Shown one piece after another: positions 1 to 32,463 of a stretch of 32,463 nucleotides of DNA (positions within the stretch are counted from its first letter, which is position 1; every line of letters begins with the position of its first letter). The position numbers and the translations under genes are program-made. The notes beneath the pieces are model-generated. The model was not told where the DNA came from. It did no database searches and saw only the letters and a list, made by a program, of their open reading frames with translations. The DNA comes from a virus, in IMG/VR virus record IMGVR_UViG_3300042387_000059, positions 1 through 32,463 of that record, one strand, 5' to 3'.

Positions 1-46
1 TGGGAACTGGTGTACCTTCAACTTGAAAGATTACCGAAAAGGTCAT
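1..46 (-). CDS. Partial early gene, possible RusA-like Holliday junction resolvase N-terminus
   Basis: Only the first 15 codons are present; the gene runs off the left edge of the window. The start ATG overlaps the stop of the DUF1289 gene by ATGA, the same junction used throughout this operon. The visible residues, MTFSVIFQVEGTPVP, resemble the N-terminal strand and 'G-x-PVP' turn that open RusA-family endodeoxyribonucleases. Those enzymes cut Holliday junctions and are common in phage recombination modules. An ERF annealing protein elsewhere in the window makes a resolvase plausible. The identification rests on very few residues, and the conserved lysines and aspartates of RusA lie outside the window. 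Other small early proteins could start similarly. Confidence 0.4.
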   Translation of the reverse strand, partial: MTFSVIFQVEGTPVP

Positions 47-234
47 GTCCTGTCCTTGTATCTGTTGTATCTCCAGGCTTTTGCTTCTTTGTCTATGCGT
101 TGCCAGATCTGCTCTTTGTCGTGCTGTTCCATCTCGTTCCACAAAGCAACTTCCATGTAAGTTCTGCCACAGCCCTTACACACCTCGTCATACAAGGTTG
201 TACAGACTGCTATGCAAGGACTGTCAGGCCTCAT
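43..234 (-). CDS. DUF1289-family small cysteine protein
   Basis: This 63-residue protein has the DUF1289 signature. Its N-terminus has Cys at positions 7, 11, 19 and 22 in the pattern SPCIAVC...VCKGCGRT, followed by an acidic/aromatic segment with W32 and the sequence NEM. The four cysteines suggest a metal or iron-sulfur site, which is known for neither this protein nor, firmly, the family. DUF1289 proteins are widespread in proteobacteria and their phages, with unknown function. The start ATG lies inside the end of the upstream 42-residue Cys/His protein, and the stop overlaps the next gene by four bases. It is therefore the penultimate visible gene of a tightly packed leftward operon. Confidence 0.8.
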   Translation of the reverse strand: MRPDSPCIAVCTTLYDEVCKGCGRTYMEVALWNEMEQHDKEQIWQRIDKEAKAWRYNRYKDRT

Positions 235-352
235 TCTTTTCCTTTAACGTAGCCCAAGCCGTCTCGTTGCACTTGGCGCATTGGTAGTGGTAGTGGTTGC
301 GGTCTGGCGCGGGGGTCAGTATCCAGCGGTGTTTACATTGGGTCATCGTCAT
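224..352 (-). CDS. Small Cys/His protein, zinc-ribbon-like (42 aa)
   Basis: This short reading frame encodes 42 residues with C6-x-H8 and a later C25-x2-C28 pair (QCKH...YQCAKC). That spacing is typical of a minimal zinc knuckle. It overlaps the end of the upstream 58-residue gene by 20 bases and the start of the DUF1289 gene by 11 bases, fitting the translationally coupled style of this operon. The start could be the first ATG (352) or the in-frame ATG two codons later (346). No homologous function is recognised. Paired metal ligands and a position that fills the gap between two neighbouring genes support a real gene. Confidence 0.6.
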   Translation of the reverse strand: MTMTQCKHRWILTPAPDRNHYHYQCAKCNETAWATLKEKNEA

Positions 353-509
353 CTTCCACCTCCATGTGATCCAGCAACACTTGCGCTTTGGCGATTTCAA
401 GGCATCCGATGGCGGTTGCCACCATCAACGTCTCGTCGTACTTGTGTACCACCTCCAGCAGCTCATCCACCAGCTTCTGGGACAGCGATCCTTGGTAGTC
501 GTAGGTCAT
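333..509 (-). CDS. Small acidic hypothetical protein (58 aa)
   Basis: The frame begins MTYDYQGSLSQKLVDELLE and ends in a run of acidic residues, giving 58 residues in all. Its ATG overlaps the TGA of the upstream 112-residue gene in an ATGA junction. The sequence looks mostly helical, with leucine and valine spaced as in an amphipathic helix, and the tail is MEVEDDDDPM. No domain is recognised. Gene status rests on the junction, the full use of the gap between neighbours, and a composition like the other operon members. It overlaps the start of the 42-residue Cys/His protein by 20 bases. Confidence 0.6.
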   Translation of the reverse strand: MTYDYQGSLSQKLVDELLEVVHKYDETLMVATAIGCLEIAKAQVLLDHMEVEDDDDPM

Positions 510-844
510 GTGTTCCCCCTTGCTCGGATGGCGGCGGCTTTACCATCTAACAATTCAACACCATCTTTTCCACCTATGTATCCCCATGAGGCATCACGGC
601 GATGTTCTTCATCTGGCTCCACCAACTTTGCACACGCCTCTCTTTCAGCCTCAACAGCCTCACGCATTGCCACACAGGCATAGCGTTTGCAGGTCGGGCC
701 ACATGAATGAATGTCCCACTTGTACTTCTCGTCTTGGTCGGCACGGACAAGGGCAACAAGGCGTTCAATCTCTGGCATAAAGTCTTTAAACAAACCCCAA
801 TCGTCACCCCCAGCCTCACGGGCCATGTCTATCGTGTCTCTCAT
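506..844 (-). CDS. Conserved early phage hypothetical protein (112 aa)
   Basis: This is a 112-residue charged protein with cysteines at 48, 52, 57 and 71. It contains the segment MREAVEAEREACAKLVE and ends with a short AAAIRARGNT tail. The 'EAEREACAKL ... AAAIRAR' arrangement is common in small uncharacterised proteins of Burkholderiales and related phages, and I know of no assigned function. Both ends are ATGA overlaps (with the genes at 333-509 and 841-1704), so it is translated as part of the leftward early operon. Three cysteines within ten residues could bind a metal, which is inference only. Confidence 0.65.
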   Translation of the reverse strand: MRDTIDMAREAGGDDWGLFKDFMPEIERLVALVRADQDEKYKWDIHSCGPTCKRYACVAMREAVEAEREACAKLVEPDEEHRRDASWGYIGGKDGVELLDGKAAAIRARGNT

Positions 845-1704
845 GTGTTATTTTCCTTAAGTTCAGCTTGAATGGCATAAAGCAATTCATAACCAGTAAA
901 GCGATACATTAGCTCGTCAATCTTCTCAGGTGTCAGCTCAACCCATTGCCGCTGTGCTGCGGGTGGGGTGGTGTAGAGGTCTGTCAATATAGGGGGCGCA
1001 CAAACATTCCAATCGACTACGCCATTTTCAGCAACGTACCCCACAGGCTCCCCGCGCTCCGCGCTTTGCACAGGTGCTGGCTTTGACTCGTGCAACGTAA
1101 TCTTCCCAGTGCCTTTTGGCAAAAGTCCATACATCGTGTCAGGGAACACCATGTTGGAATCTGACCCAACTTCACTGATTACAGGGATGTACTCCACTGG
1201 TGTGACAGGCTTGTCACGATCAGCTTTGGCTTTGTCCAACGCCTCTGCCGTGTTAAATCGTATGGAAGGCCCCTGCACAGGCTTGTAAAATTCCACAAAG
1301 GGAATCGGTTTAGCCATCAGCTTCTCGCCATCCCACCAGACCTTTGACACCTGAGTGCCATCAGCGGGCTCATAGTCCAGCCCCAACTCTCTGGCGTTCT
1401 CTGCCTTCTTGTCGAGGGCTTCCATACGTTTGTATGTGTCTTCAATTCCTGCCTGATAGCCAGCGTCATACGCATCCCATCCTTCGCATTCACAAACATA
1501 GCGGTCAGCGTTGTGGCTGGCGTTACGATCAAACCCGTGTGGGGCTTTAGGGTGTGGGTTGCACTTTGGCTCCCGCACAGGTGCTGAACGGGCTTGCTTG
1601 ATGGCGGTGATTCTTTTCCCAACCGTTTCACATGGGTACGCAGCCTGTATGGATTCAAGTGTCTCCAGCGCCAAGTCCAATGCCAATTCTTCGTCTTTGG
1701 TCAT
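841..1704 (-). CDS. Mosaic conserved phage protein (287 aa), function unknown
   Basis: This is the largest protein of the leftward early operon, at 287 residues. The N-terminus is helical and acidic (MTKDEELALDLALETLESI). A Cys/Trp-containing segment follows near residues 70-90, then a middle part with several Pro-Val stretches. Near the C-terminus the motif GEPVGYV (about 220) is followed by LYTTPPAAQRQWVELTPEKI. These two modules recur, in varying company, in many uncharacterised proteins of Burkholderiales phages and prophages. The protein therefore looks like a shuffled modular gene. The first five residues, MTKDE, are the same as those of the upstream gene, suggesting duplicated leader codons or shared N-terminal ancestry. 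No function is assigned. Confidence 0.7.
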   Translation of the reverse strand: MTKDEELALDLALETLESIQAAYPCETVGKRITAIKQARSAPVREPKCNPHPKAPHGFDRNASHNADRYVCECEGWDAYDAGYQAGIEDTYKRMEALDKKAENARELGLDYEPADGTQVSKVWWDGEKLMAKPIPFVEFYKPVQGPSIRFNTAEALDKAKADRDKPVTPVEYIPVISEVGSDSNMVFPDTMYGLLPKGTGKITLHESKPAPVQSAERGEPVGYVAENGVVDWNVCAPPILTDLYTTPPAAQRQWVELTPEKIDELMYRFTGYELLYAIQAELKENNT

Positions 1705-1934
1705 GACAGCATCCCCTTACGCTCTGCGTTGATCAGCATCAGGCGGTCAAGCTCCAACACCACTGCGGCCTTAAACACTTCAGGCTCCAAGTCGGTTTGC
1801 TGACCACAAGCAGCCAAAGTAATTAACAGGGTGTTGAGAACCACAGAACTTTCATAGCTCTCAACAATAGGTTTGATCTGTTGAAACATTGCTTCAACAG
1901 CAGCGTTGTGTATTTTGATTTCGTCTTTAGTCAT
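1701..1934 (-). CDS. Small helical hypothetical protein (77 aa)
   Basis: I place the start at the ATG at 1934 (MTKDEIKIHNAAVEAMF). It overlaps the upstream gene's stop as ATGA, the rule in this operon; a longer frame upstream would overlap the neighbour by about 100 bases. The 77-residue product is predicted helical, with one cysteine (in LAACGQQTDLEPEVF) and no recognised domain. It ends in an ATGA overlap with the 287-residue gene, whose product starts with the same five residues (MTKDE). Function is unknown. Confidence 0.65.
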   Translation of the reverse strand: MTKDEIKIHNAAVEAMFQQIKPIVESYESSVVLNTLLITLAACGQQTDLEPEVFKAAVVLELDRLMLINAERKGMLS

Positions 1935-2128
1935 TTGGCATCCTTCCATTCCCAGCCAAAGCACAACCGCATCATCGTTCGATGCAGCCAAATTGGCTTT
2001 TCCTTTATATTGATTTGAAGACCCCCAACCCAATAACCGCCAGCATATTTAGGGTTGAGGTCTGCGAAGATGTAATTTTTTGGCCCATCCAGCTCTGACT
2101 CGTAGTCTTTCCAAAAGTCATTGCTCAT
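1931..2128 (-). CDS. Hypothetical protein (65 aa)
   Basis: This 65-residue protein is rich in aromatic residues (WKDYESEL, YAGGYWVGGLQ, CFGWEWKDAK). Alternating hydrophobic residues suggest a small beta-sheet fold. It is joined to both neighbours by ATGA overlaps. There are no cysteine pairs, signal peptide or membrane segment. I do not recognise the family. Confidence 0.6.
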   Translation of the reverse strand: MSNDFWKDYESELDGPKNYIFADLNPKYAGGYWVGGLQINIKEKPIWLHRTMMRLCFGWEWKDAK

Positions 2129-2451
2129 ATTGCGCTACCTTTTCTTGCACAAGGCCAACGATTGGACAAAGTGACCTGGACGTATATGTCTGCGGCCAAA
2201 TGGCGCTCAGATGGCACTCGCTCTAAAGATTGTTTAATCATGTCTCCCATCTGCCCCACCGTCACAACCCCCGGTGGAATGCAAATCGTGATCCCTGATT
2301 GCGAATCAGCAACACCTGAGATGTAGCCATAGGCCCATACGGGCATTGTTGTCAGCCTTGTGTACAAGTCCTGTCCAGTAAATAGGATTGAGCTTTGCTG
2401 GGCTTGTGCGCCACAACAAAGCACCGCCAAGATTAATGCTACGGCCTTCAT
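2125..2451 (-). CDS. Secreted Rap1a/Tai-like protein
   Basis: The 108-residue product starts with a clear Sec signal peptide (MKAVALILAVLCCGAQA, likely cut after residue 17). The mature part fits the Rap1a/Tai family. It has a GYISGVADS helix (residues 42-50), the diagnostic CIPPG with C57, a VGQMGDMIKQSLE helix and a late WPC with C101, so C57 and C101 could form the family disulfide. Rap1a and Tai proteins are periplasmic immunity proteins against type VI secretion effectors, but many phage and chromosomal members have no known effector. Here the protein sits in an early phage operon, with ATGA overlaps on both sides. A role in the host periplasm during infection is inference. Confidence 0.75.
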   Translation of the reverse strand: MKAVALILAVLCCGAQAQQSSILFTGQDLYTRLTTMPVWAYGYISGVADSQSGITICIPPGVVTVGQMGDMIKQSLERVPSERHLAADIYVQVTLSNRWPCARKGSAI

Positions 2452-2729
2452 GCTGTGTACTCAATAGCTTGAAGTTTGGAAATCCTAGTGTTGATCTCGG
2501 TCACAGTCTTTTGATAGTCGGCCATGATCTTTTCCTTTTTGGCTTGCAAGGCTGCAATCTTCTGTGCGCGAGGATCGTAGTTGTCCGGCACTTCAATCTC
2601 AATTTCTTGCTGACCAACGTATGTACGAAATTCGTCATCATCTACCTTGGTGTAAAAAACGAGGTACTCGCCTTCGTCCTCCCAAGAATATTTGCTGTAG
2701 AAGATGTGAACAGTGGTTTTGACTTTCAT
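2448..2729 (-). CDS. Coiled-coil hypothetical protein (93 aa), first gene of second leftward unit
   Basis: The N-terminal half (about 1-55) looks like a small beta domain (MKVKTTVHIFYSKYSWEDEGE, then EIEIEVPDN). The second half (about 55-90) is a lysine/glutamate-rich heptad-like helix, RAQKIAALQAKKEKIMADYQ. The ATG follows AAAAGGAAACGCA, a good ribosome site. It is the first gene after the only sizeable gap (74 bases) in this operon. That gap carries the TAGGG-N5-CCCTA element, so the gene probably begins its own transcript. Function is unknown. Confidence 0.65.
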   Translation of the reverse strand: MKVKTTVHIFYSKYSWEDEGEYLVFYTKVDDDEFRTYVGQQEIEIEVPDNYDPRAQKIAALQAKKEKIMADYQKTVTEINTRISKLQAIEYTA

Positions 2730-2788
2730 TGCGTTTCCTTTTATGCCGTCATTGGCAAGACAATTATTTATTGAGATAAAGCAAATTA

Positions 2789-2808
2789 ATATAGGGATTT
2801 ACCCTAAT
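2789..2808 (-). promoter_or_regulatory. Operator/promoter-like palindrome, copy 1
   Basis: Read on the minus strand, the element is ATTAGGGTAAATCCCTATAT, with core palindrome TAGGG-N5-CCCTA. It ends 59 bases before the ATG at 2729. A TATATT hexamer follows directly after the CCC arm and could serve as a -10 box; no convincing -35 is seen. The copy at 4333-4352 matches 19 of 20 bases in the same orientation relative to its gene. It also overlaps the TAG stop of the upstream 64-residue gene. Confidence 0.6.
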
Positions 2809-2998
2809 CTAACTCACCGTTTTGAAGCTTGATCATGTAACCCCTGATTCTTTCAACAGAGCCAGGGCCATACATCTTTGTCAACCACTTAATCCGAACA
2901 GGCGTTAAGACCTTTTGCTTGGTTGACTGATACGTTCCATACAGAACTCTGGCCTCACCAAGCTCAATCATGTATTGGTCGCTATCAGTTGGCTTCAT
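2804..2998 (-). CDS. Hypothetical protein (64 aa)
   Basis: The start could be the ATG at 2998 or a GTG three codons earlier (3007). I prefer the ATG. The product has a basic C-terminal half (KVLTPVRIKWLTKMYGPG, then RIRGYMIKLQNGELD) that could bind nucleic acid, though no domain is recognised. The stop lies within the palindromic element at 2789-2808. It overlaps the 38-residue gene by 14 bases and is the last gene of the first leftward segment. Confidence 0.6.
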   Translation of the reverse strand: MKPTDSDQYMIELGEARVLYGTYQSTKQKVLTPVRIKWLTKMYGPGSVERIRGYMIKLQNGELD

Positions 2999-3101
2999 CC
3001 AGGTCACCAGTTAATCGGAGTGCTTGGTCAATGATGTGTGCTGGGTAAGGCACTCCTTCACGCACCTTGTCCAGTATTTGCATTGCTTGGTAATGGCTCA
3101 T
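2985..3101 (-). CDS. Very small hypothetical protein (38 aa)
   Basis: The frame reads MSHYQAMQILDKVREGVPYP and continues to a total of 38 residues, ending LTGDLDEAN. Its ATG overlaps the stop of the DUF1376 gene as ATGA, and its end overlaps the next gene. It is predicted helical with a central Pro turn, a layout seen in small helix-turn-helix or adaptor proteins, but it is too short to classify. Gene status rests on the precise stop/start junction and exact filling of the space between two genes. Confidence 0.5.
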   Translation of the reverse strand: MSHYQAMQILDKVREGVPYPAHIIDQALRLTGDLDEAN

Positions 3102-3874
3102 GCCTTCCTCAATACTTGGTTGATTTGTTGACGGATGTGGTCAGGCATTGGAGCAGCCTTTTGTCTGTCAGCAGCAATCTGAAGCAACACAGGGTCAGGA
3201 CCGGAATGTTGGGCAGGAACTGTTGTCCGCGCAACGTCAGCAGCTTGTTGGGCAAAGGTCTTGTTTTCTTTAATTTCAAAAACATCTTGCCAACCACTAG
3301 TGATGGATTTTTCAAGTACTGCCTGAATGTCCTGCCCAGCATCCTTAAACTTTTTAAGCTTTGCAATCAAAAGCTCGATAGCCTTTTCCGTTGGTGGTTT
3401 CTTCATCTTTTTCCGCATCTCAAGAAATGCGTACCAAGTCTCCAAAGGAATCCATTCAGGCCAAACATAGGAAGCGACAGCGAACTTCTCCTTCTTTGGT
3501 TCTTGGTTAATGGTTATTGGTTTATGGTTATTGGTTGGTTGAACGTCCGTTGAACGGATGCTTGACCTGCGTTCAGCGGATGCTTTACCAGCCTTAGACG
3601 CTTGCTCAACTTTTGAGTGGTAATGTTGTATTTCCTTGTCTGCCCTTGGAGAAACAAAGCCAGCATCAGTGGAGACAAAGAACTCATTCAGGACTGTAAG
3701 AACGTCCTGCTCCTGATCCCTCATGCCTATTTGACGAGCAATGTCTCGCTGTCTGATGGGCTGCTCATGGAGGTAATAGAAGTCCAGAAGCCTACGATAA
3801 GCAAGGTCTTCAATCAAGGAAAGATGACGAGTGTGACTAGCGTAGTCGCCAATGTGAAATTGGTAGTAGTGCAT
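3098..3874 (-). CDS. DUF1376 phage replication protein (O-like)
   Basis: I place the start at the ATG at 3874, where the DUF1376 domain begins directly (MHYYQFHIGDYASHTRHLSL). An upstream in-frame start at 3973 would add 33 atypical residues over a hairpin. Residues 1-90 match DUF1376 (IEDLAYRRLLDFYYLHEQPI), a domain found in phage replication initiator or helicase-loader proteins. A polar linker (about 91-130) follows, then a helical C-terminal part with WIPLETWYAFLEMRKKMKK and a final GWQDVFE, as in O- or DnaT-like loaders. The linker DNA carries direct repeats and a palindrome that resemble iterons (3510-3585). The probable role is recruiting the replicative helicase to the phage origin. 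The total is 258 residues. Confidence 0.75.
   Translation of the reverse strand: MHYYQFHIGDYASHTRHLSLIEDLAYRRLLDFYYLHEQPIRQRDIARQIGMRDQEQDVLTVLNEFFVSTDAGFVSPRADKEIQHYHSKVEQASKAGKASAERRSSIRSTDVQPTNNHKPITINQEPKKEKFAVASYVWPEWIPLETWYAFLEMRKKMKKPPTEKAIELLIAKLKKFKDAGQDIQAVLEKSITSGWQDVFEIKENKTFAQQAADVARTTVPAQHSGPDPVLLQIAADRQKAAPMPDHIRQQINQVLRKA
3510..3585 (-). repeat. Iteron-like direct repeats and palindrome inside the DUF1376 gene (candidate origin)
   Basis: The 13-mer ATGGTTATTGGTT occurs at 3510-3522 and again at 3524-3536. It is flanked by further TTGGTT units and forms an AT-rich block. Next to it lie a 13-base palindrome, TCCGTTGAACGGA (3546-3558), and a 15-mer imperfect direct repeat with 13 matches (3549-3563 and 3571-3585, GTT-x-A-x-CGGATGCTT). 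The whole sits in the linker of a replication initiator gene, as the lambda origin sits inside gene O. The AT-rich repeats also encode a low-complexity Asn/Pro/Ile linker, so a purely protein-level cause is possible. Confidence 0.45.
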
Positions 3875-3937
3875 GATTTTCCGTTCAAAACCCCACTTCA
3901 GAAGAAACGCACAGGCAGGTGGAAGGGGACACTTTTC

Positions 3938-3958
3938 GGTCGGGTAATTAGTCCGACC
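3938..3958 (-). other. Hairpin in leader of the DUF1376 gene
   Basis: GGTCGG (3938-3943) pairs with CCGACC (3953-3958) around a nine-base loop. It lies between the stop of the 50-residue gene (3983) and the ATG at 3874. There is no T-run on either side, so it is not a standard terminator. It could be an mRNA structure controlling the replication gene or a protein-binding site. Confidence 0.4.
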
Positions 3959-3982
3959 TAGCCTGGGTTTCATTAAACTATA

Positions 3983-4135
3983 TCACTTTATTCCGGCTCT
4001 GGAATAAGTCTTCATTTCTTTACGCTCAGTAGTCTTTGCCACAACATTCACGTTCATGTTTGACTTCTCTGTTTTGGTAAACAAAGAAGACGGTTTGGAG
4101 CGCCAATCAAAGGGGCTTGGTTTGGTAGATTTCAT
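3983..4135 (-). CDS. Small basic hypothetical protein (50 aa)
   Basis: The frame begins MKSTKPSPFDWRSKPSSLFT and ends MKTYSRAGIK, 50 residues in all. It is strongly basic, has no cysteine, and is probably disordered with possible nucleic-acid affinity. A strong ribosome site (AAAGGAATTACATG) precedes the ATG, which lies 29 bases inside the end of the preceding gene. No family is recognised. Confidence 0.55.
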   Translation of the reverse strand: MKSTKPSPFDWRSKPSSLFTKTEKSNMNVNVVAKTTERKEMKTYSRAGIK

Positions 4136-4298
4136 GTAATTCCTTTAGTCGCTTCTTAGAAGCAATCTCTAGTGCTGTTGCTAGGACCGCAACAATACCA
4201 GCTTCTAGATCATCTGGGTGCAGCAATGGCTCCAGTTGATCGGTGGCATGGACTATTAGCTCGTAAGCTAAAGCAAATTCGTGTGTTTGGTGGCTCAT
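4107..4298 (-). CDS. Hypothetical protein (63 aa), first gene of the leftward early operon
   Basis: This 63-residue, mostly helical protein (MSHQTHEFALAYELIVHATD, later IVAVLATALEIASKKRLKEL) is the first gene leftward from the divergent control region. Its start is 34 bases from the palindromic element at 4333-4352, so that element may control it as well as the rightward operon. There are no cysteines and no membrane segment. Function is unknown. Confidence 0.6.
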   Translation of the reverse strand: MSHQTHEFALAYELIVHATDQLEPLLHPDDLEAGIVAVLATALEIASKKRLKELHEIYQTKPL

Positions 4299-4332
4299 GG
4301 GATGAGCCTAACGCAAGAAAACAGAAAAATCT

Positions 4333-4352
4333 ATTAGGGTATATCCCTATAT
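4333..4352 (+). promoter_or_regulatory. Operator/promoter-like palindrome, copy 2, in the divergent control region
   Basis: On the plus strand this reads ATTAGGGTATATCCCTATAT, differing at one base from the minus-strand copy at 2789-2808. The TAGGG-N5-CCCTA core is at 4335-4349. It ends 57 bases before the ATG at 4410, nearly the same spacing as copy 1, and TATATA follows the CCC arm as a possible -10. On the other side it is 34 bases from the leftward ATG at 4298. It could control both operons. Confidence 0.6.
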
Positions 4353-4409
4353 AAACACCATAAAAAGCTTGATACATTCACATCTGCTTTAACAAAAAAG
4401 GAGATATCA

Positions 4410-4562
4410 ATGAATGTTCAAGCACTAAGAAAAGTAAGGAAGTTGTTCTGCGTCAATGGTGTTCCAACACACATCCAACGTCATAACTGCAAGCAGTGGG
4501 TCAAGTCAATTCGCTTCCTGGGCGACAAGTGGCTCCTCGCAACTCCGGTAACAAAATCATGA
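4410..4562 (+). CDS. Small hypothetical protein (50 aa), first gene of the rightward operon
   Basis: An excellent ribosome site (AAAAAAGGAGATATCAATG) precedes this 50-codon frame. The product starts MNVQALRKVRKLFCVNGVPT and contains HIQRHNCKQWVKSIRFLGDK, a basic Trp-containing segment. It ends by overlapping the next gene's ATG as ATGA. The sequence is similar in style to short proteins that open early operons in Burkholderiales phages, but no function is known. The strong translation signal directly behind the control region suggests high early expression. Confidence 0.65.
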   Translation: MNVQALRKVRKLFCVNGVPTHIQRHNCKQWVKSIRFLGDKWLLATPVTKS

Positions 4563-4867
4563 GCAACGTAATCAAAACCACCTTTGCTGGCAAAAGCCCA
4601 TTTCGTAACGTCAAGGAAGTAGACCTCACTACCTTGCGTGTTACTACTGATCAACCAAAGAAGCGTGTTGCTCGGTTTTACAAATACGACTCTGTGTTTA
4701 AAGATCTTGACATAGGGAAATCCATCTCATGCCAACCGAAAGATTGCGATAAGGTTGCACAAGCACTGCGCTCTTACGTCATACGCAATAAAAAGCCTTG
4801 GCTTGTTAAGGGACAGATGTACTACACCAAGACCACAGCCCGTGTATTTGTATTGGAGATGAAATGA
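4559..4867 (+). CDS. Hypothetical protein (102 aa)
   Basis: I place the start at the ATG at 4559 (MSNVIKTTFAGKSPFRN), which overlaps the preceding stop; an upstream GTG would give 21 extra residues inside that gene. The 102-residue product is basic. Its C-terminal part (VAQALRSYVIRNKKPWLVKG, then YYTKTTARVFVLEMK) reads like a helix followed by a beta hairpin, as in small winged-helix or DNA-binding folds. That structural reading is inference. It ends with a four-base overlap with the Cys-rich protein at 4864. Confidence 0.65.
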   Translation: MSNVIKTTFAGKSPFRNVKEVDLTTLRVTTDQPKKRVARFYKYDSVFKDLDIGKSISCQPKDCDKVAQALRSYVIRNKKPWLVKGQMYYTKTTARVFVLEMK

Positions 4868-5052
4868 AAGACTTTTTGCAACAGGCCAAAGAAGACTTGC
4901 ATGATGTGCAGTATTGCCCCTACTGCATGGAACCTCGTAACGACAAACGCTCTTGCTGTGGTGAGAACCACTTCTTAGAGTTCCAAGACTTTGATGATGA
5001 GACACAAAATCAAATCATCCAAGACGAATATGACTCAACTATCTGGAAATAA
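4864..5052 (+). CDS. Small Cys-rich protein, probable zinc binding (62 aa)
   Basis: The cysteines are C18, C21, C31 and C32, followed by H36, in the arrangement CPYCMEPRNDKRSCCGENHF. The first CxxC pair and the CC-x3-H group could hold one zinc ion. The rest is acidic and helical. Proteins with this CPYC...CCGENHF layout occur next to recombination genes in other phages, to my recollection, without known function. It lies between the 102-residue protein (4-base overlap) and the ERF gene, one base after its stop. Confidence 0.65.
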   Translation: MKDFLQQAKEDLHDVQYCPYCMEPRNDKRSCCGENHFLEFQDFDDETQNQIIQDEYDSTIWK

Positions 5053-5053
5053 A

Positions 5054-5701
5054 ATGTCTATTTATAAAAAACTGAGTGATGTAAGAGAACACTTCCATGA
5101 GTTGGAATTGAAGAAGACGGGGCATAACAAGTTCGCTGGCTACAAGTATTTTGAACTTGGAGACTTCTTGATTCCTGCGCTTAAAGTGTTGAAAATTTAC
5201 GGCATTGTTTCTGTGATTTCTTTTGGAAAAGAAGTTGCAACCTTGAGGCTGATTGACATTGACAAGCCAGATGACTTCATTGAAATCGCCTCTCCCATGT
5301 CATCTGCGGCTCTTAAAGGGGCGCATGAAATCCAAAACCTTGGGGCAGTACAAACCTACCTCCGCAGGTATTTGTGGGTTGCTGCGCTTGAGATTGTTGA
5401 ACACGATGCAATCGACTCGTCTGACAAAGTAACAGATGAAGGCATCAAGAAAAAAGGTAACGCACCAGTAGTCACACCCCGTGGTGGTATTGGTGACGAT
5501 CTCCCACAAGACATCAAAGAATTCCTGACTGACTTGGCAGCAGGAGCAACAGAGTTGGTTAACCAGGGTAAGGCTAAAGATGCTCTTGCCTTGATTGACG
5601 AACAGGCTTTGGAGGCTGATCAGCGTGTCTGGTTGGCTAACCAAATGCCTTCCACCGTGCGTTCTGCACTAAAGAAAATTAAAGAGGTAAATAATGGCTG
5701 A
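5054..5701 (+). CDS. erf: ERF-family single-strand annealing protein
   Basis: I place the start at the ATG at 5054 (MSIYKKLSDVREHFHELELK), immediately after the previous stop; an earlier in-frame ATG at 4991 would overlap it by 62 bases. The 215-residue protein has the ERF core. This includes FAGYKYFELGDFLIPALKVL (about 27-46), SPMSSAALKGAHEIQNLGAV (about 80-99) and the conserved QTYLRRYLWVAALEI. ERF proteins bind single-stranded DNA and pair homologous strands in phage recombination and genome circularisation. A variable linker and a helical C-terminal region follow. The gene overlaps the SSB-tailed protein at 5694, which suggests the two act together. Confidence 0.85.
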   Translation: MSIYKKLSDVREHFHELELKKTGHNKFAGYKYFELGDFLIPALKVLKIYGIVSVISFGKEVATLRLIDIDKPDDFIEIASPMSSAALKGAHEIQNLGAVQTYLRRYLWVAALEIVEHDAIDSSDKVTDEGIKKKGNAPVVTPRGGIGDDLPQDIKEFLTDLAAGATELVNQGKAKDALALIDEQALEADQRVWLANQMPSTVRSALKKIKEVNNG

Positions 5702-5948
5702 TTTCGACAATACAAACCGTGGATCGTTGTTCAAGAACGACAAAAAAACAGAGGAAAAGCACCCAGATATGAGTGGTTCCATCAATATTGATGGCATCGA
5801 ATACTGGATTTCTGGATGGAAAAAGAAGAGCAAGGCAGATGTAGGATTTATCAGCCTGTCTGTGCGCCCTAAAGAACAGACGCGCCAATCAAGCCAGCCA
5901 ACCCAAAAAGCCAAATCAGACAATTGGGATGATGATCTGCCCTTTTAA
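5694..5948 (+). CDS. Small protein with SSB-like acidic C-terminal tip (84 aa)
   Basis: The N-terminal part, MADFDNTNRGSLFKNDKKTE, then INIDGIEYWISGWKKKSKAD and FISLSVRPKEQ, looks like a small beta domain. A Gln/Ser-rich linker leads to the last residues DNWDDDLPF. That tip is nearly identical to the DDDIPF tail of bacterial SSB, which docks many replication and repair proteins. The start overlaps the ERF gene by eight bases. The overall length is much shorter than SSB, and no full OB fold can be confirmed from sequence. It may be a phage single-strand binding protein or a mimic of the SSB tail. Confidence 0.65.
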   Translation: MADFDNTNRGSLFKNDKKTEEKHPDMSGSINIDGIEYWISGWKKKSKADVGFISLSVRPKEQTRQSSQPTQKAKSDNWDDDLPF

Positions 5949-6045
5949 TTAATAACGGGGAAAGCGGATGCTGCGAAAAGGAAATGAGGCGCTGATCTCT
6001 ATGTCAGCCGCAGACGTAGCGAGTACCCACCTTCAAGGAATGAAT

Positions 6046-6357
6046 ATGAACTTCAAAGAATTTTTCAGCAGCAATCCTTTGGACCTTTTCCCAAGGGTAA
6101 GAAAAGACGATCCCATAACCTCGTTTGAAGCAGCAGACAGCATCAAAGAAGTCTCTGCCAAGCATCACAAGATAATTCTTGAGTGCTTAGAAAAGAACGG
6201 GCCGCTTGGCAAAGATGGCATTGCAAGGCTAACTGGCCTTGAGAGCAATCAAGTTGCAAGACGCTTAAACGAATTAAAGGTCATGTGCCTTATCGTTTTG
6301 ACAGGCAACACAGTCAAATCAAACAGTGGTCGTAATGAAAGAGAGTGGACAGTATGA
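6046..6357 (+). CDS. Probable winged-helix DNA-binding protein (103 aa)
   Basis: The start chosen is the ATG at 6046 (MNFKEFFSSNPLDLFPRVRK), six bases after an AAGGA. A longer version from 5968 would add 26 residues and also has a GGGGAAAG upstream, so the start is uncertain. The segment ILECLEKNGPLGKDGIARLT, then GLESNQVARRLNELKVMCLI, is a typical winged-helix (MarR-like) arrangement of helix, turn and recognition helix. A basic wing, SNSGRNEREWTV, closes the protein. It is probably a transcription regulator or a DNA-binding accessory factor in the recombination operon. Its stop overlaps the MazG-like gene's ATG. Confidence 0.65.
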   Translation: MNFKEFFSSNPLDLFPRVRKDDPITSFEAADSIKEVSAKHHKIILECLEKNGPLGKDGIARLTGLESNQVARRLNELKVMCLIVLTGNTVKSNSGRNEREWTV

Positions 6358-6659
6358 GCTTTGCAGAAATTGAACTTGAAGTTATCCGTTGGGGTGAGGC
6401 CCGTCAGATTGTCCAGCACAGCAATCCAAGAGCGCAAGCCATTAAAACACTTGAGGAAGTTGGTGAGCTAATTCAAGCTATCACTGACAATGACAGAGAG
6501 GCCATGATTGACGCATACGGCGATATTCTGGTTACCCTTGTCATGGGTTGTGCCACTGCTGATTTGGACCTTGTAAGCTGTTTTAAACACGCCTATGAAC
6601 AGATTAAAGACCGCAAGGGTCATCTGTCACCAGAAGGAATCTTTATCAAGGAGTCGTGA
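6354..6659 (+). CDS. MazG-like nucleotide pyrophosphohydrolase
   Basis: The 101-residue protein shows the MazG signature. The helix KTLEEVGELIQAI has E34, E35 and E38 in the EExxE arrangement. It is followed by DAYGDILVTLVMG with D53 and D57, the second set of metal ligands. MazG-type enzymes hydrolyse nucleoside triphosphates to monophosphates. In phages they tune nucleotide pools or (p)ppGpp signalling, though the substrate here is unknown. The start at 6354 overlaps the previous stop (ATGA), and an alternative GTG lies three codons earlier. The end overlaps the DUF6378 gene. Confidence 0.8.
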   Translation: MSFAEIELEVIRWGEARQIVQHSNPRAQAIKTLEEVGELIQAITDNDREAMIDAYGDILVTLVMGCATADLDLVSCFKHAYEQIKDRKGHLSPEGIFIKES

Positions 6660-6931
6660 TGATTGATAAAATCCTTGACGAACGAGGCAAGCGTTATGGC
6701 AAGTTTGTTGATGTTGCCAGAGCAACAAGTGCAATCCAAGAAGCAGTGTTTGAGCAAATGGAGCTTGATAAACTAAACACACTTGCACCAGATCAAACCG
6801 TTGCGCTTGACATGATCTGCCACAAACTTGCAAGGATTGCTATTGGTGATCCAGATTACGTTGATAACTGGATCGACATTGCTGGATACGCTCAACTTGT
6901 TGCAGACCGCTTACAAGGACTTGAGCGTTAA
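6659..6931 (+). CDS. DUF6378-like protein (90 aa)
   Basis: The pattern DERGKRYGKFVDVA near the start, then LAPDQTVALDMICHKLARI, and a late YVDNWIDIAGYAQLV segment, match the small phage family annotated as DUF6378. That family commonly neighbours nucleotide-metabolism genes. A strong AAGGAG precedes the ATG at 6659, which overlaps the MazG-like stop; a GTG at 6656 is also possible. The conserved Asp/His/Trp pattern hints at a metal-dependent nucleotide enzyme, but no activity is established. It is the last gene of the rightward operon. Its TAA shares bases with the TAA of the convergent endolysin gene. Confidence 0.7.
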   Translation: MIDKILDERGKRYGKFVDVARATSAIQEAVFEQMELDKLNTLAPDQTVALDMICHKLARIAIGDPDYVDNWIDIAGYAQLVADRLQGLER

Positions 6932-7542
6932 CCGCCAAACAATGCCAAAGCTTGATTGGTGTGCTTGATTCGGTCATCAAGGCCGATAGTGCCGCCATTG
7001 ATCTTCTTTGTCAGAGCCAAGTGATTCCCAGACTCAGCAATTGCGTTGAGCTTCTGGGTATCCCAAAACCACCCAGCCGTTAGAGCAGCGTACTGAGGTG
7101 TAGCAACCAAGTCAGGCTCCATGATGAAGTCCACACCCAAAGCCTTGCCAGCATGGTGATAGTTGGCAGTACCAGTTAGCTGAATACAACCACGGCCACG
7201 AAACCTATAGCCATCACCAGAAGCCTCATCCCGATTTGACATACGGTTACTGTAAATACGGTTTGCAATCTTCTTTGGTTGACGCTCATAAGCAGCAGCT
7301 TCTTCAGGTGTAAATCCCCATGTTCTACGAGGTGTACGGGGGAACAACTTTAACAGGGTGGCAGCACGGTAATTCAGGTTCTCTTCCAACACCCTGAAGT
7401 TGGCACTCTCATGACCACATTGACCAATGAATGCGGCCATTTGCATAGGGCTTGTGATGCCAAACCGCTGAAATGTGTGGTTCAGCGCATCAGCCCACTC
7501 AGGCGCAATGTGTAGTTGTTTTAGTTGATCAGTTGTTACCAT
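6928..7542 (-). CDS. GH19 endolysin
   Basis: This 204-residue protein is a glycoside hydrolase family 19 (chitinase-like) lysozyme, which cuts the glycan of the host cell wall at lysis. The catalytic region AAFIGQCGHESANFRVLEEN has the first catalytic Glu at E45, with acids E53/E54 following. The family hallmark GYRFRGRGCIQLTGTANYHH is at about 111-130, and GWFWDTQKLN follows. There is no signal peptide, so it needs a holin or equivalent. It lies after the Rz gene, with a 14-base overlap, as the last gene of the leftward late operon. Its stop codon overlaps that of the rightward operon. Confidence 0.9.
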   Translation of the reverse strand: MVTTDQLKQLHIAPEWADALNHTFQRFGITSPMQMAAFIGQCGHESANFRVLEENLNYRAATLLKLFPRTPRRTWGFTPEEAAAYERQPKKIANRIYSNRMSNRDEASGDGYRFRGRGCIQLTGTANYHHAGKALGVDFIMEPDLVATPQYAALTAGWFWDTQKLNAIAESGNHLALTKKINGGTIGLDDRIKHTNQALALFGG

Positions 7543-8044
7543 TGATGATGCTCCTCATGTTTTCGTAAGCTGCCACACAAGCATTTAGCTGGTTGATAGC
7601 TTTGTCGCCTTCCGCTGCAATCTCTGCAATCAGTCTCAAGGTTTCGCGCTCGGACTGTCCTGGATCACTAGGAGCTTGGTCAGGCGGTCCACTAGGTTTG
7701 CTTCCCGCTTCATTGCTATCTCTGGCGGCAACGGGGGGATTTGGGGTGGCTTGTACGCAACTTGGGGAGGGGAGCCGCACCCTACCAGCAGCAATGAGCT
7801 TATTAAGATCAGTTTGTTTTTGAGAGACAACATCATTGGCTTTCCTCAGTTCAGTTTCTTTGTCAGCAACAACCTTTGCCATTGATTGCTCTTTGGCTCG
7901 GGACTCCTCATTTTTCTTGGCGATCTCAGCTTGCATCTCAACATCACGATCACCCCAGCCACTTTTATATCCGTACTTGTAGATTCCAAATAGGGCAAGC
8001 AGCACAAGCAGCACTGCTATGCCCGTGCGCTGTATTGACGTCAT
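7529..8044 (-). CDS. Rz-like i-spanin
   Basis: The 171-residue protein has an N-terminal membrane anchor (about residues 8-25, GIAVLLVLLALFGIYKYGYK). A long charged coiled-coil stretch follows (about 36-90), then a proline-rich middle (NPPVAARDSNEAGSKPSGPP) and a helical C-terminus. This is the architecture of inner-membrane spanins. An o-spanin gene sits entirely inside it in another frame, the classic Rz/Rz1 layout. With its partner it disrupts the outer membrane after wall degradation. Its ATG overlaps the stop of the upstream membrane protein gene, and its end overlaps the endolysin start. Confidence 0.85.
   Translation of the reverse strand: MTSIQRTGIAVLLVLLALFGIYKYGYKSGWGDRDVEMQAEIAKKNEESRAKEQSMAKVVADKETELRKANDVVSQKQTDLNKLIAAGRVRLPSPSCVQATPNPPVAARDSNEAGSKPSGPPDQAPSDPGQSERETLRLIAEIAAEGDKAINQLNACVAAYENMRSIINGNN
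7636..7836 (-). CDS. Rz1-like o-spanin lipoprotein, nested in Rz
   Basis: This 66-residue frame starts with a lipoprotein signal (MMLSLKNKLILISSLLLVGC, lipobox LVGC with acyl Cys at 20). It has a short proline-rich mature part (PPQIPPLPPEIA). It lies wholly inside the Rz gene in a different frame, and AGGAAAGCCA precedes the ATG. Outer-membrane o-spanins in many phages are exactly like this: small, Pro-rich lipoproteins nested in Rz. The predicted mature length of 47 residues fits the family. Confidence 0.85.
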   Translation of the reverse strand: MMLSLKNKLILISSLLLVGCGSPPQVAYKPPQIPPLPPEIAMKREANLVDRLTKLLVIQDSPSAKP

Positions 8045-8502
8045 GATGCTTCCTTACGCGCAAGTGCTATTTCTGCGCGTTCATCATCAGGCTCTTGATG
8101 CTCTGGTGGTGTTGTGGGAGGTGGTCCAGGTGTCCATGTCTCATCAAGTTCAGGATTCTTGTATCCCATCCAGTTGAAGTCGGGCATTGCAGGTGGTGGT
8201 GCAACGTAAACCTGTGGAGGAGGGCTTGGTGGTGCTACAGGAGGAGGATTTAAGGTCTTGGCCGCACCAGATACAGCACGTTTACCAACAATACCCCCAA
8301 TACCCCCAACGATCAGTAGCACGATGTCGTTCAGCATCTTGGTATATGCCTGATCGATAGGAGCCATCGACTTGATAGGTTGGGTCACAAAGGTAACCGA
8401 ATACAGCAATGCTGCAACGATCCCCGCAAGGATTAGCGTGATCATGATGACCACGAAACCCCAAACCCTTACCTCAATATCTTCACTGCTTAGGTGTTTC
8501 AT
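8041..8502 (-). CDS. Two-membrane-segment protein, holin candidate
   Basis: From the ATG at 8502 the 153-residue product begins MKHLSSEDIEVRVWGFVVIM. It has two hydrophobic segments, about 13-38 (WGFVVIMITLILAGIVAALL) and about 59-75 (IVLLIVGGIGGIVG), followed by a long Pro-rich, charged cytoplasmic-like tail. A TTG start at 8523 with GGAG upstream is also possible. The position directly upstream of Rz and endolysin, plus two membrane segments, fits a holin. The long Pro-rich tail (about 90-130) is unusual for one, so it could instead be a structural membrane protein. Confidence 0.55.
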   Translation of the reverse strand: MKHLSSEDIEVRVWGFVVIMITLILAGIVAALLYSVTFVTQPIKSMAPIDQAYTKMLNDIVLLIVGGIGGIVGKRAVSGAAKTLNPPPVAPPSPPPQVYVAPPPAMPDFNWMGYKNPELDETWTPGPPPTTPPEHQEPDDERAEIALARKEAS

Positions 8503-8695
8503 TAGAAGGTTTTGTTGCGTCAATTTGTTTCTCCAAGATAGGGGCCACTAAATATTCTGGACAGTCTTGAGTGAACAAGCACCGGGGCTTGGAGCATTCA
8601 GGCTTGTGGAAATTGTCCGGGTTTTGGCAAGCGTAGCGATAAGTGTTGTCACACCCCACCAGCGCCAGCAAAACAAAAATCAGTGCAATTTTCAT
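8483..8695 (-). CDS. Small lipoprotein of the lysis region (70 aa)
   Basis: The leader MKIALIFVLLALVGCDNTYR ends in a lipobox (LVGC), giving a lipoprotein with acyl Cys at 15. Asp follows the Cys, which in enterobacteria favours inner-membrane retention. The mature part contains the phrase RYACQNPDNFHKPECSKPRC with several cysteines, then CPEYLV, a pattern common in short phage lipoproteins of this neighbourhood. Function is unknown. It could be a spanin-related or superinfection protein, both being inference. Its start overlaps the preceding gene's stop by four bases. Confidence 0.7.
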   Translation of the reverse strand: MKIALIFVLLALVGCDNTYRYACQNPDNFHKPECSKPRCLFTQDCPEYLVAPILEKQIDATKPSNETPKQ

Positions 8696-8850
8696 ATGCC
8701 TAGTTTCTCCAAGAAGGCTTCAATGACTCGGTTGGCGATCTCTGGGGGCAAGAACTGAAGAAACTTAAACCCCACCCAAATAAAGGCAAGGTAGCAGTTG
8801 ATTTTGATCCACTTGTCAAAACCATCTTTGGCTTCTTTCCACTTGTCCAT
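8692..8850 (-). CDS. Small membrane protein (52 aa), alternative holin candidate
   Basis: I place the start at the ATG at 8850 (MDKWKEAKDGFDKWIKINC), just past the upstream stop. The longer frame (from 8946) would overlap the upstream gene by about 95 bases. A hydrophobic segment, CYLAFIWVGFKFLQFLPP (about 19-36), is followed by an amphipathic helix (EIANRVIEAFLEKLGI). Size and placement in the lysis region are compatible with a small holin or an antiholin, not proven. Its end overlaps the lipoprotein gene's ATG by four bases. Confidence 0.6.
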   Translation of the reverse strand: MDKWKEAKDGFDKWIKINCYLAFIWVGFKFLQFLPPEIANRVIEAFLEKLGI

Positions 8851-8851
8851 G

Positions 8852-9343
8852 TCATGAACCGCACCCGTAGTCAGAACAGTAAAAGACAATTTCCAGAATG
8901 CCCCAGAAGAGGATGATCGCAATGACAGAGATAAGCGTGATGGCAATGGTCAACTCAATCACCTCTTTGCGTCTCTTGGCTGCGTTGACTGCACGGGCAG
9001 CTTCTCTGCGCTGCTCGGCAACATCCTCTTGGTTCATCTCCGCAACACGCTGCTGGATGTTGTTCCAGATGTCCATGTTGTTGGTGGAAAAGAACATACC
9101 CTTGAGTTGTTCCTCGAAATCCCTTTGAGCCTTCAGCGCCAGTTCGATCTCAATGGCCTTGCCCATGTTGGAGCCGCCAGCCTTCTTGGCCTCTTGCGCT
9201 GCCTTAGTGGCCGTGTGCTTGGCATCAAAGTACTTGCCGATCAGCGGGCCAAGGCTTGAAACATCATCAACAGTCGCTGATGCCTTTTTGATCATGTTGA
9301 CAGCCGCGCTCACAGCGGCCATAGCAGAAATTGGATCGATCAT
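8852..9343 (-). CDS. Conserved phage protein with C-terminal membrane anchor (163 aa)
   Basis: The N-terminus, MIDPISAMAAVSAAVNMIKK, closely resembles the start of a family I know from marine and freshwater phages (typically 'M-I-x-PISA...'). A long, charged, alanine-rich helical middle (about 40-125) leads to a C-terminal membrane segment, ELTIAITLISVIAIILFWGI (about 129-148), and a short tail with cysteines. The family's function is not known. A structural or membrane-linked role in DNA entry or lysis is inference. The ATG overlaps the stop of the 26-residue gene (TAATG). Confidence 0.65.
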   Translation of the reverse strand: MIDPISAMAAVSAAVNMIKKASATVDDVSSLGPLIGKYFDAKHTATKAAQEAKKAGGSNMGKAIEIELALKAQRDFEEQLKGMFFSTNNMDIWNNIQQRVAEMNQEDVAEQRREAARAVNAAKRRKEVIELTIAITLISVIAIILFWGILEIVFYCSDYGCGS

Positions 9344-9423
9344 TACAGCCCCCTAACAACAACTAAGGCGACCTGTAGTAGCCACCACACAACAACAATA
9401 CCGATAGCAAGTTTCACTCTCAT
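9343..9423 (-). CDS. Tiny membrane peptide (26 aa)
   Basis: The reading frame MRVKLAIGIVVVWWLLQVAL continues for 6 more residues, ending in RGL. It is almost one continuous membrane segment with basic residues at both ends. The ATG overlaps the previous stop (ATGA), and the stop overlaps the next start (TAATG). Such precise junctions on both sides support translation of this very short frame. It may act as a pinholin-like or regulatory peptide; function is unknown. Confidence 0.55.
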   Translation of the reverse strand: MRVKLAIGIVVVWWLLQVALVVVRGL

Positions 9424-9512
9424 GAAAATGCCCAAGTGAGAATACGGAGACAATAGAGGACAAACCCCGTAAGAACTGCTGCTCCCAAAATGGCAACAGC
9501 AAGATCTTTCAT
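9420..9512 (-). CDS. Tiny membrane peptide (30 aa)
   Basis: The frame MKDLAVAILGAAVLTGFVLY continues to a total of 30 residues, ending CLRILTWAFS. It forms a single hydrophobic segment with an acidic/basic N-terminus. Its ATG overlaps the stop of the 742-residue internal protein gene, and its TGA overlaps the ATG of the 26-residue peptide. Together they form two successive one-pass peptides. Function is unknown; membrane insertion during lysis is a plausible guess. Confidence 0.55.
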   Translation of the reverse strand: MKDLAVAILGAAVLTGFVLYCLRILTWAFS

Positions 9513-11737
9513 TGCACACCGTACTGAGGCAACATTCCAATTCCGTAGTTGGCTAATGGATCGGTGGTAATCCTGTTTAGCAATCCTGGGACTCTAGGAG
9601 TTGTGTTTGGCAACATCCGATTTTGAAATGGTGCGCTAGTAATTGCAGAACGAACCAATGGCCGACCAGCAACAGCGGCCAACAAGCTTGGGTTACCAGA
9701 ACTAGCAGCGGCAACACCAGCAGCACCAACATCAAGTGGGCTTATGCCGGGAACACTACCAATCCTTGCTACGTTCTGGAAGGCAGTTGGAAAGGCAGCA
9801 GCAGCGTTAGATACGGCCTGAAGTTCAGCAGGAACAATCTTTCCAGCAGCAGCACGTTGACCCAACTTAGCACCAGATACATCACCAGTAGCTGCATTCA
9901 ATGATTTCTCAATGGTATAGCTCTTGGCAATGTCTTGACGAGCCTGTTTAAAGTTACTCATCACATCTGGTTGATTGAACTTTTGCAGGTTACGTTCTGC
10001 AAGATCTTCAAGTTGTTGAGAGGCAAACTTTTGCGCCCTTCCCAAGCTTATATTTCTTGCATCGCCAGATGATAAGTTTGTTTCAGCATCACCCCGCAAC
10101 CTTTTAATTTGCTCAACCAGACCATCGCCATTAAAACTAAGCTGCTTAAGTCCGTTAAGAACATTAAGTTCAGCACTGACATCTGTAGTGTTAGCAAGCT
10201 TTTGCAAATCAGCAATACGCTTATTGACATCACCAATAAATGTGCGATCTGTGTAGTAAGCAGGGTTGGACCTCAAAGCATCGTAGGCTTGACCTTTGAC
10301 TTCCCGGTACTGCTGCAAAACTTGAGGAGTGATCGGTGTATCAGGAGCAAGACCCAAAGCCTTACGAGCCTGAGTGTTGATGACTTCCTGATTCTTGATA
10401 GAAGCAACCTGACTTGTCTGTTGTTTGCCAGAAAAACCCTCAAGCAATCGATTCAAAATCGTAGGATTGACTTGAGAAGGCGGCAGTGTTGCACCCTGAG
10501 CAACAGCTTGTTGAGCAACTTGTTGTGATTGCGTTAAAGGAGCCACCTGACGAGGTGTTGTGGCTGCACCAGTAGCAGCAAAAGGAGCAGCAAGCAAAGT
10601 GCCAGCAAGTATTTCGTTACTCAACTGAGCAGGGTTGACAGTACCAGTTTCTGCCAACTGAGCAGCAGTAGAGGAAACAGCACCACCACCAGCAGCAGAA
10701 CCAAGATTCTGTACGGCAGCAGCAGTACGTGGAGCGGCTTGAGCAACAACCCTAGGTGTAGCAGTCGCCAATGAACGCTGAATGCCACCAGGAAGAGCTA
10801 GGTTGAGTGGATCAGTCAATGCCGTACCGAGACTACCAACAAGCAGTCCGGGGCGCTCCTGAGCCGTTTTAGCAACCCCACTAATGATGTCGCTGATGGA
10901 CTGTGTAGGAGCAGCAGGAGTAGGTGCAGCAGGAGTTCTGCCCATGTACTCATCAGAAACTCCAAGACTACCCAAGACATTTTGGATGCCTGTATTGATC
11001 AGGTTACCAGCACCCATTGCCAATTGGCCTGTGGTTGTCTTGCCACGAAACACATCCAAAGGATTGAAGCTGGCACGAACGTCTTGCAAGAATTGATTAG
11101 GTGGCTGATTAGCTTGCGCTCTAACAGCGTCAACAATGTTGGCTACGTTTGGTGTTGGACGGTTAGTAGGTGCTGGCGCTGGTGCAGCAGAGAACGGAAC
11201 AAAGTCATCAGCCGCTTGTTGAGTAGGCTGCATTGAGCGTGTACTTTGCTGATCACCCATACCCTGAGGAAAAGAAACATCGATTGCGGTGTCTCTTCCC
11301 TTTTGAGGTGCTGCCTCAAATGGAACAAAATCATCGTCTGTAGGTTTAGACATAAAGTTTTGGACCTTCTTCACATAGTTTTGGGTTTCTTTGAATGGTG
11401 GAACTCCACCATACTTTTCCACATTACCAGGACCGGCGTTGTAAGCAGCAAGAACCAATTCAGGTGAAGAAAAGCGTTGGCTCAGTTGACCAAGATACTT
11501 CACGCCACCACGGATGTTGTCAGCCCAATCCATGCGGTTAACGCCAAGATCTTTGGCAGTACCAGCCATCAACTGCATTGGACCAAACGCAGTCTCTCCT
11601 GATCGTGTTTTAGGACCACGAGCATCAAACTTGCCACCAGACTCAGCTTCAATAACGCCTTGCACCAAAGACAGAGGAACCCCTTGGCGCTCTGCCTCTT
11701 GAGCAGCGAATGCAAAGATTTCGTCTTTAGTTGCCAT
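9509..11737 (-). CDS. Internal virion protein with lytic transglycosylase domain
   Basis: The first about 130 residues form a soluble-lytic-transglycosylase domain. Motifs seen are VQGVIEAESGG with the catalytic Glu at E32 (the ES motif), FGPMQLM (51-57) and LAAYNAGPGNVEKYGG (about 96-111), followed by PPFKETQNYV. Such domains at the head of large phage structural proteins open the peptidoglycan during DNA entry. A ten-residue motif DDFVPF(E/S)AAP occurs twice (135-144 and 177-186). The remaining about 550 residues are Ala/Gln/Pro-rich with helical heptads, as in ejected internal proteins. At 742 residues it is the last large gene of the virion block. It follows the 517-residue protein with a TAATG junction. 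Confidence 0.8.
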   Translation of the reverse strand: MATKDEIFAFAAQEAERQGVPLSLVQGVIEAESGGKFDARGPKTRSGETAFGPMQLMAGTAKDLGVNRMDWADNIRGGVKYLGQLSQRFSSPELVLAAYNAGPGNVEKYGGVPPFKETQNYVKKVQNFMSKPTDDDFVPFEAAPQKGRDTAIDVSFPQGMGDQQSTRSMQPTQQAADDFVPFSAAPAPAPTNRPTPNVANIVDAVRAQANQPPNQFLQDVRASFNPLDVFRGKTTTGQLAMGAGNLINTGIQNVLGSLGVSDEYMGRTPAAPTPAAPTQSISDIISGVAKTAQERPGLLVGSLGTALTDPLNLALPGGIQRSLATATPRVVAQAAPRTAAAVQNLGSAAGGGAVSSTAAQLAETGTVNPAQLSNEILAGTLLAAPFAATGAATTPRQVAPLTQSQQVAQQAVAQGATLPPSQVNPTILNRLLEGFSGKQQTSQVASIKNQEVINTQARKALGLAPDTPITPQVLQQYREVKGQAYDALRSNPAYYTDRTFIGDVNKRIADLQKLANTTDVSAELNVLNGLKQLSFNGDGLVEQIKRLRGDAETNLSSGDARNISLGRAQKFASQQLEDLAERNLQKFNQPDVMSNFKQARQDIAKSYTIEKSLNAATGDVSGAKLGQRAAAGKIVPAELQAVSNAAAAFPTAFQNVARIGSVPGISPLDVGAAGVAAASSGNPSLLAAVAGRPLVRSAITSAPFQNRMLPNTTPRVPGLLNRITTDPLANYGIGMLPQYGVQ

Positions 11738-13290
11738 TATTGACCTACTACGAAAATAGAGCCATCAGGTTTCTTAATTTGGACTGCGCCAGTTGACTTG
11801 CTACGCCCCGCTGTAAAGCCAGAAGGGAGAACTGGAGCGCCCTGTGAGCCGCCACGTTGCCAAGAACTAATCTGTTCTGTTAAGAACTGATTGACTTTTG
11901 GATGGTTGTAGATCCTTGGGTTGTCAGGTGAATTCTGCCAAGCAGTAAACACACCCTTTGGATCACCAGTGTAGTTATCCAAGAAAGTCTGACGAGCAAG
12001 ATCTTTGTCCGCAGCAGCAATTTCAATTGCAGACAAGTACTTGGTAACAAACTTGGGATCTGTCACACCAGTAGTGGCCTTATCAACGATAGAGCCTTCA
12101 AATGCGTTGGCGTTACCCTTGATGCTTTCCAGACCTTTAAGAACACCCTCAGAGCGTGTCTTGTTGAACATACTGACGTTGCCAACAAAAGAGTCAAACT
12201 TGTCGCCAACACCTGGAATCGCACGAATGTACGATGCACCAGTTGCAAGGAACTCGGTTGCCTTGTTTGGATCAAGTTGTTCAGCAGCGTTGTACAGATA
12301 CTCAGCAGAGCGTCTACGATCACCAACAGTCAGAGCAGAATCTTGCGCTGTCTTAGTAAACTCGTTGTAACGATCAGCAGCAGCTTTGTTAATTGCTTCT
12401 TGAGCCGGAGAAAGTGAAGCGATAGCGCCTCCTCTTGTGGTCGTAGCACCGCCAGTGCCTGGAGCAGTTGTTGTAGATGCTGGGCCACCAAGAAGAGATG
12501 CCCTAGGCACAAATTCAAATTGTTGAGTTCTTGGATTCAGCACTCGTTCAACTTGACCCGCTGCTTGACCAACAGCCCTAGCACCTTCAATTGTGCTAAC
12601 TGCTTGTGCTGAACCCGGAATAGCCATTTGCTGAATACTGCCTTGAGGTGTAATGCCAAGCATAGTATTGGCTGACACTTCAGGAGGAGTCGTCAAGATT
12701 CTTGACTCCATATATCTCTGCACAGGAGCAGAAGAGAAGCCACCTGTCAGTGGGTTGTATTGACTTGCAACACCATCCTTTTGAGTTGGCAAACCACGCA
12801 AGATTTCCATGTTCGGATTAAGCAGCAAATCACCCTGAACACGAGGTTGCAAAGCAGTGATGGTCTCTCGGATTGGGCCTTGTACTGTTGGAGGCAGTCG
12901 CAAAACATCCTGCAAAGCATTCTGGATGTTGAAAGGCAAACCCTGTGCGCGAGCAGTAGCCAATTCATTCTGACGAGCCTCAACATCAGGAGTTACTGGT
13001 CCTGTGAACTGTGGGCTTGACTCATTGAACTGTGTAGGCAAGTATTTCTGTTGAAAGCCAGCAACAGCTTGACGATCAGCGGCCTTTTGTTGTGCCTCTG
13101 TAATAGCTTTTTGAGCAGTTGTGTATTGATCAGGAACACTAAGAGCAGAGCGCAAACCCATAGAAGGGTCATTGCTTAACAAAGAGCCAAGCAAGAACTG
13201 TGTAGTGGCTTGCTTTTGAAGATCTGCCCTTTCCTGTTCACCAAGACCAGTAAGAGCAGCGTTTGACAATAAGCCAAAATTGATGGGCAT
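11737..13290 (-). CDS. Large internal virion protein candidate (517 aa)
   Basis: The N-terminus (MPINFGLLSNAALTGLGEQE) is short and hydrophobic. Most of the rest is Gln/Ala-rich and helical, with Pro/Gly linkers around residues 240-270. The C-terminus closes with TGAVQIKKPDGSIFVVGQ, a small beta motif. No catalytic motif is seen. It is placed between the Gln-rich 444-residue protein and the transglycosylase protein, the usual location of podoviral ejection proteins that travel with the genome into the cell. The stop overlaps the transglycosylase gene's ATG (TAATG). Function is inferred from position and composition. Confidence 0.65.
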   Translation of the reverse strand: MPINFGLLSNAALTGLGEQERADLQKQATTQFLLGSLLSNDPSMGLRSALSVPDQYTTAQKAITEAQQKAADRQAVAGFQQKYLPTQFNESSPQFTGPVTPDVEARQNELATARAQGLPFNIQNALQDVLRLPPTVQGPIRETITALQPRVQGDLLLNPNMEILRGLPTQKDGVASQYNPLTGGFSSAPVQRYMESRILTTPPEVSANTMLGITPQGSIQQMAIPGSAQAVSTIEGARAVGQAAGQVERVLNPRTQQFEFVPRASLLGGPASTTTAPGTGGATTTRGGAIASLSPAQEAINKAAADRYNEFTKTAQDSALTVGDRRRSAEYLYNAAEQLDPNKATEFLATGASYIRAIPGVGDKFDSFVGNVSMFNKTRSEGVLKGLESIKGNANAFEGSIVDKATTGVTDPKFVTKYLSAIEIAAADKDLARQTFLDNYTGDPKGVFTAWQNSPDNPRIYNHPKVNQFLTEQISSWQRGGSQGAPVLPSGFTAGRSKSTGAVQIKKPDGSIFVVGQ

Positions 13291-13299
13291 AAAAACTCC

Positions 13300-14634
13300 T
13301 TACAAGCCAAGTACGCCAAGCAAGCCCGAGCGTTGTGTTTGTTGTTGCTGCATACCAGAACCACCGCCAACATTGAGACCCAATGCTTGGTTGATGATCT
13401 GTTGTTGTTCCAGTGGCAGATTGCGGATTGCATCCAATTGCGCCTGAGAGAACTGCTGTTGTGCAGCACCCTGTTGAGCCAACTGGTTAGCTCCCGCAAA
13501 TCCCATTTGCTGACCTTGACCAGCCACATTAGCAAGTTGACCAGAAGCGCCAAGACGTTGTTGGTTAGCTTGAAGGCCAGCACCTTGATTAGCTAGGTTG
13601 GCTTGCAAAAAGTTCTGAGCATTTGCCAAGCTGGCTTGGTTTTGTGCGGCAGCACTAAATTGGCTTGCTTGGTTTGTGGCCGCTTGATTTGCCAAGCTAG
13701 TTTGCTGTTGATTTTGCGTATTAAGCTGACCAACATTGAAGTCAAAGCCTTGGTTAGCCAAAGCAGCACGTAGCAAAGCATCTTGGTTTGCTTGAGCCGA
13801 ACTCAAACCTGCTTGTTGATTGGCAAGACCAAATTGACCAGCCAATTGCAAAGACTGTTGTGTGGTAGCAGCATCTTGAGCTTGATTCAACTGCTGTGCT
13901 TGCATGGCACGAGCAAGATCAGCCTCAGAGGCTCTTTGTGCAGCCTCATAACCAGCAGCATTTTGTTGAGCAACTAAACGAGCAGCATTTTCGCCAAAAG
14001 CACGGTTGGTTTCAGCTTCAGCAACACCTTGGCGCGAACCACCGAAAGCCTTAGCCGCAGTAGCTTGAGCAGAAGTTTGTTGCTGTTGTAATTGACGCGA
14101 ACGCTCAAGGTCAGCCAAACTTTGGTTTGTCACTGCTTGAGTGTAAGGATTCATGTACTGTTCAATGTTCTGGTTCAAAAAAGAACCAGCTTGAATATCA
14201 CGTATATTTTGTCGAGCCTGTGGAGCAATTTGGCCCAACGCTTCAGATGTTACGTTAGCGCCACTTACCCTGTCAGCAGCAATACGCTCGGCATTTACAT
14301 CACGAACTGCATTACGGCCAAGTTGTGCGGCTTGGGCTTGTGCGGCAGAATAGCCTTGGGCGGCCACATCTTGTGCATTAACCTGTTGAGGGCTATACAA
14401 ACCAGCACTTGTTGCTAGGTTGGCAGAAGTGTTAAGTTGACGCATCTGTTGACTGTTTGGGTCAGCAAACTGTCGAGCAACGGCGAAAGATCGCTGCTGA
14501 TCAGGAGTAAACCCAGCAAACTCTCGGGCTTGCAATCCTTCAGAAACACCTGTTGCTCGGGTTACGTTTCCAAGAAACGCATCACGCAGTGCAGGATCAA
14601 GCTGCTGCGTACTTTGGCTGCTACCACCAGACAT
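13300..14634 (-). CDS. Gln/Ala/Asn-rich internal virion protein candidate (444 aa)
   Basis: A GGAGGT seven bases before the ATG at 14634 identifies this start (MSGGSSQSTQQLDPALRDAF); an upstream TTG frame is not needed. The protein is very rich in Gln, Ala and Asn, with irregular heptads such as GLANQQAGLSSAQANQDALL throughout about 80-400, implying long coiled coils. It ends in a Gly-rich SGLLGVLGL tail. Similar low-complexity proteins are found next to transglycosylase proteins in environmental podoviruses. They are thought to be ejected or internal core proteins. The stretch is probably structural, and no enzyme motif is present. Confidence 0.6.
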   Translation of the reverse strand: MSGGSSQSTQQLDPALRDAFLGNVTRATGVSEGLQAREFAGFTPDQQRSFAVARQFADPNSQQMRQLNTSANLATSAGLYSPQQVNAQDVAAQGYSAAQAQAAQLGRNAVRDVNAERIAADRVSGANVTSEALGQIAPQARQNIRDIQAGSFLNQNIEQYMNPYTQAVTNQSLADLERSRQLQQQQTSAQATAAKAFGGSRQGVAEAETNRAFGENAARLVAQQNAAGYEAAQRASEADLARAMQAQQLNQAQDAATTQQSLQLAGQFGLANQQAGLSSAQANQDALLRAALANQGFDFNVGQLNTQNQQQTSLANQAATNQASQFSAAAQNQASLANAQNFLQANLANQGAGLQANQQRLGASGQLANVAGQGQQMGFAGANQLAQQGAAQQQFSQAQLDAIRNLPLEQQQIINQALGLNVGGGSGMQQQQTQRSGLLGVLGL

Positions 14635-14636
14635 AA

Positions 14637-15038
14637 TTACACCTCCGTTGAAAGCCAATAATGTGTTGGCTTCATGTTGAATTTAGTGACAAAAGTTCTT
14701 GACCAGCCCTTACGCCCTGTTAAGGTGATCTTACGGCATCCCATGTCTTCAGCGAACTTCTGAATATGGGGGGTTAGCGTTTCTAGTTCATCTAGATTGC
14801 CACCAGCCAAAAAAATGTGCAATACCCTCATCCTTGGAAAGTTTTGCACTTGCGTCACTACAGCACTATTACTACTAGGCCATAGCTGCATTGAGCCATC
14901 TGCGATGCAATCTGCTACATCTTGAATGTTATAAGTGTTATCGTATTCTAAAGCAGGTTCAAGTATTTTCTGTACTTTTTGGAAAAGCAAGGCCCATAGT
15001 GGTAATTCACCATCGACCTTGTACTTTTCATAATCCAT
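14637..15038 (-). CDS. GNAT-like fold phage protein (133 aa)
   Basis: The start is the ATG at 15038, which overlaps the previous stop (TGATG); a longer upstream frame would run into the neighbour. The sequence has the pattern MRVLHIFLAGGNLDELETLT, then HIQKFAEDMGCRKITLTGR and KGWSRTF. This pattern recurs in phage proteins near tail genes and resembles the strand-helix core of acetyltransferases (GNAT). The usual acetyl-CoA loop is not obvious, so catalysis is doubtful. It may be a head-tail or ejection accessory factor. The gene lies between the propeller-like tail protein and the Gln-rich protein. Confidence 0.6.
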   Translation of the reverse strand: MDYEKYKVDGELPLWALLFQKVQKILEPALEYDNTYNIQDVADCIADGSMQLWPSSNSAVVTQVQNFPRMRVLHIFLAGGNLDELETLTPHIQKFAEDMGCRKITLTGRKGWSRTFVTKFNMKPTHYWLSTEV

Positions 15039-16513
15039 CAGCGCATACTTCCAAGCTTGCCATCGAAACGAATAACACCTACTCGCCAATCAGTAAGATC
15101 AACACCTTCAATCTTTACCGAGACCTGCCGCCCAGTAAGACGTACACTTGTTGGTGAATTTAAAGAGTAAGGCCCGTAGTTGTATTCTGTTGCATTGGGA
15201 TACAGCTTGGTGCTAAACCGCACTTGTACATCACCAGCAGTCATTTCATCAGGGATGAGGCCAGTTAATGTCATTAACCTGTCTCCAGCACCCAACTCAA
15301 CAGGCCCAGACTCCGCAAACAATGTCTGACCGTCATAAGCAAAGCCAACCTCATGCTCATACAGATACCCATCTGTTGACATCAGCAGTGGGTTAGAGAA
15401 AATCCCACGGTCTGTACCACAAGTACGGGCCAATGTACCAATTGCCCAATGGTTTTCACGATAGTTGTATGTGACATACGAATCACATTCGTTAGAGGCA
15501 GAACTTGGATAAAACCACCAAATCTCACCAAATGTAGAATTGTGAACACAATAAACTTTAGAAGATTGTGTAAAGTTCAGATTCTTAAATATGTAGTCGC
15601 CAACATCACATTTGATTGGTTTTACAAAACCATCGTAAATCCAGAAACCAGAATCAGACATCCAAATGCAAGCGTTATCAATAACAGCAACAGACTGTTT
15701 TGAGATAACCCCACAACCAGCGCCAATACGTTCAAAACCGTAAATAAAAGGTGGGCCAATATAGGTTGCTGTGTGTACATCTACGTTTGTAAACAGTATT
15801 GTTGCTCCGCGAATCCGCTTTGCACACATCAAAGAGCCAATAGTGGTTAGCTCAAAATCACCCGCTTGGTTGGTTGCAGCAGGTGACCATACGGTGTTGT
15901 TTTCTTGATCGCACCACGCAATCCTGCGAGTGTTACCACCTGCTCCCAAAGCAAAGATAAATCGCTCTTGCGTAACAATCAATCCAGTGCAATCTATTGG
16001 CGCATTAGTAATGGGCGCAGCATCATTTGATGTATTCAATTGCCACTCTAGCAATCGTCCATCTTTGGTAGAGCAAGCCACAAGATACTCACCAAAGGTA
16101 TCTAGACTCCATGTTGTTGCAGGGATAAACTGACCAAGATCGGGTCTTGCTACACCATAAGCAGAACTGCCATAAGTGCCGTATCCATAGCCAATCTTCA
16201 GCAAAGCATCTGCATTACCAGTGACCAAACTGGTTGGCGAAATGTCAAATACAGTGCCATTCTCATTCATCACGTATAGATTTGAATGTGTGCCAATAGC
16301 AATTCGTCTATTGTTGGAGTTGTCGCGCCAATTAATAAGGCCACGAGCAAGTCCACTCATCTGAGTATTAGAACGTTTTCTCCAGCCACCAACAGGACGG
16401 ATTGTGTTCTCGTACCAGCGAACCAAGTTAGATCCATTCCAGCGTCCTTTTGATTGGTACTCAGTACCGTTCTTATAGACACCTGGGGGTATTTGAAGTG
16501 GGATGTAGGCCAT
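15038..16513 (-). CDS. Tail protein, beta-propeller-like (491 aa)
   Basis: The protein opens with MAYIPLQIPPGVYKNGTEYQ, then RWNGSNLVRWYENTIRPVGG and W, a pattern I associate with tail proteins of marine and freshwater podoviruses. Multiple short segments of alternating hydrophobic and aromatic residues, such as RRIAIGTHSNLYVMNENGTV, suggest beta-propeller blades. These resemble P22 gp10 and other tail-needle or nozzle proteins that plug the DNA channel. The C-terminal part (after about 400) is a beta domain. Propeller identity is inference. The stop overlaps the GNAT-like gene. Confidence 0.65.
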   Translation of the reverse strand: MAYIPLQIPPGVYKNGTEYQSKGRWNGSNLVRWYENTIRPVGGWRKRSNTQMSGLARGLINWRDNSNNRRIAIGTHSNLYVMNENGTVFDISPTSLVTGNADALLKIGYGYGTYGSSAYGVARPDLGQFIPATTWSLDTFGEYLVACSTKDGRLLEWQLNTSNDAAPITNAPIDCTGLIVTQERFIFALGAGGNTRRIAWCDQENNTVWSPAATNQAGDFELTTIGSLMCAKRIRGATILFTNVDVHTATYIGPPFIYGFERIGAGCGVISKQSVAVIDNACIWMSDSGFWIYDGFVKPIKCDVGDYIFKNLNFTQSSKVYCVHNSTFGEIWWFYPSSASNECDSYVTYNYRENHWAIGTLARTCGTDRGIFSNPLLMSTDGYLYEHEVGFAYDGQTLFAESGPVELGAGDRLMTLTGLIPDEMTAGDVQVRFSTKLYPNATEYNYGPYSLNSPTSVRLTGRQVSVKIEGVDLTDWRVGVIRFDGKLGSMR

Positions 16514-16519
16514 GATGTT

Positions 16520-17176
16520 TTATTGGTTAGGTAGGTTAGACACAAACGTCATGGTAGCAATAGCTGATGGGATTGCTGGCCTAGTTGGGCTTGTACTTGC
16601 AGGAAATGCCTCAAGAGTAACATCAAGACTTGTGACTCTCCCAACAATTTCAATGTAGTCACCCGCTGATAGACTTTCCATGAAGTTTAGTGCTGCAACA
16701 ATGTGAGATGCGTCACCAGTAGACTTACGAGCGGCGACATGAAAACGACTGTTTGAATTGGGAATGTTGGTTCCGTTTTTGCGAAACCATATATCAAAGT
16801 CCTGACCATCGTTGCTTACATTCTTGATTTGCAAAGAAAACTGCAAATTCCAAATTCCATCTACAGCAACTGTAATCCGTGAATTGCTGGCAATGCTTAC
16901 GCCATTAGAAAAGTCTGTACTTGGAAAGAAAACAGGATAGGCATCAGTTGTACTGGTAGCAACTTGGTCTGTTTCGTTATGAAAAGCACCATAGGGAAAG
17001 TTAAGGTACTTTCCACCAGAAGGGCCAATCAAAGAACCAATGACGTTAACAATCTTGGTAAAAAACAACCTCAAGATGCCATTGTTTTGGTTCTGGACAT
17101 CCTGAGAATAGACAGCACCCGACAAGCCTAAAGAAGGCAAGGCAGGATTGTCTAATTGTTGTTTGATGTTAGCCAT
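16520..17176 (-). CDS. Tail-associated protein with C1q/TNF-like beta domain (218 aa)
   Basis: A helical N-terminus (MANIKQQLDNPALPSLGLSG) is followed by a stretch typical of jelly-roll domains: VDGIWNLQFSLQIKNVSNDG, then DIWFRKNGTNIPNSNSRFHV. Such modules trimerise and sit at fibre tips in several phages. The gene lies directly upstream of the propeller-like protein (gap of a few bases) and downstream of the XhlA-like protein. It may be a fibre or a decoration protein. Fold assignment is from pattern only. Confidence 0.6.
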   Translation of the reverse strand: MANIKQQLDNPALPSLGLSGAVYSQDVQNQNNGILRLFFTKIVNVIGSLIGPSGGKYLNFPYGAFHNETDQVATSTTDAYPVFFPSTDFSNGVSIASNSRITVAVDGIWNLQFSLQIKNVSNDGQDFDIWFRKNGTNIPNSNSRFHVAARKSTGDASHIVAALNFMESLSAGDYIEIVGRVTSLDVTLEAFPASTSPTRPAIPSAIATMTFVSNLPNQ

Positions 17177-17382
17177 TAGAGTCCGAAAATCTTTTTAACC
17201 ATCTCAGCAGCAACACCTGGACCGAGCAATACAGCAGCAATTACCGCATAAAGCAGATACTCAATTTTTGCCATGCGCTTGGAGCCTGACTCAAAAGATT
17301 TTTGGATGCCCTCATAGCGATGAGCGCAAACTTGCTCATGCGTAGTCAATCTGGCCTCCGTTGCATCTATCTGTTCGCTCAT
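17176..17382 (-). CDS. XhlA-like small membrane protein, holin-related candidate
   Basis: The 68-residue product has a charged helical N-terminus (MSEQIDATEARLTTHEQVCA, about 1-45). It ends with a hydrophobic segment (IEYLLYAVIAAVLLGPGVAA) and the tail EMVKKIFGL. This coiled-coil plus C-terminal membrane anchor is the layout of XhlA/haemolysin-type accessory holins. It lies among tail genes, 10 kb from the endolysin, so it may instead be a virion membrane protein. It shares the TAATG-type junction with the gene below. Confidence 0.55.
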   Translation of the reverse strand: MSEQIDATEARLTTHEQVCAHRYEGIQKSFESGSKRMAKIEYLLYAVIAAVLLGPGVAAEMVKKIFGL

Positions 17383-17385
17383 GGC

Positions 17386-17829
17386 TTACTCCGGCTGAGT
17401 AGGCCATTGGGTGTCCCAAGGAAAGCCTGGTTGCGCCGTAATGTCGCGCAGTGCTTGGCGGTAGGTGGCCCATGCGGCTTTGTCCACTGGCGCGTCTGCC
17501 ACCTGTGTCCAATCGCTGCCCTTGAGTTTATCAGTACGCTGACTGCGAGTCTTTTCGGCTTGCTCTGCGTCCTTGATTGCTTTAGCCTCTTGATCCATGT
17601 CGGCCACGCTGTACTTGGTGTACCACTTGCCGTCAATCTGCTCAAGGCCGTCAGCAAAGCCAACTTGGTAGCGTGTCGGCTGCGCCTGTGGGCCTTCAAA
17701 GACCACATCAGCGCCCAAGTCGTTGATAAGGGTTTCGCTCAGTTGCGGAGGCATTGAGGTGTTGGAGTGCATTGCACGGAACTCACCCTCGTACATCACT
17801 GCGCCTGTCTGTCGGATTCTGATTTGCAT
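17386..17829 (-). CDS. Tail assembly chaperone-like protein (147 aa)
   Basis: The C-terminal half contains the sequence GSDWTQVADAPVDKAAWATY, then RQALRDITAQPGFPWDTQWP. This is the signature of the phage tail assembly chaperone (Phage_tail_APC) family, normally found after tail fibre genes. The N-terminal half (about 1-80) is a small beta domain. These chaperones assist folding or attachment of fibres, which fits its position directly downstream of the 636-residue fibre gene. AAGGAACAACT precedes the ATG. Confidence 0.75.
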   Translation of the reverse strand: MQIRIRQTGAVMYEGEFRAMHSNTSMPPQLSETLINDLGADVVFEGPQAQPTRYQVGFADGLEQIDGKWYTKYSVADMDQEAKAIKDAEQAEKTRSQRTDKLKGSDWTQVADAPVDKAAWATYRQALRDITAQPGFPWDTQWPTQPE

Positions 17830-17838
17830 AGTTGTTCC

Positions 17839-19749
17839 TTATGCGATTGCCAAGAAGATGTAAGTCGCGCTGCTCACGTTCACATTCGTTGCAGAGACTT
17901 GGTTGACCACAAAGCCTGTGCTGTCAGTGTCAATGGTGTCGTCCGTTGTGACTTCTGCTGCCGTTGTGTTGAGGCTGAGGTGCGGATCGTTACCGCTGAC
18001 GATACCTCGCGCTGTGTCCCAGACGTACCAATCACCAGTGTCGTCAGTGCGCTTGATCATCACAAACCTTGCGCCGCCAGTGAAGCCACAGTTGATTGTC
18101 TGACTGCTGCCATTGCCTGTGTAGCTGCCGACTTTGCTTACGCCGGGGCAAGTTGCAAATAGGTAGGCAACAATACTACCACCACTATTATTTACCTCCA
18201 CTCTTGTTCCAACTGTAAATACCGAAGAAGTTGGAGTCGTTGAATTCCAATAAAGTGAATTAGTAATAGGTGAACCCGCAGAATTCAATCTCAAAGCTTG
18301 AGTGTTGGGTAAAGATGCAGAATAAACAGCCCAGTCTTCAACATAACTTCTGCCTTTAATAATCATCAACTCAGGCACTGCTGCCAAGTTGTGCGCCACA
18401 GTCCGTGCAACTCCCGTCCCCGTATAGCAAACCTCATCAAAGAAGCCGGGGGCGCGTCTGAAGAACCAGTTAATAGTTGTGTTACCAGTTCCATTTATTG
18501 CGCTGTTAAAACTTGTTCCAAGAGAAATACCATCCATATTAAATGATGTTATATCTTGTGTGGATGAACTAGTTGTTTGTTCAGCATCTGTGTTTGTTGT
18601 AGCAAGATAATTTGCCCTTCCTCTTAATCTATCTGCAACAGTAGTCGCATTACCTGAAGCCCCTCTAATTTGGTCAATCACCAAATCTGGTGGGAAATTT
18701 AAACCTGAAATAGTTGCAGCAGAACCAGTACCAGTTCTTATTGCTGGAGAAAACACACTCGTACCCGTTGTCGGCACTTTCATCGGGCCACGGCGTATGG
18801 CTATGTAGATGTAGGTTTGAGAACCAGACAAGCCACGTGCTTCAAATCCTGTGCTTGTTGGGAACCCATCGCCGCCAACTGTCTCGGCGTCCGATTCATT
18901 AGCACGGAGCCAATTTCTACCACCGCTACGGTTAGACCAGCCGCGCATGGTGTCTGAAATTTGCCACAGGTCACTTGCTGTGCTACTTTTCCACATAACC
19001 CACTGCGGCTCATATCCAAGATTTACAGTTGCATTTGCAGAGCCATCAGTCGTAAACGACCCACACGAAATCACGTTGTCCGTACCCGTCAGGCCAAAGC
19101 CTCCTGCGTCATGGGCGAAGACGTAGGCTACGTAGGTGCGACCAGAAGCGTTATAAAGCGAAGAACCTCCATCAAGAGTAAATGACGTACCTCCAACGGA
19201 AGAAAGCCATGAAAACGTCTGCTCAGACCCTGTTGTATTTAAATATATAAATTTACTTGTCCCAAGAGACCTGTGATAGACCATCCATTGATCTGCGTCG
19301 CTAGTACATTTAATAATGATGCAACCGGGATTTGAGGTGAGAGAATGGTTAATTACTTGGTTTGTCCCATTCCCCGTATACGTCACCACATCAAAGAACT
19401 TTGGCTGCTCTCTGAAGGTCCATGAAGCGTAGGTGGAGCTACTGGCATTACTACCGGGGCCAGTAGTAAAACCTGTTGTTCCAAAAGAAGTGATAAGGTT
19501 GGCTGAAAATGCTGACGCATTAGTTGCGTTAGAAAGTAAGTAGTTACCCGCGCCCCTTACCGTGTCTTCCAAAATATTATCGCCAGCAGCACTTCGTAAT
19601 TTTCTCCACACCAGCCCGCCCTTGCCCGACAGATCAATGCCATTGGTGATAGTCTGTGTAGAGCCGTTGCCTGTGTAAAGGTAAGTGCTGAAACATGACT
19701 CTATATAATTTGCGTCTTCTGATACTTGACTACTGTTACTACTAAACAT
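17839..19749 (-). CDS. Tail fibre / adhesin with repeated beta domains (636 aa)
   Basis: I place the start at the ATG at 19749 (MFSSNSSQVSEDANYIESC), with AAGGAAAT upstream. The frame continuing to 19773 overlaps the homing endonuclease gene further. The protein contains repeats of about 100-190 residues of the type FFDVVTYTGNGT, then IIIK, WMVYHRSLG, and a closing TYVAYVFA; a second copy reads FFDEVCYTGTGV and WAVYSASLP, closing SIVAYLFA. This matches the DUF7483-type beta module of phage adhesins. The role is probably binding host surface polysaccharide. It is directly followed by the tail assembly chaperone. Its start lies eight bases inside the GIY-YIG gene, suggesting that gene was inserted at this junction. 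Confidence 0.7.
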   Translation of the reverse strand: MFSSNSSQVSEDANYIESCFSTYLYTGNGSTQTITNGIDLSGKGGLVWRKLRSAAGDNILEDTVRGAGNYLLSNATNASAFSANLITSFGTTGFTTGPGSNASSSTYASWTFREQPKFFDVVTYTGNGTNQVINHSLTSNPGCIIIKCTSDADQWMVYHRSLGTSKFIYLNTTGSEQTFSWLSSVGGTSFTLDGGSSLYNASGRTYVAYVFAHDAGGFGLTGTDNVISCGSFTTDGSANATVNLGYEPQWVMWKSSTASDLWQISDTMRGWSNRSGGRNWLRANESDAETVGGDGFPTSTGFEARGLSGSQTYIYIAIRRGPMKVPTTGTSVFSPAIRTGTGSAATISGLNFPPDLVIDQIRGASGNATTVADRLRGRANYLATTNTDAEQTTSSSTQDITSFNMDGISLGTSFNSAINGTGNTTINWFFRRAPGFFDEVCYTGTGVARTVAHNLAAVPELMIIKGRSYVEDWAVYSASLPNTQALRLNSAGSPITNSLYWNSTTPTSSVFTVGTRVEVNNSGGSIVAYLFATCPGVSKVGSYTGNGSSQTINCGFTGGARFVMIKRTDDTGDWYVWDTARGIVSGNDPHLSLNTTAAEVTTDDTIDTDSTGFVVNQVSATNVNVSSATYIFLAIA

Positions 19750-20422
19750 TTTTGATTTCCTTACAGTTATCAAAGTGCCAACGGTTAGCTGTGTTAACAG
19801 CTACTGCTTTTTGACAATGAGGGCACTGAACTTTTTGTTTTGGAATGCCTTTTCGATGTGCACTCATTTTGGAGCAAGCCTCAACAGTATGAGTTTTGCC
19901 TTTCATTGGGCTGGGCCTACCTTTTAAAGCCTCTGATACTTTACTTTTTGTTTCTTCTGACGGACGGTAATTAGTTTCAAGACGTGCCTTAGCAATGTTT
20001 TTACGGCCCTGCTCGGATTTGGGTTTACGCATATTGTTTTGATGCTCTTCCGAGAAAACCCTGCCTTTAAACTTTTCACGCATCATTTGCTTATGTTCTT
20101 CAGTGTGCTTGTACCCCTGAGCGCCATCACCGCCATCAGTCATATTGGTTAGTTTAAAACCCAAGTCACGCATTTCAGCGATTAGCAAACACTCAAGGTC
20201 AAGCGCCTGTTTGTCAGATACGTTTTCTACCAGCTTAATAACAATTGGCGCCATGCCAAGACGCATCAATTTGCGAATTTTGCTGAGCTTAAGTGATTTG
20301 CGCTGGACATAGTATTTGGCTTCTGCAACGTGAGCATTACAACGCTCCCCACTGCCCTTGCCAACATAAAATGGCAAGTTGTTGCGTGGGTCAATTAGCG
20401 TGTAAATGTAAGATGCGTTCAT
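19742..20422 (-). CDS. GIY-YIG homing endonuclease, free-standing
   Basis: The N-terminus YIYTLIDPRNNLPFYVGKGS is the GIY-YIG catalytic motif in a LEM-3-like variant (YIYTLID...FYVGKG). Several NUMOD-like repeats follow, with patterns such as SEEHQNNMRK, SEETKSKVSEALKG and KTHTVEACSKMSAHRKG. These are DNA-contacting modules of phage group I intron and free-standing endonucleases. A zinc finger, CPHC, then HFDNC (C-x2-C...H-x3-C), closes the 226-residue protein. Two bases separate it from the fibre gene upstream, and it overlaps the next fibre gene by eight bases. It is very probably a selfish gene spreading in tail loci. Confidence 0.85.
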   Translation of the reverse strand: MNASYIYTLIDPRNNLPFYVGKGSGERCNAHVAEAKYYVQRKSLKLSKIRKLMRLGMAPIVIKLVENVSDKQALDLECLLIAEMRDLGFKLTNMTDGGDGAQGYKHTEEHKQMMREKFKGRVFSEEHQNNMRKPKSEQGRKNIAKARLETNYRPSEETKSKVSEALKGRPSPMKGKTHTVEACSKMSAHRKGIPKQKVQCPHCQKAVAVNTANRWHFDNCKEIKNV

Positions 20423-20424
20423 TT

Positions 20425-21201
20425 TTACACCGTGTAGTTCTTGCCAGCGTCTGATCCGTACCAGTTGGTCCCGTCAGCCGTGAACACATACTTGTCCAGC
20501 TTGGATGCAGTGGCAGTGATCGTTGGCGCAGTCGCACTAGGCCACTTCACAGCAGAAGGCCAAGTCACTGTGCGTGAGCCTGTACCGTCTTGCTTCAACA
20601 GCATGATGAAACTTCTGCCAGCAGTGGCTGTTGGGAATGTGAATGTGCAGTTGCCTGTCAGCGTCAGGATCTGGACTGAGCCGTTGGCCAGATCAATCGT
20701 GTAGGTTGTGCCAGTGTTGGCTGTTGCCACTTCCTCGGTGTACCCGTTGGTGAACGTGCCAGCCTCAATCGTCTTGTTCGTCACCGTCTGCGTGGCAGTC
20801 GTACCCACAACGCCGGTCAGCGTATTGTCAGCGTAGGCAATCGTCTTGTTGGTCAGCGTCTGCGTACCTGTCAAGGTCACATCGGCGCCAATGGCCGTTC
20901 TGAAATCTGAAGCACCCAAGGCCGACACAGAGTTGTCTGCGTTAAACCTAGGAAATGTCACAGCAGACGGGTTTGTCACTGTGAACAAGTTTCCGCCCAA
21001 AGTGGTGGCCCCAAGGTTTGTCCTAGCCCCTGACGCTGTTGCCGCACCAGTTCCACCCTTGTTAACCTTCAGCACTGGACCAGGATCAAACAAAGCATCA
21101 ATGCTGTCAAAGTCCGCATTGATCTTTGTTCCCCAACTGTCAGTTGACGCGCCAACTTCTGGTTTGGTTAAGCCGAGGTTGGTTGTTGTGGTATCTGCCA
21201 T
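20425..21201 (-). CDS. Tail fibre protein (258 aa), ADTTTTNLGLTKP family
   Basis: AGGAATTTATATG identifies the start at 21201 (MADTTTTNLGLTKPEVGAST). The N-terminal part to about residue 40 (DSWGTKINADFDSIDALFD) is a widely shared virion-attachment module of phage fibres. It is followed by collagen-like or beta linkers (LKVNKGGTGAATASGA) and two similar segments (TGTQTLTNKTIAYADNTLTG, then TATQTVTNKTIEAGTFTNGY). The C-terminal domain is a compact beta structure with Trp residues. It is probably a receptor-binding or base fibre. The stop is two bases before the GIY-YIG gene's ATG. Confidence 0.75.
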   Translation of the reverse strand: MADTTTTNLGLTKPEVGASTDSWGTKINADFDSIDALFDPGPVLKVNKGGTGAATASGARTNLGATTLGGNLFTVTNPSAVTFPRFNADNSVSALGASDFRTAIGADVTLTGTQTLTNKTIAYADNTLTGVVGTTATQTVTNKTIEAGTFTNGYTEEVATANTGTTYTIDLANGSVQILTLTGNCTFTFPTATAGRSFIMLLKQDGTGSRTVTWPSAVKWPSATAPTITATASKLDKYVFTADGTNWYGSDAGKNYTV

Positions 21202-21209
21202 ATAAATTC

Positions 21210-21797
21210 CTAGTGAATTTTTGTCCAAGCTTGAGATTCATTTGCAACTGGAGTCCAGGTGCTAGAATTGTTTGACACTGGTGTCCAACTTTCTGCTATA
21301 TCTGAAATTTTTGTCCAAGTTGCGCTAATGTCATTGATATCATTCCATGATTCTGGAATGTCAACTTCATTTTCCCACTTTTTGCGAACAATTATATTTA
21401 CTGTTGAGGCGCAAGAAAGTATAGCCGATGGGCTAGTAATGTAAATAGCAGAAGAGGCAAACGCACTGGATGCTGCTAATACAGACCTAGCATTGAGTTC
21501 AACATTGGATGCCGCTGCAATGCTGGATATTGATGAGATGGTGGCCTGACCTACTGCATATCTCAAAGCACTTGCGCTTATTTCGCTGTCTGATGCAATA
21601 GTTGCTTGTCCAACAACATATCTGAAGGCGCTGGAGCTGATGGCGCTGTCGGATGCGATTGTGGCCGCAGCCCCATAAACAAAATTGGCGCTGGCAGTCA
21701 GTGCGCTTTCGGACGCAAGCGTAGCTGATGCCGAGTAAATATTAGATAAATTACTCGAAAAAGGTGCAACAGAAAACGCTGAAACGCCAAATAACAT
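21210..21797 (-). CDS. Repeat protein with 20-residue and 10-residue periodic modules (195 aa)
   Basis: Two exact repeat classes are visible. From about residue 21 to 100 a 20-residue unit recurs, aligned by ATLASE (25), ATIASD (45), ATIASD (65) and ATISSI (85), with degenerate copies up to about 130. After residue 140 tryptophans fall at 141, 151, 161, 171, 181 and 191, an exact ten-residue period (units such as WTPVSNNSST, WTPVANESQA). Such periodic sequences usually form beta-solenoids or extended fibres. The gene lies between the fibre and 89-residue genes, so a fibre component is likely. No family name is certain. Confidence 0.6.
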   Translation of the reverse strand: MLFGVSAFSVAPFSSNLSNIYSASATLASESALTASANFVYGAAATIASDSAISSSAFRYVVGQATIASDSEISASALRYAVGQATISSISSIAAASNVELNARSVLAASSAFASSAIYITSPSAILSCASTVNIIVRKKWENEVDIPESWNDINDISATWTKISDIAESWTPVSNNSSTWTPVANESQAWTKIH

Positions 21798-22066
21798 TAA
21801 GCGTCCTCTGCGCCTTCAAACTCGGGCTTTTGCTTGATGATGGCGTACAGGGCAGCGCGGTCAGCACCAGCCACATACTCGTCACCAGCAACTTGCACCT
21901 TGCCAGCGGAGAGTGGCTGCTTGCCAGCTTCACGGGCTTCTTTGGATGCGTAGCCGTAGAAGGTCACTTCAGTGCCTTTGCCTTTGAAGTCTTCTTGAAC
22001 AGCACCGATGTTCCAGTATGTCGCGGGGATGCCGAAGTCTGTATCGACTGATTTGATGAGGGCCAT
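21797..22066 (-). CDS. Small conserved phage protein (89 aa)
   Basis: The sequence MALIKSVDTDFGIPATYWNI, then FKGKGTEVTFYGYASKEARE, is familiar from small proteins beside fibre genes of Burkholderiales and related phages. AGGAGAAATC precedes the ATG. There are no cysteines, membrane segment or catalytic motif, and the C-terminus is helical and acidic. It may be a fibre-associated factor; function is unknown. It adjoins the repeat protein with ATG and TAA overlapping by one base. Confidence 0.65.
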   Translation of the reverse strand: MALIKSVDTDFGIPATYWNIGAVQEDFKGKGTEVTFYGYASKEAREAGKQPLSAGKVQVAGDEYVAGADRAALYAIIKQKPEFEGAEDA

Positions 22067-22078
22067 GATTTCTCCTAT

Positions 22079-24793
22079 TTAAGCAATAACTGCAAGTCGG
22101 CGGATTGTACCGCCCGAGTCTTTTATCTCAACGTAGCCTTGGATGGTCAAAGCCATGTTTGCTGTGTATGTACCGAAACGCACGTTGCCTGTTCCTTTGG
22201 GTGTCAGAGAAAGGTCAATGTTGGTGTCTGTGCCAGCAACACTAAATGCAGGGGCAGAACCTGCAACAGAACCTGTAGCTTGTAAAAAATTAACGGCTGA
22301 TGCAGTATGAATTACAGATAGTTGCGTTGTGCTTAAATCGGTTCTAAGTCCTACAGAGCCAGAACCTTTGCTTGCAAGCACAATATTAACTGACGCATCA
22401 GAACCCTGAGCAGAAATTACAGGTCTTCCACCAGTAGCCGCCCCCGTCACCTGTACGAAGTTCACAGCAGAGGCTGTGTGGGCTACACGGAGTTGTTCTT
22501 GTGCAGCGTTGTTGGTGTACAAACCAATCTGCGATGTGCCTTTACTGGACAATCCCAGAAAAATGTTTGTATCCGAGCCTTGCGCTGTGATTAAAGGGCC
22601 GTTACCTGCTGTTCTACCTTGAACTCCAAGATAATTAACGCCAGTTCCGCCAGCATCAAAAAGACGCAATGCCTCACCGCCCGGAGTTCTAAGCGACATT
22701 GTGCTACCAATGGATTGCACAGTCGTCCCAGACCCCACAGTCGCATAAGCAGCAGCACCGCTACCACCGCCACCTGAGAAGGTCACAGTGGGTTGTTCAA
22801 CGTAGCCAGAGCCAGCGTTGGTGATGGTGAAGGATGTTTGAACAGCGTAGTTCAGGTTAAATGTTGCGCCTGTTCCTGTGCCTCCAGTAACAGATGCGGG
22901 GTTTGTCGGTGTAGTTGAGTATGTACCAAACCGTGTAACCGTTACGCTCGTAATGACCCCTGCTGAAACTGTAGCCACAGTCAGTTGTGTCGTTTGCGTA
23001 GTTGCAGTTCCGCCAACAACAGTCAAAACATCGTTAACTGTATAGCCAGTCCCACCAGATTGAATGCTTGTAATTCCGTTGATAACTGCGGTGGCTGTTG
23101 CAGTAGCTTGAACCCCGCCAGCAGTGGTCGGTGCGCTGATAGCAACCGAGGGGACGCTCGTATACCCACTACCAGCAGCAGTCCTCGTAATCGCAGTAAC
23201 AGTACCGCCGTTGCTGATGTTTACCCCGTTTGCTCCAGTGGAGATGTTGACCGTAGGTGCGCTAATGGTTGTCGTTCCAAGCGAACCAGATACGGCAGAG
23301 CCAATGTTGATGTTGGTCGTGGAGCCAGAAACGCCAGCAGTGCCGATGTTGACCGTTTTCAAACTGCCTGAAATAGTTGCGCCGCTTGCAAACGCAGCCG
23401 TTTGCGCTCCAGTCGAGGTGGCTAGTGCTACCGTTCCAGCAGCGTTTACAGATGCAAAGTTACTTGTACCGCCAATGTTTAATGTGCCTTGAACACCCAG
23501 AGTCCCATCAACGTATGCGTTAGCGCCAGCAACAAAGTTCCCGTTTGCCCTTAAAGCACCGCCTACAGCCAAACTGCTTGTGTCCAGCTTTACGGCATTG
23601 TTGGCGGTGTTGTACTGATAAACAGCGTCTGTTGTACTGCCAACCGTGTAAACGCGGTTTATTGCGGTGCTGTCGATGAATAATCCGTTAGGGGTTACAT
23701 CTTGGAAACCAATGTAGAAATTATTGACAGGTGTTGCGGTACTGACATCCCATGCTGTGCCAAGGTTGTATTCCCAGATGTCATCGCCAATCGTTCCGAG
23801 CACCCACATCTTCAAGCCATCATCACTTAGGTTTACTTGGTTAGCTGCACCCTCTTGCACCACAACGCTGTAGAAAACTCCACCGTAAGAAGCGGTAGAT
23901 ACGTCCCATGCAGTTGAAAGCGTGTATTGGAAAACTGTATCCTGAGACGTTCCAATCACATACATTATTGTGCCGTCTGGCTTAAACCATAAACCAGTTG
24001 GCGTACCTTCTTGTGACGCAACGTTAAATGACTTGCTTGCATAGGAAGCTGTAGCAACGCTCCAAGCCGTTCCAAGGGTATATTGGAAAACTAGGTCACT
24101 TGCGCTTCCAATAACAAACATTGACAAACCATTAGGCTGGAAAAAAACATCTTGCGGTGAGTTGTCTTGAGCCGAAGTTGAAAACGTAGTAACAAACGTG
24201 GCAGTCGTGATGTCCCATGCAGTGCCAAGCGTGTACTCGTTTACGTCATCACCAGTGCTTCCGTTGACATACATCTTTGTGCCATTGTTGCCAATGAACA
24301 AACCCGTTGGTGATGATTCCTGACTTCCAATAAAGAAGCTATTGCCAGAGTAAAGCCACCCTGTGATGGTGTCGTTCTCGTTGAACGCTGAGTCACCTGT
24401 TGCAGTGGTTACAGCAACTTCTGTGAACGTACCGGCATTGGGGGTTGTGCCGCCGATTGCAGGGGGTGTTGCCAGTGTGTCAGTCGATGCCGCCCGTTCT
24501 GCTGGGTAAGTGACAAAGACATCCTTTGTCCCAGCAGAGAAGTTGACAGCAGTGCCGCCATTGCTGGACTCCAAGATGGTGTCACGCGACAGCACCGTGC
24601 CAGATGCCGTGTATGTGCCGATACCCACTTCCCACTCATTGGCCGCAGCATTGACGATGCCGTAATAAGTGGTGTTGGCATTGCCAATGACAGAAAACGA
24701 CTGAAACCCAGCCAATGCACCACCCAGGGTGATTGATCCAGTTCCAGTTGTCTCAGAAGTCTCTCTGACCCTATCTTTAAGCACCAAGGCCAT
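22079..24793 (-). CDS. Large tail fibre with central beta-propeller repeats (904 aa)
   Basis: The N-terminal 110 residues (MALVLKDRVRETSETTGTGS, later VGIGTYTASGTVLSRDTILE, ending TYPAERA) are a common phage fibre attachment module. From about 150 to 395 there are about five repeats of about 49 residues with G(T)AWD(I/V)(S/T)TA, FxPDG, MYVIG and D(T/L)VFQYTL. This is an NHL/YVTN-like propeller, probably for carbohydrate binding. Then come Gly/Ser/Thr-rich collagen- or solenoid-like segments. Finally there are three similar modules (about 730-880) such as AQGSDTNIFLGLSSKGTSQI and SKGSGSVGLRTDLSTTQLSV. It is the largest gene in the window and likely the main receptor-binding fibre. Confidence 0.75.
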   Translation of the reverse strand: MALVLKDRVRETSETTGTGSITLGGALAGFQSFSVIGNANTTYYGIVNAAANEWEVGIGTYTASGTVLSRDTILESSNGGTAVNFSAGTKDVFVTYPAERAASTDTLATPPAIGGTTPNAGTFTEVAVTTATGDSAFNENDTITGWLYSGNSFFIGSQESSPTGLFIGNNGTKMYVNGSTGDDVNEYTLGTAWDITTATFVTTFSTSAQDNSPQDVFFQPNGLSMFVIGSASDLVFQYTLGTAWSVATASYASKSFNVASQEGTPTGLWFKPDGTIMYVIGTSQDTVFQYTLSTAWDVSTASYGGVFYSVVVQEGAANQVNLSDDGLKMWVLGTIGDDIWEYNLGTAWDVSTATPVNNFYIGFQDVTPNGLFIDSTAINRVYTVGSTTDAVYQYNTANNAVKLDTSSLAVGGALRANGNFVAGANAYVDGTLGVQGTLNIGGTSNFASVNAAGTVALATSTGAQTAAFASGATISGSLKTVNIGTAGVSGSTTNINIGSAVSGSLGTTTISAPTVNISTGANGVNISNGGTVTAITRTAAGSGYTSVPSVAISAPTTAGGVQATATATAVINGITSIQSGGTGYTVNDVLTVVGGTATTQTTQLTVATVSAGVITSVTVTRFGTYSTTPTNPASVTGGTGTGATFNLNYAVQTSFTITNAGSGYVEQPTVTFSGGGGSGAAAYATVGSGTTVQSIGSTMSLRTPGGEALRLFDAGGTGVNYLGVQGRTAGNGPLITAQGSDTNIFLGLSSKGTSQIGLYTNNAAQEQLRVAHTASAVNFVQVTGAATGGRPVISAQGSDASVNIVLASKGSGSVGLRTDLSTTQLSVIHTASAVNFLQATGSVAGSAPAFSVAGTDTNIDLSLTPKGTGNVRFGTYTANMALTIQGYVEIKDSGGTIRRLAVIA

Positions 24794-24803
24794 GAGGAAT
24801 CCT

Positions 24804-25202
24804 TTAAGTCAATGTAATGTCCAAATCGCCAGCAGGGATGCGAATGATGTCGCCATCGTTGATCGTGCGCGATGAACTTAGTGCAGCCCAGCCCAGCATA
24901 TTGCCGGATGTAAGTGCATCAAAAATCGCAACGTGTGTAATCGTTCCCCAATTGCCACCAGATGCCGCCGCAAACTCAATGGCCGCTGCGTTTGTGGCCA
25001 ATGTGGGTGATGTACCAGACACACTGATTGTGCCTGTCACTTTTCGTGCGTAGCCATTGCCGGACACCTCAGTACCGCCACCAGCATCAGATGGCGCAGC
25101 CGTAAATAGGCCAACATACCAAGCTGTTGGGCGTGTAGCTGTATTGGTCGTAAACAAAAAGTTTAGAACCAAATTTTCGCTGTAGTCTGTAAACGATGAC
25201 AT
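24804..25202 (-). CDS. Structural protein, fibre-base type (132 aa)
   Basis: The sequence TRPTAWYVGLFTAAPSDAGG, then EVSGNGYARKVTG, and a late TSGNMLGWAALSSSRTINDG, match a small beta-sandwich protein that recurs in tailed phages beside adaptor and fibre genes. It probably sits in the virion as a tail or fibre connector, but the exact role is not established. The stop lies ten bases before the fibre's ATG, with AAAGGATTCCTCATG as the next ribosome site. The start ATG is at 25202, directly after the adaptor. Confidence 0.7.
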   Translation of the reverse strand: MSSFTDYSENLVLNFLFTTNTATRPTAWYVGLFTAAPSDAGGGTEVSGNGYARKVTGTISVSGTSPTLATNAAAIEFAAASGGNWGTITHVAIFDALTSGNMLGWAALSSSRTINDGDIIRIPAGDLDITLT

Positions 25203-25205
25203 TTA

Positions 25206-25826
25206 TTACCCCAAAGTTTTGGCTCTGACAACAGGAGTTGAAGAAACAGAAGCCCGTTGATCTGCTACTTCAATATCCCCCAGTGTATTGGTGTATAACT
25301 GACTCCATACTGCTAGACGCTCATCGTCTTTAAGGTATGGAGAGGCTTCAAGCAAAGACCCGTACAGATACAAGTCTGGGGCATATGCCAATAGCCAGTT
25401 GCTTGTGTTTGCGTTACTCAGTGCAGGAATCTTAGCATAGTAGGTAAGTTCTGCCGAGTATGTCGTGTCTGGACTTGGGATAAATTCAATCTGACTACCA
25501 ACAATTGTGTAGTACAGCGGTTGTCCAGGAGCCATGTAGCTTGAAGCTTTGAGTTCGTCACCTTGAGCCTCAGTTACAAACTTCAACCTAATAATAGGAT
25601 TGGTGTTAAGCTGAAATTCTTTCGCCTGAAGCCAATCAGTTGGGTAGGCAAAGAATTGAGTATCAATTTGGCCCTCTGCACGAACAACCATTTGTCGTGT
25701 ACGAACTTTTCGATTGAATTTTGCTTCAGCAAGGGAAATAAAACTCGGGATGATTGATGTCAAATCATCACGGTTTAGATAATCCGCTATCGTGCTTTTA
25801 AGCTCCGCAAATGTATCAAGTGCCAT
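25206..25826 (-). CDS. Head-tail adaptor, SU10 adaptor type (206 aa)
   Basis: The N-terminal helix LKSTIADYLNRDDLTSIIPS, then FISLAEAKFNRKVRTRQMVV, followed by a beta region (IVGSQIEFIPSPDTTYSAEL) and a long acidic helical tail, is the pattern of the phage SU10/P22 gp4-like adaptor family. This protein docks the portal to the tail. It follows the capsid gene block and precedes the fibre block, its usual place. The 206-residue length is normal. Its start overlaps the glycosyltransferase gene's end by 11 bases. Confidence 0.75.
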   Translation of the reverse strand: MALDTFAELKSTIADYLNRDDLTSIIPSFISLAEAKFNRKVRTRQMVVRAEGQIDTQFFAYPTDWLQAKEFQLNTNPIIRLKFVTEAQGDELKASSYMAPGQPLYYTIVGSQIEFIPSPDTTYSAELTYYAKIPALSNANTSNWLLAYAPDLYLYGSLLEASPYLKDDERLAVWSQLYTNTLGDIEVADQRASVSSTPVVRAKTLG

Positions 25827-26481
25827 TTTCTACATCCCTACACGCTATTGTGTGTTCATGCTTGAATTCAAACGAACCAATGTGGTGAACCTCTTTTGAG
25901 AGATCTTGGTCAATATATGTTTTTGTGCCGTTTTCAGCGGCTCTGCGACAAAACCAAACATCTTCACCCATGTAGTCTTGTGCGTTTGGAACCCAAGGGA
26001 TAGCAAACCAAGGATATTCCATTGTCTTGTAGACCTCGGCTTTGACAAGCATTACGCCCATGCCGCAGTAATCTACATCAACCAATCCGGTTGAATGGTC
26101 CTCAGTATATACCCTCTGAATTGTTTTGGCATCCTCATCCTTACCATTTTTGCGGACAGCAATAGGTTCGGTGGGAAATCTACGCTTGGCATAGTTGGCG
26201 CAAACAATCCCGATATCGTGCTTCAGTAGACGAATGATGGTGTCCTTGGGAAACCGCATATCACTGTCAAGCCACATCGTATGAGTACAACCAGCTTCAA
26301 TGGCTGATTTAGCCAAATCCTGACGCTGTGCTGACAACAAAGTGCCAGAACTTGTGTACAAAACTACCTTGTGGTGGGATGAACCCACCGTAAATCCAAC
26401 TAAACGTGCCAGATCGTAGGCAAATCCAGCGTTAACAAAGTCCCGTGTTGGGATCAAAACCCCAATGGTCTTACTGTCCAT
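25816..26481 (-). CDS. GT-A-type glycosyltransferase (221 aa)
   Basis: The protein opens MDSKTIGVLIPTRDFVNAGF, a typical GT-A beginning. It has THTMWLDSDMRFP (about 66-78) with the metal-binding DSD at 72-74. Then come GIVCANYAKRRFP (about 91-103), DYCGMGVMLVKAEVYK and the acid EDVWFCRRA (about 173-181), with HH at 199-200. This is a family 2-like glycosyltransferase that transfers a sugar from a nucleotide-sugar donor. Its position between capsid and adaptor is odd for a DNA or cell-wall enzyme. It could decorate the capsid, fibre or host surface; the target is unknown. Confidence 0.75.
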   Translation of the reverse strand: MDSKTIGVLIPTRDFVNAGFAYDLARLVGFTVGSSHHKVVLYTSSGTLLSAQRQDLAKSAIEAGCTHTMWLDSDMRFPKDTIIRLLKHDIGIVCANYAKRRFPTEPIAVRKNGKDEDAKTIQRVYTEDHSTGLVDVDYCGMGVMLVKAEVYKTMEYPWFAIPWVPNAQDYMGEDVWFCRRAAENGTKTYIDQDLSKEVHHIGSFEFKHEHTIACRDVENGT

Positions 26482-26795
26482 TAAACTTCTCCAGGTCGTG
26501 TGCGAAATGCTCGGTTGTCAGGGTCGTTGAGCCAACGCTTCATATAAGCTTGGTCATCAAGTTTTCCTTCAGCTTTCATTTTATAAAAGAGTGCCATAGG
26601 AATCGATGCAACATGGTGCATATCGCCTTTCCAGTTGGCTCTTTCATCAAATTGATTGAATTTCTGTTGGTTGTCAGCAACAACTCCAGACAAATCCATG
26701 ATGGTTTCGATCACTGCCTCATCCGTAGCATCATCGTAATGCCACATTTTTTTTGTTCCCGTGATGGGATCAAAGTCAAAAAGTTTAGATGTCAT
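26481..26795 (-). CDS. Conserved small phage protein (104 aa)
   Basis: The segment NWKGDMHHVASIPMALFYKM, then KRWLNDPDNRAFRTRPG, is typical of a protein family found after capsid genes in podoviruses. The 104-residue sequence has several His, Trp and Asp residues and no membrane segment. Its function is not established, though its position and fixed size suggest a head or neck component. TAATG links its stop to the glycosyltransferase start. The preceding terminator at 26812-26842 separates it from the capsid gene. Confidence 0.65.
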   Translation of the reverse strand: MTSKLFDFDPITGTKKMWHYDDATDEAVIETIMDLSGVVADNQQKFNQFDERANWKGDMHHVASIPMALFYKMKAEGKLDDQAYMKRWLNDPDNRAFRTRPGEV

Positions 26796-26811
26796 AGTCG
26801 TAAGAGGATAA

Positions 26812-26842
26812 AAAAAGGGTGGGTAATTAGCCCACCCTTTTT
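26812..26842 (-). terminator. Rho-independent terminator after the capsid gene
   Basis: On the minus strand, a 12-base stem AAAAAGGGTGGG pairs with CCCACCCTTTTT around a 7-base loop (CTAATTA). Further T residues extend the run beyond the stem. It starts two bases after the major capsid stop. Partial readthrough could lower expression of the downstream tail genes compared with capsid. The A/T symmetry would also allow termination from the other direction. Confidence 0.85.
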
Positions 26843-26844
26843 GA

Positions 26845-27825
26845 TTAAGCCTGAATCGTGCTATTCAGGTCGTAAACAGCGCCGTGGGCTTTCTCGTTCT
26901 TCACCTTCAAGCCCCACTCGACCAACAGCATACGCTTCTCAGCGTCACCTGTTTTGGCGAGTTCGACTGTCTGGAAAGGACGCAGGAAAGCAACGCTTGC
27001 GTATTCTGGATCAACCACGAACACATCACGTTCACGCTGGAAGCGGTTAGCAACAATGCTGACGTTACCAAAGTCGGAAACGTAAATATCGGCTGCACCG
27101 ATGATGGTCGATGGCTTAGGACCAGTGACGTTGAAGCGCTGACCAGCGATGCCAGCCATCTTAGACAGGTTCTGCTTGTTGACAGGACCAGCCATCACGA
27201 TGGAAGGAGAACCGCCTTGTGTCCAGACTTTCTGGATAACGTCCTTCAGCAACACTTCGCTGAACGAACGCAAGTCGCCAGCAGTGGCATCTGTACGGTC
27301 ATCAGTAGGAATGGTTGTGTAAGAAGGATCGCCACCGCTTGCACCTTCGTTGGTGTTGGTCTTCAAGAAGGCCAACAGAGCGCCAGTTGTACGGGCAGCA
27401 GAAGTGGAGCCAGCAGCAGCGGCTTGGTTGGCCAACATTGTGGCTTCCATGTCGCGCTTGATCTCAGCAGACTTCTTAGCCATTTGATAGCTCAGTTCGC
27501 TACGGCGACCTGCTTTGTCAACAGCTTCCAAAGTACCAGCAATGATCACATCCTTACGGCTGATCTGGGTGTAGTTACCCAAACGAACTGTAGGAACTGC
27601 GGCTGTGAACGAGGTAACGTCATCACCTTCGATCTGGGCGTTAGTAGTAACGGCAGATGCAAGGTCGTCTGTTTGCCACTCAAAGAAAGTATTGGACACG
27701 TTCTCACGGCCAATGTTGCTCATGAATGGGGTCTCTTCTGGCGAGATCTGATAGATCACGTTGGAGAGGTCTTCCCGAATGCCTTTAGCGTCATATCGGG
27801 TATAGGTGTTGGTAATTGCTGCCAT
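26845..27825 (-). CDS. Major capsid protein, SU10 type (326 aa)
   Basis: The opening MAAITNTYTRYDAKGIREDL, then SPEETPFMSNIGRENVSNTF, is the start of SU10-type major capsid proteins. The E-loop-like region (GRRSELSYQMAKKSAEIKRD) and the closing LLVEWGLKVKNEKAHGAVYD agree with a HK97-fold shell subunit of about 35 kDa. TGAGGATTTATC precedes the ATG. A terminator follows its stop. The scaffold gene is immediately upstream, matching other SU10-like loci. Confidence 0.9.
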   Translation of the reverse strand: MAAITNTYTRYDAKGIREDLSNVIYQISPEETPFMSNIGRENVSNTFFEWQTDDLASAVTTNAQIEGDDVTSFTAAVPTVRLGNYTQISRKDVIIAGTLEAVDKAGRRSELSYQMAKKSAEIKRDMEATMLANQAAAAGSTSAARTTGALLAFLKTNTNEGASGGDPSYTTIPTDDRTDATAGDLRSFSEVLLKDVIQKVWTQGGSPSIVMAGPVNKQNLSKMAGIAGQRFNVTGPKPSTIIGAADIYVSDFGNVSIVANRFQRERDVFVVDPEYASVAFLRPFQTVELAKTGDAEKRMLLVEWGLKVKNEKAHGAVYDLNSTIQA

Positions 27826-27834
27826 GATAAATCC

Positions 27835-28821
27835 TCAGATAAACTTTTCAAAAAGGGATGCGGCATCTCTGACGCTTCCGGTCTGTGCAAGACGTTTTTT
27901 TGCGTTGTTAATATCACCAGACTTGGAACTCACGCTACCCACCGAACCTGGAGTTGCCATACGTGGTGCTTTTTTAATCTTCGCTTGGAGTTCTGGACGT
28001 TTACTCATCATCTGGTCAAACTTCCACGCCTTATGGAGTGCAAGCAATGCCCGTGAATCAGTAATGCCGTTCAGTTCCTGCTCGGAAAAGCCCATGCTCT
28101 GACCGTATTCCATCAAAGCTTTACCTTCTGCTTTGGCCTTCTCTGGAGAACTCCACTCTGGAATTTTCTCTTTCAAAGCAACAACTTCTTGTGCCAAAAC
28201 AGATTGGATCTGCTTCTGTTGTTCAGCTTGTTGCAATTGCTGTAACCGCATCTGCTCTGCTTGAATCGCATACTTCTGTTGATTACGCCGCTGATGTGAT
28301 GTCCATTGACGGGCATATTCAGTCGGGTCTTCAACTTCTAAACGATTCCAATCAGGCTCTGGTGGCTCAAACTCCTGCAATTTCTGCTGTAATTGCCCCA
28401 ATATCTGAGCGTATTGTTCACGCTCTCCACGTACTTGCTGAAACTCAGACTCCACAAATTTGCGCTCTTCTGCCAGTTTCTGCGTTTTCCGTGTGTAGTC
28501 AGCTTCACGTTGATAGCCTCGGATCAACTCTTCCTTCGGGACTTCGATTTCTTTGCCATCAACTTTGACGACAAATTTCTCTTCCTTCTGGGGTTGCTCT
28601 TCAGCCTCTTCGTCTTCGCCTTCTACTTCCTCCGAGGGTTCTTCTGTTTCATCTTGCGGCTCCGCAGATTCCACCTCTTCAGACTCAGGTTCGGATTGCT
28701 CCTCCTCTGGTTGCACCTCTGCACCAGTGTCAACACCCTCTTGAGTGTCTAGCATGGATGCAAAGCTCTGTGCTGCTTGGTTTACTGTAATCGAACCGAC
28801 TGCTTGTGCGTTATCGGACAT
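27835..28821 (-). CDS. Scaffolding protein (328 aa)
   Basis: An acidic, Glu/Pro-rich N-terminal region (about 38-85, EPQDETEEPSEEVEGEDEEA) precedes a long charged coiled coil (about 100-230; LAEERKFVESEFQQVRGERE, then LQQAEQQKQIQSVLAQE). It ends with a small basic helical C-terminus (residues about 300-328, NNAKKRLAQTGSVRDAASLF) that would bind the capsid. This is the layout of P22- and SU10-like scaffolds. Gene order portal, small protein, scaffold, capsid supports it. A GAGGTAAAT ribosome site precedes the ATG. Confidence 0.8.
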   Translation of the reverse strand: MSDNAQAVGSITVNQAAQSFASMLDTQEGVDTGAEVQPEEEQSEPESEEVESAEPQDETEEPSEEVEGEDEEAEEQPQKEEKFVVKVDGKEIEVPKEELIRGYQREADYTRKTQKLAEERKFVESEFQQVRGEREQYAQILGQLQQKLQEFEPPEPDWNRLEVEDPTEYARQWTSHQRRNQQKYAIQAEQMRLQQLQQAEQQKQIQSVLAQEVVALKEKIPEWSSPEKAKAEGKALMEYGQSMGFSEQELNGITDSRALLALHKAWKFDQMMSKRPELQAKIKKAPRMATPGSVGSVSSKSGDINNAKKRLAQTGSVRDAASLFEKFI

Positions 28822-28830
28822 ATTTACCTC

Positions 28831-29115
28831 TTAAATGATTTCTGGATTTTTACGGGGACGACCACGAGTTCTAGCTAAAGCAACTTCTGCCATCTTTCCG
28901 GTATCCATAACAGAACGCAGCTTAGATCGCAGAATATCTACCGTGGTCAAAAGCAAATAAGCTTGCTCTCTAATCGGACCCTCCATTAACTTGGAGGCCC
29001 GAATCTCACGGTAACAATCATCCTCAATCTTCTTTAGCATTTCTACCAGAAGTTCGTCCTCTAGTAGAAGTTTTGCTCTGTCACCTCTTGCGAGGTTAAT
29101 TTCTAAATCATCCAT
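28831..29115 (-). CDS. Small conserved protein with AT-hook-like tail (94 aa)
   Basis: The 94-residue helical protein (LARGDRAKLLLEDELLVEML) ends in RTRGRPRKNPEII. The GRPRK core is the AT-hook motif, which binds the minor groove of AT-rich DNA. It lies one base after the portal's stop and ten bases before the scaffold stretch. Its role is unknown. A DNA-binding helper in packaging or a small-terminase-like function is speculation. Size and gene order match proteins beside portals in related phages. Confidence 0.65.
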   Translation of the reverse strand: MDDLEINLARGDRAKLLLEDELLVEMLKKIEDDCYREIRASKLMEGPIREQAYLLLTTVDILRSKLRSVMDTGKMAEVALARTRGRPRKNPEII

Positions 29116-29116
29116 G

Positions 29117-31261
29117 TCACATCATAGGTTGGGGCTGTTGAGGCACTTGACTCATTGCAGCTTGTTGACGGATTAACTCTCGGTCTTTATTCATCGCAGC
29201 ATTTATTTCTGCACTTTGAATTTGTACACCGTATTTCAATTCTAGCTCATATCTACGCAAGATACCATCTTGTTCAATACGATCACGTTCCCGGTCATCA
29301 GCCAGTAATGCTTTTTCACGGTCCAATTGCAATTCAGCAGCTTTCTTTTCAATATCAGCCTGAATAGATTGAGCCTGAACCTGCGCCAGCATTTCTTCTG
29401 GAGTGGGTTTAGGTGGTGGTGGCTCTGGCAATTGGAAATCAGCAGGTAACTGGTTAAAGTAATTCTGCGAATCCTTAATGCCAGCCAACTGAAGCATCTT
29501 GTTCAATGTGTTGGTGTACTGTTGTATAGAAACAACAGGATTATTTGGCCCGGTTTCTTTAATCAACATTTCCTGACGCATTGCCACTTGATTCAGAATA
29601 TTGATGCGGTCTTCAATTGTTCCGTCACCAACACCAACATTCACGATGACATCCATATTGGAATCCCATGAACGGGGGTCGATTGGCACAAATGTATTTC
29701 GCAGACGAATCATTCGGGCACGGTCTTGGTTTTCCACAACCAACTTGAGGATGCCTGTAAACAGCTTACGCAAGCCAGTTTCAGCAAAGATACGGGCAAT
29801 CATTTCAATGTGCTGGTGAGCAGCATTGACAGTGGCAGACACAGCAGCCTTGGTAGTGCTTTGCAGTGCATCAGCATCTAAGCCAGCAGCGGCCTTGGAA
29901 ATGCCTGTACGGGTCTGCTTGATGTCGTCCAAGTAGTCCAGCATGGGGAATGCTGCTTGACCAACAAAAGGAGTTGTAAAAGGCTGGACCATTCCTGGCG
30001 CTCTCATGCGGATAACAGCACCAACTTCAGTGTTCAACACATCTTCCATGTTGGCCTGACCCTCGACAATTGCTGTACGGGGGTGAATGGATTGGGCCAA
30101 GGAATCCAAAATGCCACGTTGGACATTGGATTTGATGCGCTGAATGTCCATGACCACATCAGCAGGACACATACCAAAGAAGGTGTGTGGCTCTGGATCT
30201 GGGCAGAAGTCAGCAAACTGTCGCTCAGAAACAATCTCGTTACGGATTACCTTGTTGCTTGTACCGATAGTGCAGATACGGCGCATCTCCGCAATGCCAT
30301 CACCATCAAAGTCCACCTTGAGGTAGCCCTCAATGTACAGAACACTCTTGCTGGATGGGTCACCGTTATTAGAGGTGCTAAGAACAGCAAAAGGGTTACG
30401 AGCTTGATACTCTTGGTTGTTGTCAAAGTCGTTGCCGTTGCCTGATGCTTCGACCATTTCGTCATAGTCATAACCCATAGCAACCAAGTCGCTGACGGTC
30501 TTCATTGTGCGGTGACCAACAAATGTAGCCTCATCAATGGACTTAGCACGGCGATCAATCAAGAACTCTTCTGGTGGCAATGCCTCAATCCTGACTTTGC
30601 CTGTTTTGATGCGGCGTTTAATCTCAACGTCATACATCATTGGAGGAGGGGTCATGATGGCCTGAGCCTGATTCATTGGCTCCATTCCAGGCACTGGATA
30701 CTCACGGACAGCAGAGATCTCAACGTCTGGATTCTCAATCAGCATCATCATGCTTTGCTCGTCAAGCATGGAGAAAGACTCAGCACTGACCTCAACTGAC
30801 TCATCCCACCAGTACTTCACGATGCCGCACTTACGCACCAACGCATCTTTGAAAGCAGAGTGCAGGATCTTAAATCCGGGGTTGTCACGCTTAAAGATGA
30901 AGTCAACGTAGTCAGTGGCTTGTTCAGCATTCTGGATGTCTTCTGCCCCTTGAGGCATAAACTCAACCACACGCTCTGGGCCAAAGAAAATACGCATCAA
31001 GCTTGGCAGGATCCCTTGTACGGTATCTCGCACATCCATCGATACGACTTGTGAGCGACCATCTTCCTCATCGCCAAATGGTGCGCCATAGTAATAACCA
31101 GTAGCCAAGGCACGATTACCGCCAATGTCGTCATCAATAAACGAGATGGCATCGTAAATCTCAGCAGAAATAACTCCTTGAAGTTCTTCCTCTGACATTA
31201 CCTCATCGCCCTCCATTTGGCCTTGCAGGGTTTCTGCCATCAACATTGGGTTCTCGTTCAT
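29117..31261 (-). CDS. Portal protein, P22/SU10 type (714 aa)
   Basis: The sequence contains the early pattern ISAEIYDAISFIDDDIGGNR, then ATGYYYGAPFGDEEDGRSQV, and TVQGILPSLMRIFFGPERVV (about 83-102). These mark a P22/SU10-like portal. A central block with GFKILHSAFKDALVRKCGIV and KYWWDE, and a long Gln/Lys-rich helical C-terminus (about 640-714; KAAELQLDREKALLADDRER), fit the stem and barrel. The dodecameric portal is the DNA channel of the head. AAGGAATTGAT precedes the ATG. Confidence 0.85.
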   Translation of the reverse strand: MNENPMLMAETLQGQMEGDEVMSEEELQGVISAEIYDAISFIDDDIGGNRALATGYYYGAPFGDEEDGRSQVVSMDVRDTVQGILPSLMRIFFGPERVVEFMPQGAEDIQNAEQATDYVDFIFKRDNPGFKILHSAFKDALVRKCGIVKYWWDESVEVSAESFSMLDEQSMMMLIENPDVEISAVREYPVPGMEPMNQAQAIMTPPPMMYDVEIKRRIKTGKVRIEALPPEEFLIDRRAKSIDEATFVGHRTMKTVSDLVAMGYDYDEMVEASGNGNDFDNNQEYQARNPFAVLSTSNNGDPSSKSVLYIEGYLKVDFDGDGIAEMRRICTIGTSNKVIRNEIVSERQFADFCPDPEPHTFFGMCPADVVMDIQRIKSNVQRGILDSLAQSIHPRTAIVEGQANMEDVLNTEVGAVIRMRAPGMVQPFTTPFVGQAAFPMLDYLDDIKQTRTGISKAAAGLDADALQSTTKAAVSATVNAAHQHIEMIARIFAETGLRKLFTGILKLVVENQDRARMIRLRNTFVPIDPRSWDSNMDVIVNVGVGDGTIEDRINILNQVAMRQEMLIKETGPNNPVVSIQQYTNTLNKMLQLAGIKDSQNYFNQLPADFQLPEPPPPKPTPEEMLAQVQAQSIQADIEKKAAELQLDREKALLADDRERDRIEQDGILRRYELELKYGVQIQSAEINAAMNKDRELIRQQAAMSQVPQQPQPMM

Positions 31262-31270
31262 ATCAATTCC

Positions 31271-31657
31271 TTAGCGTGAACCAAAAAATGGCAGTAAGCC
31301 AGATTGGGTGTTTTGCAGCAAAGATGGAATACCTCCAACGGTATTGTTTGCCATGTTTGCGTATGGGTTCATGTTGCCCATAGCGGGGATAGTGACCCTG
31401 TTCTGTGGATCTTTGTCAGACTGAATGCTGTATTCAAAAGCAGAACGGGCCATATCGCCACCAGTAGCACCGGGGGCTGTAACTTGGTTGTACAAGTTCA
31501 TAGCTGGTTGGATTTGTTGACCAATAGATTGGGTGGCAATATCACCTACTGCTTGCGGAATTGAACTTGCCGCTGCTTCAGTTGCCGCAGTTCCCATTGC
31601 ATCAGTAGCAACTTGTGGAACCATTGACTTTAAAAACTCCATAATGATTGGCATCAT
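31271..31657 (-). CDS. Hypothetical structural-region protein (128 aa)
   Basis: The protein is Ala/Gln/Met-rich (MVPQVATDAMGTAATEAAAS, then NMNPYANMANNTVGGIPSLL) with little recognisable structure and no cysteines. It lies between the Cys-rich protein (ATGA overlap) and the portal. The composition resembles small internal virion proteins, though this is only a guess from content and position. The first codons could begin at either of two ATGs (MMPIIMEF). Confidence 0.55.
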   Translation of the reverse strand: MMPIIMEFLKSMVPQVATDAMGTAATEAAASSIPQAVGDIATQSIGQQIQPAMNLYNQVTAPGATGGDMARSAFEYSIQSDKDPQNRVTIPAMGNMNPYANMANNTVGGIPSLLQNTQSGLLPFFGSR

Positions 31658-32094
31658 GATTCATCATCCTCTGTGTCGTATTCGGTTTTAGCCATCATCA
31701 GCATATTCTGCTGACCCTTGGTCATCTTTTGGGTAATGGGTCCACCAGTAAGCCATGCCGAGCAAGTACGGTCACCAGCACACTTAAAGTCAAACAACTC
31801 GCAGTAACCCAGATCTGCGGCTTCTTGTACGTCAGTGGCGTACCCATCTTCTTCTTGATCAATTCCCTTAACAATGCAATCCAGCATTTCAGGAGTTTGA
31901 ATAAATGCAGCACAGTTACCGCAGCGCATTTCCTGAACGTCATCAATGGATACTTTCCAAATGTCGGCTAGGTTCTGCCAGTATTCTTCGTTTTCTTCTT
32001 CTGGATTGGCAGGGCCATAGTCAACATTCTTAATAGCCCAATTCCTGTTTTTCAGGTTGGCTTTGATGTCGTATGTCGCAATGGGGCATTTCAT
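31654..32094 (-). CDS. Cys-rich conserved phage protein (146 aa)
   Basis: Cysteines lie at 3, 58, 61, 73, 98, 105 and 111, in the context MRCGNCAAF...LDCI...GYCELFDFKCAGDRTC. A CxxC pair followed by four more spaced cysteines suggests a metal site or iron-sulfur cluster. The latter part (EAADLGYCELFDFKCAGDRT) is familiar as a conserved segment in proteins beside portal genes in podoviruses, without known function. The acidic C-terminus ends EYDTEDDES. It may be a packaging or morphogenesis factor. Confidence 0.65.
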   Translation of the reverse strand: MKCPIATYDIKANLKNRNWAIKNVDYGPANPEEENEEYWQNLADIWKVSIDDVQEMRCGNCAAFIQTPEMLDCIVKGIDQEEDGYATDVQEAADLGYCELFDFKCAGDRTCSAWLTGGPITQKMTKGQQNMLMMAKTEYDTEDDES

Positions 32095-32097
32095 GAT

Positions 32098-32349
32098 TTA
32101 CCACTTTACTTTGTTTGCCCAGAAAGCTGCACTCATCTTTCCTTTGGCAATATTCTCTGCGTGTCGTGCTTTGAAGGCTTCGTTTCTCTTGGAGCCATCA
32201 GGACTACCAGAAACACCTTGTTGTCCAAAGCGGATCAACTTCACTTGGTCACCAGACTTTGCCAGTACTGCGTGACTTTTCTTGGGGTGGCCTGGAGTCT
32301 TCTTTGGTTTGTTATAACCAGAAAACTCTTCAGACCCACGCTTGATCAT
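32098..32349 (-). CDS. DUF6321-like small basic protein (83 aa)
   Basis: The sequence PKKSHAVLAKSGDQVKLIRF, then GQQGVSGSP, NEAFKARHAENIAKGKMS and a closing AAFWANKVKW, matches the small basic phage family annotated as DUF6321. That family commonly lies near terminase and portal genes. Many Lys and Arg residues suggest nucleic-acid binding. The ATG at 32349 overlaps the previous stop (ATGA). Confidence 0.7.
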   Translation of the reverse strand: MIKRGSEEFSGYNKPKKTPGHPKKSHAVLAKSGDQVKLIRFGQQGVSGSPDGSKRNEAFKARHAENIAKGKMSAAFWANKVKW

Positions 32350-32463
32350 TTCTTTTTAGCAGTCTTGGCTGCTTGTTTAAAGTCCTTGGCGGTAGGAGCG
32401 CCTTTGCTCCCAACAGGACGCATCTTTTCCTTGGAACCAGCTTTAATGCGTTCTTGTTTAGCA
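32346..32463 (-). CDS. Partial Lys-rich protein, cut by the window edge
   Basis: The C-terminal 38 residues are visible: AKQERIKAGSKEKMRPVGSK, then GAPTAKDFKQAAKTAKKK and a TGA that overlaps the next ATG. The protein is strongly basic, with the phrase RPVGSKGAPTAKDFKQAA known from short phage proteins near terminase genes. The start and most of the gene lie beyond the right edge. A DNA-binding or packaging role would be guesswork. Confidence 0.55.
   Translation of the reverse strand, partial: AKQERIKAGSKEKMRPVGSKGAPTAKDFKQAAKTAKKK

Follow-up and report, generated by a model that had tools for sequence, protein, structure and literature searches.

Multi-part control of phage lysis is itself already known. 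For phage P1, one account (PMC9025707) describes the holin LydA, the antiholin LydB, LydC, the pinholin LydD and LydE. The locus described here resembles P1 in that one phage carries several small membrane lysis proteins, one of which is accessory to timing. It differs in that LydC and LydD, at 93 aa and 84 aa, are each predicted to have two segments, and the genes of P1 are spread over several operons (PMC9025707), whereas the two smallest proteins of our locus, s30 and s26, have 30 and 26 aa and one segment, and their overlapping genes belong to one cassette. In phage T4, a second source (PMC8385771) presents RI as a small periplasmic antiholin with an N-terminal signal, which regulates lysis via the holin T. 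Here the likeness is a functional analogy only: the gene position occupied by s26 (the s26 slot) encodes small, probably exported cysteine proteins in other phages. On the other hand, s26 has no periplasmic domain, and neither s26 nor the slot proteins tested matched an antiholin family.

A further comparison is offered by XhlA-XhlB of the Bacillus prophage PBSX, in which a small membrane protein and a lysin come after a short protein that bears a C-terminal segment. The same order is found where the short protein x59, with its C-terminal segment, precedes s30 and an endolysin gene, although x59 has no XhlA family match and s30 is far smaller than XhlB. A 69-aa substitute of x59 matched the PHROGs family ‘hemolysin’ only at E 0.095. 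The curated holin family GTA_holin_3TM (PF11351) is found within one s30-containing cassette (locus L173); however, this gene is a neighbour in relatives and not part of the chain studied here, and tm153, the membrane protein in our phage, has no PF11351 match. The setting of lysis time in uncultured phages is little understood, and genes of 26–35 codons are easily omitted from annotation. If a conserved micro-protein accompanies several unrelated kinds of endolysin and holin-type gene, this would indicate a general step in holin control that does not depend on how the holin is folded, and a protein of the size of s30 is small enough for study by expression, deletion and crosslinking. In the open-licence literature covered by the terms searched, judged by titles and the beginnings of abstracts, the s30 and s26 families have no apparent description.

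The window, which is the whole 32,463-base virus record, derives from an uncultured tailed phage; virion genes, among them one with a portal match (phrog_1216), are found on its minus strand. On the same strand, an ejection-type gene is followed in order by s30, s26, p163, s52, a lipoprotein-like gene, tm153, Rz/Rz1 and a GH19 endolysin gene. These features, and an x59 homolog, are as follows.

9509–11737, minus strand: 742-aa ejection/transglycosylase-type protein (phrog_669, phrog_2013 and phrog_342 matches); its stop overlaps the s30 start (ATGA)
9420–9512, minus strand: s30, 30-aa single-segment predicted membrane protein, MKDLAVAILGAAVLTGFVLYCLRILTWAFS, hydrophobic segment 4–22
9343–9423, minus strand: s26, 26-aa single-segment predicted membrane protein, MRVKLAIGIVVVWWLLQVALVVVRGL, from hydropathy and conservation
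8852–9343, minus strand: p163, 163 aa, predicted all-helical, with a C-terminal anchor (segment 128–146) and a Cys-pair tail; phrog_32327 (function unknown)
8692–8850, minus strand: s52, 52 aa, conserved and weakly hydrophobic, from alignment and pN/pS
8483–8695, minus strand: 70-aa Cys-rich protein resembling a lipoprotein, with an LVGC lipobox by eye
8041–8502, minus strand: tm153, 153-aa two-helix membrane protein with a Pro-rich tail, candidate pore former; phrog_25359 (function unknown)
7529–8044, minus strand: Rz-like inner-membrane spanin (phrog_1327, E 2.7e-8)
7636–7836, minus strand: Rz1-like outer-membrane spanin, nested within Rz in another frame (phrog_3198, E 2.5e-8)
6928–7542, minus strand: GH19 endolysin (PF00182 above cut-off, E 6.4e-13; phrog_181, E 1.1e-72)
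17176–17382, minus strand: x59 homolog, 68 aa, with a C-terminal hydrophobic segment, 8 kb from s30

The coordinates and open frames of the chain of small ORFs, which the original prediction had placed after the ejection gene, were verified on the minus strand. The junctions had been described as ATGA or TAATG throughout, and this holds for the ejection gene and s30 (ATGA), s30 and s26 (ATGA), s26 and p163 (TAATG), and s52 and the lipoprotein gene (ATGA), with p163 and s52 as the exception: they are separated by a 1-base gap (TGA-C-ATG) and do not overlap. The C-terminal anchor that had been assigned to the 163-residue protein was recovered as its single hydrophobic segment. The 52-residue ‘membrane protein’ is a conserved ORF, but its copy in the window has no segment above threshold. 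As a control for chance, 20,000 first-order Markov sequences with the composition of the region were generated, of which 6 contained a comparable two-ORF chain; the conservation of s30 and s26 in relatives is stronger evidence that they are proteins than this figure.

Conservation was analyzed in a set of 83 loci, each with a p163 match, consisting of the best 80 of 137 viral loci from the p163 scan, the window and two annotated records. Profiles found s30 in 47 of them and s26 in 37; the corresponding numbers were 62 for s52, 58 for the lipoprotein, 57 for tm153, 48 for each of Rz and Rz1, 61 for GH19 and 11 for GH24. The NTGA overlap between s30 and s26 was retained in all 36 loci carrying both, and the s26/p163 junction (n = 37) was TAATG or TGATG in 20, NTGA in 14 and of another kind in 3. 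The pN/pS ratio was 0.42 for s30 (32 distinct sequences), 0.23 for s26 (21) and 0.26 for s52 (28), and differences were enriched at codon position 3 in all three (column-permutation p 5e-5, 3e-4 and 5e-5, respectively). With 66 s30 sequences thinned below 90% identity, pN/pS was 0.47 and pN was smaller than pS in 2124 of 2145 pairs; s26 has nine invariant residues across 11 sequences. These results indicate that s30, s26 and s52 are real conserved proteins, and the proposal that the first two are small genuine genes is upheld. On account of the codon-position-3 bias and the pN/pS values below 0.5, we reject the idea that s30 and s26 are mere translation signals. We also looked, in 78 usable p163 loci, for the small frames decaying while the larger genes stay. 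Copies of s30 were intact in 45 and absent from 33, with no decayed remnant found among the latter; s26 was intact in 36 and absent from 42, among which a remnant search gave a single negligible match (E 0.36). Decay in relatives is thus rejected, the copies being either intact or cleanly absent, which is the reverse of the pattern that would have spoken against the original prediction. Searches of PHROGs (best E 0.035 for s30 and 0.054 for s26) and NCBIfam gave no useful family match for either protein, and tblastn with one 35-aa s30 member, a query so short that sensitivity is limited, matched one of 50,697 phage records, from an uncultured phage.

Hydropathy prediction gave one hydrophobic segment in 46 of 46 s30 copies and in 37 of 37 s26 copies, and both proteins look membrane-spanning. 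Most copies of s30 (39 of 46) and of s26 (29 of 37) have no Shine-Dalgarno (SD)-like site ahead of them, while 53 of 81 p163 genes have a strong one, and in the window the ribosome-binding-like AGGGGG of p163 is located in the last codons of s26 (Arg-Gly). A Lys/Arg second codon in part dictates the ATGA with which s30 starts, and therefore the meaningful count is that of upstream stops overlapping the start, which was 40 of 48 where x59 precedes s30 and 9 of 10 where an slt-type ejection gene does. Taken together, the usual absence of SD-like sites and the NTGA overlaps suggest that translation is coupled and that s30 and s26 would be produced by termination-reinitiation from the preceding gene, as single-span inner-membrane mini-proteins. 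Cysteines are conserved across the membrane proteins of the cassette (s30 C21, s52 C19, p163 C156/C161). Residue C21 of s30 is kept in 92% of 93 variants, and the p163 pair is present near the end in at least 90% of 40 aligned members.

To describe the surroundings of s30 independently of p163, we used a scan with s30 only, blind to context, which gave at least 78 viral loci, with s30 in all 78 listed. Each of the 53 listed loci that have at least 2 kb downstream carries an endolysin-type gene behind s30. In 49 of these it was assigned to GH19 or GH24 by model, in L173 to GH108 (PF05838) and in L217 to M15 (PF08291) by Pfam, and in L153 and L154 it is GH108-like by resemblance to L173 only; of the 25 among the 78 listed loci with less than 2 kb downstream, 3 also showed an endolysin. 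Of the 70 p163 loci whose downstream sequence reaches at least 2.3 kb, 68 have GH19 or GH24, and the remaining two carry an M15 gene (L046) and, by eye, a lysozyme-like ORF (L074). Members of the p163 family lie behind s30 in 55 of the 78 listed loci; elsewhere the next gene can instead encode a protein of about 200 aa, 138 aa, 105 aa, 92–95 aa or 37–50 aa. The preceding gene, counted over 108 s30 contexts that were deduplicated by identical flanks only, with close relatives counted separately, is x59 in 48, an slt-type ejection gene (the arrangement of the window) in 10 and another ORF in 50. Judged by these neighbourhoods, s30 is a general companion of several kinds of lysis cassette.

Genes of holin type, which we label tm153, hol167 and gtahol159 (names coined in this analysis), lie downstream of s30 in 71 of the 76 contexts that extend for at least 2.8 kb; hol167 occurs with GH24 in 28 contexts, and gtahol159 with tm153 and GH19 in 5. 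For hol167 and gtahol159, the only matches were PHROGs of unknown function, with no Pfam holin match, and tm153 matched no Pfam family (PF11351 included) and no named holin family. Consequently, the presence of another holin is firm only for L173, in which the curated PF11351 adjoins s30 (E 1.1e-9, above cut-off), and for MW202879, in which phrog_3427 ‘holin’ adjoins a p163 homolog; PF11351 was below cut-off in L162 and in the p163 locus L046. Because holin-type genes co-occur with it, including PF11351 in L173, s30 is unlikely to be the sole holin of its cassette. In our phage, tm153 is the best holin candidate. It has hydrophobic segments at 15–33 and 55–73, and its low-confidence model (mean pLDDT 66.9) shows two N-terminal helices and gave no structural match below E 0.001.

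The s26 slot, directly after s30, holds either s26 or cysteine proteins of 37–50 or 92–95 aa with a hydrophobic start, which, judged by eye, are probably exported. Since the slot elsewhere encodes small, probably exported cysteine proteins, we suggest that s26 is oriented N-in/C-out and that the slot is one for a periplasm-facing partner. Two loci (L133, positions 1012–1485, and L134, positions 65–538) encode a 157-aa, probably exported protein whose first ~17 residues are nearly identical to s26 (E 5e-10 and 2e-10 for the s26 profile against the protein starts). Judged by eye, both starts resemble signal peptides, and in L133 the s26-like start runs into a signal-peptidase-like site; the L134 locus ends before the position of s30. 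These two cases suggest that a free mini-protein and a signal peptide have been exchanged.

The third member of the chain, p163, matches phrog_32327 at E 1e-13 over residues 1–150. Across 40 aligned members its N-terminal part is strongly conserved and the segment is variable. Its predicted model (mean pLDDT 72) is all helical with one long final helix; matches of this model in BFVD up to E 0.03 were uncultured-phage or unnamed proteins, and in the PDB there was no fold match below E 0.1 and only weak sequence matches (best E 0.23). We propose that p163 is helical, faces the cytoplasm and is anchored by its C-terminus, an orientation suggested because an Arg/Lys-rich stretch precedes the segment. 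Divergent relatives of 148 and about 221 aa occupy the same place, and a scan of a genome collection with p163 gave a single match, on a contig from a metagenome bin of Rhodoferax, which is too slight a basis for assigning a host. Two T7-like roseophages, CRP-403 (L222) and CRP-171 (L226), have a p163 relative between the tail fibre and DNA maturase A genes, an interval that we take to be the T7 holin position, and in CRP-406 (L224) the relative is flanked by two lysins. In Pelagibacter phage Mosig and Roseobacter phage CRP-212, a p163 relative does not adjoin an annotated lysin, which counts against a strict link to lysis. One of the relatives in the three cultured roseophages CRP-403, CRP-171 and CRP-406 is annotated ‘peptidase’.

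The chain would thus form the front half of a phage lysis cassette, and its tiny proteins probably tune the timing of host-cell bursting. We judge it just on the probable side that s30, s26 and p163 take part in lysis control as accessories to a separate holin. They would bind or tune that holin, tm153 here, with both the binding and the direction of the effect being putative, and Rz/Rz1 and the GH19 endolysin would then complete lysis. The s26 slot would hold a periplasm-facing regulator like the T4 antiholin RI, with s26 as its membrane-only version; larger cysteine proteins occupy the slot in other phages. The original prediction had gone further in one respect, proposing an unusual multi-part holin or antiholin system. 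The genuine frames, their location inside a lysis cassette with spanins and endolysin, and multi-part lysis control agree with that proposal; it is not supported as regards the holin itself, which s30 or s26 is unlikely to be, with separate holin-type genes co-occurring and s26 being optional. Against an accessory role stands the finding that s30 and s26 are dispensable, being missing from 33 and 42 of the 78 usable p163 loci.

Gene neighbourhood alone could reflect another late membrane role. It is unlikely, in our estimate, that the proteins are late membrane guards that exclude superinfecting phages or protect the envelope and are linked to the lysis genes only by lying in the same late operon. 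Such guards would suit a chain that combines small membrane proteins with a conserved lipoprotein-like gene rich in Cys, and the clean presence/absence variation between phages, but not the association with unrelated kinds of endolysin gene; moreover, the lipoprotein gene was not seen in GH24 cassettes among the s30 loci listed. Less likely again is that s30, s26 or both are themselves the pore formers, as holins or pinholins of very small size that assemble into oligomers within the membrane. Although the single segment in every copy analyzed (46 of 46 and 37 of 37) and the endolysin-type gene after s30 in all 53 listed loci with at least 2 kb downstream would be expected of holins, holin-type genes are already present in 71 of 76 contexts (firmly named in L173), many loci lack s26, and the endolysin can be retained where s30 is absent. 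Unlike these proteins, known pinholins (S21, for example) have two segments and about 70 residues.

Two other explanations appear very improbable to us. The near-identity of the first ~17 residues in the L133 and L134 proteins, together with the AGGGGG of p163 within the Arg-Gly codons of s26, might mean that s26 is the relic signal peptide of a lost exported protein, retained for the p163 ribosome-binding site. However, s26 is under purifying selection (pN/pS 0.23, nine invariant residues in 11 sequences), and hydrophobic residues replace its cleavage-like region, by eye. Slightly more improbable still is a virion or DNA-entry role as a component of the preceding ejection machinery: an slt-type ejection gene stands directly before s30 in the window and in 10 of the 108 contexts, but the preceding gene varies, being x59 in 48 contexts and some other ORF in 50, while the downstream lysis genes persist.

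Accessory control of a separate holin is thus the reading that we prefer. A broader version of it, which we consider rather doubtful, is that s30 represents the first member of a widely distributed family of ~30-residue lysis timers in uncultured phages, with a second slot for a periplasm-facing partner of 26–157 residues. In the same doubtful version, the single-span s30 would be coupled to any preceding late gene and serve unrelated holins (the two-helix tm153 and 3-TM types) and endolysin classes (GH19, GH24, GH108 and M15). If true, one conserved micro-protein would regulate many different holins.

In s52, an alignment of 15 sequences shows invariant Cys-Tyr (the Cys being C19) and Leu-Pro. 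Its hydrophobic segment exceeds the threshold in 20 of 61 copies, the window copy not being among them; because the protein is weakly hydrophobic, the term ‘membrane protein’ is less sure for s52. The window copy of the 70-aa lipoprotein-like protein matched no Pfam, PHROGs or NCBIfam family, and in most copies of this family a conserved Cys-rich stretch ends in PEYLVAPILEKQI. Although x59 lies 8 kb from s30 in the window, it stands directly before s30 in many relatives, and of 10 related records searched, 7 contain an x59 match; it looks as though a structural block had been placed between x59 and s30. An optional gene for a charged protein of 57 aa (c57) is located between s52 and the lipoprotein gene in 17 of the 83 loci, L013 and L020 among them.
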